A DNA stretch of 45,964 nucleotides from positions 1 through 45,964 of the forward strand of contig CACWNW010000018.1 in the NCBI GenBank assembly GCA_902762305.1, in the 5' to 3' direction. Source of the stretch: Fibrobacter succinogenes (GTDB lineage Bacteria > Fibrobacterota > Fibrobacteria > Fibrobacterales > Fibrobacteraceae). Below the pieces are notes generated by a model that worked only from the letters and a program-made list of their open reading frames with translations, ran no database searches and had not been told where the DNA came from. The translations under genes and the position numbers were made by a program. This document shows, one piece after another, positions 1 to 45,964 of this stretch. Position 1 is the stretch's first letter. Each line of letters starts with the position of its first letter.

Positions 1-189
1 GATCGTGATACCACGAGCCTTTTCTTCGGGAGCGTTGTCGATTTCGTCGAAACGCTTGGCGCTGGCGAGACCGCGTGCAGCGAGAGTCGTGCAGATTGCA
101 GCGGTCAGAGTGGTCTTGCCGTGGTCAACGTGGCCGATGGTGCCGATGTTGCAGTGCGGCTTGCTTCTGTCAAAATGTTCTTTTGCCAT
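1..189 (-). CDS. tuf: Elongation factor Tu, N-terminal part (cut by window edge)
   Basis: This is the first 63 codons of EF-Tu, the GTPase that delivers aminoacyl-tRNA to the ribosome. The translation starts [20 protein letters not shown] and contains the P-loop GHVDHGKTT at about residues 19-27, both diagnostic of EF-Tu. The rest lies beyond the left edge of the window. It is the last gene of a leftward tRNA-Thr/Tyr/Thr/tuf unit, the same arrangement as the thrU-tyrU-glyT-thrT-tufB operon of E. coli, so its mRNA is probably processed from a tRNA-containing precursor that starts at the promoter near 534-562. Confidence 0.97.
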
Positions 190-212
190 GATTCTATCTC
201 CAAATTAGTGAG

Positions 213-284
<72 letters not shown>

Positions 285-289
285 ATAAG

Positions 290-317
290 CCCTATGGTAC
301 TGTTACGTACCATAGGG
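290..317 (-). other. Perfect 11-bp hairpin between tRNA-Tyr and tRNA-Thr
   Basis: CCCTATGGTAC (290-300) and GTACCATAGGG (307-317) form a perfect 11-bp stem around a 6-nt loop. It fills the 46-nt gap between two tRNAs, where E. coli has glyT. No T tract follows on the minus strand, so it is more likely an RNA-processing or stability hairpin than a terminator. Confidence 0.6.
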
Positions 318-330
318 CCGGTTTGTTGCG

Positions 331-413
331 TGGGCCGTCGTGGTTTCGAACCACGGTAGGCGTAAGCCAACGGATTTACAGTCCGTCCCCTTTAACCACT
401 CGGGCAACGACCC
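331..413 (-). tRNA. tRNA-Tyr (anticodon GTA)
   Basis: An 83-nt class II tRNA on the minus strand with a long variable arm. The acceptor arm is GGGTCGT paired with ACGGCCC, with A as discriminator. The anticodon loop CTGTAAA sits in an ACGGA/TCCGT stem and gives GTA. It is the middle tRNA of the tuf operon and matches tyrU in the E. coli order. Confidence 0.96.
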
Positions 414-422
414 ATTTTGTCA

Positions 423-495
423 AGCCAAAGATAGGAATCGAACCTACGACCGGCTGATTACAAATCAGCTGCTCTACCAGCTGAGCTACTTTGGC
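423..495 (-). tRNA. tRNA-Thr (anticodon TGT)
   Basis: A 73-nt cloverleaf on the minus strand. The acceptor arm is GCCAAAG paired with CTTTGGC, and the anticodon stem-loop is GCTGA-TTTGTAA-TCAGC, giving TGT. It is the promoter-proximal tRNA of the tuf operon, equivalent to thrU. A small 7-bp hairpin (CTTATAC...GTATAAG, 502-523) lies between it and the promoter. Confidence 0.95.
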
Positions 496-533
496 ATGCT
501 TCTTATACCCGCTAAAGTATAAGAGTGTGCCAA

Positions 534-562
534 ATTTAATAAGATTCATGCCGTTTTGTCAA
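534..562 (-). promoter_or_regulatory. Promoter of the tRNA-tuf operon
   Basis: On the minus strand a perfect -35 box TTGACA (562-557) is followed after 17 nt by TTAAAT (539-534), about 40 nt upstream of the first tRNA. It is the only near-consensus -35/-10 pair seen in the window, as expected for a strong tRNA/EF-Tu promoter. Confidence 0.75.
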
Positions 563-678
563 TGAAAATCAAGCATTTATATAAAAAAATTTCGTTTTTT
601 TACGTTATGGACCAAAAAAGACGTAAACAAAATGGGTTAAGAGTGTGAATAGATTGTTGATATCAAAAACGGGGTACG

Positions 679-704
679 AAAAAACCGTCCGAGGGAACGG
701 ACGG
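679..704 (-). terminator. Terminator-like hairpin outside the IS200 left end
   Basis: CCGTCCG (685-691), a 6-nt loop and CGGACGG (698-704) form a perfect 7-bp stem that is followed by TTTTTT on the minus strand. No minus-strand gene ends here. The nearest is the surface protein ending at 1447, on the far side of the IS200 element, so this could be its original terminator displaced by the insertion. Confidence 0.6.
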
Positions 705-785
705 CTTTCTGTATGAAGAAAACCACCAGCTAGGCTGGTGGTTCTAAAGAGCCTTCTGGCGTTACGTCTTTGAGATAAAAGAAAA

Positions 786-840
786 CTCTTGGTTAGATTT
801 GAAATGCGGACTGACAACCTGCAAAACAAATAACCAAGAG
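786..840 (+). promoter_or_regulatory. Inverted repeat sequestering the tnpA ribosome-binding site
   Basis: CTCTTGGTTA (786-795) is the exact reverse complement of TAACCAAGAG (831-840), which contains the AAGAG ribosome-binding site just before the tnpA ATG at 847. In mRNA the 10-bp stem would hide the RBS. IS200 elements are known to repress transposase translation with a leader hairpin of this sort. Confidence 0.65.
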
Positions 841-846
841 ATACAA

Positions 847-1293
847 ATGCAAAATAGCAATAATCACAACACATTGGCTCACACAACGTGGAACTGCAAA
901 TATCATGTGGTGTTTGCACCCAAATATCGTAGAAAGGTCTTTTTTGGGGAGAAAAAGGCTGAAATAGGGAAAATCCTGCGTACGCTCTGCGAGTGGAAGG
1001 GGGTAAACATCGTCGAGGCGGAGTGCTGTCCCGACCATGTTCACATGCTTCTCGAAATACCGCCCAAAGTGAGCGTGTCGAGTTTTATCGGCTATTTAAA
1101 AGGGAAGAGTAGCCTGATGTTGTACGAAAAGTTTCCCGCTCTGCAGTTCAAATACAAAGGTAGGGAGTTTTGGTGTCGAGGGTATTTTGTCGACACGACA
1201 GGCAAAAATACGGCGAAGATTGCTGCGTATATCCAAAATCAACTGAAGGAGGACAAGTACGGAGATCAACTGACCATGTTCGGGAAGATGTAG
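847..1293 (+). CDS. tnpA: IS200 transposase TnpA (Y1 HUH)
   Basis: This 148-residue protein is a single-strand DNA transposase of the IS200/IS605 family. The HUH motif is seen as DHVHMLLE with His64 and His66, the N-terminal NCKYHVVFAPKYRRKVF block is typical of the family, and Tyr128 in the C-terminal helix (IAAYIQNQ) is the expected nucleophile. The length matches usual IS200 TnpA (about 150 residues), so the gene looks intact. I chose ATG 847 over a possible in-frame TTG at 799, because the TTG lies inside the leader hairpin and would add 16 residues not typical of the family. Translation is probably kept low by the inverted repeat at 786-840. No tnpB is present. Confidence 0.95.
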   Translation: MQNSNNHNTLAHTTWNCKYHVVFAPKYRRKVFFGEKKAEIGKILRTLCEWKGVNIVEAECCPDHVHMLLEIPPKVSVSSFIGYLKGKSSLMLYEKFPALQFKYKGREFWCRGYFVDTTGKNTAKIAAYIQNQLKEDKYGDQLTMFGKM

Positions 1294-1446
1294 CGGCCCG
1301 TTTACGGGCGAGCCGGTAGGGCAATACGCAGGTGCCAGTCTGTGCAACGCGACGTGACGCGTGGCTAGTATCCTAGGGCTACGCCCGCATATGAAGAACC
1401 ACCGGCTATGCCGGTGGGTCTCTTTTTCAAAAATCGGGCTGCGGAA

Positions 1447-4400
1447 CTACTTCACGTTCACGCGAAGGGTGCCGCTCCCCACCCGGACGAGGTACATCCC
1501 GGCGTTCGGGACCGGCAGGGAGAAGTTCGCCTCCCCCACCCAGCCGGAACGCAGCACGCGGCCCTGCATGTCGAGGAGGGCATAGACAGCCCCCTCTTGG
1601 GCTCCGGAGACCTGGACCGTACGCCCGAGGGCGGCGACACGGAACGCGGGGGCCACAGCGACCTGCGGCAGGGCATCCTTGCCCTTGCTGGAACTAGACT
1701 TCGCGCTGGAGCTGGACTTTGCAGAGCTGCTGGACTTCGCCGAGCTGGAAGAAGACTTCGCGGAACTGCTAGACTTGGCAGAGCTAGACGAGGACTTCGC
1801 AGAAGAACTGCTCTTGGCGCTCGAGCTGGAGCTTTCCGGATTGATCGGCGCAAAGTTCGCGGTGACCGTCGTATCCTGGGTCATCTTGACGCGGAGCGTT
1901 TCGCCATAGAGGCGCACGTCGTCTTGCCAGTTGCTCAGCTTGTAACCGTTATCCGGGACAGCCCTGAGCGTGACTTCCGTGCCGTACGCGTATATGCCGG
2001 TTTCGTTCAGGCCCGTCACTACGCCCCAGTTCTTGTTGTTCACCTTGACCGTGAGCTTGTATTCCTTCGCTTCCCACTTGGCATAGAATATCTTGTCGCC
2101 AGCGTCCTTCGGCGTAATGAAGGCGATAGAATCCCCCTGGAATGCCGCAGAAGTGTACCAGCCATGGAAAGAATAGCCCTCACGCGTGGGAACAGGCAGC
2201 ATAAGGCCTTCGCCGTACGTGTAGGTCGTCGTCGCATTCTCGAGCACGCCGCCATTGGCGTTGAGCACGAGAGCAAACACATCCTTCGTCACGAGAATCG
2301 GGTATTCGTCGCCCTGCGTCCAAACAGTGCCGGTAACGCCGTTTTCGATAGCAACGCCTTCCCCATCCTTCTGCACGTAGTCATGGAGCGCATCGGCGAC
2401 CGTACCGTCCTTGAACGCTTCACTGAGAGCGGCATGCCCGAACTTGCTTTCGGCAAGGCCCTCGACCGTTTCGAGGTAGTAGTTGTTGTCAGAGACAATC
2501 TTCTTGCTATAGCCGCTATCCGCAAGCACATAGTCCATAGCGCCCTTTGTACTTACCTTGGACAGTTCGCCAATAGTATAGTTATTCAAGAGCTTGAAGT
2601 TGATGTGCGAATCAATACGCACCACAAGCCCAGAAACATAGCTGAAACTGCTGGGTGCTTCGCTATAAACCTTGCCTGTATTGTAGTTGTTCGCTATCAA
2701 GACCTCGGAGTCGTCGTCGCCGGACATGCTCCCGACAAGGCCTGCGGCATAAGAAGTCTTGCCACCGACGGTTCCTTCGTTGTAGCTTTGCAATAGCGTG
2801 AACGCTTTGGATGTCGTCCCGACAAGGCCTGCAGTGATACCGGAGTTATTGCTTGCGGGATCGTTCGTCACTTCTCCCCGGTTAAAGCTATTCATGATGC
2901 TCGTTACACCCTGGGCAATGCCGAGCAGCCCCGCCGTTTCGGAGTAACCGCCCAGGACCTTTGCCATGTTGTAACTGTTCGAGATACTCGTCGTCCCGTA
3001 CGCCATGGCAGCAAGGCCGCCCGTATTGGAGTAAGCATGGACAAGGCCCTCGCTATGGGAATCGGTAATGGAGAGCGTACCACTGGAGTATGCAACTAGG
3101 CCGCCGGCCGACTGTGAACGGGAGTGGAGAGTTCCCTTGAAATGGCAATTTTCCATCACGAGTTCCGAGGCTTCCGACGCACCGGTCTTTCCCTTGACCT
3201 CTAGGACAAATCCAGCGACATTCCCCTTGTCGGAAGCAAAGAAGGCGTCTTCGATAACAAGATTCTTTATGGCGACAGGGAGAGTGACATCATGTTCCCA
3301 GTCGTATTTCCCGAGCGTGATTTTATTGAACAAGGCCATGCCACCTTTTTTCACATCGGCATAGAGTCCCGATATCTTGTGGCCCTGGCCGTCGAAGGTT
3401 CCTCCGAAATTCGGTATCATCTCCCAAGGCAGGAACGATGCCACGTTCGCACTGTCGAGCGAGCCGTCTTCGTTCAGCACATGTTCGTTCACCACGATAT
3501 CCTTGGTGAGCTTGCCGCAAACATACTGCTGCGCCGAATTATAGTACATCCTGTGCGTCCCGCTCACGTATGCCGCATACCCGTAGAGTTCCGCGACATC
3601 CGTAATGACATAGCACTGGTCCGCCGAATCGAGAGCAGGCATCTTGAGCTTGAGCCAAGCCGCATAATACGTCTTGTCGCCGGTATCCGTCGCTGTAATC
3701 GCCGTAACAGGCTTACCCGAAAGTTCCGCATTATCGTACCAGCCGGCAAAGACGTTCGTATCGAGCGAGAGCTTGGTCGGCAAGGTCACACCCACGCCTT
3801 CCGTATAGAGCGTCACGTTTCCGGAATCAATCGTGCCGCCATTCGTGTTGAGCGTCACCTTGAACGTCCTCTGGAGCTTTGCCCAGAATTCCTTGTCGCC
3901 CGTAGCGGTCGAGTCAATCTGCGTTACTACTTTACCATCGTACTGGGCATTGTCGTACCAACCCATGAAGGTCGTATTTTCTTTCACGACCGAGGGGAGA
4001 ATCTTCTTGAAGCCCGCTATATAGTTATCAAAATAGCTTGCCGTATCGCCTTCGAAGGTATGGAACGTGACAGCGTACCTCTGGGCAAGGGAATTCTTGA
4101 GTTCGCCCGAGAAGTTCGGGTAGGCGTCCGTACCCACGGTTTGGCCCCATACAGAGCCGTTTTCGCCATCGCGTAGCATGGCAGCGACAGGGCCGTTCTT
4201 GAACTGATCTGCGGTCGCGGAGAGGCCTGCAGGTTCCTTGTTCCCCTGCGTATTCAGGTAGTAGCAGTTGTCAAACTGGTAAATGACCGAAGAAAGCGAG
4301 GTGCCAAAAAGGGCCCTGCTATCACGAGCCATCTTCGACTTGTCCTTCCATACGTTGTAACAGTTCTTGACCGTGACAGTGGGGAAAGCCATGAAGTGAG

Positions 4401-6483
4401 CGATGATGCCTGCTGTATAGAAATTCGACCCAAGCGCAAGACCAAGGTTGTAGACATTCTCCATATCCAGGAAGCCCTTGTAACCGACACTGCCCACAAT
4501 GCCCGCGATGCCCTGGGCGCTAGAATACGTCTCAACCGTCGATTCGTTGTACACTCCGGAAATCTTGACATAGGAAGCCGGCTGGGCATCGCTGTTCCCG
4601 AGCTGGGCATTGGCGGTCTGGCCGACGATAGCCCCCATGTAGTTTGCCTTGGCCTTGAAATAGGAATCCACCAGGCCGAAATTCTTCAGCACGGCATACT
4701 TCAGCGGGTAACCGGCGACGCTCCCGAAGAGGCCGAAATTGTTGCGGCTGGTAGAATCGTCATAGTAGAGGCCCGAAATGGTGTGGCCCATTCCGTCGAA
4801 TTCGCCATAGAAGCTATCTATCGGGACCCACGGGACAAAGCGGCCAGCCCTGTCAGTGTTGAGCATGCCGTTTTTATCCAGCACGCCCTGGTTCACCACG
4901 ATATCCTTTTCAAGCACCGCACAGGCATATTCTTCCTTCACAAAGCCGTCGGCACCGTTCACGATGGCGGCAAAGCCGTAAAGTTCGGCAGCATTACTGA
5001 TGACATAGCAGGTGTCCTTGTTTATGGGCGGAGTCTGCAGTTTGTACCACTTCGCATAGAAGGTCTTGTCGCCGGAATCTTCTTTGCCAATTGCAACAAC
5101 CCTGTCACCGCTGAGGTCTTCGTTGGCATACCACCCGACAAAGACATAGCCCCTGCGGGAAACCTTCTTCGGGAGCACCACACCTACGCTATGCGTATAT
5201 TGTTCCACAAGGCCCGAATCGATTGTACCGCTATTCGTAACGAATGTCACCTTGTACTTCTTTTCGTACCTGCCCCAGTAACTGACATCTGCCGTCAGCG
5301 TCGCAGGCGTGTGGACAACCGTGTCTCCCGTCAGGCCGCTGTTTGCATACCAGCCGAAGAATTCGTACCCGTCGACATCCACATTGGGAATCCTGTAGCT
5401 GTAGCCGACGACCATGTCCTTCGTCTTGAGCTTGGTGCTGCCATGGTAGACATTCATCTTTATCGTCTTAAAGCTAGCACCCGTCAGAGAACCACTGAAA
5501 TTCGGGAGGGGGTCGGTCCCTACCTTCTGCCCCCACTTGGTGCCATTAATCCCATCCAGGTCGTAATGGCGCATTACCTGCGTAATGATGCCGCTCTTCA
5601 GTTCCTCTTCGGTGACGGACCTGCCCGCGTGCTCGTTACGGCCCGGTTCAAGGTAGAACACGTTCTCGATGATGTTCGCGTCATCCTTCGTAAAGCCGCC
5701 AAACACGGACTTGATAGAGTTCGAATTGCCGGTACCGATAATCTCGCCCGCATTGTAGGCGTTGATTACGGCTATTCCGTTTGCAGCCTGGTAGCCAATC
5801 ACCCCGCCAATATTGTTCGGGCCGACAACGGTTCCCGTATTATACACATTGTACAACCCGATCCGAACAGTAGCGTAATTGGATGTCGTACCCACGATGC
5901 CGCCGGCGTTGTTCCTTACCGCCTCGACCCTAGAAGCGTTGAAGCAGTTTTCGATTACTACGGAAGCCATCCGCGAATAGGCGGACCCCGCGATTCCACC
6001 CGCAGAATAGCCCGCACGGAAATAGGAGCCCACGACGCCGACATTCTTGACAACCGTATTCACGTACTGGTTTTCAGCTGTATGGAGGCTCTTGAAAAAG
6101 CCCGCATCGGTCCCCGTCTCGCTGGAGAAATAGAGGCCCGAGACCGTATGGTTCTGGCCGTCAAACGTACCGTAGAAGGGCCCTATCGGCGTCCATTTTG
6201 CAAAATTCGCCGTATCCGCCGCGTTGAGCGAGCCATCGGACTTGAGCACGTTCTGGTTGATTACGATGTCCTTCGTGAGCTTGCCGCAGGCAGTAGCATC
6301 GTACGGGAAGTTGATATCGCCGTTCACGATGGCGGCAAAGCCGTAGAGTTCGGCCGCATTTGAAATCTGGTAACAGCCGTTCTTATACTCCGGCTGTTCG
6401 GGGGTGATGGTCGTCGCGGCCGTCGCAATCGCACAAGAAAGCGCAACCGACGCACAAAAGAGGAATCCTTTGCTTTTAAGCAT
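1447..6483 (-). CDS. Large secreted surface protein with GLUG and InlB-type repeats, polyserine linker and C-terminal sorting domain
   Basis: A 1678-residue modular protein. After a signal peptide (MLKSKGFLFC.., cut near residue 23) there are three copies of a module that opens CY-ISNAAELYGFAA-VNG, continues KDIV-N--VL, and runs into FDGQ-H--SGLY followed by GLUG-type repeats (VKNVGVV..GGIAG). The modules are separated by about five InlB/Listeria-Bacteroides beta-grasp repeats (GGTIDS..FAGWYDN..DKTYYAAW) plus one divergent copy (GYKLSNWQDD). A Ser/Ala/Lys linker rich in SSSSAK follows, then a C-terminal beta domain (LLDMQGRVLRSG..GMYLVRV) resembling type IX secretion sorting domains. I infer a cell-surface adhesin or binding protein; no enzyme motif is visible. 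ATG 6483 is preferred because AGGAG lies just upstream (6490s). The IS200 element begins about 20 bases past its stop. Confidence 0.9.
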   Translation of the reverse strand: MLKSKGFLFCASVALSCAIATAATTITPEQPEYKNGCYQISNAAELYGFAAIVNGDINFPYDATACGKLTKDIVINQNVLKSDGSLNAADTANFAKWTPIGPFYGTFDGQNHTVSGLYFSSETGTDAGFFKSLHTAENQYVNTVVKNVGVVGSYFRAGYSAGGIAGSAYSRMASVVIENCFNASRVEAVRNNAGGIVGTTSNYATVRIGLYNVYNTGTVVGPNNIGGVIGYQAANGIAVINAYNAGEIIGTGNSNSIKSVFGGFTKDDANIIENVFYLEPGRNEHAGRSVTEEELKSGIITQVMRHYDLDGINGTKWGQKVGTDPLPNFSGSLTGASFKTIKMNVYHGSTKLKTKDMVVGYSYRIPNVDVDGYEFFGWYANSGLTGDTVVHTPATLTADVSYWGRYEKKYKVTFVTNSGTIDSGLVEQYTHSVGVVLPKKVSRRGYVFVGWYANEDLSGDRVVAIGKEDSGDKTFYAKWYKLQTPPINKDTCYVISNAAELYGFAAIVNGADGFVKEEYACAVLEKDIVVNQGVLDKNGMLNTDRAGRFVPWVPIDSFYGEFDGMGHTISGLYYDDSTSRNNFGLFGSVAGYPLKYAVLKNFGLVDSYFKAKANYMGAIVGQTANAQLGNSDAQPASYVKISGVYNESTVETYSSAQGIAGIVGSVGYKGFLDMENVYNLGLALGSNFYTAGIIAHFMAFPTVTVKNCYNVWKDKSKMARDSRALFGTSLSSVIYQFDNCYYLNTQGNKEPAGLSATADQFKNGPVAAMLRDGENGSVWGQTVGTDAYPNFSGELKNSLAQRYAVTFHTFEGDTASYFDNYIAGFKKILPSVVKENTTFMGWYDNAQYDGKVVTQIDSTATGDKEFWAKLQRTFKVTLNTNGGTIDSGNVTLYTEGVGVTLPTKLSLDTNVFAGWYDNAELSGKPVTAITATDTGDKTYYAAWLKLKMPALDSADQCYVITDVAELYGYAAYVSGTHRMYYNSAQQYVCGKLTKDIVVNEHVLNEDGSLDSANVASFLPWEMIPNFGGTFDGQGHKISGLYADVKKGGMALFNKITLGKYDWEHDVTLPVAIKNLVIEDAFFASDKGNVAGFVLEVKGKTGASEASELVMENCHFKGTLHSRSQSAGGLVAYSSGTLSITDSHSEGLVHAYSNTGGLAAMAYGTTSISNSYNMAKVLGGYSETAGLLGIAQGVTSIMNSFNRGEVTNDPASNNSGITAGLVGTTSKAFTLLQSYNEGTVGGKTSYAAGLVGSMSGDDDSEVLIANNYNTGKVYSEAPSSFSYVSGLVVRIDSHINFKLLNNYTIGELSKVSTKGAMDYVLADSGYSKKIVSDNNYYLETVEGLAESKFGHAALSEAFKDGTVADALHDYVQKDGEGVAIENGVTGTVWTQGDEYPILVTKDVFALVLNANGGVLENATTTYTYGEGLMLPVPTREGYSFHGWYTSAAFQGDSIAFITPKDAGDKIFYAKWEAKEYKLTVKVNNKNWGVVTGLNETGIYAYGTEVTLRAVPDNGYKLSNWQDDVRLYGETLRVKMTQDTTVTANFAPINPESSSSSAKSSSSAKSSSSSAKSSSSAKSSSSSAKSSSSAKSSSSAKSSSSKGKDALPQVAVAPAFRVAALGRTVQVSGAQEGAVYALLDMQGRVLRSGWVGEANFSLPVPNAGMYLVRVGSGTLRVNVK

Positions 6484-6524
6484 CTTTGTTACTCCTGATA
6501 ACTGACACATATATATAATAATAC

Positions 6525-6547
6525 AAACTGCTTATTTATTGCAGTTT
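6525..6547. promoter_or_regulatory. Inverted repeat in the divergent promoter region
   Basis: AAACTGC (6525-6531) and GCAGTTT (6541-6547) form a perfect 7-bp inverted repeat with a 9-nt AT-rich spacer. It lies about 40 bp upstream of the large surface-protein start and next to its probable AT-rich -10 region (TATTAT/TATATA, 6505-6524), so it is placed like an operator. No cognate regulator is identifiable. Confidence 0.4.
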
Positions 6548-6693
6548 TGTGAAGACGTCCCCGCCAATTCGCGTTGTAAAACATTGCAATACAAATTTGG
6601 ACAAAAAACGGAAATTTCAGGCAATCCGGCAGCGAGAACAGGCAAATGCGCACAGACGAACCCATAAATATATCGTTACTTCCTACTCATTTG

Positions 6694-6699
6694 TATATT
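6694..6699 (+). promoter_or_regulatory. -10 box TATATT, six bases before the thioesterase ATG
   Basis: TATATT is followed by TGTGGC and then ATG 6706, with no Shine-Dalgarno sequence. A start site about seven bases after the box would be the A of the ATG, predicting a leaderless mRNA. Confidence 0.55.
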
Positions 6700-6705
6700 T
6701 GTGGC

Positions 6706-7122
6706 ATGGAAACAGCAAAAAAATCTTATACCGCCCGTATCGAAGTCCGCTATGCGGAAACCGACCAGATGGGTGTCGTGCACCACGCCGTTTACCCCGT
6801 GTGGTTCGAACAAGCTAGAACAGAATTTTTTAGGGTCGCAGGCGCAAGCTACGCCCAGATGGAAGCCGAAGGGTTCATGAGCCCGGTGCTCGAACTCAAC
6901 GTGCAGTACAAGAACCCGACGCATTACGGTGAATTTGTCGATGTCGAGACGACCATCGAGAGGGTCGGCAGCGTGCGCTTCAAGTTCAACTACAAGGTCT
7001 ACGTAGAAGGCAAGCTCTGCACCACGGGTTACACCATCCACTGCATGCTCAAGGACGGCAGGCCCACCAGGGAACTCCCCAGCGGATTTAACAAAATAGC
7101 ATTCGTAAACGAAAAGGCCTAG
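6706..7122 (+). CDS. Acyl-CoA thioesterase, YbgC/FadM-like (hotdog fold)
   Basis: A 138-residue hotdog thioesterase predicted to hydrolyse acyl-CoA thioesters in the cytoplasm. The signature YAETDQMGVVHHAVYPVWFE (residues 16-35) is the 4HBT/YbgC active-site block, with Asp20 as the expected catalytic acid, and the length is typical. ATG 6706 was chosen over upstream ATG 6646 because the protein then aligns from its first residues and because TATATT lies exactly six bases upstream. It heads a three-gene run with the zinc-finger membrane protein (4-nt gap) and rarA. YbgC in proteobacteria is tied to the Tol-Pal cluster; that link is absent here, so the physiological substrate is open. Confidence 0.9.
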   Translation: METAKKSYTARIEVRYAETDQMGVVHHAVYPVWFEQARTEFFRVAGASYAQMEAEGFMSPVLELNVQYKNPTHYGEFVDVETTIERVGSVRFKFNYKVYVEGKLCTTGYTIHCMLKDGRPTRELPSGFNKIAFVNEKA

Positions 7123-7126
7123 ACCT

Positions 7127-7939
7127 ATGGAAGAACAAGAAGAAACCGTCCAGATCTACGTCGCGTCTTTAGACAAGACCGTAACCTTCCCTGTCCGGAG
7201 CTCCGAGCCCTGCAAGCGCTGCAAGGGCACCGGCCTAAAGAGCAAGAAGCCCTGCCCGCATTGTTGCGGTTCGGGAAGCGTCAAGATGCTCGACTGCATC
7301 CGCTGCAACGGCACAAAGCAGATTGAGAACGGCGTCAAGTGCAACGTCTGCAAAGGCAAGGGTATCCTTTCCGAAGCCTTGACCAATGAGTTCCTCGAGG
7401 CCCGCCAGTTCTGCGAGAACTTCCAGAAAAAGCCGGCAAAGACAATCCTGATCGGGCTCGCATGCCTTGTGGCACTTGGCATCTGCGCCTATTTCGTTTC
7501 CGGATTCGCCTTCGTTGACATCCGGATGCTTCAGTCATGGTACGTCTACATCGGACTCATAGTAGGGTTCACCGCAGGTTTCTACATACTGACCCGCCTC
7601 AAAAAAATGCACACGGGTTCCTACCTGCCGGCATCCACCAAGTTCGCCATTTCTTCCGCTGTCGTCGCTCTCGGCATTGCAGCCATCGCCATTCCGGGCC
7701 CCGTTGCCGGGCGCTACCACTGGATGGAAAGCGAAGCGAAGGAAATCATCAGCGAAGCCCTTGCAGAAGACAACCTTTCTTGCCAGAGCGTCAAGGTATC
7801 CAGCCACGACGGCAACGACTATCACGGAATCGCAAAAATTTCTGATGGCGATGAAATCAAGATAATCATCCACTACAGGAAAGTCGAAGAAACGAGACGC
7901 GAAATCGGCTACTCTATCGAAGTGGAACCCGTGGAATAA
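7127..7939 (+). CDS. Membrane protein with DnaJ-type CxxCxG zinc-finger domain
   Basis: A 270-residue protein of unknown function. Residues 29-79 carry four CxxCxGxG-type motifs (CKRCKGTG, CPHCCGSG, CIRCNGTK, CNVCKGKG; Cys pairs 29/32, 43/46, 57/60, 72/75), the arrangement of the central DnaJ domain that binds two zinc ions. There is no J domain. Three hydrophobic segments follow (about 106-126, 138-156, 172-192), then a roughly 75-residue soluble tail. The finger domain is therefore anchored to the membrane. It begins 4 nt after the thioesterase stop and ends 3 nt before rarA, so the three are probably co-transcribed. The domain could act as a membrane-tethered holdase or thiol/zinc module; this is inference. 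Confidence 0.85.
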   Translation: MEEQEETVQIYVASLDKTVTFPVRSSEPCKRCKGTGLKSKKPCPHCCGSGSVKMLDCIRCNGTKQIENGVKCNVCKGKGILSEALTNEFLEARQFCENFQKKPAKTILIGLACLVALGICAYFVSGFAFVDIRMLQSWYVYIGLIVGFTAGFYILTRLKKMHTGSYLPASTKFAISSAVVALGIAAIAIPGPVAGRYHWMESEAKEIISEALAEDNLSCQSVKVSSHDGNDYHGIAKISDGDEIKIIIHYRKVEETRREIGYSIEVEPVE

Positions 7940-7942
7940 ACT

Positions 7943-9226
7943 ATGGAACAGCCGCTCGCCGAAAGATTGCGTCCGCAGAACCTGGATGAATTTTTAGGCC
8001 AGAACAAGATTCTGGGCGAGCAGAGCCTTTTGCGCCGGAGCCTGGAAAACGATACCGTCCCGAGCATGATTTTCTGGGGGCCTCCCGGCTGCGGCAAGAC
8101 GAGCCTCGCGCACGTAATCCGCCAGAAGACCAAGAAGCGCTTCGTCGCGCTCTCCGCAGTCGCAAGCGGCGTGAAGGAAGTCAAGGAAGTCCTCGCCGAC
8201 GCGCGCCAGATGAAGAAGGCCTTTTTGGACACCATCCTCTTCATCGACGAAATCCACCGCTTTAACAAAGGCCAGCAAGACGCATTACTCGGCGCCGTGG
8301 AAGACGGCACGGTGACGCTTATCGGCGCCACTACCGAGAACCCGGGATTCGAAGTGAACGGGGCCTTGCTGAGCCGCTGCCAGCTCATACTGTTTGCGCC
8401 CCTCAGCAGCGACGACCTGCGCACGCTCATTTTCAGCGCGCTGCGCGACCACCCGCGTGGCCTGCAGCTCAAGGACGTGGAAATCGAAGACACCGTCGTC
8501 GACAAGCTCATCGCGCAATCCGAAGGCGATGCACGATTCTTGCTGAACCAGCTCGAATGGATTGGCAAGAGCCTCGGCGACCGCAAGAAGATTGACGAGA
8601 AGCTGCTGGAAGAATTCCAGTACAAGAAGCCTCTGCGCTACGACAAGAACGGCGAGGAGCACTACAACCTGATTTCGGCGCTCCACAAGTCGGTGCGCGG
8701 AAGCGACCCCGATGCCGCCGTCTACTGGCTGCACCGCATGCTGCAAGGCGGCGAAGACCCGCGGTTCATACTGCGCAGGCTCATGCGCATGGCGATGGAA
8801 GATGTCGGCCTAGCAGACCCGAACGCGCTACTGCTTGCAACAAGCGCGCGAGAAGCATACGACTTCATGGGCATACCCGAAGGCCTCATCGCGCTCGACG
8901 AGCTGGCGATATACCTCTCGCTTGCGCCCAAGAGCAACAGCCTTGAACTTGCCGGCATGGCGGCAGACCGCATTATACAACAGACGGGGACATTGCCCGT
9001 GCCGCGCGCGTTCCGGAATTCCGTGACCCGCGTAGGCAAACAGCTCGGTTACGGGAACGGGTACGAATACGACCACGACAGCCCGGGCGCATACTCCGCG
9101 CAGGAACACCTGCCGAAAGCACTTGAAGGCACGGAAATTTACCACCCGACAAACTACGGCAAAGAAAAACTGCTCGCCGAACGCCTCGCGCAGCTCAAGC
9201 AGATCAAGAAAGAGAAAAAGGGGTAA
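7943..9226 (+). CDS. rarA: Replication-associated recombination protein A (RarA/MgsA AAA+ ATPase)
   Basis: A 427-residue clamp-loader-like AAA+ ATPase that acts at stalled replication forks. Walker A is GPPGCGKT (46-53), Walker B is LFIDEIH (99-105), sensor 1 is GATTENP (128-134) and the Arg finger is in ALLSRCQ (141-147). The C-terminal half has the family tetramerisation blocks (YWLHRMLQGGEDPRFILRRL, then MGIPEG, LALAPKSN-like text) and the typical ending with a Lys-rich tail. Length matches the family. The start is 3 nt after the zinc-finger gene, without a clear RBS, suggesting translational coupling. Its last codons and stop form part of the first copy of a 59-bp direct repeat. Confidence 0.96.
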   Translation: MEQPLAERLRPQNLDEFLGQNKILGEQSLLRRSLENDTVPSMIFWGPPGCGKTSLAHVIRQKTKKRFVALSAVASGVKEVKEVLADARQMKKAFLDTILFIDEIHRFNKGQQDALLGAVEDGTVTLIGATTENPGFEVNGALLSRCQLILFAPLSSDDLRTLIFSALRDHPRGLQLKDVEIEDTVVDKLIAQSEGDARFLLNQLEWIGKSLGDRKKIDEKLLEEFQYKKPLRYDKNGEEHYNLISALHKSVRGSDPDAAVYWLHRMLQGGEDPRFILRRLMRMAMEDVGLADPNALLLATSAREAYDFMGIPEGLIALDELAIYLSLAPKSNSLELAGMAADRIIQQTGTLPVPRAFRNSVTRVGKQLGYGNGYEYDHDSPGAYSAQEHLPKALEGTEIYHPTNYGKEKLLAERLAQLKQIKKEKKG

Positions 9227-9273
9227 AACCGCCTATAGACACACTTGTCGCTACGCGACTGCGGTGTGACGAT
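9215..9273. repeat. 59-bp direct repeat, copy 1 (includes rarA 3' end)
   Basis: This stretch is identical to 11914-11972. It begins with AAAAAGGGGTAA, the last codons and stop of rarA, and contains a hairpin (CACAC 9240-9244 / GTGTG 9264-9268 with an inner TCGC-TAC-GCGA stem) that may serve as a terminator for the convergent rarA and FISUMP genes. The 13-base core GCGGTGTGACGAT occurs a third time at 12001-12013. Confidence 0.9.
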
Positions 9274-9280
9274 TTAGCCA

Positions 9281-11812
9281 TTAGTCCTTGACGCAGCGAA
9301 TTCCGAAGCGGAAGCGGTTGTTATCGCTTTTACGAACAGGCCTCTTGAAGACGGTCTTGCGCACGTCATTGACTCCGTTCGACGACATGATGTAGTAGTA
9401 GCCTGCATCGTTATCGATATCTTCTGCACCGATACACGCCACGGCCTCGTCCCTGACATTGACCATGTCGTAGCCCTCATGATCCTGGTAGCAGGTGTTC
9501 GGGATAACGGCAAAACCGTACTTATCTGTACCCTGGTTGTACCAAGGCCAGCTGAACGTGTATCTCAAATCGATGGCATATGTCGCCGAATCATTTGCCT
9601 TGGCATAAGCGAGCAGGCTATCCCAATCCGCAGTAGTCGAGACATGCCAGCCATCCGGGCAGATGGATCCCGTTGAATCAAACGGGTAGGTGTAGTGCAG
9701 CCCGTAAATGTCGCAGGAATCTTTCTTGCAGAGGCTATTATCCGATACATACTTGAGGTTTTCCGCCATCCATGTCGTGCCGTTGATTTCTACGGTCCTA
9801 TATTCATGGCCATCGCGTTCATCGACAAGCGTACCGTATGTACCCTTGTATCCGTATACCACTTTCTCTTCGCTCACGCAGCGGACGTTAAACTTAGTGT
9901 TTCCTTTGGCGTTCGCTTTAGAAACAAACGCAGAATCATCCGCATAGCCAACTTTATGGGCGGACAAGGCATATACAAGGGAATCATTCAGTTCCGTACT
10001 TGACCACAGGTAGGTTGCCGTATCGCCAAAATCATCCCTGCCGTTCCATATATACCCCATCATTATAAGCGAGAACCCCGAACTGTTAGTACCCTTTTGG
10101 GTATCATTCTCCTGGGATACCAGATAACGGGCTTTCTTATTATGAGCAGCTAGATACATCAACGTATCAAAGTCATCCTTTGTGGGCAGGTGCCAACCTG
10201 CAGGGCAGGCCGTCATGGCATCTTCATGCCGATAGAACCTTCCATAGCGCATGCACGAGAACGAATTAACATCGCGGGTTCCATTATAACACACGCTGCT
10301 GTCCGTCTCGAAATTCAGGTTCTCCGCCATCCACTTGGTATGCCCGATGTTTATGGTCTTGTACGTCCTGTTATCGCGGCTATCGGTAAATTCCCCGTAC
10401 TCGAGTTCGGGGTTCATGTAACTCAAGGTATCGTCCTTGAGGCGCCCCTTCATGCAAAGCAGCCCGGACACGTTCGCGGTATCGTTCTTGATTGTCGCGA
10501 TATTCGAGCCTTTCGCAAATACGACACTTCCCGTTATTTCGCCCTTCTTGTTCCCCCCTATCAGGAACCTGGCCTCATTGCCATCCGTGGGCTTAATGCC
10601 GAGACCAAATGCGTCAAAGGCATAGTCGTCACCCCAGCCTTCCTGTGCCTTGAGCATAAACCCGGCAAAGCACTCGCCACCGACATAAGCGAGAAGTTCT
10701 TTCCACTCGCTCTCTCTCGGGATATGCCATCCGAAGGGGCACGCCTTCTTGCCGTTAGCCTCGAGATACACATACCTGCCATTGATTTTCAAACTACCGT
10801 CTTCGTATATGGAGCACTTATTTTCGCCATTCTTGTTGCAGGCTCGGGTAGAAAGCGAACTGTTTGGTTCAGCGCCATTACACACCTTCCGGTCTTCGCC
10901 ACGGACACCGAATGTCGACGTAGGATTATTTATATCGGGAACCAAGTCTCCCTTTATGCACCGCAATGCAGCAGGAGACGCAAAATTCGTAGCCGCCTTG
11001 TCTTTGATATTTTTTGAGTCAAATACCATGAAATACGGTGTGATATTTTCACTACCACTGGTCTGCGTAGCCGTAAAGAAATTTAACGCAGCCGATTTAT
11101 TCGTCCCCTTTTCGGGAATGGCAACGGTAAAACCATAATCATCGGTCCCCTGATAACTCGACGCGTTATCCTTAGAAAACAGAGACGGAGCTAACCCCTT
11201 ATACTCGTAGAATGTGGGTGTCGATCCGTAGAACTTATTAAGCAGGGCCAACCAATCCCCCCTCGTCGGAATTCTCCATCCATCCGGGCAGATTCCCTGG
11301 AGTGGCTGGTCACAAACAATGTTGTGTCCACAATAGGATTTTGTAGAATCAATAACCTCACCCCAGGTATAGATCCTTCCATACTTGGTGCAGTCCTTAT
11401 TATCACCTTCGTGGCAGCCGATGCTAGATGCCGGCGCGTAGTTCAGGTTCTGCGCCATCCAGGTCATCCCATCAACGGTAATGGTCCTGTACTCGCGCCC
11501 GTCACGCTTGTCGGTAAACGTGCCCTTCTCGATTTTAGAGTCGTCGGGGAGGTTTCTCGACGAAGACGATTCCGCGCTAGAAGACGACCCGCTGGAACTG
11601 GAGCCTTTCTTACTGGAGCTGGAGCCCTTCTTGCTGGAACTGGAACCGCTCTTGGAATCGACAGAGCCTTCATCGCCATCGGAATCGCTCGAGTCTTCTT
11701 CCAGGGAAGAATCGTCATCGTGAGCAATAAAGCCGGAATCGCCATCCCCGCAGGAGGTGATAGCAAACACGAAAGCCACCACCAGGATAAAAAGAAATTT
11801 TTGTTCCTTCAT
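9281..11812 (-). CDS. FISUMP-domain surface lipoprotein with polyserine linker
   Basis: An 843-residue lipoprotein. The signal peptide ends in the lipobox AITSC with lipidated Cys21, followed by an acidic then Ser-rich linker (SSSSKKG repeats, about 34-90). There are three clear FISUMP repeats opening GTFTDKRDGREYRTITVDG, GEFTDSRDNRTYKTINIG and GTLVDERDGHEYRTVEING, each followed by TWMAxNL and a CPxGWHxP block, and one degenerate repeat in the middle (GKKACPFGWHIPRESEW). The family is abundant in Fibrobacter and its function is unknown; a surface-binding role is inferred. ATG 11812 is chosen because the signal peptide begins there and GGAGG/AGGG lies upstream. The gene sits between two 59-bp direct repeats. 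Confidence 0.93.
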   Translation of the reverse strand: MKEQKFLFILVVAFVFAITSCGDGDSGFIAHDDDSSLEEDSSDSDGDEGSVDSKSGSSSSKKGSSSSKKGSSSSGSSSSAESSSSRNLPDDSKIEKGTFTDKRDGREYRTITVDGMTWMAQNLNYAPASSIGCHEGDNKDCTKYGRIYTWGEVIDSTKSYCGHNIVCDQPLQGICPDGWRIPTRGDWLALLNKFYGSTPTFYEYKGLAPSLFSKDNASSYQGTDDYGFTVAIPEKGTNKSAALNFFTATQTSGSENITPYFMVFDSKNIKDKAATNFASPAALRCIKGDLVPDINNPTSTFGVRGEDRKVCNGAEPNSSLSTRACNKNGENKCSIYEDGSLKINGRYVYLEANGKKACPFGWHIPRESEWKELLAYVGGECFAGFMLKAQEGWGDDYAFDAFGLGIKPTDGNEARFLIGGNKKGEITGSVVFAKGSNIATIKNDTANVSGLLCMKGRLKDDTLSYMNPELEYGEFTDSRDNRTYKTINIGHTKWMAENLNFETDSSVCYNGTRDVNSFSCMRYGRFYRHEDAMTACPAGWHLPTKDDFDTLMYLAAHNKKARYLVSQENDTQKGTNSSGFSLIMMGYIWNGRDDFGDTATYLWSSTELNDSLVYALSAHKVGYADDSAFVSKANAKGNTKFNVRCVSEEKVVYGYKGTYGTLVDERDGHEYRTVEINGTTWMAENLKYVSDNSLCKKDSCDIYGLHYTYPFDSTGSICPDGWHVSTTADWDSLLAYAKANDSATYAIDLRYTFSWPWYNQGTDKYGFAVIPNTCYQDHEGYDMVNVRDEAVACIGAEDIDNDAGYYYIMSSNGVNDVRKTVFKRPVRKSDNNRFRFGIRCVKD

Positions 11813-11839
11813 ATAAGCCCTGAACCTCCGTTTTATCAA

Positions 11840-11868
11840 GTTATATATTTTTCTGCAACGGTAATCAA
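11840..11868 (-). promoter_or_regulatory. Promoter of the 9281-11812 FISUMP gene
   Basis: On the minus strand TTGATT (11868-11863) and TATAAC (11845-11840) are separated by 17 nt, about 28 nt upstream of the chosen ATG. The spacing and position suit a sigma70-type promoter. It lies inside the segment bracketed by the 59-bp repeats, so the gene carries its own promoter. Confidence 0.5.
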
Positions 11869-11913
11869 GCCCTACGGGCCGCAATTTCGCCCTTTTCGTG
11901 GGAAAGTCAACTT

Positions 11914-11972
11914 AAAAAGGGGTAAAACCGCCTATAGACACACTTGTCGCTACGCGACTGCGGTGTGACGAT
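11914..11972. repeat. 59-bp direct repeat, copy 2
   Basis: A perfect copy of 9215-9273, including the AAAAAGGGGTAA that ends rarA in copy 1, but here no gene ends in it. The two copies bracket a 2.64-kb spacer (9274-11913) holding a single FISUMP gene. A partial third copy of the core (GCGGTGTGACGAT) follows at 12001-12013, before the prmA 3' end. Confidence 0.9.
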
Positions 11973-12025
11973 ATCGGAAGGCACTGAAATTACACACGAC
12001 GCGGTGTGACGATGCGGAACCTAAA

Positions 12026-12871
12026 TTAGGCGTTTACCGCCAGAACGCTCCACCACTCTGTGCTTATGCGCTCGGCCTTCACCTTGAAGCCGGCTTCTTC
12101 GAACCACTTGAGGATGTAATCCTTTTCCGTCAGGAGCTGGCCGCTGATAATCAACTCGCCGCCTGGCGCAAGGAGGTCTTCGATGTCGTCGCGCAGGGGC
12201 CAGAGTTCACTCCGGATCATGTTGCACAGGATGACGTCGAACTTGGTATCGTCCTTGAACGCATCCAGGAATCCGAGCACGCAGTCGCTCTCGCCGAATC
12301 CGTTGCGCTCGAAGTTTTCCGCGATGCAGGGAATCGTGAGCGGGTCGATTTCGGTACCTACCGCAAGGCGGGCGCCCAAGCGGCGGGCGTACATCGCGAG
12401 GATGCCGGTACCGGTCCCGATGTCGAGCACGGTCTTTCCCTTGAAATCGATATTCTCCATGAGCGTGGCACAGCTGCTCGTGGTATCGTGCTCGCCCGTC
12501 CCGAAGGCGGTCTTCGCCTCGAGTTCAAGCACTACGGCCTGCGGGTCGTCGGGAGTGAATTCCACCCAGGGCGGGCGCACCCACAAGTGCGGGGAAACGG
12601 AAACAGGCTGGGCGCGGTCACGCCACCACTTGTCCCAATCCTTCGCGGGCTCGTCGCTCAGCGTAAAATGGTACTGCGGGAACTCCGCCACAATGCGGTC
12701 GCGCTCGGCCTTGTCGCCCGTATAAAAGCAGAAGTCCGTACGGCCTTCCGCCTTCGGGTCGAGTTCCTCGAGCGTCGCCACCCCCGCCTCGAAAAGCAGG
12801 TAGCTTGCGAGTTCAAAATCTTCGATAGGGCAATAGCCCTCCGCCTTGTACCATGTATCGATTTTCTGCAT
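12026..12871 (-). CDS. prmA: Ribosomal protein L11 methyltransferase
   Basis: A 281-residue S-adenosylmethionine-dependent methyltransferase predicted to methylate ribosomal protein L11. The PrmA-specific block FGTGEHDTT (123-131) and SAM motif I VLDIGTGTGILA (148-159) are present, and the N-terminal substrate-recognition domain is of normal size (KDWDKWWRDRAQPVSVS). The catalytic-loop position reads CNMIRSEL where many PrmA proteins have an N(I/L)L-type sequence, a modest difference. A -10-like TAAATT lies exactly six bases upstream of ATG 12871, with no RBS, so the message may be leaderless. Ancestrally it was probably convergent with rarA before the FISUMP segment was inserted. Confidence 0.93.
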   Translation of the reverse strand: MQKIDTWYKAEGYCPIEDFELASYLLFEAGVATLEELDPKAEGRTDFCFYTGDKAERDRIVAEFPQYHFTLSDEPAKDWDKWWRDRAQPVSVSPHLWVRPPWVEFTPDDPQAVVLELEAKTAFGTGEHDTTSSCATLMENIDFKGKTVLDIGTGTGILAMYARRLGARLAVGTEIDPLTIPCIAENFERNGFGESDCVLGFLDAFKDDTKFDVILCNMIRSELWPLRDDIEDLLAPGGELIISGQLLTEKDYILKWFEEAGFKVKAERISTEWWSVLAVNA

Positions 12872-12877
12872 GCAGTA

Positions 12878-12883
12878 AATTTA
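12878..12883 (-). promoter_or_regulatory. -10 box TAAATT, six bases before the prmA ATG
   Basis: On the minus strand TAAATT is followed by TACTGC and ATG 12871, with no Shine-Dalgarno sequence. The spacing places the transcription start at or next to the start codon. The -35 position is occupied by the GC palindrome at 12899-12918. Confidence 0.5.
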
Positions 12884-12898
12884 CAAATATGCAAAAAG

Positions 12899-12918
12899 AT
12901 CCCCGCCTTCGCGGGGAT
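12899..12918. repeat. Short palindrome ATCCCCGC-CTTC-GCGGGGAT
   Basis: A perfect 8-bp stem with a 4-nt loop, flanked by G and GAC, in the prmA upstream region. Its form resembles small intergenic palindromic repeats found dispersed in many bacterial genomes. Only one copy lies in this window. Confidence 0.6.
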
Positions 12919-12965
12919 GACATTATGAAAGAAACGCCTCAATTATCAACACATCCATAAGGAAA

Positions 12966-12997
12966 GGCGCATCGGAAAATCCGACGCGCCCCTTTTT
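12966..12997 (-). terminator. Intrinsic terminator after the beta-propeller lipoprotein
   Basis: GGCGCATCGG-AAAA-TCCGACGCGCC forms a strong stem about 35 nt past the stop of the 13027-14472 gene. Minus-strand reading has AAAAAAGG before the stem and TTTCC after it, so as a terminator it is weak on the minus strand and better on the plus strand (CCTTTTTT). It probably ends the btuB operon. Confidence 0.55.
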
Positions 12998-13026
12998 TGA
13001 GGTGTAATTCCAAATTACGGACTTAG

Positions 13027-14472
13027 CTATTCCACGACTTCGATTTTCTTTGCGCTGAGTTCCTTCGTATCGATGGAAGAAATCGTCGAACCGTCCGTGA
13101 GAGAAATCTTGCGGATTTCTGCCACGTTGTACATGGCGACCCAAGCGGTGTTGTTGTCGATAGCCACGATATCGTAGGGGTTTTCAGCGTTGATTGCCTT
13201 CTGCCAGGCAACCGTCTTTGCGCTGGTATTCACCTTCGAAATGCTGCCCTTGTCCTTGCGGTCCATTACATACAGGCCACCATTGACTACCACAATTTTC
13301 ATGTCACCCGAAAACTGAATTCCTTGGTCGCTAAGGCTTCCGTTTTCAACCCAATAAAGGCTACCAGAAATATAGTCCGACATAATGACGAACACTTCGC
13401 CATCGACAGCGGCAACACCGGCAGGCTTATTTTTCGGCTTATTTTCATCATAAAGGGTGGTGAGTTTCAAACCATTATAAGAATACGCGACCGCACCACG
13501 GTCGCCGATATAGAAGAGTTCTCCCTTGCGATCAAAGTAAATGGAACCGCTAGCATCGACAACACCATCAATTTTCCTTACCGACTTATCATTCAAATCG
13601 ACTTCGACAGCGGGAACATTCTGGTAAGCCTTGTAAACGGCAACAACAGCCTTGCCAGAAACTGGATCAGCATCCATCATGTACACGCCACCGCCAAGCA
13701 GCGTACCGCTCACCCAAAGTTCAGACTTCTTTTTCTTCAGGTCAACCTTTTCGATACCGCGGTTTTCATCGGCATCAATACCCCAAGCGGCGTTGTATTC
13801 GCCCTGTGTACCCACGTACACATTGCCCTTCACGACCTTCACAGCCTGCGGGTTCTTGGTCAGAAGCTGAATCGTATCAAGAAGGGTGCCATCGCTCAAT
13901 TTATACATAGCGAGAAGGCCCGGATCGTTGAAGATTGCGCTATATCCATCAGCGCCAACTTCATAGCGCTGGAACACGGCAAACAGTGTATCGCCGGAAA
14001 CTTCGAGGTCGGCGGCATTAGGCGTTTCAGAGAGGAAAGTCACCTTCGGTTCCACGGAACTGCTAGATTCCGGTTCTTCGGAAGAGCTGCTCACCGCCTC
14101 GCTGGAACTGGACTTGGCTTCGCTGGAACTGGATTTTGCGGAGCTGCTAGAGTTGGCCTTTTCGGAAGAACTCGACTTAGCAGAGCTGCTGGAGTCCTTT
14201 TTTTCAGAGCTGCTGGACTTGTCGTCCTTCTTGCTGGAGCTGGACTTAGCCTTTTCCGAGCTGCTCGACTTGCCCTTCTTCGAGCTGCTGGACTTCGCCT
14301 TCACGGAGCTGGAGCTTTCGCCGTCGTCGGAATCGCTGCTGAGATCATCGTCCAGGCAGTTTTCATTGTCGAGGCAATCCACGCTGGCGCCCGAGCTGTT
14401 GTCGTCACCGCAAGCGCTCATGAAGAACGCAAGCGACATCGAAGCGAGTAGTGTGAGGATTTTTTTATTCAT
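13027..14472 (-). CDS. Surface lipoprotein with polyserine tether and beta-propeller domain, BtuG-like candidate
   Basis: A 481-residue lipoprotein. The signal peptide ends FMSAC (lipidated Cys21). Residues about 50-145 are a tether of SSSS blocks alternating with Lys/Glu/Ala. The rest is a YVTN/SMP-30-like beta-propeller, seen as repeated blade text: PQAVKVVKGNVYVGT, GIEKVDLKKKKSEL, ASGSIYFDRKGELFYIG, PAGVAAVDGEVFVIM, KIVVVNGGLYVMD, PYDIVAIDNNTAWVA. It starts 42 nt after the BtuB-like receptor under a cobalamin riboswitch. In Bacteroides, BtuG is a surface beta-propeller lipoprotein that captures vitamin B12 and hands it to BtuB. Architecture and context suggest the same job here, although this is inference and direct sequence similarity was not tested. 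RBS AGGAAG precedes ATG 14472. Confidence 0.85.
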   Translation of the reverse strand: MNKKILTLLASMSLAFFMSACGDDNSSGASVDCLDNENCLDDDLSSDSDDGESSSSVKAKSSSSKKGKSSSSEKAKSSSSKKDDKSSSSEKKDSSSSAKSSSSEKANSSSSAKSSSSEAKSSSSEAVSSSSEEPESSSSVEPKVTFLSETPNAADLEVSGDTLFAVFQRYEVGADGYSAIFNDPGLLAMYKLSDGTLLDTIQLLTKNPQAVKVVKGNVYVGTQGEYNAAWGIDADENRGIEKVDLKKKKSELWVSGTLLGGGVYMMDADPVSGKAVVAVYKAYQNVPAVEVDLNDKSVRKIDGVVDASGSIYFDRKGELFYIGDRGAVAYSYNGLKLTTLYDENKPKNKPAGVAAVDGEVFVIMSDYISGSLYWVENGSLSDQGIQFSGDMKIVVVNGGLYVMDRKDKGSISKVNTSAKTVAWQKAINAENPYDIVAIDNNTAWVAMYNVAEIRKISLTDGSTISSIDTKELSAKKIEVVE

Positions 14473-14514
14473 GGTTGCTTCCTTTTCTGGCTTTTCGCAT
14501 GTTATGCGCGGGGG

Positions 14515-16569
14515 CTAGAACCCCTGTATGAGTGTAAACCTGTATTCTCGACCGGGCGCCGGGTAGGGCGTATAGATATTGCGGTAGGTCTCATCCGAAA
14601 TATTGTCCACGGCGAACATGATTCTCGTCTTTTGCCACGGCTGCCATGCAATCGAGGCGTTATAGCGGGCAACCGGGGGCTGCCTCGTGAAATTCATACG
14701 GTCACTGAAAATTCGCGTCCTGTAAACAGCCTGGAACACGACGCTCAAATCAAGCGGCAAGAAGAACGTACCTTCGGCAAAATAGCTGTGCACGGGTTCG
14801 CCCGGCAGCAAGTTGCCCTTGTAGCCCGCGTCCACACCGTCGTCACGCGGGTCCTGGATTGTCCCGCGTAGCACCGTCTGGAAGAATTTCACCGGACGGC
14901 TTTCCAGCTCCAGTTCCACCCCGCGAATAAGCGACTTGTCGATATTGAAGGCCTTCATCAGGTTGGTACTGATAATCCAATATATACCGTTCTCGACATG
15001 ATTCTCGAAGTAGGTGGCACGCAATACCGAGCGGTTCTTCGGGGTCGCAAGCGAAAGGCCCGCGGCAAAACGCAAGGCAGATTCATCCTTGAGCGTGGGG
15101 CTCGAAAGCAATCCCGGATACACGCCGTAAAGTTCCATCAGTTGCGGCTGCCTGTAAAAGCGCCCGAACGAAACGTTGCCGCCAATCCAAGAATCCTTCT
15201 TCCCGAGTTTCGCCTGCACCATTCCCGCAAGGCTCAAATCACGGTCCGTTGCCTCGCTCACCACCGCAGCACCCGTAGTCATCAGCACCTGGCCGCCACC
15301 GATATCGTCGTACGTTTTGAGGATGTTGCCTTCGGCAAAAAGCGAGAACCAATCCGTAAAGCTGTATTCCGCATTGCCCGCAATGGAACACGTAAGGCGT
15401 TCCAGTTCAAAGCTTTTCAGCGTTCCGCGCGATTCCCAAAGTTCCGCACTGCCCGCAAGGCGCAAGTACGCCTCAAATTTGTCCAGCAGCAAATTCGCCG
15501 AAATCTCGGGAACGGCCCTATAGCCCGCAAGCCCATACTCCCTGAAATCCTTCGAGAGGAATCCTATCTTGTCGAGAGGGTAATACGATTGGGACATGTT
15601 CTTCTCGAACTTGCCGGTAACACCCGCCTCGAGAAACAGCACATCGAAAAAAGTCGGGAATTCTAGCCGGTACGCAACCTGCGCCATGTCGCCCACAAAT
15701 TCCGCCACATACGTCTGCAGGTCTTCCACGCCGGGGTTCCCCGCCTGCGTGTGCATCGCACTTGCAGACAAAATAGAGAAGGCCCCGTTCCCGTGGAGCA
15801 TGCGGTACTGGAAACTGCCGGAATATTCCGTGAACTCCGCGTTCCTGCGCCTGTCCTTAAAGTCGTCCTCATCGTTATAGAGGGTACCGTTTCTGTTATC
15901 GAACTCGTAATCGTTATCGCTGTGGCGCATGGATGCCGTCGCGGAGAACTGCACGCTGTCCTTTATGCTTGCGGAAACCTGCACGGAACCTTCGAACGTG
16001 TTATGCGAACCGTAACTCGCAATGACGCGCCCCTTCGGGGTCCTGCCGCTATGCAACGCATCCTTGGTCACGAAGTTTATCGCGCCACCTAGGCCCGCGC
16101 CGCCGAACTTCGCCGGGACCCTGTCCTTGTAGACCTCTATCCTCTCGATATTGTTGAGGTCGATTGCCCCCAGGTCGGCAGCACCGCCACCCGCATCGTT
16201 CAGGGGAATCCCGTCAATGCAAATCAGCACGTTACGTGCGGCAATCCCGCGGATAGATACCGTCTGGAAACTGCCCATGCCGCCCTGCTTGTAACCCTGG
16301 ATGCCCGAAAGCGACGAAATGACTTCGGAAGCCGAAAGGCCGAGGCCCTCCCATGCGGAAGGCGTAATTTCCATGTAGTCCGTTCCCGAGACTTCGACTC
16401 CGGATTCGGAGGGAGCGCTGATTATGGACTGCCCCAAGTCCTGAGCCGGGGCGGATTCATCGACGGAAATATCCTTCAATGAAGGATTGTCCTGCGCATG
16501 GGCGCCAACCCAGGCACAACACGAAAAGACCGCATACATCGCGGCTTTGCAGAATGACGTCGTTCGCAT
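14515..16569 (-). CDS. btuB: TonB-dependent outer-membrane receptor, probable vitamin B12 receptor
   Basis: A 684-residue outer-membrane beta-barrel receptor. The signal peptide (to about residue 25, AHA-QD) is followed by a plug domain with SVSIRG-like text (FQTVSIRGIAARNVLICIDG), IERIEVYKDR and GAINFVTK, then a barrel rich in alternating beta strands ending in the aromatic terminus FTLIQGF. A cobalamin riboswitch sits directly upstream, with its B12 box about 25 nt before the ATG, so cobalamins are the likely substrate. The RBS GAGGA lies five bases upstream of ATG 16569. A beta-propeller lipoprotein follows 42 nt downstream. No inner-membrane BtuCDF genes are in the window. Energy would come from a TonB system such as the one at 27820-33416. 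Confidence 0.92.
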   Translation of the reverse strand: MRTTSFCKAAMYAVFSCCAWVGAHAQDNPSLKDISVDESAPAQDLGQSIISAPSESGVEVSGTDYMEITPSAWEGLGLSASEVISSLSGIQGYKQGGMGSFQTVSIRGIAARNVLICIDGIPLNDAGGGAADLGAIDLNNIERIEVYKDRVPAKFGGAGLGGAINFVTKDALHSGRTPKGRVIASYGSHNTFEGSVQVSASIKDSVQFSATASMRHSDNDYEFDNRNGTLYNDEDDFKDRRRNAEFTEYSGSFQYRMLHGNGAFSILSASAMHTQAGNPGVEDLQTYVAEFVGDMAQVAYRLEFPTFFDVLFLEAGVTGKFEKNMSQSYYPLDKIGFLSKDFREYGLAGYRAVPEISANLLLDKFEAYLRLAGSAELWESRGTLKSFELERLTCSIAGNAEYSFTDWFSLFAEGNILKTYDDIGGGQVLMTTGAAVVSEATDRDLSLAGMVQAKLGKKDSWIGGNVSFGRFYRQPQLMELYGVYPGLLSSPTLKDESALRFAAGLSLATPKNRSVLRATYFENHVENGIYWIISTNLMKAFNIDKSLIRGVELELESRPVKFFQTVLRGTIQDPRDDGVDAGYKGNLLPGEPVHSYFAEGTFFLPLDLSVVFQAVYRTRIFSDRMNFTRQPPVARYNASIAWQPWQKTRIMFAVDNISDETYRNIYTPYPAPGREYRFTLIQGF

Positions 16570-16579
16570 CGTTCCTCAA

Positions 16580-16778
16580 CATCACGCTTCCCGCAGTTCT
16601 TCTGGCTCGGGGATCAACCTACTCCCGGCTCCTTCACACGCGGGTCACGCGCATTGGTTCATGCCGGTTTCGTCCTCCCTTACAGCGGCGCGACCGCCCC
16701 CGGCTTTCACGGGGTTCTCTCCTTGCAGGCCACCCGAACCGGGCTTTCCGCATGGGCTTTTCAGGGCACAGGAAACTT
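16580..16778 (-). promoter_or_regulatory. Cobalamin riboswitch
   Basis: The minus-strand leader carries the ordered conserved blocks of the cobalamin riboswitch: GGTTCGGGTGGCC, then GAGAACCCCGTGAAAGCCGG, CGCGCCGCTGTAA (matching the CCGCxACTGTAA block), and the B12 box GAGCCAGAAGAACTGC at 16608-16593. The box lies just upstream of the btuB RBS (GAGGA), so B12 binding probably blocks ribosome access and lowers expression of the receptor and its lipoprotein. Limits are approximate. Confidence 0.93.
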
Positions 16779-16785
16779 TTTAATA

Positions 16786-16791
16786 AATATA
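16786..16791 (-). promoter_or_regulatory. -10 box of the btuB riboswitch transcript
   Basis: TATATT on the minus strand lies about ten bases before the 5' end of the riboswitch. It matches the TA(T/C/A)ATT form seen at most promoters here. No clear -35 is seen; that position overlaps the inverted repeat at 16804-16818. Confidence 0.55.
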
Positions 16792-16803
16792 GCATCTTTT
16801 TTA

Positions 16804-16818
16804 ACGCACATCTTGCGT
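16804..16818. promoter_or_regulatory. Operator-like inverted repeat between btuB and the Fic gene
   Basis: ACGCA (16804-16808) and TGCGT (16814-16818) are separated by five bases. The repeat covers the -35 positions of both divergent promoters (btuB leftward, Fic-like gene rightward). A candidate binder is the Fic-like protein, which ends in a winged-helix domain. Confidence 0.4.
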
Positions 16819-16828
16819 AAAAAAGGAT

Positions 16829-16834
16829 TATATT
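16829..16834 (+). promoter_or_regulatory. -10 box TATATT, six bases before the Fic-like ATG
   Basis: TATATT is followed by ATCTTC and ATG 16841, without a Shine-Dalgarno sequence, predicting a leaderless transcript. Confidence 0.5.
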
Positions 16835-16840
16835 ATCTTC

Positions 16841-17857
16841 ATGCTGTTCATCCACCAATTTCCCGACTGGACCCGGTTCAGATTCGACTCCGCGCGGGTG
16901 CTCGACGCCCTCGGCAGGGCCCGCTTCTGCGAAGGGAGGCTTTCGGGCATCCTCACGTTCGCAGGCACGAAGGAATTCGAGACCGAACTTGTCACCGAAG
17001 ACATCGTCGCAAATTTCGCCATCGACGGGATTTCTCTCGACGCCGATTCCGTCCGGACGGATGTCGCGCTCCGCTCACAGGGAAGCACCGCCCATATCCA
17101 GAACTACATCGGGGCCATCGAGAACTACACGACCCCGCTCACGCAAGAGCGCCTGTTCAACTGGCACGGTTCCCTGGCCGGCAGCAAGACGACATCGTGG
17201 CGCAGCGACACAAGCGGAATCGACGGAAAGGACGGAAGCCCGAACTTTTCGGGACCGGGACCGGAACGCCTGGGCGCCGAAATGGAAAACTTTTTGCGCT
17301 GGTTCGAAGCCTCCCCCATGGACGGCACCATCAAGGCGGCCATCGCGCATTTCTGGTTCCTGACGCTGCGGCCCTTCGACAAGGCAAACGGGCGCATCGC
17401 GCGGGCCATCACCGCATTGCAGCTGAGCCGCGCGCAGAAATCCGCACGCATGCACTACGCCCTGAACCGCCAGATCCTGAAGAACCGCGAAGAATACCTC
17501 CGCACTTTGAACAGGGCGCAATGCGGCAACGGCGACCTCACGGAATGGATCCTCTGGTTCCTCGCGCAAATCGCGGAGGCGGTACAAACAAGCGAATCGG
17601 CCATCGAGTTCCAGACAAAGCGTTTCCGATTCCTCGCGAGACATTCTGGAGTGCAGACAACCGAAAGGGAACAGGTACTCCTGAACGCGGCCCTCACGGG
17701 GGAACTCCCGAGGGACTTTTCGGCAAAGGACGTGGCGGCCATCTTCGGCACGAGCCACGACACCGCACTGCGCGAAATACAGAGCCTGATGGGAAAGGGG
17801 CTCATTACCGCAAGCAAGAAGGGCGGGCGCAGCCGCACCTACAGCGTGGTGGAATAA
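16841..17857 (+). CDS. Fic-fold protein with N-terminal DUF4172-like and C-terminal winged-helix domains; active site degenerate
   Basis: A 338-residue Fic-family protein. The N-terminal region (FIHQFPDWTRFRFD..) is DUF4172-like, the Fic core spans about 85-240, and the C-terminus (KDVAAIFGTSHDTALREIQSLMGKGLI) is a DNA-binding-type winged helix. The Fic motif reads LRPFDKANGRIAR (176-188). Relative to the consensus HPFx(D/E)GNGRxxR, the catalytic His is Arg177, the acidic residue is Lys181 and the first Gly is Ala182; Asn183, Gly184, Arg185 and Arg188 remain. The inhibitory helix, usually (S/T)xxxEG, reads NFAIDG (58-63). The protein is therefore unlikely to be an AMP transferase and may be a transcription factor with a relict Fic domain. 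It is divergent from btuB and has a leaderless-type start. Confidence 0.85.
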   Translation: MLFIHQFPDWTRFRFDSARVLDALGRARFCEGRLSGILTFAGTKEFETELVTEDIVANFAIDGISLDADSVRTDVALRSQGSTAHIQNYIGAIENYTTPLTQERLFNWHGSLAGSKTTSWRSDTSGIDGKDGSPNFSGPGPERLGAEMENFLRWFEASPMDGTIKAAIAHFWFLTLRPFDKANGRIARAITALQLSRAQKSARMHYALNRQILKNREEYLRTLNRAQCGNGDLTEWILWFLAQIAEAVQTSESAIEFQTKRFRFLARHSGVQTTEREQVLLNAALTGELPRDFSAKDVAAIFGTSHDTALREIQSLMGKGLITASKKGGRSRTYSVVE

Positions 17858-17871
17858 GTTTATTGTTTTCT

Positions 17872-19380
<1,509 letters not shown>

Positions 19381-19513
19381 AATTGGCGCCAAATGTAGAA
19401 AAAAAGGGGGGTCGCAACAATTAAATAAACATTTTTTGTGAATAGGGGAGTTGAAAAATAACATTTTTTGTGTTAATTTTCATAAGCAAATCTCCTTCAA
19501 CCCCCTCAAAAAC

Positions 19514-20194
19514 ATGGAAGATTCGCTACTTGTATCTGTCATAGACAGTGTCGTCGCCTTTCATGTATCGGCGGGCGGCAATGCCGGCGGCAACTCTACG
19601 TTCGCCCAATGCGTCATCGCCCTGTTCGGGGCTCTCGGTGGCGGGTTAGCTTCGGCCCTCATGGCATACTTCCTTGGAAAACGCTACGAGCGGATGCTGC
19701 TCGAAAACGACGAGCGCAGAAACAGGCTCGCCATGGAACTCGAAAGGCAGCGGGCAGATTTGCAGCAGAAGCTCGAAGAGCAGCGGGACAAGCGCCAGAA
19801 CGCGAAAGAACTGCTCCTGGTACTCTCAAAATTCTCCGACAGGATCCTTGAAGCCGACAAGAACTCCGTATTCATCGCGATGCAGATGACCCAGCCGGAC
19901 AAGCAGAAAGAAGTTGCCGAATTCGGCGCGCTAGTCGAAAAAATCGAATTCCTGTGGCAGCAGAACGGGTTCCTGCTCGACGCCACCTTCGGCAACAGCA
20001 TCCAGAAAATTTTCCGCCTCATGTTCCTCTACAGGGACTGCGCCATGCGCTGCACCATGTTCGCCATGATGCCCGGGCAGCAGAAGCAAATCCAGCCCAT
20101 CATTTCGAACTGCAACTATTATCGCAAGCTGTGGAACGACGAGTGGGACAAAATCAACGAACAGATGAAAAAAATAAAGAACTCGATGTTCTAA
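19514..20194 (+). CDS. Membrane-anchored coiled-coil protein, unknown function
   Basis: A 226-residue protein that I do not recognise. It has one hydrophobic, glycine-rich segment (residues 31-54, ALFGALGGGLASALMAYFLG) near the N-terminus, followed by a highly charged coiled coil (about 58-105, ERRNRLAMELERQRADLQQKL-like) and a helical C-terminal domain with several Cys and Met residues. The topology suggests a cytoplasmic coiled coil tethered to the inner membrane. I chose ATG 19514; an in-frame TTG at 19451 would add 21 residues and disturb the hydrophobic N-terminus. It stands alone between the divergent rhlE and the convergent glucokinase. Confidence 0.7.
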   Translation: MEDSLLVSVIDSVVAFHVSAGGNAGGNSTFAQCVIALFGALGGGLASALMAYFLGKRYERMLLENDERRNRLAMELERQRADLQQKLEEQRDKRQNAKELLLVLSKFSDRILEADKNSVFIAMQMTQPDKQKEVAEFGALVEKIEFLWQQNGFLLDATFGNSIQKIFRLMFLYRDCAMRCTMFAMMPGQQKQIQPIISNCNYYRKLWNDEWDKINEQMKKIKNSMF

Positions 20195-20237
20195 ACAACG
20201 AGTTCCCTATCAAAAAGCAGTCCGATTCCGTGCAGGC

Positions 20238-21305
20238 TTATTTCTGCAGGTTCAGGCTCGCATTCGCGGCTCCGTACAAACTAATGCTGTAATCCTTGAT
20301 GATGTACACCGGGATCTTGTTCAGAAGCGGACGGATGTTCGGGTTGTAGTTCTTCTCGAAGTACTTCATGAACAGGCTATCGCGTTCGAGCCAGCGCAAA
20401 TCCTTCTGCACGGTACCGCCGGCCAGGTAGAGGCCGCCCAGCGGCAAGAACAGCGTGGAAGCATCGCTCGCAAAGCGGGCAAGCATCTTCACGAACAGGC
20501 GCATCATCTCGGCGGCGACCGGGTCGGTATCGCTTGCGCGGCTGATATACTTCGGACGGTCGTTCGGTTCGGTCTCTTCAATCTTCTTGAAAGCCTCGTT
20601 ATCGGGAACGCCGCGGGTCTCCTTCCACCATTCATACATGTTGCGGAGCCCCATGCCCGAGACGAGCGGTTCCACACCGGGGACCGTGCCGATTTTCTTT
20701 TCCATGTAGTCGTGGAATTCCTGCGAATCCTTGTCGAACGGGGCGAACGTGGAATGTCCGCCTTCGGAGCAAGCCGGGATGTACTTCTCGCCGTCGAAGG
20801 CAAGGAACCCAACACCCATGCCGGTGCCCGGGCCGATGACCGCCTTGGTCGACTTCTGCGGAGCGGGCTGGCTTCCGTCGGTATGCGTGAGCTTGAAAAT
20901 CTGCTTGGGGTCGTCCACGTCGAGCGTCGGAATACCGTAGCTTATCGCCATGAAGTCGTTGATAACGAGCGTCGGGATGCCGGTAGCGGCCGTAAGCGCT
21001 TCGCCGTCCACACTCCAGGGGAGGTTCGTCATCACGCACTTGTTGTTTGCGACAGGGCCCGCGGCACTGATGCACACGTGGCTGGGCTTGAGGTCGGCGC
21101 GGGATTCGGCCGCAATCTTAAGCGTCTCGCGGATAGGGACTTCGAGGCCGTCAATATCCTTGCTGGGGCAAGCAGTTTCAAGAATCAGTGCGAACTTTCC
21201 GCCCTGGTAGCCGACCAGGCCTAGGTTCGTGTTGGTTCCGCCAATATCGCCTGCAAGGACGAGGCGGTCAAACTTTGCATCGGGATTAAGCCATTTGATT
21301 TCCAT
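20238..21305 (-). CDS. glk: Glucokinase
   Basis: A 355-residue ATP-dependent glucokinase of the bacterial Glk family, phosphorylating glucose to glucose 6-phosphate. The N-terminal phosphate-binding loop LAGDIGGTNTNLGLVG (17-32) and the second ATP-binding block AVIGPGTGMGVGFL are clear, and CSEGGHSTFAP carries the sugar-binding Glu-Gly-Gly-His. The length is somewhat above the usual ~320 residues, with extra residues in the C-terminal half. The RBS GGAG sits about eight bases before ATG 21305, and a TATATT box lies at 21335-21330. This fits an organism that lives on cellulose-derived sugars. Confidence 0.95.
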   Translation of the reverse strand: MEIKWLNPDAKFDRLVLAGDIGGTNTNLGLVGYQGGKFALILETACPSKDIDGLEVPIRETLKIAAESRADLKPSHVCISAAGPVANNKCVMTNLPWSVDGEALTAATGIPTLVINDFMAISYGIPTLDVDDPKQIFKLTHTDGSQPAPQKSTKAVIGPGTGMGVGFLAFDGEKYIPACSEGGHSTFAPFDKDSQEFHDYMEKKIGTVPGVEPLVSGMGLRNMYEWWKETRGVPDNEAFKKIEETEPNDRPKYISRASDTDPVAAEMMRLFVKMLARFASDASTLFLPLGGLYLAGGTVQKDLRWLERDSLFMKYFEKNYNPNIRPLLNKIPVYIIKDYSISLYGAANASLNLQK

Positions 21306-21329
21306 AAAAACTCCGGGTTTTCAACCTGG

Positions 21330-21335
21330 AATATA
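21330..21335 (-). promoter_or_regulatory. -10 box TATATT of glk
   Basis: It lies 25 nt before ATG 21305, with a leader that contains CCAGGTTGAAAACCCGG (a small hairpin) and a GGAG RBS. Confidence 0.5.
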
Positions 21336-21670
21336 GGAAATTTCGGCGATTTGAGGGGGAACCTGCAAATATTACCACCCCGTATGACAGGAGACAGATG
21401 GCAAGACGCGTTCACCGAACAGGGGAACCCTCCAAAAGATACGGAAATATGTTTTTTTTCGCACATGCAAAATTTTTTCGGGCCGATTTTTCGAAGATTT
21501 TCGAAAAAATCCCAAGTTGACAGAAGATTCCGCATCGTCCACCGCGACAACACAACATATTACTTTGTTCTACAAAATGTAATATACAACAGGCCTATAT
21601 GATACGAGAATATTACTTTATTGGTAAAATTACGATATGTTTAAGCATTTGTTCAAAAATATTCATTTGT

Positions 21671-21676
21671 TATATT
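21671..21676 (+). promoter_or_regulatory. -10 box TATATT of the secreted-protein operon
   Basis: It lies 56 nt before ATG 21732. The leader ends in AGGAAAAGAG, a good RBS. Confidence 0.45.
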
Positions 21677-21731
21677 TTCGCAAGTTTGTATTCAGAGAAT
21701 ACTTTCGTTCAACCCCTATCTAGGAAAAGAG

Positions 21732-24700
21732 ATGAAAAAGATAATCCTATCCTTATTACTCCTCTGCTCCTTCGTATTCGCACAGGCGGGCCTCCACGTC
21801 GAAGCGTACGACGAGCAGCAAACCAATGCTCGACAGGCAACTATCAGACTGCGTGTCGTCAACAGTACTGAACAAACGTTCAATAACGTCCGGTTGACTT
21901 ACTATTTGTACAAAGAGCCCAACCGCGGTATTGAGATTCACCCCTACTACACGCCCAAAGCAACCGTTCATCACGAAACGAACGGCGACCAGGTCGAAAT
22001 CCACATCGATATTCCGACCCTCGCCCCGGGAGTGTTCCCCAACTCTTCCGGCATGAACATCGGTATCAACTACTCCGACTGGCAGGCATTTGACAAAACT
22101 GCAAGCCTGAGCTACCCCAACTCCAGCTCCTTTATCGTCGACAATAACATCGCCATCTTCATCGACGGCCAGCCCTACAATATCGTAGGCCCCATGCCCA
22201 CGGATCCGGCGCAGCCCCGCTTTGTCGGTGTGCAGCCCGAAATTTCCACCTACCGTGCGGCATGGGTCGAAATTTCCAACTTCGACAACAACAACAAGAA
22301 CTCCCTGAACGGCTTCTACATCAAGGACGCAAGCGGCAACACGCTCTCCCTTGACGGGAAGACTCTCCCCAAGGGCCAGAAGCTCATTGTCTGCAACACT
22401 GCAAGCAAGACCTGCCCCAATGCCGATATCCAGATCGTGTCGAACGCTCTCGCATTCGGCCTGGACGGGGAACTCACCCTGTACAATTCGAACGACGAAC
22501 CGGTCGACTATGTGTCCTGGGGTTCGATTGGCCCGAATGCCGCCACGGTTGCCGCCGCAAATAGCGCGCTGAAGACCGACGAATACCTGGCAACTCATTA
22601 CAGCGACTTTGAATTCGCGAACACCTACTACAGCTCTGGCGACTTCTACCGCGCCATCGTTTCCGAAACGCAGAATACGGTCAAGGAATGGAAGCTCTTC
22701 TCCGCCAAGGACATCGAAAAGAGCGCCAACGACCTCCCCGATCCCAAGCCGCTCTCCCTTTCCGACGGTTCTATCGTCACCCTGAATACCGGAGAGGAAA
22801 TGATCTTCTCCTGGGTCGCCATCAAGGGAGCCAAGAAGTACACCCTCACCGTCATCAACGACGAGACCGACGCAATCGCTGCACAGGTCACCACCGCCTT
22901 GACGAGTGTTTCCGTGTTCCTCCAGCCGGGTAAGTACAGATGGACCGTCGAAGCTTCGCAGACCGGAGACTTCAAGACATCGCTCGAATCCCTGCTTGCT
23001 AACAAGGACTACCTCACCCAGCTGACCATTCTGAACAACGTGTTCTCCGACGACAACATCGTCTACAACCTCCACGTGGACCCGCTCGCCGCCCGTAAGG
23101 ACAGCTACCTTCTCGACCTCCAATGGGGTGAAAACTTCAACAAGGAAAGAGGCGGTACCCCGCACAACCTTTCTGCCTACTACAACGAATTCCATCAGAT
23201 CAAGTTCACCGACCCCTATGAACAGCATTACAACGAAGAAGAAAGCTGGAGATGCTGGATTGTCAGCGCCGTCATGCTGAACCACTACTACGGTGGCAAC
23301 ATCACGCAGGACGAAATCAAGCTGCGTGTGAAGGGCAACCCGAGCAATCTGATCCTCGATGCTTTCCCCCACGATTATGAAGGTGGCGGAAGCACGGGCG
23401 ATATCAATCAGGCTTTGATGATTGCCCTGAATGTCAGCACGGACGATCTCCATTTCCAGGTCGGACGCCCTGAAGAATCCGTACTGAACGAAGCTCTGAG
23501 CCAGGGTCGCCCAATCTACATCTGGCAGAACGCTCATATCATGACCATCGACGCTGTCCGTCTGAACGAAACCGTGAACGCCTTCGAATACAGGTTCATC
23601 AACGTCGACAACGACGGTACGTACCAGTGGCGCGTCTATGAAAAGGAATCGAACCTCAACGGCGTATGGATTCCGGCAAATGTAGCCAACGCCCAGAATT
23701 CCGACCCGACCATCATTACGGATACAGATAAAGACGGCCTTTACGACTTCGACGAAATCAACCGCTTCAAGACCGATATCAACAAGAAGGATACCGATGG
23801 CGACAAGGTCAACGACCGTGAAGAAATCGTTTCTTACACCCTCCGCCAGACCACTTTCGTCCAGAGATTCAATCCGTATTCTTGGTACTACTATCCTGCT
23901 GTTGAATTCGAAACCTACGCCGACGTCGATGGCGACGGACTCCGCGCCGAACTTGACTACGATTCCGATAACGGTGGCGCAAACGACGGCGAAGAAGACC
24001 TGAACCACGACGGCATCGTCAACGATGGCGAAACCGACCCGTACGAAGCAAGCGACGATCCGAGCTCCGTAGAACCGCAACCTTCCGACCTTCCGGAAAT
24101 CTACGCCATCTCGACCCTCGCATTCAGGCAGCAGACCAACTGCACCAAGGTTAACGGGGATTACTGTGACTTGGCCGCCGCCGGCATCCAGTCCAACTAC
24201 TCCACCGATATGGTTATCGGCGACAACAACCACGTTGGCGCACTCCATACCCTTGGAACCATCCTCTTCCAGCATGGCGTCCAGATTCACGGGGACATCA
24301 ACCTCTATGGTTCTGAAGCCAAGGTTGCAGAGAACTCCTCCATCTACTGGTACCTCGTTGGTGGCCAGGTTGTCGACCGCACCGTGGCCGAATTCAACGA
24401 AAAATTCCCGACCGTTATCGACCTGTTCGGATTCCAGGAAGAACGTCAGCCTATCTACGTAGGCAACGGCGAAACCCTGACTCTTGAAGAAGGCGTCAAA
24501 TACGGGACCGTCACCGTCGGCTACAACGGAACGCTCATCGTTCCGCCTGGCGAATTCTACATCAAGAATCTCCAGCTGCAGGACAACGGCAAGGTCAAGT
24601 TCTCTCAGCCCGGCCAGCCGACCCACCTGCATATCGACGGCGAATTCTTCTGGCGCGCACCGATGGACCACAACGTGCAGGAACTCAAGGCCATCGCCAG

Positions 24701-24899
24701 CAGCTTCGAAGTCCTTATCAGCACCCACAACAGGGACTACTTTATCGGCAAGACCTTCGCAGGGCGCATTGTCGCTCCGTACGCAAATGTCCATATCGAA
24801 ACAACTCAGGACACCTACTACGGAAGCATCATCGCTCTCAACATAGAAGCCCGAAATTTTGCTAACATTAAGGTTGTCCCCTACGTAGGCAACAATTAA
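21732..24899 (+). CDS. Large secreted multidomain protein with papain-like cysteine peptidase domain
   Basis: A 1055-residue secreted protein. In order it has a signal peptide (LLLLCSFVFA), a beta-sandwich resembling a CBM3-type module (about 20-140, RLRVVNSTEQTFNNVRLTYY), a lamin-tail-like domain (about 175-265, WVEISNFDNNN..LNGFYIKD), an Ig-like domain, and a papain/C39-like domain (about 480-620) with Cys508 in ESWRCWIVSAVMLNHYYG and His602 in IWQNAHIMTIDAV. Calcium-binding TSP3-like repeats follow (from Asp664: DTDKDGLYDFDE, DTDGDKVNDREE, DVDGDGL), and then a C-terminal beta-rich domain (GALHTLGTILFQHG..IHGDINLYG). I infer an extracellular, substrate-attached peptidase or scaffold. RBS AGGAAAAG precedes the ATG. 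A secreted partner gene starts 18 nt downstream. Confidence 0.88.
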   Translation: MKKIILSLLLLCSFVFAQAGLHVEAYDEQQTNARQATIRLRVVNSTEQTFNNVRLTYYLYKEPNRGIEIHPYYTPKATVHHETNGDQVEIHIDIPTLAPGVFPNSSGMNIGINYSDWQAFDKTASLSYPNSSSFIVDNNIAIFIDGQPYNIVGPMPTDPAQPRFVGVQPEISTYRAAWVEISNFDNNNKNSLNGFYIKDASGNTLSLDGKTLPKGQKLIVCNTASKTCPNADIQIVSNALAFGLDGELTLYNSNDEPVDYVSWGSIGPNAATVAAANSALKTDEYLATHYSDFEFANTYYSSGDFYRAIVSETQNTVKEWKLFSAKDIEKSANDLPDPKPLSLSDGSIVTLNTGEEMIFSWVAIKGAKKYTLTVINDETDAIAAQVTTALTSVSVFLQPGKYRWTVEASQTGDFKTSLESLLANKDYLTQLTILNNVFSDDNIVYNLHVDPLAARKDSYLLDLQWGENFNKERGGTPHNLSAYYNEFHQIKFTDPYEQHYNEEESWRCWIVSAVMLNHYYGGNITQDEIKLRVKGNPSNLILDAFPHDYEGGGSTGDINQALMIALNVSTDDLHFQVGRPEESVLNEALSQGRPIYIWQNAHIMTIDAVRLNETVNAFEYRFINVDNDGTYQWRVYEKESNLNGVWIPANVANAQNSDPTIITDTDKDGLYDFDEINRFKTDINKKDTDGDKVNDREEIVSYTLRQTTFVQRFNPYSWYYYPAVEFETYADVDGDGLRAELDYDSDNGGANDGEEDLNHDGIVNDGETDPYEASDDPSSVEPQPSDLPEIYAISTLAFRQQTNCTKVNGDYCDLAAAGIQSNYSTDMVIGDNNHVGALHTLGTILFQHGVQIHGDINLYGSEAKVAENSSIYWYLVGGQVVDRTVAEFNEKFPTVIDLFGFQEERQPIYVGNGETLTLEEGVKYGTVTVGYNGTLIVPPGEFYIKNLQLQDNGKVKFSQPGQPTHLHIDGEFFWRAPMDHNVQELKAIASSFEVLISTHNRDYFIGKTFAGRIVAPYANVHIETTQDTYYGSIIALNIEARNFANIKVVPYVGNN

Positions 24900-24917
24900 T
24901 TCAAAACAGGAGCAGCT

Positions 24918-25835
24918 ATGAACTTCGCACCAACTTTAACGATAGGCATCCTCGCTGCAAGCCTATATGCAGCTGAATGCAACGTCACACACGCAGAAGG
25001 ACATTCAAGTGCAGACATAAGCCAAGGATATCTGGCAACTGCACTCTACCTGTTCGAAGGCAGTTATCTCGATATGTCGAATATGGACAAGAGGGATCCC
25101 GCTGTCGTGAACGTTTCGTGCACCGATACGGCATGGGTGTACAGGTCCGAACTGGACTCCACCATGATCGTTATCGTTTCCGAAAAAGCGGTAAAGGTGG
25201 CGCGAGTTCCCTACACCGATGATCCGAATGCTTACTCGGACTCACTCTACTCGGTACATTATGACGATGTATTCAAGGACGAGTTCAAGCGCCTCCAGAA
25301 AGCAGGCGTTTACAAGGGTACCGAAGAACAAGCCGATTCCCTTGTTGCGAATGCTTTTGAAAAGTGCAGGGTTTTCTATTCCAAGGCTTTCGGCTACGGC
25401 GGTTGCGAATACAACCCTCCCGATGTCAGAAGAAGAAAAAACGGAGGGAAGGATATCGACCAGGCTGATATGCCTCTAGCCTTGGCTGCTATTGTCGCAG
25501 ACCTCAACCGACTCCTCGATACGCTGAATGCGTGCCCCGAGTTCAAGTTTCAGGTCGAAGCAGACACCTCCACGACTGACACGACCCAAACGCCCGACAC
25601 GACCCAGGTCACGCCCCCTCAGGGACTGAGCAAGGTCGCATCGGGTCTGTCCTTCCTGAAGATCAAGCCCAGGCACTACCATATAGGCAATGTCCTGAAG
25701 GGAACATCCTACAAGGTGTTCAGCACCAACGGGCAGCTGCTGGAGCAGGGAATCTTTACGGGCAACGTATTCGTGGCCCCGACCATCCCCGTCATCCTGC
25801 AGGTCAACGGGAAAGAGACACTGTTCCTGAAATAG
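24918..25835 (+). CDS. Secreted protein with Thr-rich linker and C-terminal sorting domain, unknown function
   Basis: A 305-residue exported protein of no recognised family. The signal peptide (LTIGILAASLYAAEC) is followed by a domain of about 200 residues containing several Cys, then a Thr-rich linker (TSTTDTTQTPDTTQVTPP), and a C-terminal beta domain of about 65 residues (YKVFSTNGQLLEQGIFTGN..ILQVNGKETLFLK) that resembles type IX secretion sorting domains. The 18-nt gap from the upstream peptidase-like gene and an RBS (AGGAG, five bases before ATG) indicate an operon. It may be a partner or an immunity-like companion of the upstream protein, but nothing in the sequence proves this. Confidence 0.8.
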   Translation: MNFAPTLTIGILAASLYAAECNVTHAEGHSSADISQGYLATALYLFEGSYLDMSNMDKRDPAVVNVSCTDTAWVYRSELDSTMIVIVSEKAVKVARVPYTDDPNAYSDSLYSVHYDDVFKDEFKRLQKAGVYKGTEEQADSLVANAFEKCRVFYSKAFGYGGCEYNPPDVRRRKNGGKDIDQADMPLALAAIVADLNRLLDTLNACPEFKFQVEADTSTTDTTQTPDTTQVTPPQGLSKVASGLSFLKIKPRHYHIGNVLKGTSYKVFSTNGQLLEQGIFTGNVFVAPTIPVILQVNGKETLFLK

Positions 25836-25858
25836 CATTCCAGACATTCAAATTCTAT

Positions 25859-25890
25859 AAGCACCTGCGCAAAGCGGGTGCTTTCTTTTA
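25859..25890 (+). terminator. Intrinsic terminator after the secreted-protein operon
   Basis: GCACCTGC (25861-25868), loop GCAAA and GCGGGTGC (25874-25881) form an 8-bp stem followed by TTTCTTTTA, 24 nt after the stop codon. Confidence 0.85.
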
Positions 25891-25957
25891 TTTAGTCTGT
25901 AGTACAAAGCTTGTAAATTTTATTACATTTTTATGTTGTTTAACTTAAGGAGAACAA

Positions 25958-27724
25958 ATGACCCCCTCCGCATTCAAAATCATCCCCTGCCTCGCAGGCC
26001 TTACCCTAGGCTCGCTACTTTTCACCGCCTGCGGTGATGACGATAGTTTCTCCCCGATCGCAAAGGACCGCGGGTATGACTATGCCTACACATCGGCAAA
26101 GGACTTGTCGAAAACGCCATGTGATTCGATGCGCAAAGGCCGCGAAGCCGTTATCGGCCGCGATAAAGACCTCTATGAGTGCATTTTTGACGAACAGGAT
26201 TCCGTCTACCTCTGGGCGAGCGAAGACGACACCCTCACCGCTACCGGCAAGGAGTTCGTGCGCGAGGACGGACCCAGCAGTTCTGAAGATGAGGACGAAT
26301 CCAGCAGTTCTGAAGACGACGACAACTCCAGCAGTTCGCAGTCATCCTCGAGTTACAGTTCTTCAAACAGCCGCTCGTCATCGAGCAGCTCCTCAAGCAG
26401 CAGTTCATCCAGCAGTAATTCCTCGAGCAGCAGCTCCGAAGACACCAAGGAATCGCATTTCAACCCGAACATCACATACGGAACAATGAAGGACCCGCGC
26501 GACAACAAGACCTACAGAACCGTTGTTGTCAATGGAGTCACCTGGATGGCCGAAAACCTGAACTACGAAGGCCACACCATAGGGAAATCCAACTGCTACG
26601 ATGACAAAGCCAGCAATTGCGAACTGTACGGTCGCCTATACAGCCGCGATGCAACAATGAACGACAGCAGATGCAAATACAAAAGCAGCTGCGATTTGGG
26701 TGAAGGCCCCATACAGGGAGTCTGTCCCGATGGCTGGCATATCCCGACGAAAAAAGAAGTACAGAACCTGTTGGACTACGCCAGTTCTGCATCGGCACTG
26801 AGATCGGCAAGTGCGGCTTGGAGCAATCCGGGTGTCGACTCTTATGGACTCTCCTTCGTGGGAGCCGGAAACTGGGATTCCTATGACGGATACGAGGACA
26901 TGCAGTCCTATGAAGTCATGTGGCTTTACACACCGAGTTCTTACCAGTATTTCCTCCTGGTATCATCTACTGCAGAAGTCTGGGACCATTCTTCGAGCGA
27001 ATACTACGGTACAGTCCGCTGCATAGAGGGCGAAGCGGTTCTTCCCTCGTCCAGTTCGTCGAGTTCCAGTTCATCGAGTTCCAGTTCGTCGAGCAGTTCC
27101 TCAAGACCCGAACCCCTCCTGGAAGCCGGCACGCAGTTCAACCCGAACATCACATACGGCACCATGACAGACTCGCGTGACAGCAAGACATACAAGACCG
27201 TAAAAATCGGAAACAAGACATGGATGGCAGAAAACCTCAACTACGCCGGCAACAAAATAGGGCTATCCTTCTGCTTCAACGACGAAGACCATTTCTGCGA
27301 TGTTTACGGCCGCCTGTACAGCCGCGATGCGGCAATGAATGACGGCGGGTGCAACATAACCAGTTGCGACCTAGGCGATGCTCCCATACAGGGCATATGC
27401 CCCGACGGCTGGCATATTCCGTCAGAATCCGAAATGTTAAACCTGTTAAGCCTTGCGGGCAATAATGCCCTGCCGCTGATATCGGCAAAGAGCTGGAAAG
27501 GGTCTATTGCAGAGGAAAGCAACAGTCTTGGGCTATCCCTGATCGGGGCCGGAGACTACGACTCTAGTAAGCATTTCGAGCACCTCGGCGAAGATGCTTT
27601 CGTATGGGTTTATAACGAAGGCAAACAGACTTATTTATTAATCCGAGTCTCCGATAACCATGCAGCGGTCTTTGAGTATATCGCCACTCAAATGCACATC
27701 AGCGTACGCTGCGTGAAAAACTAA
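25958..27724 (+). CDS. FISUMP-domain surface lipoprotein with two repeats and polyserine linkers
   Basis: A 588-residue lipoprotein. The lipobox is LFTAC with Cys25. An N-terminal region of about 80 residues leads into an acidic/Ser linker (SSSSEDEDESSSSEDDD) and a nearly pure Ser stretch, then FISUMP repeat 1 (ITYGTMKDPRDNKTYRTVVV, TWMAENLNY, CPDGWHIP, GTVRCIEG). A second polyserine linker is followed by repeat 2 (ITYGTMTDSRDSKTYKTVKI, CPDGWHIP, SVRCVKN). The two repeats share long identical stretches, so they arose by internal duplication. The role is unknown; surface binding is inferred. RBS AAGGAG lies six bases upstream of the ATG, and an intrinsic terminator follows 22 nt after the stop. 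Confidence 0.93.
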   Translation: MTPSAFKIIPCLAGLTLGSLLFTACGDDDSFSPIAKDRGYDYAYTSAKDLSKTPCDSMRKGREAVIGRDKDLYECIFDEQDSVYLWASEDDTLTATGKEFVREDGPSSSEDEDESSSSEDDDNSSSSQSSSSYSSSNSRSSSSSSSSSSSSSSNSSSSSSEDTKESHFNPNITYGTMKDPRDNKTYRTVVVNGVTWMAENLNYEGHTIGKSNCYDDKASNCELYGRLYSRDATMNDSRCKYKSSCDLGEGPIQGVCPDGWHIPTKKEVQNLLDYASSASALRSASAAWSNPGVDSYGLSFVGAGNWDSYDGYEDMQSYEVMWLYTPSSYQYFLLVSSTAEVWDHSSSEYYGTVRCIEGEAVLPSSSSSSSSSSSSSSSSSSSRPEPLLEAGTQFNPNITYGTMTDSRDSKTYKTVKIGNKTWMAENLNYAGNKIGLSFCFNDEDHFCDVYGRLYSRDAAMNDGGCNITSCDLGDAPIQGICPDGWHIPSESEMLNLLSLAGNNALPLISAKSWKGSIAEESNSLGLSLIGAGDYDSSKHFEHLGEDAFVWVYNEGKQTYLLIRVSDNHAAVFEYIATQMHISVRCVKN

Positions 27725-27746
27725 ATCACATCAGTTAAGAATATGG

Positions 27747-27773
27747 TCCGGCGGGTATAACGCCGGATTTTTT
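27747..27773 (+). terminator. Intrinsic terminator after the second FISUMP gene
   Basis: TCCGGCG, loop GGTATAA and CGCCGGA form a perfect 7-bp stem followed by TTTTTT. Confidence 0.92.
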
Positions 27774-27819
27774 GTATACTCGCCGATTTAAACGCGCCGG
27801 TTTGAATGCGCCGGACTTT

Positions 27820-28944
27820 TTAATTTTTCTCGAATTCCAGGATGTCGGCCTGCACGGTGACATCGTCGGGGAAGTACTTCTGTGCGATCCGCAGCAGGCG
27901 TAGTGCCTCGTCATCACGCTTTTCGGCATGGGCATCGTAGGCCATGTTCTTGAAGCCGAAAACGGATTCCGCATTGCCCTGCTTCGCGGCAAGCTCGTAC
28001 GCAGATTCGGCGCGGTCGTAGAACTTCGCGTCGTAGGCAAGGTTCCCGAGAAATATGGCCGCATCGCTGAAGTCAGGCTTGATTTGCACCAGGTTGTTGA
28101 GTACGTCCATCGCGACAAACGGCTTGTTGTCATCGGCAAGGACATCCGCAAGCTTGTACATGGTGGCCGTATCGTCGGGGCGAACGCCCAGCGCCTCGCG
28201 GTAGGCGCCGGCGCTCTCTTCCAGTTGCTTGTTCAGGCGGTACACGTCGCCGAGATACACCAAGAAATCCACCTCATCCGGGTGCATGGCATAACCTTCG
28301 CGAACTACGGCTACGGCGCGCTCGAAATCGTTCAGCGCGATGTTCGCTTCCGAAAGCTGGTAGACAATGCTTATGTCATCCTTGTCGAGCTGGTAGGCCT
28401 TCTCGATGGCGCGCAGCGCGCCGACCGCGTCGCCGGTTTTACCGTAGGCTTCGCCGAGGTAAAGCCAGCCGGAAACGTTTTCCGGCTCCAGTTTCAGCGC
28501 GCGGTGGTACGCCGCCACGCATTCCGGGTACTGGCGCAGCCTAAAATACACGCTCGCCATGTTGAAAAGCGCCGGCGAGAACTTCCCGCTCGAATAATCT
28601 ACCGCCTTGCGGTACGTGGCGGCCGCCTCGGGAAACATGCCGCTCTGGTAATAACTGTTCGCAATGTTGAAACTGGTGGCGACGGGGTCCGCGCCTCTAG
28701 ATTCCGCCTTGCGGTAGAGCGTGATGGCCTGCTTGAATTTGCCATCGCGGTAGAGGGCGTTCGCGCGTTCCATCAGGTCGTACGCGCTTTGTGCAGCAAA
28801 AGAGGGCGTCGCGATAAGGATAGCGAACAACAGGGCACAGCGGGCAACGAGACTACGAGAATTATAGGCAGCGAGATGCCCACGCAAGCCTCGTCTCAAT
28901 TCATAAAAAATATTTATCAATTTGAACAAATTCATAAATTCCAT
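27820..28944 (-). CDS. TPR protein of the TonB2-type energy transduction operon
   Basis: A 374-residue exported tetratricopeptide-repeat protein. A hydrophobic signal (CALLFAILIATPSFA, about 36-50) precedes roughly seven to eight TPR units, for example YDLMERANALYRDGKFKQAI, PVATSFNIANSYYQSGMFPE, VSGWLYLGEAYGKTGDAVGA and VDFLVYLGDVYRLNKQ. It is probably periplasmic. It is the last gene of the order DUF3450-TtpC-ExbB-ExbD-TonB-TPR, the same order as the TonB2 locus of Vibrio cholerae, where a TPR protein also closes the cluster. The chosen ATG 28944 is preceded by GAAGGATCTA, a Shine-Dalgarno supplied by the dispersed CCTTCG..AGGATGAC repeat. Confidence 0.88.
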   Translation of the reverse strand: MEFMNLFKLINIFYELRRGLRGHLAAYNSRSLVARCALLFAILIATPSFAAQSAYDLMERANALYRDGKFKQAITLYRKAESRGADPVATSFNIANSYYQSGMFPEAAATYRKAVDYSSGKFSPALFNMASVYFRLRQYPECVAAYHRALKLEPENVSGWLYLGEAYGKTGDAVGALRAIEKAYQLDKDDISIVYQLSEANIALNDFERAVAVVREGYAMHPDEVDFLVYLGDVYRLNKQLEESAGAYREALGVRPDDTATMYKLADVLADDNKPFVAMDVLNNLVQIKPDFSDAAIFLGNLAYDAKFYDRAESAYELAAKQGNAESVFGFKNMAYDAHAEKRDDEALRLLRIAQKYFPDDVTVQADILEFEKN

Positions 28945-28946
28945 TA

Positions 28947-28988
28947 GATCCTTCGACTACGTCACTTCGTGACTCCGCTCAGGATGAC
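28947..28988. repeat. Dispersed palindromic repeat (GATCCTTCG..CTCAGGATGAC)
   Basis: This copy has a longer centre (ACTACGTCACTTCGTGACTC) than the copies at 29723-29748 and 37207-37232. The centre is itself palindromic (GTCACTTCGTGAC). It lies immediately upstream of the TPR gene and its GAAGGA provides the RBS. Low-complexity CATTCCACA-type sequence follows to 29053. Confidence 0.75.
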
Positions 28989-29053
28989 ACCATACATTAC
29001 TTTCCATTCCACACTTCGCACTTCACATTCCACATTACACACTACACATCGCA
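28989..29053. repeat. Low-complexity CACATTCCACA-type tract
   Basis: A degenerate tandem of 8-11-nt units (ACATTCCACA, CACTTCACA, CATTACACA) fills the gap between the tonB stop and the TPR gene. The unit recurs at 29766-29800 in the next gap of the same operon. Confidence 0.6.
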
Positions 29054-29701
29054 TCAGTCCCTGAACTTCACCTCGAACGGCTGTTCCATTCCGCAGAAGG
29101 GCACTGCCTTGCCCGCCTTTTCTGCAGGAGCGAACGTCATACGGCCAAGGGCTTCGCGGCCGGCGGCGGCCAGCCCGGAACCCGCGGGCGATTCCTCTAT
29201 AACCTTGATATCGTACGCCTTGCCGCTCACGTCCACACAGAAGGAGAGGCGAAGGGTCGCATCGATTTCGTTGTCCCTGATTTTCGCCGGCACCTGGAAA
29301 TTGGGCATCGTGCGGCTTTCGGGCTTCTTGTCGACATCGCCCTTTTCCGTCGAGAGCGCACCGCCGCGGAAATCGGCCACCAGTTCCTCGTTGATAGCCG
29401 CACCCGCGGTACCCGAAGCGGTCCCCAGGTTCATCGCGAGCCTAGGCCCGGCCTTGGGCGAACGGGAATTGGACTTCTGGCGGTTCGGCTTGCGCGCCGG
29501 CTTTTTCTTCTCGATCTTCTTCTCGACTTCCTCGACCTTCTTGACGGCAATCTCGGTCTTCGTGTACTTCTTCTCGTGGAAAACCTTCCCCGTCAAGAAG
29601 AGGTTCGCCATCGTCACGGAGAACACGAGGACAGCGCTCGCAAGGATAGCCGCAAGCAGGATCGTGAAACGCTTCACAAGTTTTTTTAACAGTCGAAACA
29701 T
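29054..29701 (-). CDS. tonB: TonB-family energy transducer
   Basis: A 215-residue protein anchored by one N-terminal membrane helix (about 13-37). A Lys/Glu-rich periplasmic linker follows (AVKKVEEVEKKIEKKKPARK), then a C-terminal TonB-like domain in which IDATLRLSFCVDVSGKAYDIKVIEESPAG..ALGRMTFAPAEKAGKAV matches the usual beta-alpha-beta pattern ending in W/F-P-A. It couples the ExbB/ExbD proton motor to outer-membrane receptors. The order exbB-exbD-tonB-TPR supports the assignment. ATG 29701 lacks a close RBS. Confidence 0.88.
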   Translation of the reverse strand: MFRLLKKLVKRFTILLAAILASAVLVFSVTMANLFLTGKVFHEKKYTKTEIAVKKVEEVEKKIEKKKPARKPNRQKSNSRSPKAGPRLAMNLGTASGTAGAAINEELVADFRGGALSTEKGDVDKKPESRTMPNFQVPAKIRDNEIDATLRLSFCVDVSGKAYDIKVIEESPAGSGLAAAGREALGRMTFAPAEKAGKAVPFCGMEQPFEVKFRD

Positions 29702-29722
29702 ATATCAATTCTATTCAGGTTT

Positions 29723-29748
29723 GGATCCTTCGCTCTGCTCAGGATGAC
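29723..29748. repeat. Dispersed palindromic repeat copy (GGATCCTTCG..CAGGATGAC)
   Basis: GGATCCTTCGCTCTGCTC followed by AGGATGAC matches 37207-37232 at 24 of 26 positions. It lies between tonB and exbD. Confidence 0.75.
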
Positions 29749-29750
29749 AC

Positions 29751-29862
29751 AGCAAAATATTCCGCATCTCACACTCCACATTCCACACTCCACATCATCA
29801 ATCATCAACCATCAATCACCAACTATCAATCATCCATTATCAATCATCAATTATCAATTACT
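29751..29862. repeat. Low-complexity ATCAATCATC tract between exbD and tonB
   Basis: The left part holds CACTCCACATTCC units and the right part holds about ten degenerate ATCAATCATC/ATCAACC/ATCACCAACT units. It looks like a slippage-prone tandem rather than a CRISPR, as there are no fixed-length repeats or spacers. Confidence 0.65.
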
Positions 29863-30262
29863 CCGCCTGCGCCGCAATCGAGACCTTCTTCACGCCCGCC
29901 AAGTTGCACATGTCTATCACCTGCACGAGCACGCCCGTTTCGGCACCCTTGTCCGCAATCACCACGGCTTCCCTGTCGGGTGCCTTCGCAAGCGACTGCT
30001 TCAATATATCCTGAAGGCTAGCCATATCCACCTGGCGCTCGTTTATATGCACCGTCCCTTCGCGCGTGATGGCGATGAGCAGGTTTTCCTTTTCGAGCTG
30101 GCTTGCGGACTGGGCCTGCGGCTTGGTCACGTCGACACCCGTCTCGCGCGTAAACGAAGACGTCACCACGAAAAAGATGAGCAAGATGAACACGATGTCC
30201 ATCAGCGGGCCCATCTCGATGCCCATATCCTTCTGTTTTCTCTTCGGCAAGTTGAATTCCAT
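29858..30262 (-). CDS. exbD: ExbD biopolymer transport protein
   Basis: A 134-residue membrane protein of the ExbD/TolR family, the proton-channel partner of ExbB. The conserved membrane segment MGPLMDIVFILLIFFVVTSSF carries the essential Asp (D in LMDIVF), followed by a periplasmic domain (LAKAPDREAVVIADKGAETGVLVQVIDM). ATG 30262 is preferred over ATG 30274, because the former has GAAGG with ideal spacing, while at 30274 AAGG abuts the ATG. It is 52 nt downstream of exbB in the same operon. Confidence 0.93.
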   Translation of the reverse strand: MEFNLPKRKQKDMGIEMGPLMDIVFILLIFFVVTSSFTRETGVDVTKPQAQSASQLEKENLLIAITREGTVHINERQVDMASLQDILKQSLAKAPDREAVVIADKGAETGVLVQVIDMCNLAGVKKVSIAAQAE

Positions 30263-30314
30263 ATGAACCTTCATCCTTCGATTGCCTGGGCCCTAGAGGC
30301 CCCGCAAAGACGTA

Positions 30315-30998
30315 TTAGCCTTCCACCTTTTCCACAAAATAGTTTTCGATTACGGTCGCGCCCAGTTCCATCTTCTGGCGCAGAATTTCCACACGCTCGT
30401 CCAGGCGCTGCTTCAGGAGCGTAAGCGGGAACGCCACCAGGAGCCCGCTCTGCGTCGAAATCAGCGCTTCCGAGATGCCGTCGGCCATGAGCACCGGGTT
30501 CTGGTTCCCGTACAGGGTAATCACCTCGAAGGTCGACACCATACCCGTCACCGTGCCGAGGAGCCCGAGCAGCGGTGCGGCAGAAGCCATCACCGAAATC
30601 ACGTGGTTACCCTGTTCCATGTAACGCACCGTCTTCGCAAGGCGCACCTGCATGTAGTCGCGGAATCCGGCGGGGTTCTCTTGCGCCACCTCGATAGCGT
30701 AGCAGAGTTCCCGCGACAGGAGCCCGCCACGCTTGCGCAAGCGGCGCAGCGCCTTCGTCACGCTCGGCTCTTCGCCGTTCTTCTCGTATTCCTCGTTTCC
30801 GCCGTTCAGGTCCAGGCGCATGCGCTTGATGACCCTGTGGATATCCTTGCGGAAAAAGTCGCGGCCGATGCGGAACCAGCTAGAGAACAGGAAGTAGAAT
30901 CCGATGACACCCGCAATGAGAATCGGGAGCATCACAACGCCGCCCGCCTCGTACGTGTTCCTCAGGGATTCGACAAATATGTAGAACGAGTTGGACAT
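30315..30998 (-). CDS. exbB: ExbB/TolQ-type proton channel protein
   Basis: A 227-residue MotA/TolQ/ExbB protein. It has one N-terminal membrane helix (VVMLPILIAGVIGFYFLFSSW), a cytoplasmic loop and two C-terminal helices (ISVMASAAPLLGLLGTVTGMVSTFEVI and GISEALISTQSGLLVAFPLTLL) containing the family motif GLLGTVTGM. Together with ExbD it uses the proton gradient to energise TonB. It is separated from the upstream ttpC-like gene by 7 nt. Confidence 0.94.
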   Translation of the reverse strand: MSNSFYIFVESLRNTYEAGGVVMLPILIAGVIGFYFLFSSWFRIGRDFFRKDIHRVIKRMRLDLNGGNEEYEKNGEEPSVTKALRRLRKRGGLLSRELCYAIEVAQENPAGFRDYMQVRLAKTVRYMEQGNHVISVMASAAPLLGLLGTVTGMVSTFEVITLYGNQNPVLMADGISEALISTQSGLLVAFPLTLLKQRLDERVEILRQKMELGATVIENYFVEKVEG

Positions 30999-31005
30999 GC
31001 CCGAA

Positions 31006-32583
31006 CTACGACTCCTTCCCGAAAATTCTGTTCATGAGCGCCGTGCTCTGCACATACATTTCGCTTGTAACCTTCTCAATCTTTTCGCTCAAGAGCCCAT
31101 GCAGGATCATCACGGGGATAGCGATGACAAGGCCCGTTTCCGTTGTCACGAGCGCTTCGGAAATACCGCCGGCCAGCACGCGGGCGTCGTTCGTGCCCAC
31201 CTCGGTAATGACGGTGAACAGCGTGATGATACCCGTCACCGTACCCAAGAGGCCGAGAAGCGGGGCGATAGTACCCATGGCGGCAAGGAGCCCCATGCGG
31301 CGATCCAGCTTAGGCTGCTCGCGGAGGAGAGCTTCTTGCAGGGAGCGTTCCGCATCTTCACGTGTTTCGCGGGCGCGGTTCAGCACCGCAAACAGCACCA
31401 TCGAAAGGCTCGTTTCCTTCTTGAGGCAAAGGTTCGCGGCATCTTCGTACTTGGTTTCCTTCACGAGCTTTCCGAGTTTCCTGATGAAGCGGCGGCTCAA
31501 GTGCCCGCGGTAAGAGAGCACGAGGAAGCGTTCCAGGCAAAGCAGCAATGCAAATATCGCGACAAGGGCCAGCGGGTACATCACGATTCCGCCCTTCTTG
31601 AAGAACGCTTGGAATTCCTCGGTCCAGGTCAGTTCCTTCGTGTCGGTAATCGCGTTCTTGATGGCCTTGTTCTGCAGCACATCCAGCGGGATGCTCACGA
31701 CGGCAGATACCGCGGCAGGTGCGCTGCTGGAATCCTGCGAGGAATCAGCCGGAGCGGCAACGCTTGCAGAAGCCTGCTTCACAGCCTGCTTCACGCCCGT
31801 CGCCATTTCGGGAGGAAGCGTCGAATTCCATTCGAACACCTTGCCCTGCAATGCGCCAGAGCGCAAGAGAGCCTGCACTTCACCGTTATCCGCAGCGACT
31901 TCGCCCAGGAACACCGTACCCAGACGCAGGCGTTCCACATTCACGTCGGGGCGGTTGCCCACCTGGGATATTTCGCGGCCAACAGACTGCGTGTAGGTCA
32001 GTTCATGGCGCAACAGCAAGTCCGCCAAGTAACCGCGGGCAGCACCCAGCGTATTCGGGACCTTCTTTTCCGTCTCGTCAGAAGCTTGTTTCAGGCGCAA
32101 CAGGCGACCGTTCATGCCTACGGGATAGTCACCCGTGACTTCACCGAGCGTCTTGTCGATAGAAAGCTTCACCTGCGTATTGAGAGCATCGTAGGCGCTC
32201 TCCTCGCTCTTCGCATTTTCTTCGGCCTCGCTGGTCACGTTCCGGCTCGCCATGACTTCTTCGTTCACGCGGCCCAGATCCGTCGAGAGCTTGGAATAGC
32301 GCCCGTCCAGTTCACGCGTTTCCGCCTGGTGTTCCTCGGTCAGCTGCGATTCGGCGTAACGCTTCTTCCAGTGTTCCGCTTCCAGCTTTTCGAGAGAATC
32401 GGCCTTCTGCAGGCGGATGCGGGTAAGCGTTTCCACTTCGCGCTGCAGCGTGCGCACTTCTTCCGTCTGCAGGGAATCCTTGATGCGTTCCTGGTCTTCG
32501 GCAGACTGCTTCTTTTCACCCGACGACCACGGCCATGCAAATGCAGATGTGGCACACAGAAGGATTGCTATTATCTTTTTCAC
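31006..32583 (-). CDS. TtpC-like MotA/TolQ/ExbB protein with periplasmic coiled coil
   Basis: A 525-residue inner-membrane protein. A signal peptide (IIAILLCATSAFAWPW) leads a long coiled-coil periplasmic region (about 25-240, SLQTEEVRTLQREVETLTRI..), then an ExbB-like channel part (helix at GIVMYPLALVAIFALLLCLE, then LAAMGTIAPLLGLLGTVTGIITLFTVI and GISEALVTTETGLVIAIPVMIL). This matches TtpC, the extra ExbB-like protein required by Vibrio TonB2 systems. The start codon is GTG 32583. It overlaps the TGA of the DUF3450 gene (GTGA), and a strong GGAGG RBS lies inside the upstream gene, so the two are translationally coupled. Confidence 0.9.
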   Translation of the reverse strand: MKKIIAILLCATSAFAWPWSSGEKKQSAEDQERIKDSLQTEEVRTLQREVETLTRIRLQKADSLEKLEAEHWKKRYAESQLTEEHQAETRELDGRYSKLSTDLGRVNEEVMASRNVTSEAEENAKSEESAYDALNTQVKLSIDKTLGEVTGDYPVGMNGRLLRLKQASDETEKKVPNTLGAARGYLADLLLRHELTYTQSVGREISQVGNRPDVNVERLRLGTVFLGEVAADNGEVQALLRSGALQGKVFEWNSTLPPEMATGVKQAVKQASASVAAPADSSQDSSSAPAAVSAVVSIPLDVLQNKAIKNAITDTKELTWTEEFQAFFKKGGIVMYPLALVAIFALLLCLERFLVLSYRGHLSRRFIRKLGKLVKETKYEDAANLCLKKETSLSMVLFAVLNRARETREDAERSLQEALLREQPKLDRRMGLLAAMGTIAPLLGLLGTVTGIITLFTVITEVGTNDARVLAGGISEALVTTETGLVIAIPVMILHGLLSEKIEKVTSEMYVQSTALMNRIFGKES

Positions 32584-33416
32584 TTTTCACCTCCCACCAC
32601 GGAAATGCTCACCGGCAATTTCACGACCTGGGGCGGCTTTTTCGCCTGCTTCACGTCTATCGCGAGTTTCACCGCGCTGCGTTCTTCCAAATTCAAATCC
32701 TCGTTCCATTCATAAACCACATTCCCGTTCTCGATACGGCGCACCAGGCAACCATAAACAGAGCCATTGTCATCGGAATAGACCATCCACTGGTTGCCGA
32801 TACGCAAAATCGAGGCATTAATGAGTTCGCCGTTCTTGCGCGTAAGCGGACTATTTATTATAGCGACTTCGTCACCGAACTTCGTCTCTTCGGCGATAAG
32901 CGACTTGAGACGGGAAAAGGCTTCTTCTTCGCTGGCGTTCCCGCTCTCGATATCGCGGGTAAGGGACTTCACGCGATCGAGGCGCGTTTCGCGTTCCCAG
33001 GGGACGGTCTGCGACACCTGCAATTCAAGCTGCTTGCTGATGGCGGCAAACGCCGAGCGCAGGGCCTTACGCTTCGCGGCAACATTCTCGCTCCTGTTCT
33101 TCGCGCGCGCCTGCTTGCTGCGTTCTTCTTGCAGCTGGCCCGCTACCGCATGAATCTTCATATTCAGGCTGTCGATTTCGGCACGACGACGGTCCTTGTC
33201 GGCCTTGTAGCGCTGCTGGAGCTTCTTGTAGCGGGAATCATCCGCCTTGAGCATCGAATCCGTAGCGACAATCTGCCGATTCAGTTTCTGAATCTCGGAA
33301 TTCAGTTTTTCCTTTTCGAGCTTGAGATCCTGAATTTCGGAAGTGCGGTCGGCAAAGGCCAATCCCGACATCACAAAGACCAGAAGCATGATGGGTAATA
33401 AATTCAATCTTTTCAT
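32580..33416 (-). CDS. DUF3450-family periplasmic coiled-coil protein, first gene of the TonB2-type operon
   Basis: A 278-residue exported protein. The signal peptide (LLPIMLLVFVMSGLAFA) is followed by a long coiled coil (about 20-115, LKLEKEKLNSEIQKLNRQIV) and a C-terminal domain (FGDEVAIINSPLTRKNGELINASILRIGNQWMVY). Length, coiled coil and genomic position match the DUF3450 proteins that open TonB2 clusters. ATG 33416 is chosen; a TTG four codons upstream is possible. The promoter element GTGACA-N11-TTCGGGTGTTT lies 40-70 nt upstream and is shared with the receptor operon at 37667. Confidence 0.88.
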   Translation of the reverse strand: MKRLNLLPIMLLVFVMSGLAFADRTSEIQDLKLEKEKLNSEIQKLNRQIVATDSMLKADDSRYKKLQQRYKADKDRRRAEIDSLNMKIHAVAGQLQEERSKQARAKNRSENVAAKRKALRSAFAAISKQLELQVSQTVPWERETRLDRVKSLTRDIESGNASEEEAFSRLKSLIAEETKFGDEVAIINSPLTRKNGELINASILRIGNQWMVYSDDNGSVYGCLVRRIENGNVVYEWNEDLNLEERSAVKLAIDVKQAKKPPQVVKLPVSISVVGGEK

Positions 33417-33456
33417 AAATATCCGCAATGGTTTGATTTCAAAACTACATTATTAA

Positions 33457-33484
33457 AACACCCGAACCCACAAAAAATGTCACC
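33457..33484 (-). promoter_or_regulatory. Shared promoter element upstream of the TonB2-type operon
   Basis: On the minus strand GTGACA, 11 nt, and TTCGGGTGTTT are followed by TAAT. The same blocks with the same spacing occur at 37719-37746 upstream of the TonB-dependent receptor. GTGACA could serve as a -35 box. Confidence 0.55.
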
Positions 33485-33514
33485 GTCCCGACGCAAAAAG
33501 AAGAGATTCGTAAC

Positions 33515-35155
33515 TTATTCGCATTCCATACGACCTTTATGTTCCTTGCACCAGTTGTTGCAAATCGGGAAACGGTAAGCATCGCACAGGCTTTCCACCT
33601 GATCATGGATAATGCTCGATTTCTGTTCTTCGAGGTAGTAACGGCTGACAAGCGCGGCATCGCATGTCAAGTTATCCATGGACGACCTGTTCGGCAGGCC
33701 CCTATCGGCACACCAGTTCCACAGGTATTCCTTGCAGTTGTTCTGCTCGGGACTTTCCATGCACTGATACTCGAGTTCCTTGCAATCCGCAATCGAATTG
33801 CTTTCGAAGCCGCTAGCCACGCAATAGCGCTTGAGCCCGTCGGCATAGGCGTCCGACTTGTTCTTGTCGCTGATTGAGTCGGGCAGGTATGCCGACCACT
33901 TTTCTTCCTTGTTCATCATCGCCGCCTTCACGAGCGACGGAAAGCATGTCTTTTCGCTCCGGTATTCTCCCTTGGCATAATAATCGGAGGCCTTGCCATT
34001 GGCCGTCATCAAGTCGTATTGTTCGATGCTGTCGACAGGCATTCCCGAACAGAACACGTCCTGGTAAAGCCTGCAACCGCGCGAGGCCCAGCTCTTGTTA
34101 TCGCCATCGGAGGTTGCGTCGCAGTTGGCAAAGGCGACGTGTTTCATCGGTACGCCATCCTCGCCGTCGACATAGAACGTGAACGTAGATCTCGCCATCC
34201 CGCTAAACACGCCCATGCCGTTCTCGATATTCGATTCCGGAACGATGCGCGAATCGGCGACGGAGCCCTTCACCTTAGTTTCATAATCGATGTAGGCCTC
34301 GTCCGTCGTGTAGAATACGACGGTGACACGCCCGAGAGGCATCATCATGTTCGGCAAGAAAAGCGTGTCGAGCGCCTGGATACCACCGATACTCTGCTTC
34401 GTCGTGTATCCGAGATTCTCCTCGCGTTCCAGCGGATCGTGCATGGAGACCCCGCTGTAACCCATAGAATCGGCCTGGATAAGGCCCGAGAGCATCTTGT
34501 TGATGGTCGTGTTCTGCGCTTCCTCGCTATCCATCCCGTATTGCAGTATGGATATCACGCCCTTGATGGACTTGTCGTAATTGAGCGCGCACTTCACGGT
34601 TTCCATATCCAGCGGGAACTCCAGGAACTTGATGTGGAGTTCTTCGTTCTCGTCGTACTCGATCCACTCGAAACTGCCGTCCTGCTGCGGAACGCTCAGC
34701 CCCTTGATACTCACGGGATTCGGGACGGTCGCCTGCGCGCGGAACGTGGTTTTAGCCGTACTGCCCGCACTGTCCCACTTGAAGAAGGCTTCCATCGAGT
34801 AGGTCTCGCCGGCTATTCCGGAGAACTCGCCTTCGGAAAAACAGTTCGGCTTGCTGCCGGTGACAGCGAGCACCGCCGTCGTATCGACTTCGGCGCCATG
34901 AGCGTCGGTAAACTTTCCCGAAACCGTCACGTAGGCACTATCGTAGAATGCGAAATTCTCGGCCGAAGTCTCGTCCAGTTCGTAGACCTTCGAAAAACAG
35001 ATGTTCGCTTCCCCACCGTCAAGGATGTAACCGTAGGTGTAGATACCCGTATAGACTTCACGGTCCTCGGGATAGAAACTCCATGGTCCGTGGAAATCGC
35101 AAGCAACAAGGAGCGCGAACGCAAATGCGCAGAGGATTCTAGAAATAGTATTCAT
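33515..35155 (-). CDS. Receptor-partner lipoprotein, DUF4249-like N-terminus, Cys-rich C-terminus
   Basis: A 546-residue lipoprotein. The lipobox is LLVAC (Cys19) and the mature protein begins DFHGPWSFYPEDREVYTG. The N-terminal part (YVTVSGKFTDAHGAEVDTTAVL..GIAGETYSMEAFF) resembles the beta-sandwich of DUF4249 lipoproteins that accompany TonB-dependent receptors in Bacteroidetes. The last about 200 residues hold 14 Cys (for example CRLYQDVFC, LEYQCMESPEQNNCKEYLWNWC, YRFPICNNWCKEHKGRMEC), suggesting a disulfide-stabilised domain. The gene overlaps the receptor gene by 17 nt, so the two are translationally coupled and probably form a surface capture/import pair. The substrate is unknown. Confidence 0.85.
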   Translation of the reverse strand: MNTISRILCAFAFALLVACDFHGPWSFYPEDREVYTGIYTYGYILDGGEANICFSKVYELDETSAENFAFYDSAYVTVSGKFTDAHGAEVDTTAVLAVTGSKPNCFSEGEFSGIAGETYSMEAFFKWDSAGSTAKTTFRAQATVPNPVSIKGLSVPQQDGSFEWIEYDENEELHIKFLEFPLDMETVKCALNYDKSIKGVISILQYGMDSEEAQNTTINKMLSGLIQADSMGYSGVSMHDPLEREENLGYTTKQSIGGIQALDTLFLPNMMMPLGRVTVVFYTTDEAYIDYETKVKGSVADSRIVPESNIENGMGVFSGMARSTFTFYVDGEDGVPMKHVAFANCDATSDGDNKSWASRGCRLYQDVFCSGMPVDSIEQYDLMTANGKASDYYAKGEYRSEKTCFPSLVKAAMMNKEEKWSAYLPDSISDKNKSDAYADGLKRYCVASGFESNSIADCKELEYQCMESPEQNNCKEYLWNWCADRGLPNRSSMDNLTCDAALVSRYYLEEQKSSIIHDQVESLCDAYRFPICNNWCKEHKGRMECE

Positions 35156-37667
35156 AGTTCAGCATGATAGGCATAAAGGGGAACTGAGAAATTTCTGTCT
35201 TCTTGGGCGGGTTCTTGCTCGTATCGTAGAATGTATAGAACATGTTTTCGTGGTCGGTCAAGTTGATGATGGTCCAGCTGAAGTTCCACTTGCCTTCGCG
35301 ACCCATGTCGATAGCCTTCACATCGATGCGGAAGTAATCCGACTGACGGCCCGCATTGCGACTACCCGGCAGCACCGTAATTCTGTCCGAATACTGCTGA
35401 TTGCCCAGTTCCTGCGGATAGTAGTAGCCCTTGTATTCGCTGATGGGCATGCCCGCAGAATACTTGAGCGCGATGGACGACCTCAGGTAACGTCCCTTCG
35501 CTTTTCCCTTGTATTTCCAGAGGGCTTCATCACCGCCCTTCCAGTTGATGCCCGCATCCAGCTTGAGCGCATAGGGCTGATGCCAACTCGGGTAATAAGC
35601 ATTGGTTCCATCGTCCGTGCGCACGACGCTCACGCTCTGGCTCCAGTTGATACCGCCGAACCACCAGCCGTTATTTTTGCGGAGCGAAAGTTCGTAACCG
35701 AAGGAATAACCGTCCGCCGTGCCGAACCCGTCGGCAACCACGAAGTCAGCCGCCGCCGTTTCCTCGTTGCTGTCCAAGACCGCCTGGAACGTGTTCAGGC
35801 CGCTCTGCGTCTTGTAATAGAGACCCACAGTCGCATCGTAGCCTTCGAATATATCGCGGTGGCTGTATTCCGCGGCAATGAGCCACGAAGAAGCCGGCTT
35901 GATATGCTTGCCCTTGGTAGTCGTTGTCGCCGGATAATAGAACTCGTTCAAAGTCTCCTGGTCGGTATAGACAATCGAGTTCATGTACTGCAAGTAATAA
36001 CCGCCGTACAGCTCAAGCGTCTTCGTGTCGTCGAGATTCACCGTGAGGGAGGCGCGCGGTTCCACGCCGAAATGTTCTGCGGCAGTCTGGTAATTGAATC
36101 GCATACCGTATTGCAGCAGCCAATCGGGAGAAAGCTTCCAGGCATCCTGCAAGTAGGCCACATGATGGAACGGCTTCTGGATATCGGCAATCATCATGGA
36201 AGACATCTGTTCCTGATAACGCTCGTAGTCGTATTCCAGTTCGTAGCCAATCGTGAACGTGTGGTTGTCGATACCGCGGTAGTTGAGCCACTGCTTGCCC
36301 GCGAACGTGTAGAGGTACATCTCGATAGACATGAGGTCGCCGACCTTCATCGTCTGGTAGAACTCGCTAAACGCAAACGTGGCGTTGTAATCCCAGTTGC
36401 CATTGATGCGGTGCATGAAATTCACGGGAATCGCGACGTTGCCCCAGTCCATGTAGAGCGGGTCGAAGCTCAGGCGGTCCTTGCCCACATAGAAGCTGAA
36501 CTTGAGGCGCGTATCTTCAGTGAAATTGTACATGAAGGTGCCCTGCAGGTCCGTAAACTCGTAGTCCAGTTCCAGGTCGAGCATGCCGATTGCGTTCATC
36601 AGGCCGAGCATGAACCCGATGTAGGTGGTACGGCCGGCGACAACCCAGCGGGCCGGGCCCTTGTGACCCTCGGTATGGAGCTGCGCCGCAAACGTGCTTA
36701 TCTTGACGCTCGTCTTGCTGAACCATTCTTCGACAGTATCCTGACCGCCCGCACGTCCGTCCATCTTCAATACGGAACTCAGACGGTTACCGTACTGCGC
36801 AGGGAACCCGCTCTTGTAGAACTGCACCTCGTCAATGCCTTCCACGAGGAATGTGCTGAACAGCCCGAAGAAATGCACCGGGGAATAAACTACCGCGTTG
36901 TCGAAAAGGAACAGGTTCTGGTCGGCGGCACCGCCGCGCACATAAATCTTGGAACTGAAATCGGAGCTCGCCACCACGCCCGGAAGCGCCTGGATGCTCT
37001 TGATGACGTCGGCCTCGGCAAGGCCCGGCATGCGCTTGATGGACTTCGCGGAGACCACCGATTCGCCCGGCTTGCGCTTGGGGCGCTTGCGCAACTGCAC
37101 CACGACCTTCTTGAGTTCAGTCACCTTCTCGTTGTTGCCGCCAGCAAGGAGGGCGTCGACATCGATATCTTTGGGCTGCGCCGTGTCAGCGGCGGAATTC
37201 GGGTCTGGATCCTTCGCTTCGCTCAGGATGACGCCGGAGGAATCGCCCGAAGTCGCGCCGGAAGAATCAGCCGACGCGACACTTGCGCTGTCCGGCTCAG
37301 CAAAGGCATCGCCCAGCGCCTGCGAGAAGGTGCGGTCCGGCCCCATGTACTTGAGCTCGTAGCATTTTTCCTTCTCCGCGCCCGCCGTATCGGAATTGGT
37401 CACGCAAATATTCCAGAGCGTATCTTCGGGAAGCACTACGCTGAAAGGTTCGCCGACCGTCGTCTGCAGGGCCTCCCCCGACTCGAGGATTTCCACATTC
37501 AGCTTTTCGCCCTCGGCAAAGGACGAATCCTGCACGACGCCATTGAAGACGATTCCAGCGACCTGCGCCGAATCACCGGCCACGGCATCCGGCCCCGCAG
37601 CCGGTTCCTGCGCCAATGCGGCCACAGCCGCCAAAAGAACAACAATGCCAGTATATAGTTTCAACAA
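35139..37667 (-). CDS. TonB-dependent outer-membrane receptor
   Basis: An 842-residue receptor. The signal peptide (GIVVLLAAVAALAQ) is followed by a beta-sandwich-like N-terminal extension (VAGIVFNGVVQDSSFAEGEK), a low-complexity linker, a plug domain (MPGLAEADVIKSIQALPGVV, SKIYVRGGAADQNLFLFDNA) and a 22-strand-type barrel ending in YEYYF. The start appears to be TTG (37667 or 37664); no ATG lies near the signal peptide and the RBS is weak (GGGAT). Residues encoded at 37207-37232 (VILSEAKDP) come from a dispersed palindromic repeat, inserted in frame in the linker. It is followed by the overlapping lipoprotein gene, and its promoter element matches that of the TonB2-type operon. The substrate is not evident. 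Confidence 0.92.
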   Translation of the reverse strand: MLKLYTGIVVLLAAVAALAQEPAAGPDAVAGDSAQVAGIVFNGVVQDSSFAEGEKLNVEILESGEALQTTVGEPFSVVLPEDTLWNICVTNSDTAGAEKEKCYELKYMGPDRTFSQALGDAFAEPDSASVASADSSGATSGDSSGVILSEAKDPDPNSAADTAQPKDIDVDALLAGGNNEKVTELKKVVVQLRKRPKRKPGESVVSAKSIKRMPGLAEADVIKSIQALPGVVASSDFSSKIYVRGGAADQNLFLFDNAVVYSPVHFFGLFSTFLVEGIDEVQFYKSGFPAQYGNRLSSVLKMDGRAGGQDTVEEWFSKTSVKISTFAAQLHTEGHKGPARWVVAGRTTYIGFMLGLMNAIGMLDLELDYEFTDLQGTFMYNFTEDTRLKFSFYVGKDRLSFDPLYMDWGNVAIPVNFMHRINGNWDYNATFAFSEFYQTMKVGDLMSIEMYLYTFAGKQWLNYRGIDNHTFTIGYELEYDYERYQEQMSSMMIADIQKPFHHVAYLQDAWKLSPDWLLQYGMRFNYQTAAEHFGVEPRASLTVNLDDTKTLELYGGYYLQYMNSIVYTDQETLNEFYYPATTTTKGKHIKPASSWLIAAEYSHRDIFEGYDATVGLYYKTQSGLNTFQAVLDSNEETAAADFVVADGFGTADGYSFGYELSLRKNNGWWFGGINWSQSVSVVRTDDGTNAYYPSWHQPYALKLDAGINWKGGDEALWKYKGKAKGRYLRSSIALKYSAGMPISEYKGYYYPQELGNQQYSDRITVLPGSRNAGRQSDYFRIDVKAIDMGREGKWNFSWTIINLTDHENMFYTFYDTSKNPPKKTEISQFPFMPIMLNYEYYF
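37207..37232. repeat. Dispersed palindromic repeat inside the receptor gene
   Basis: GGATCCTTCGCTTCGCTC followed by AGGATGAC, closely matching 29723-29748. On the coding strand it reads through as VILSEAKDP within the low-complexity linker of the receptor. Confidence 0.8.
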
Positions 37668-37694
37668 AAAATCCCGTATTTCGACAAAAATAAC

Positions 37695-37712
37695 AAATAG
37701 GAATCCCTATTT
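37695..37712. promoter_or_regulatory. Inverted repeat in the receptor leader
   Basis: AAATAGG, AATC, CCTATTT form a perfect 7-bp inverted repeat between the shared promoter element and the TTG start. It could be an operator or a leader hairpin. Confidence 0.4.
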
Positions 37713-37718
37713 GCCATT

Positions 37719-37746
37719 TAAACACCCGAACACCGCAAAAGTGTCA
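37719..37746 (-). promoter_or_regulatory. Shared promoter element upstream of the receptor operon
   Basis: On the minus strand GTGACA, 11 nt and TTCGGGTGTTT are followed by AAAT, the same blocks and spacing as at 33457-33484. It lies about 52-80 nt before the receptor start. Confidence 0.55.
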
Positions 37747-37792
37747 CTTTTTTTTTGAATTCCCCTCAAAAAATCCAAGAATAATCAAAAGC

Positions 37793-37814
37793 GCAGGTAA
37801 ATTTATTTACCTGC
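37793..37814 (-). terminator. Hairpin terminator of the AT-rich membrane gene
   Basis: GCAGGTAAA, TTTA, TTTACCTGC is a perfect 9-bp stem. Read on the minus strand it is followed by GCTTTTGATT, about 65 nt after the stop of the 37881-38279 gene. Confidence 0.6.
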
Positions 37815-37880
37815 ATTTTCGAGTTGCAGCCGCGGACGCCGAAGGCGTCAAAACCGAGCGAGAAAGGCCCGCTTAGGGGA

Positions 37881-38279
37881 TTAAATTAGTTGCTTGAGGA
37901 GAATAGCCGAACAAAAAATGTGAAAAACTACGACACAAGACCTAATTATGGGCGCTTCTTTCCACGTATAACTCTTTTTCTTTATCGTGAATTTCTTTAT
38001 CAATACAGATACAAGAAGAACTTCAAATTCCCAAAAAACACATGTAACATTATCTAAAATTTTCAAGCCTTCTTCTGAAAATAAAGACTTATTAAAAAAG
38101 GACAAAATATTGAAGAGTCCATCAAAGCCACTTAAAAGAAACGCAACAACAACACCCGCACACAATACTGGCTGCTCATTCCAGCGAATTACAATAAACT
38201 CACCAAACTCAATCTTTTTTGATCGAGCCACAATAATCGCAAGGAAAAAGTATAGCGGAAACCAGAGATAGAACTCCAT
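37881..38279 (-). CDS. Small AT-rich membrane protein, unknown function
   Basis: A 132-residue protein with about four hydrophobic segments (FYLWFPLYFFLAIIVA, PVLCAGVVVAFLLSGF, CVFWEFEVLLVSVLI, SCVVVFHIFCSAILL). It belongs to no family I recognise. Its composition is far more AT-rich than the neighbouring genes, with many AAA/AAT/TTT codons, which suggests recent transfer. The 10-base AACCGAGCGA word flanks it on both sides (37852, 38328), and the spacer upstream is full of repeats. No RBS is obvious (ATATGG before ATG). It could be a random open frame, but length, hydrophobic pattern and the terminator downstream favour a gene. Confidence 0.6.
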   Translation of the reverse strand: MEFYLWFPLYFFLAIIVARSKKIEFGEFIVIRWNEQPVLCAGVVVAFLLSGFDGLFNILSFFNKSLFSEEGLKILDNVTCVFWEFEVLLVSVLIKKFTIKKKSYTWKEAPIIRSCVVVFHIFCSAILLKQLI

Positions 38280-38624
38280 ATCACATTACCTTAAAACTTC
38301 TGCTAACAAAATAAAAAAATCGCTCGGAACCGAGCGAGGCGAGGCACCTATTGCAAGATTAATTAAAGGCGTACGGAAGCCTAGCAAGAGCAGGAACGAC
38401 TCCGCGTAGCGTACATTCTCAGCAAGGGCTAAGAAACGAGTGAGGCGAGGCCACGACCTTTTTTTATGAGTAAAGGCTAAAAAGATTTTTCAAAAAAATC
38501 AATATGTATCTAAAACAAAATTTCGCAGAAAAACGAGAGAGGCGAGGCGGCCTTACCGGCCGTAGCGTACTATAGTACGTGAGGCCGGGGGCAACGAAGC
38601 ATCGCGAAGTTTTTATGCGAAATT
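38280..38624. repeat. Repeat-filled intergenic spacer with three GAGNGAGGCGAGGC copies
   Basis: No gene is seen. The 14-base motif GAGNGAGGCGAGGC occurs at 38332-38345, 38438-38451 and 38535-38548, at intervals of about 100 bp. A perfect inverted repeat CGCTCGG-AA-CCGAGCG lies at 38321-38336 and a 14-bp palindrome CGTACTATAGTACG at 38566-38579. CGTAGCGTAC appears twice (38404 and 38561). Confidence 0.7.
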
Positions 38625-39827
38625 TTACCCCTTAATCGCGTCGCCCATCGAGAACATAGGCATATACATAGCAATCAGCAACCCACCGACCGCGCCGCCC
38701 AAGAACACGATGATCAACGGTTCGATCATGCCCACCACGGCGTCCACTGCGGCATCCACTTCTTCGTCGTAGAAGTCTGCCAGCTTCAAAAGCATGCCGC
38801 CAAGGTTACCTGTTTTCTCGCCCACACCAGTCATCTGGATGACCATGGGAGGGAAAATGCCCACTTCGGTCATGGGGTCGGCAATGGACTTACCACCTGC
38901 AATGCCTACCGAAATCCTACCGATTGCCTTTTCCACCACCTTGTTGCCGGCAGTCGAGGCAACCACCTTCAAGGCATCCATCACGCTAACGCCCGCATTC
39001 AAGAGCGTTCCCAATGTACGCGAGAAGCTCGCCGTAGAAGACTTGATCGTGAGGTCACCTATCTTGGGCACCTTCAGCATAAACTTGTCGAAAGCAAACT
39101 GCGCCGCGGGCACCTTCATCACCATCTTCCAGGCAATAATCAACGCTATAAGCCCGAGGAAAAGGAAACCACCATTATTCAACAAAAAGTCAGAAATATT
39201 CATCACGACCTGCGTCGGTGCAGGGAGTTCCGCATCCAAGGCAGCGAACTGTTCGGCGAACGTCGGCACCACGAACGTCATAAGGGCGATAACCACGACG
39301 ATACCCACGATGATAACCATCACCGGGTAGGTAAGGGCCTTCTTCACCTTGCGCTTGAGGCGCATACTGTTTTCCATCGTCTCGGCCAAGCGCGCGAGAA
39401 TTCCTTCAAGGATACCGCCCGCTTCACCGGCGGCCACCATGTTGCAATACAGGGAATCGAACACCTTCGGGTGCTGGGCAAGCGCATCGGCCAACGAAGA
39501 ACCGCCGTTGATGGACTGCGTCACCTTGTGCACCACGTCCTTCAATGCCGGATTCTCGCACTGCTCCTCGAGAATGTTCAGGCACTGCAACATCGGGAGG
39601 CCCGCAGAACACATGGACGAGAACATACGCGTAAAGCGGGTCAGGTCTTCGTGCTTGATGCCATTTCCGATAGGAATCTTGATTTCCTTCGGTTTCTTCT
39701 TCAGGCTTACAATCGTAAGGCGGCGGCGCAAGAGGAGCGATTCGGCCTCGGCCTTGTCCTTGGCCTCGAGCGTGCCTTCGAAATTGTTTCCCTGGGAATT
39801 CTGCGCCTTGTATAGGAATTCTGCCAT
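38625..39827 (-). CDS. pilC: Type IV pilus / type II secretion inner-membrane platform protein
   Basis: A 400-residue protein of the T2SF/PilC family. An N-terminal region (EFLYKAQNSQGNNFEGTLEA) is followed by two homologous T2SF domains (about 65-190 and 265-390; LTRFTRMFSSMCSAGLPMLQ and ASFSRTLGTLLNAGVSVMDA) and three membrane helices (VMVIIVGIVVVIALMTFVV, FLFLGLIALIIAWKMV, PLIIVFLGGAVGGLLIAMYMPMF). It forms the inner-membrane base on which the pilus motors act. It begins 3 nt after pilT, so the two are one operon. No PilB/PilA genes are in the window. Confidence 0.94.
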   Translation of the reverse strand: MAEFLYKAQNSQGNNFEGTLEAKDKAEAESLLLRRRLTIVSLKKKPKEIKIPIGNGIKHEDLTRFTRMFSSMCSAGLPMLQCLNILEEQCENPALKDVVHKVTQSINGGSSLADALAQHPKVFDSLYCNMVAAGEAGGILEGILARLAETMENSMRLKRKVKKALTYPVMVIIVGIVVVIALMTFVVPTFAEQFAALDAELPAPTQVVMNISDFLLNNGGFLFLGLIALIIAWKMVMKVPAAQFAFDKFMLKVPKIGDLTIKSSTASFSRTLGTLLNAGVSVMDALKVVASTAGNKVVEKAIGRISVGIAGGKSIADPMTEVGIFPPMVIQMTGVGEKTGNLGGMLLKLADFYDEEVDAAVDAVVGMIEPLIIVFLGGAVGGLLIAMYMPMFSMGDAIKG

Positions 39828-39830
39828 CGG

Positions 39831-40898
39831 TTAGACTCCTTCCTTCACGAACAACTGTTCCAACTGGTCCGGGCTCGGCGAACGGGCAAGCGCCTCGAAG
39901 CGGTCCACCTTGTGGTTCCTCACAAGTTCGCAGAGGCACATGTTCATCGTATTCATGCCGAACTTCTGGCCGATTTCAATCATAGATTCAATCTGGTGCA
40001 CCTTGTCGTCACGGATAAGCGCACGGATACCCGGGGTCACGTTCATGATTTCGTAAGCCATCACGCGGCCACCGCCAATCTTCGGGATAAGCGTCTGGCA
40101 TATCACGCCCTGGAGCACGAATGAAAGCTGGGTACGCACGGTCTGCTGTTCGCCCTTCGGGAACGCGTCCACCACGCGGTTGATGGTCTGCACGCAGGAG
40201 TTCGTATGCAAGGTCGCGAAGGCCAAGTGGCCCGTTTCTGCAATCGTAAGTGCCGCACGGATGGTCTCGAGGTCACGCATTTCGCCGATAAGCACCACGT
40301 CCGGGTCTTGGCGGAGCGCCATCTTGAGCGCCTGCGAGAAACTGTTGGTGTCGCTGCCGACTTCACGCTGGTTGATCATGCATCCCTGATGCTTGTGCAG
40401 GAATTCGATCGGGTCTTCCACCGTCAAAATGTGGTCGTGGCGTTCCTTGTTGATTTTGTCGATCATGGCGGCAAGCGTCGTAGACTTACCGGAACCGGTC
40501 GCACCGGTCACCAGCACGAGGCCGGAGGGGCGGGTCGTAAACTCGGCCAGAATCTTCGGGAGGCCGAGTTCCTTGAAGGTCTTGATTTCGAGCGGGATGA
40601 TACGCAGGGCCAGAGCCACGCAACCGCGCTGCAGGTAGGCATTGGCACGGAAACGCGCAAGATTCGCGATACCGAAAGAAAAGTCGCACTCCTTATTCTG
40701 TTCGAACGACTTCTTCTGGAGTTCGTTCATAAGGCTGTACGTCATGCGCATGGTTTCGTCGGGCTTGAGCTTGTCGTCACCGAGGGGGGTCAGCTTGCCG
40801 GAAAGACGCACCAGAGGGGGCGCACCTGCAGTAATGTGCAGGTCGGACGCACCGCGTTTCACCATTTCGGAAAGAAGGTCTTGAATATTGTATGCCAT
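39831..40898 (-). CDS. pilT: Twitching-motility retraction ATPase
   Basis: A 355-residue hexameric ATPase that retracts type IV pili. Walker A is GATGSGKST (132-140), the Asp box is EDPIEF (161-166), Walker B is VVLIGEMRD (201-209) and the His box is ETGHLAFATLHT (221-232). The N-terminal PAS-like domain (ASDLHITAGAPPLVRLSG) is normal. ATG 40898 is preferred to a TTG two codons upstream. TATATT (40911-40906) lies seven bases before the ATG, so the message may be leaderless. A perfect 9-bp palindrome surrounds the start. pilC follows 3 nt after its stop. Confidence 0.96.
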   Translation of the reverse strand: MAYNIQDLLSEMVKRGASDLHITAGAPPLVRLSGKLTPLGDDKLKPDETMRMTYSLMNELQKKSFEQNKECDFSFGIANLARFRANAYLQRGCVALALRIIPLEIKTFKELGLPKILAEFTTRPSGLVLVTGATGSGKSTTLAAMIDKINKERHDHILTVEDPIEFLHKHQGCMINQREVGSDTNSFSQALKMALRQDPDVVLIGEMRDLETIRAALTIAETGHLAFATLHTNSCVQTINRVVDAFPKGEQQTVRTQLSFVLQGVICQTLIPKIGGGRVMAYEIMNVTPGIRALIRDDKVHQIESMIEIGQKFGMNTMNMCLCELVRNHKVDRFEALARSPSPDQLEQLFVKEGV

Positions 40899-40911
40899 AT
40901 TCAAGAATATA
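40880..40911 (-). promoter_or_regulatory. pilT start region: -10 box and 9-bp palindrome across the ATG
   Basis: TATATT (40911-40906) is followed by CTTGAATATGG. CTTGAATAT (40880-40888) and ATATTCAAG (40897-40905) are a perfect 9-bp inverted repeat with an 8-nt centre containing the start codon. If the message is leaderless, half the palindrome is untranscribed, so it would act as a DNA operator rather than an RNA hairpin. Confidence 0.55.
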
Positions 40912-40935
40912 ACTTAAAACAGCCCCAAAAAAACA

Positions 40936-40941
40936 TAAATT
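40936..40941 (+). promoter_or_regulatory. -10 box TAAATT of the TlpA-like gene
   Basis: TAAATT ends ten bases before ATG 40952, and no RBS is visible. Only 53 bp separate this start codon from that of pilT, so the two promoters overlap back-to-back. Confidence 0.4.
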
Positions 40942-40951
40942 CTCTATAGAA

Positions 40952-41467
40952 ATGCGCTTTAAATCGCCCAAAGTCATCGGCATCACAATTTTGATAGCCA
41001 TTTTGTTCCTCGCATACCAGGTGTATCGCGAGAAGTCTCGGCCGTACCAGGCCCTACCCGAAAGGATCGAAAACTTCGAAGCCCTCGACGTGGACGGCGG
41101 AAAAACGGACTTCAAATCGCATAAAGGGAAGGCGACACTTATCGTGCTCAGCGCAGCATGGTGCCCGGCCTGCATCGCGGAGCTGCCGACACTCGAAAAA
41201 CTCCAGCGCGAGTTTTCCGCCGATGGATTCAAGGTGCTCATGGTAAGCGAAGACGACAACGTGAAAATCGCATCACGTTTCAAAAAAAAATACGCGATGC
41301 CGTGGACCATGGTACACTGGAACTACGACCTGATGAACATGCTCGGGAACCCACGCGTCATTCCCGTGAGCTACCTCCTCGACGAAGACGGCAAAATCGA
41401 CTTCGTGAATACAGGCATCATCGACGAAAACAAGATGCGCCGCGCGATAAAGGCGCTGGTGCGATAA
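40952..41467 (+). CDS. TlpA/ResA-like thioredoxin-fold protein
   Basis: A 171-residue membrane-anchored thiol oxidoreductase. An N-terminal anchor (IGITILIAILFLAYQVY, 9-25) precedes a thioredoxin fold with the active site AAWCPAC (68-74), TlpA-type EALDVDGGKTDFKSHKGK and the cis-Pro block RVIPVSYLLDEDG. It probably faces the periplasm and reduces disulfides in exported proteins. Its stop codon abuts the epmA stop with no gap, so the genes are convergent. The close divergent pairing with pilT does not by itself imply a shared function. Confidence 0.9.
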   Translation: MRFKSPKVIGITILIAILFLAYQVYREKSRPYQALPERIENFEALDVDGGKTDFKSHKGKATLIVLSAAWCPACIAELPTLEKLQREFSADGFKVLMVSEDDNVKIASRFKKKYAMPWTMVHWNYDLMNMLGNPRVIPVSYLLDEDGKIDFVNTGIIDENKMRRAIKALVR

Positions 41468-42439
41468 TCAGGCTATCGGGCTCGGGAAAAGGACGACGTC
41501 CTTGATTTCTTCCTTGTGCAGGGCGAGCATGAACAGGCGGTCCAGCCCGAGCGCCACGCCCGAGCAGGCGGGCATGCCCGATTCGAGCGCCGAAAGGAAG
41601 TTCTCGTCTATCGGAGGAATCGGCTTCCCCATGCGGCGACGGATTTCGATATCCGCATTGAACCGGCGGCGCTGTTCCTCAACATCGGTCAGTTCCGTAT
41701 AACCGTTGCAAAGTTCCACCCTGTCTACGAACAGTTCGAACCTGCGCGCCCACACGAATCCGTCCTTGTCGGTATAGGTCTGCGCGAGCGCTGCCTGCGA
41801 GGGCGGGTAATCCATAATGAATTCCGGACCGTTCGACGCGAGCGCGGGTTCGACCACGAATACCATCAGGTAATCCCACCAGTCCTCGCGGCTCATGCGT
41901 TCCTTGCCCTCGGGTATCGGAATGTTATAGTACTCGCAGGTCTCGACAAAATTGTTCAAGTCCTTGCAGAAGGGGTTCACGCCGGCGTAGTTCTTGAAGG
42001 CGTCTATCCAGCGGGTGCGGCGCGCGTTCAGGGGCCTCCCGAGAATTTCGCCCACGAGCGATTCCACCTCGTCCATGAGGCTGTCCTGCGGCATGCCCAC
42101 GCGGTACCATTCCACCATGCTGAACTCGTTGTTGTGGTGGCTACCGAATTCATCCTTGCGGAAGGACTTGGTAATCTGGAATATGTCACCGAACCCCGCC
42201 GAAAGCAGGCGCTTCATGTGGAATTCGGGGCTTGTCATGAGGAAGTGCTTGGGGACATCGTCCACCTCGAAGTAATCGAGCTGCGGATCCGTACCGCCCG
42301 CGTTCGAAAGCACGGGCGTTTCCACTTCAAGCACGCCACGCAGTTCAAAGAACTTGCGCACCTTGCCCATCAGGGACTGCCGCAAGATCCACGTCTCGCG
42401 GTCACATGTCGGCGAAAACTCCAAACCCTCAGACTGCAT
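41468..42439 (-). CDS. epmA: Elongation factor P lysyl-lysine ligase (EpmA/PoxA/GenX)
   Basis: A 323-residue class II lysyl-tRNA synthetase-like enzyme that lacks the anticodon-binding domain, as expected for EpmA, which attaches (R)-beta-lysine to EF-P. Motif 1 is around FFELRGVLEVETPVLSNAGG, motif 2 is FRKDEFGSHHNNEFSMVEWYR (93-113) and motif 3 is GVALGLDRLFMLAL near the C-terminus. The length is that of the family. Its ATG follows immediately after the TAA of the upstream FISUMP gene (42440-42442), so translation is coupled. Neither efp nor epmB is in the window. Confidence 0.95.
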   Translation of the reverse strand: MQSEGLEFSPTCDRETWILRQSLMGKVRKFFELRGVLEVETPVLSNAGGTDPQLDYFEVDDVPKHFLMTSPEFHMKRLLSAGFGDIFQITKSFRKDEFGSHHNNEFSMVEWYRVGMPQDSLMDEVESLVGEILGRPLNARRTRWIDAFKNYAGVNPFCKDLNNFVETCEYYNIPIPEGKERMSREDWWDYLMVFVVEPALASNGPEFIMDYPPSQAALAQTYTDKDGFVWARRFELFVDRVELCNGYTELTDVEEQRRRFNADIEIRRRMGKPIPPIDENFLSALESGMPACSGVALGLDRLFMLALHKEEIKDVVLFPSPIA

Positions 42440-43828
42440 TTACTTGCCGTTCACCACACAACGTACAGAAAGCCAGAATTCCTTTTCGACAGGCATCGAT
42501 GTCACGTTGTTGTCCGTGTTGAACATCGAGCGAGCCAGGCCGCGGCCATCGCTCAACTGCCTTTCCGTCCAGAAATAAGCGCCTTCGCCTTGAATAACGG
42601 AGTTCATGGTCTTGTTGGCATAACCGCCAAACAGAGCCGTGAACGCATAGTCGTCACCGCCGTTGCTACGCAGTTTTTCGGCTGCCACATTCACACCGCC
42701 GGCAAAGGTCTCGAGCGCCTTCCAGTCCTCGTCGGTAGAAAGGTGCGTGCCTTCGGGACATGCGGTCAGGGCAGCAGTCTGCGTGTAGAGGCGGCCGTAA
42801 ATCGCGCAGTTCTCGTCTTCGCGGTCATAGCAGTTGGAACCGCCTTCCACCACGAAGTTCAGGTTCTGCACGAACCACTTGGTACCGCCGATTTCCCTGA
42901 CCTTGTACTTCTGGTTGTCACGCGGGTCGACGAATTCCTCGAACACGGGGCAACGCGTCGCCAGTTCCTTGGAAGCGAGGATGGAGTCCACCTGCGGCTG
43001 CCAGCTCGCGCAGAAGCGGAAGAGTTCGCTGCCCGGCAGCGGAGTAGAATCGGCCATGTGCTTGTCGGCCCAGCGATTCACGTAATCCAGGTTGATGACG
43101 ACGGAATCCGGGAGAGAAAGCGCACGGGCGTTCGCCTGGAGCATATCCGCGTACCTCACGGCAGCGGGCTTCGGCGCCTTCCAGTAGCCTTCGACGAGTC
43201 CCTTGCGGAGGTTCTCGTACAAGGGCGACGGACGCATCACGGTAATGGTCGTATCTTCCACGAAACGTTCCGGCTTGGTTTCGCAAGTCGTCTGGCGCAC
43301 GGTGTCGTTCATGCTCTGCGCCTGGATAAAGCAATCCTCCATGCAGGAATTGCGGGCCTTTCCCTTCTTCGGGCACGGTACCCATACGGAGGTATCGGCA
43401 TACATCTTGACAGGCTTCGAGTAGCCCTTGGTCTTGACCGCGACCTTCGCGACATTTTCCAGCGCATCGAGCGCCTTCGTATTTCCGGTTTCCGCATCCA
43501 GGAGCAGGAGCGAAACGACTTCGTTACAGGCATCGACAGCCTTGGGATTCGAACACGCCTTCACACCGTAACCGTAGGCAAACTGCGTCGGGCAGTTCGC
43601 AAAGGATTCCTCGGGGTTCGACTTAAAAACCTTCTCGTACACGCGAACGGCTTCGTCCGGAGTGAGTTTGCCGCAGTAAACTTCCTCGATCTTGCCCTTC
43701 TTGACAATCTTCTGGGCTGCGACGATATCGCCGGCATCGACTGCATCGCGGAGTTCTTCCTGGGCAAAAGCACCTGTCGCAAGAATCGAGACTGCTACGG
43801 CAGTCATACACTTAGTGAATAATTTCAT
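42440..43828 (-). CDS. Secreted FISUMP-domain protein, Cys-rich
   Basis: A 462-residue exported protein. A standard signal peptide (AVAVSILATGAFA) replaces the lipobox of its paralogues. Residues about 22-290 are a Cys-containing helical region (EELRDAVDAGDIVAAQKIVKKG, then CPTQFAYGYGVKACSNP) of unknown function, and one FISUMP domain follows at the C-terminus (FVDPRDNQKYKVREIGG, KWFVQNLNF, ACPEGTHLSTDEDW, SVRCVVNGK). It lacks the polyserine linker. The promoter is TATATT (43858-43853) and the RBS is GAGAGGATAGT before ATG 43828. It is fused tail to head with epmA (no gap). Confidence 0.9.
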   Translation of the reverse strand: MKLFTKCMTAVAVSILATGAFAQEELRDAVDAGDIVAAQKIVKKGKIEEVYCGKLTPDEAVRVYEKVFKSNPEESFANCPTQFAYGYGVKACSNPKAVDACNEVVSLLLLDAETGNTKALDALENVAKVAVKTKGYSKPVKMYADTSVWVPCPKKGKARNSCMEDCFIQAQSMNDTVRQTTCETKPERFVEDTTITVMRPSPLYENLRKGLVEGYWKAPKPAAVRYADMLQANARALSLPDSVVINLDYVNRWADKHMADSTPLPGSELFRFCASWQPQVDSILASKELATRCPVFEEFVDPRDNQKYKVREIGGTKWFVQNLNFVVEGGSNCYDREDENCAIYGRLYTQTAALTACPEGTHLSTDEDWKALETFAGGVNVAAEKLRSNGGDDYAFTALFGGYANKTMNSVIQGEGAYFWTERQLSDGRGLARSMFNTDNNVTSMPVEKEFWLSVRCVVNGK

Positions 43829-43852
43829 ACTATCCTCTCATTCTGTATTTTC

Positions 43853-43858
43853 AATATA
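43853..43858 (-). promoter_or_regulatory. -10 box TATATT of the FISUMP-epmA operon
   Basis: It lies 24 nt before ATG 43828, followed by a leader with a good RBS, unlike the leaderless boxes of this window. Confidence 0.55.
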
Positions 43859-43902
43859 GCAAAGTGATTTTGCAGAAAAACCGCCAAGACGTATAACTTT
43901 TC

Positions 43903-43908
43903 TACATT
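43903..43908 (+). promoter_or_regulatory. -10 box TACATT, six bases before the cysteine desulfurase ATG
   Basis: TACATT is followed by TTGGTC and ATG 43915, with no Shine-Dalgarno sequence, predicting a leaderless mRNA. Confidence 0.55.
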
Positions 43909-43914
43909 TTGGTC

Positions 43915-45156
43915 ATGAATAACGTGAATTTTTTTGATGCCGAAGCCGTCCGCGGCGAATTCCCGATGCTCGTCGCAGGCGATAAAGGCGCCAAGCCCCT
44001 CGCCTTCTTGGACAGCACCGCCACCACGCAGAAGCCCGCATGCGTCATCGACGCGATGGACGACTTTTACCGCGAACACTACAGTTCCGTCAAGCGCGGA
44101 GTATACCGCCTGAGCGCCCGCACCACCGAAGCTTTCGAAGCCACCCGCAAGAACGTGGCCAAGTTCATTAACGCGAAGACCGAAGACGAAATCGTGTTCA
44201 CCCGCGGCACCACCGAAAGCATCAACCTTGTGGCGTGGAGTTACGGCCGCAAGTTCTTCGAGGCGGGCGACGAGATTTTGATTAGCGGGCTCGAGCACCA
44301 TGCGAATATAGTGAGCTGGCAGCTCGTTGCCGAAATGAAGGGCGCCAAGATCAAGGTCATTCCCGTCAAGGACGACGGCGACCTGGATTTGGACAAACTA
44401 CCTGGACTTTTGAATGCGCGCACCAAGATGGTGGCGGTAACGCATGTGAGCAATGCCGTCGGCACCGTGAACCCGATTGCAGAAATCATCAAGACCGTTC
44501 GCGCCGCCGCCCCGCAGGCAAAGATCCTGATTGACGGCGCCCAGAGTTCCAGCCACATCAAGATTGACGTGCAAGAACTCGACTGCGATTTTCTCGCCTT
44601 CAGCGGGCACAAGATGTACGGCCCTACCGGGGTCGGCGTGCTCTACGGCAAATACGACGTTCTGGATTCTATGCCCCCCTGGCACGGCGGCGGCGAGATG
44701 ATCAAGAACGTCACCTTCGAAAAGACGACGTACGCCGACGTTCCCGCCCGCTTCGAGGCCGGCACGCCCATGATTGCCGAAGTCATCGGCCTCGGCAAGG
44801 CCATCGAATGGATTAACGAGAAGGGTATTGAAAACATCCGCAGGCACGAAGCAGAAATCACGAACTACGCGCTGGAACAGCTCGCAAAAATCCCGCAGGT
44901 GAAAGTACTCGGGAACCCGAAGGAACGCGGCGCCCTCGTGAGCATTACTTTGGATGGAATCGCCGTGAGCGACGCCGCCATGATTCTCGACGAAGAGAAC
45001 ATCGCCGTGCGCAGCGGGCACCACTGCGCACAGCCCGTGATGGACCGCTTCGGCGTAGATGCCACGCTCCGCCTGAGCTTTGGCGCCTACACGCTCAAGC
45101 GCGATATCGACCGCCTTATCGCAGGCCTCCAGAGAGTCGTCCGGCTGTTCGCATAG
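43915..45156 (+). CDS. Group II cysteine desulfurase (SufS/CsdA family)
   Basis: A 413-residue PLP enzyme that releases sulfur from cysteine for Fe-S cluster or tRNA sulfur transfer. The PLP lysine is Lys233 in SGHKMYGPTG, and the catalytic Cys371 is in RSGHHCAQP (366-374), the short-loop signature of group II enzymes. The length is normal. No sufBCDE genes are adjacent; instead a TcdA homologue begins 30 nt downstream, as in the E. coli csdA-csdE-tcdA cluster, so CsdA-like service is as likely as SufS. I chose ATG 43915 over TTG 43909, because the TACATT box is six bases upstream. Confidence 0.93.
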   Translation: MNNVNFFDAEAVRGEFPMLVAGDKGAKPLAFLDSTATTQKPACVIDAMDDFYREHYSSVKRGVYRLSARTTEAFEATRKNVAKFINAKTEDEIVFTRGTTESINLVAWSYGRKFFEAGDEILISGLEHHANIVSWQLVAEMKGAKIKVIPVKDDGDLDLDKLPGLLNARTKMVAVTHVSNAVGTVNPIAEIIKTVRAAAPQAKILIDGAQSSSHIKIDVQELDCDFLAFSGHKMYGPTGVGVLYGKYDVLDSMPPWHGGGEMIKNVTFEKTTYADVPARFEAGTPMIAEVIGLGKAIEWINEKGIENIRRHEAEITNYALEQLAKIPQVKVLGNPKERGALVSITLDGIAVSDAAMILDEENIAVRSGHHCAQPVMDRFGVDATLRLSFGAYTLKRDIDRLIAGLQRVVRLFA

Positions 45157-45186
45157 TTTACCGCTAGAACATCGCACAGTTCTTTA

Positions 45187-45964
45187 TGGGTATCGAGAAA
45201 GGCATATTCAACCGCACATCACTCCTGCTCGGGGACGACGTGATGGGCAACATCTACCAAAAGCGCGTAATCATCTTCGGTCTCGGCGGAGTCGGCAGCT
45301 GGTGCGCCGAAAGCCTGGTGCGTTCCGGCATCAAGGAACTCGTACTCGTTGATTCTGACCGCGTGTGCGTCACCAACGTGAACCGCCAACTGATGGCCAC
45401 TACGAAAACCGTGGGGCAAGTCAAGGTGGACGTGCTGAAAAATCGCCTACTCGAAATCAACCCGCACGCAAACATCGTAGCGCTGCAGGACATTTACGAA
45501 GAAGCGAATACCGAAAAATTCCAGCTGGATACCTTCGACTACATTATTGACGCCATCGACAGCCTCGAAAACAAGATGCAACTGTTGTGGCACGCCACGC
45601 GCACGAAGGCAACCGTTTTCTCATCGATGGGGGCCGCCCTCAAGATGGACCCCACGCGAATCAAGGTCGCCGAATTCTGGAAAGTTGCAGGCTGCCCGCT
45701 CGCCCGCGCGCTGCGCGACAAGTTCAAGCGCAAAAAGAAGAACCTCAAGAAAAAAGTCCTGTGCGTTTACAGCGATGAACTCCTGAAAAACCGCGGTAAG
45801 AATTCCTCTTGCGGGACCGCCGCCTGCATGTGCCCCAAAGTGCGCAACGAACACAGCGAAGCGGAACTAAAGAACGCCGAACTCGTCGGTCACGAATGGT
45901 GCAGCAGCAAGGCGCAAATCAACGGCACCATGGCGCACGCCACCGCAATTTTCGGGTTCACCAT
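45187..45964 (+). CDS. tcdA: tRNA threonylcarbamoyladenosine dehydratase TcdA (CsdL), cut by window end
   Basis: The first 259 residues of an E1-like ATP-dependent enzyme that cyclises t6A37 in tRNA. The nucleotide-binding loop FGLGGVGSWCAESLVRSGI (31-49), the acidic pair in LVDSDRVCVTNVNRQ (54-68) and the DYIIDAIDSLENK block are diagnostic. A basic stretch (KFKRKKKNLKKK) and a Cys-rich segment (SCGTAACMCPK) follow. The reading frame stays open to the window edge. ATG 45187 begins MGIEKGIFNRTSLLLGDDVM. It lies 30 nt after the cysteine desulfurase, so the two are probably co-transcribed. Confidence 0.93.

What the first reader, a model, noticed from the sequence alone, without database searches (positions are those of the whole stretch)
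13027..16791. Riboswitch-controlled B12 receptor paired with a polyserine-tethered beta-propeller lipoprotein: a possible Fibrobacter BtuB-BtuG system
Seen: a cobalamin riboswitch (B12 box 16593-16608) directly upstream of a TonB-dependent receptor, followed after 42 nt by a lipoprotein with a ~95-residue polyserine tether and a beta-propeller. Known: Bacteroides BtuG is a surface beta-propeller lipoprotein that binds B12 very tightly and hands it to BtuB. Inference: Fibrobacter uses an independent or very diverged propeller on a long Ser tether to capture B12 in the gut. The tether has no counterpart in BtuG that I know of. This would be a new family member or a convergent solution.
Basis: partly seen in the sequence, partly recalled or inferred. 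Interest (0 to 1): 0.78.

Follow-up and report, generated by a model that had tools for sequence, protein, structure and literature searches.

The report
Circularly permuted, long-tethered vitamin B12-capture lipoprotein
Fibrobacter gut bacteria carry a vitamin B12-switched receptor with a partner surface protein related to the B12-catching protein BtuG of Bacteroides, but here the partner's chain order has been rotated and it hangs on a tether about seven times the usual length, which gives a natural test of how such "lids" hand B12 to the receptor.

Summary
A cobalamin riboswitch (16575-16788, minus; the only one in this genome) leads into a BtuB-type receptor and, 42 nt later, a lipoprotein with a 127-residue Ser-rich tether and a seven-bladed propeller. 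The trio stands at all 71 assessable Fibrobacter loci and at least 35 others in Fibrobacterota. The propeller is not convergent: a phylum-wide profile ranks Bacteroides BtuG first among solved-structure sequences (E 1.5e-11), although BtuG was reported as Bacteroidetes-only. Most of the phylum has the BtuG order (type B); in type A the last three blades follow the first four, so the anchor enters about 154 degrees round the ring. Permuted propeller and receptor form one clade in both gene trees, yet A species are scattered on the rpoB tree and A and B cassettes occupy one chromosomal site in different species: the cassette moves as a unit. A second, independent permutation with the same breakpoint occurs in another family. 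All 23 Fibrobacteraceae type A proteins have long tethers (72-164 aa); the type B median is 18. Corrinoid binding and receptor contact are inferred.

The parts
16575..16788 (-). Cobalamin riboswitch aptamer (RF00174), full length; B12 box inside it. Its 3' end runs into the likely ribosome-binding site GAGGA (16577-16573) of the receptor gene.
   Evidence: cmscan 85.1 bits, E 1.1e-19; only match in the genome; sequence
14515..16569 (-). BtuB-type TonB-dependent receptor, 684 aa
   Evidence: Pfam Plug E 9.9e-17 and TonB_dep_Rec_b-barrel E 1.1e-15; profile of 30 relatives: best PDB hits are Bacteroides and E. coli BtuB, E about 1e-35
13027..14472 (-). BtuG-like lipoprotein, type A (circularly permuted), 481 aa
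   Evidence: ORF; orthologues beside the receptor throughout the genus; rotated-HMM test +110 bits in favour of the permuted order
14410..14472 (-). Signal peptide and lipobox ending in Cys21 (...FFMSAC-GDDN)
   Evidence: sequence
14029..14409 (-). Ser-rich tether, residues 22-148 (127 aa, 43% Ser)
13405..14046 (-). First part of the propeller: blades 1-4 plus strand a of blade 5. In relatives with the BtuG order this is the C-terminal part.
   Evidence: alignments and permuted BLAST matches; model
13030..13404 (-). Second part of the propeller: rest of blade 5 to blade 7. In relatives with the BtuG order this is the N-terminal part.
   Evidence: model
12899..12918 (-). Terminator-like hairpin behind the lipoprotein gene; none between the receptor and the lipoprotein
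   Evidence: consensus scan only, weak

Best explanation
The locus is a B12-repressed outer-membrane corrinoid uptake cassette of the BtuB-BtuG kind. When B12 is scarce the riboswitch lets the receptor and lipoprotein be made. The lipoprotein is exported to the cell surface, captures corrinoids with its propeller and passes them to the receptor, which imports them with TonB energy. The Fibrobacterota propeller is a homologue of Bacteroides BtuG. In the window's lineage it is circularly permuted, so the membrane anchor enters the ring three blades (about 154 degrees) from the ancestral position, and it has a 70-160-residue Ser-rich tether in place of the roughly 18-residue stalk. I propose that the propeller still docks on the receptor in the BtuG pose (the receptor has no permutation-specific insertion or deletion), and that the long tether lets the chain reach the far side and turns a hinged lid into a free capture head on a leash. 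Shown here: riboswitch, gene order and its conservation, homology to BtuB and BtuG, permutation, tether length, co-inheritance of receptor and propeller. Inferred: surface exposure, corrinoid binding, docking pose, the leash mechanism.
For: Riboswitch. Conserved trio in genus and phylum. A profile of 41 phylum-wide relatives against all PDB sequences: the top ten distinct sequences, and 12 of the top 13, are BtuG chains (best E 1.5e-11), in register with the type B order (3dsm: model 87-305 to chain 86-295). The type B structure model ranks BtuG chains from 4th place in the PDB, behind YncE, aligned from first to last residue at Z about 23 and 16-17% identity. The receptor profile ranks BtuB among the very first. 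Permutation: type A orthologues are collinear at 47-83% identity; type B orthologues match as two swapped pieces, mostly 40-57% and 25-39% identical; a rotated HMM separates all full-length proteins, A by +51 to +121 bits and B by -24 to -214 bits. The same 23-row A clade appears in the propeller tree (100) and the receptor tree (99). The A/B label needs 7 changes on the rpoB tree and AU rejects one A clade (p about 1e-47), while A and B cassettes share one chromosomal site. Tether lengths. No receptor indel tied to A. The genome has MetH sequence, one FecCD-type permease with an adjacent ATPase gene, and also MetE.
Against: No ligand binding is shown and no complex with the receptor was modelled. 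Conservation does not favour one face of the propeller overall (p 0.44). Long tethers also arose in about ten type B proteins of the genus, and the independent permutant L243 has a short one (19 aa), so permutation does not require a long tether. The tether link rests on essentially one evolutionary event. YncE, not BtuG, is the best structural match for both models, and BtuG is not among the 50 matches listed for the type A model. The genome also encodes B12-independent MetE.
Confidence: 0.8

Rival explanations
1. The permuted propeller works exactly like BtuG, as a hinged lid. The long tether is neutral, a habit of Fibrobacter lipoproteins for crossing the surface layer, and the permutation is a structural accident without effect on the mechanism.
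For: Ser-rich tethers vary from 11 to 185 aa in the family and have lengthened several times without permutation. Another lipoprotein in the window has one too. The independent permutant L243 has a 19-aa tether. The receptor shows no permutation-specific insertion or deletion.
Against: In BtuB2G2 the short N-terminal linker is held by receptor loops and could serve as the hinge (PMC10404256). Moving the N-terminus three blades round would remove that hinge. All 23 Fibrobacteraceae permutants have tethers of 72 aa or more, against a median of 18.
Confidence: 0.35
2. The propeller is a surface capture protein for another ligand, for example a siderophore as in XusB, or has a purely structural role on the receptor.
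For: Bacteroides XusB is also a propeller lipoprotein and is among the structural matches. The window receptor scores slightly higher with the general TonB-siderophore model than with TonB-B12.
Against: Cobalamin riboswitch control is conserved at 71 of 71 assessable Fibrobacter loci and at least 35 others. BtuG and BtuB are the best sequence-profile relatives. Receptor and propeller have the same tree.
Confidence: 0.1
3. The propeller arose independently of BtuG (convergence), as the first reader offered as an alternative.
For: Propellers are common and Pfam finds nothing in the window protein. YncE is the closest fold.
Against: A profile search of all PDB sequences puts BtuG chains first, in register and ahead of every other propeller; E. 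coli YncE is not reported at E 0.1. Same gene partner, same riboswitch, same lipoprotein design.
Confidence: 0.08
4. The permutation is an artefact of internal repeats or of assembly.
For: Propeller blades resemble each other, so alignments can slip by a blade.
Against: Matches over 190-210 residues at about 40-60% identity cannot be blade slips. The same order recurs in two dozen genomes, including the isolate F. intestinalis ATCC 43854. Two members of one genus show it at 62% and 54% identity.
Confidence: 0.01

Closest known systems
BtuG1/BtuG2/BtuG3 of Bacteroides thetaiotaomicron and BtuG of B. uniformis (PDB 8blw, 8bmx, 8bmy, 8okv, 3dsm and others)
   Same: Seven-bladed propeller lipoprotein encoded beside a BtuB receptor under a cobalamin riboswitch; best profile match in the PDB; the type B relatives have the same chain order and a short stalk.
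   Different: The window protein is circularly permuted with a 127-aa Ser-rich tether and lies outside Bacteroidota; its type B relative is only 16-17% identical to BtuG on structural alignment. Corrinoid binding is untested. BtuG was reported as found only in Bacteroidetes (PMC6143338).
BtuB of E. coli and of Bacteroides
   Same: TonB-dependent receptor controlled by a cobalamin riboswitch; best profile match.
   Different: Well below the NCBIfam TonB-B12 cut-off (98.8 against 599.7 bits); paired with a surface lipoprotein, unlike E. coli.
XusB, xenosiderophore-binding lipoprotein of Bacteroides fragilis
   Same: Propeller lipoprotein for a small metal-bearing ligand; among the structural matches.
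   Different: Its ligand is a ferric siderophore; no cobalamin riboswitch is expected there (own knowledge).
YncE (E. coli)
   Same: Closest single-chain fold match (Z 27 for type A, 25 for type B).
   Different: Not reported by sequence profile at E 0.1, and not known to me as part of B12 transport.

Membership tests
BtuG | Sequence homology to BtuG1-3 | tested here: met
   Phylum-wide profile: BtuG chains are the best of 177,635 PDB sequences, E 1.5e-11. The window's own sub-family alone (A1) is too narrow to show this; the link runs through its type B orthologues.
BtuG | Seven-bladed beta-propeller | tested here: met
   Type A model pLDDT 89.9, 28 main strands; type B model pLDDT 75.2, aligned with BtuG at Z about 23
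BtuG | Chain order (N-terminal blade) as in BtuG | tested here: not met
   Window protein is a circular permutant, +110 bits for the rotated model. Type B orthologues in the phylum do have the BtuG order.
BtuG | Lipoprotein encoded next to btuB in a cobalamin-riboswitch operon | tested here: met
BtuG | Short N-terminal linker that can act as a hinge | tested here: not met
   127-aa tether in the window protein; median 18 in type B
BtuG | Very tight corrinoid binding | not testable with these tools
   needs ITC or SPR
BtuG | Stable complex with BtuB at the cell surface | not testable with these tools
   only co-inheritance was shown
BtuB | Plug and TonB-dependent barrel with BtuB as nearest relatives | tested here: met
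   (domains and relatives; strand number not counted)
BtuB | NCBIfam TonB-B12 equivalog cut-off | tested here: not met
   98.8 bits against 599.7; that model was made for proteobacterial BtuB (my understanding)
DUF5074 (PF16819) | Match above the Pfam gathering score | tested here: not met
   No match in the window protein; 13 of 41 phylum-wide relatives match at E 0.001 or better, best 5.7e-10
Cobalamin riboswitch RF00174 | Score above the gathering threshold, full-length aptamer | tested here: met
   85.1 against 31.5 bits, model positions 1-189

The most novel reading that the evidence does not exclude
Circular permutation, arisen at least twice in Fibrobacterota at the same boundary, has moved the membrane anchor of a BtuG-type B12 lid to the other side of its ring. 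In Fibrobacter this converted a hinged lid on the receptor into a free capture head on a long Ser-rich leash, and the rebuilt receptor-propeller cassette spread between species, replacing the ancestral version at the same chromosomal site.
Probability: 0.4. Interest if true: 0.83.

Novelty: new variant of a known kind. Interest (0 to 1): 0.72.

Why it matters
BtuG was reported as exclusive to Bacteroidetes (PMC6143338), and its pedal-bin mechanism is drawn from three Bacteroides pairs whose short linker may form the hinge (PMC10404256). Homologues across Fibrobacterota make the lid-assisted receptor much older or more widely spread than thought. The two chain orders, found beside related receptors and even at the same chromosomal site, are a ready-made natural experiment: if the permuted, leashed propeller still delivers B12, a fixed hinge is not needed. 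Natural circular permutation between orthologues inside one genus, twice in one phylum at the same boundary, and travelling with its receptor, is also uncommon (own judgement). B12 supply in the rumen and hindgut makes the trait ecologically relevant.

Tried and rejected
Pfam, NCBIfam and a sub-family-only PDB profile on the window propeller found no relative; only the phylum-wide type B profile reached BtuG. BtuG is not among the 50 matches listed for the type A model, which I attribute to the permutation; this is not counted against membership. DUF5074 as a BtuG marker was dropped, because a 200-residue BtuG3 stretch does not match it. A test of whether one propeller face is more conserved gave nothing (p 0.44), although the best conserved polar loop residues (R27, N65, D182, D224, D248, N289 of the propeller domain) lie in the d-a and b-c loops and those loops are more acidic in 73% of members; I treat this as suggestive only. 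A search for receptor insertions or deletions tied to the permutation found none. A first rpoB tree mixed strands and was discarded; the corrected tree is. A receptor-propeller fusion suggested by a 972-aa ORF in L215 is most likely an out-of-frame upstream extension. No paper holding both BtuG and Fibrobacter was found. Structure jobs used only window proteins and loci from the search for related loci, so the type B model (L152) has a thin alignment and low confidence in its first 50 residues.
Full report
Observation. The riboswitch is the only one in the genome; the likely ribosome-binding site GAGGA sits at its 3' end, so control of translation is plausible (sequence, inference). No convincing promoter or terminator lies between the two genes.

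Conservation. 73 of 80 genomes of the genus have a riboswitch, nearly all exactly one, and 73 of 80 have the propeller. I fetched the loci: in all 71 that have a riboswitch and a contig reaching far enough (window included), riboswitch, receptor and propeller follow one another. Outside the genus a profile finds the propeller in families across the phylum, and at least 35 of these loci have a riboswitch 2-3 kb upstream on the same strand (the riboswitch listing was cut, so this is a lower bound). In one genus (g4) the receptor, where seen, mostly lies downstream of the propeller and no strong riboswitch was listed there.

Circular permutation. Aligned to the window propeller, about 20 Fibrobacter genomes match end to end, but the majority match as two swapped pieces: residues 215-333 come first, then 8-216. 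Alignment A5 shows it directly. I built an HMM from type B members and a rotated version of it. Every full-length protein falls clearly on one side: type A gains 51 to 121 bits from the rotation and type B loses 24 to 214 bits (one truncated fragment, L138, is undecided). In the type A model (pLDDT 89.9, pTM 0.89, seven four-stranded blades) the type A N-terminus lies before strand a of blade 1, while the type B chain starts at strand b of blade 5 and ends with strand a of blade 5. The anchor point therefore moves by three of seven blades, about 154 degrees (inference from blade count).

Direction and number of events. Type B order is found across the phylum and is collinear with BtuG, and the 23 type A proteins of Fibrobacteraceae form one clade (100) nested among type B proteins of the genus, so type A is derived. 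A second permutation with the same boundary is seen in a distant family: L243 (genome G092) matches its congener L242 (G087) at 62% over 197 residues and 54% over 129 residues in swapped order.

Receptor and propeller travel together. The receptor tree has the same 23-row clade (99) with the same two subclades. The rpoB tree does not: the A/B label needs seven changes, one A clade is rejected (AU p about 1e-47), and near-identical rpoB sequences carry different types (G004 A, G045 B). Type A also appears in genera g6 (including F. intestinalis, L148/L197) and g11, whose other members are type B. Type A and type B cassettes occupy the same site between prmA and the Fic/DEAD-helicase genes in different species (A: window, G003, G044, G063, with G010 and G019 on the Fic side; B: G009, G054, G064, and G037 without the helicase hit). 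This fits exchange of the cassette as a unit, as expected if the two proteins must fit each other. rpoB is a single gene and several genomes are metagenome bins, so exact transfer counts should not be quoted.

Relation to BtuG and BtuB. The window sub-family alone matches nothing. A profile of 41 phylum-wide type B propellers ranks BtuG chains first among 177,635 distinct PDB sequences (best E 1.5e-11; 12 of the top 13, the other being an archaeal surface-layer propeller) in near-identical register, for example 3dsm 86-295 to model 87-305. The type B model (L152; pLDDT 75.2) has YncE first and then a run of BtuG structures in Foldseek, and aligns to BtuG1 and BtuG2 over the full length at Z 22.7-23.4 with 16-17% identity. 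The receptor profile's best PDB hits are Bacteroides and E. coli BtuB; one further top hit, 9gbc, is labelled only as a TonB-linked receptor. Wexler et al. (PMC6143338) reported no BtuG homologue outside Bacteroidetes with BlastP at 1e-10 in 313 human gut genomes, a test that such diverged relatives would probably not pass.

Tether. From Cys to the first propeller motif, the 23 Fibrobacteraceae type A proteins have 72-164 residues. Type B has a median of 18 (range 11-185, 88 of 103 under 60), with about ten longer cases in the genus (lipobox assignment is by a simple rule and unsure in a few distant members). The independent permutant L243 has 19. A long tether is thus universal in the Fibrobacter permutants but neither unique to them nor required by permutation as such. 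A neighbouring lipoprotein (9281-11884) also has a Ser-rich stretch.

Mechanism. In BtuB2G2 the short linker from the lipid anchor is held by receptor loops and may act as the hinge of a pedal-bin lid (PMC10404256). In the window protein that hinge cannot exist in the same place. Since the receptor shows no insertion or deletion tied to the permutation, I favour the same docking face with a free leash in place of a hinge. This step is inference. Physiological fit: the genome has MetH sequence, a single FecCD-type permease with an ATPase gene beside it, and also MetE, so B12 is useful but perhaps not essential.

Verdict. A real, phylum-wide BtuB-BtuG-type system; the window's version is a permuted, long-tethered variant. 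The feature that defines BtuG biochemically, corrinoid binding, is untested, and two structural features of BtuG (chain order, short hinge linker) were tested and not met, so I call it a BtuG homologue and variant, not a plain BtuG.

Noticed in passing
L132 (genome G072), 4341-5459 and 5569-6951: Two type B propeller lipoproteins in tandem behind one receptor, 55% identical, the second with a 111-aa Ser-rich tether. A tandem duplicate is the kind of intermediate from which a circular permutant can arise. The genome bin has 8% contamination.
   Followed up: partly
G000 contig C16, 47381-50934 (L245, L246): MetH matches lie in two adjacent open frames (model 3-603 and 629-1182), so the B12-dependent methionine synthase is either split or frameshifted in this assembly.
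   Followed up: no
window 9281-11884 minus: Lipoprotein with four Fib_succ_major domain matches and its own Ser-rich tether, two genes downstream; such tethers look like a general habit of Fibrobacter lipoproteins.
   Followed up: no
L202-L205, L207, L208, L210, L212, L214, L217, L218, L223, L224, L231 (genus g4): Propeller loci with no strong riboswitch listed beside them; where a receptor is seen in L208 and L223 it lies downstream of the propeller. Some genomes have two or three propellers.
   Followed up: no
receptor alignment A7, window receptor residues 43-46 (QDLG): A conserved QDLG-x3-V motif at the mature N-terminus of these receptors, Leu45 invariant in 30 sequences, may be their TonB box.
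   Followed up: no
window 16841-17857 plus: A Fic-domain protein (DUF4172 plus Fic) is encoded divergently from the riboswitch and, with prmA, marks the site where type A and type B cassettes alternate between species.
   Followed up: partly
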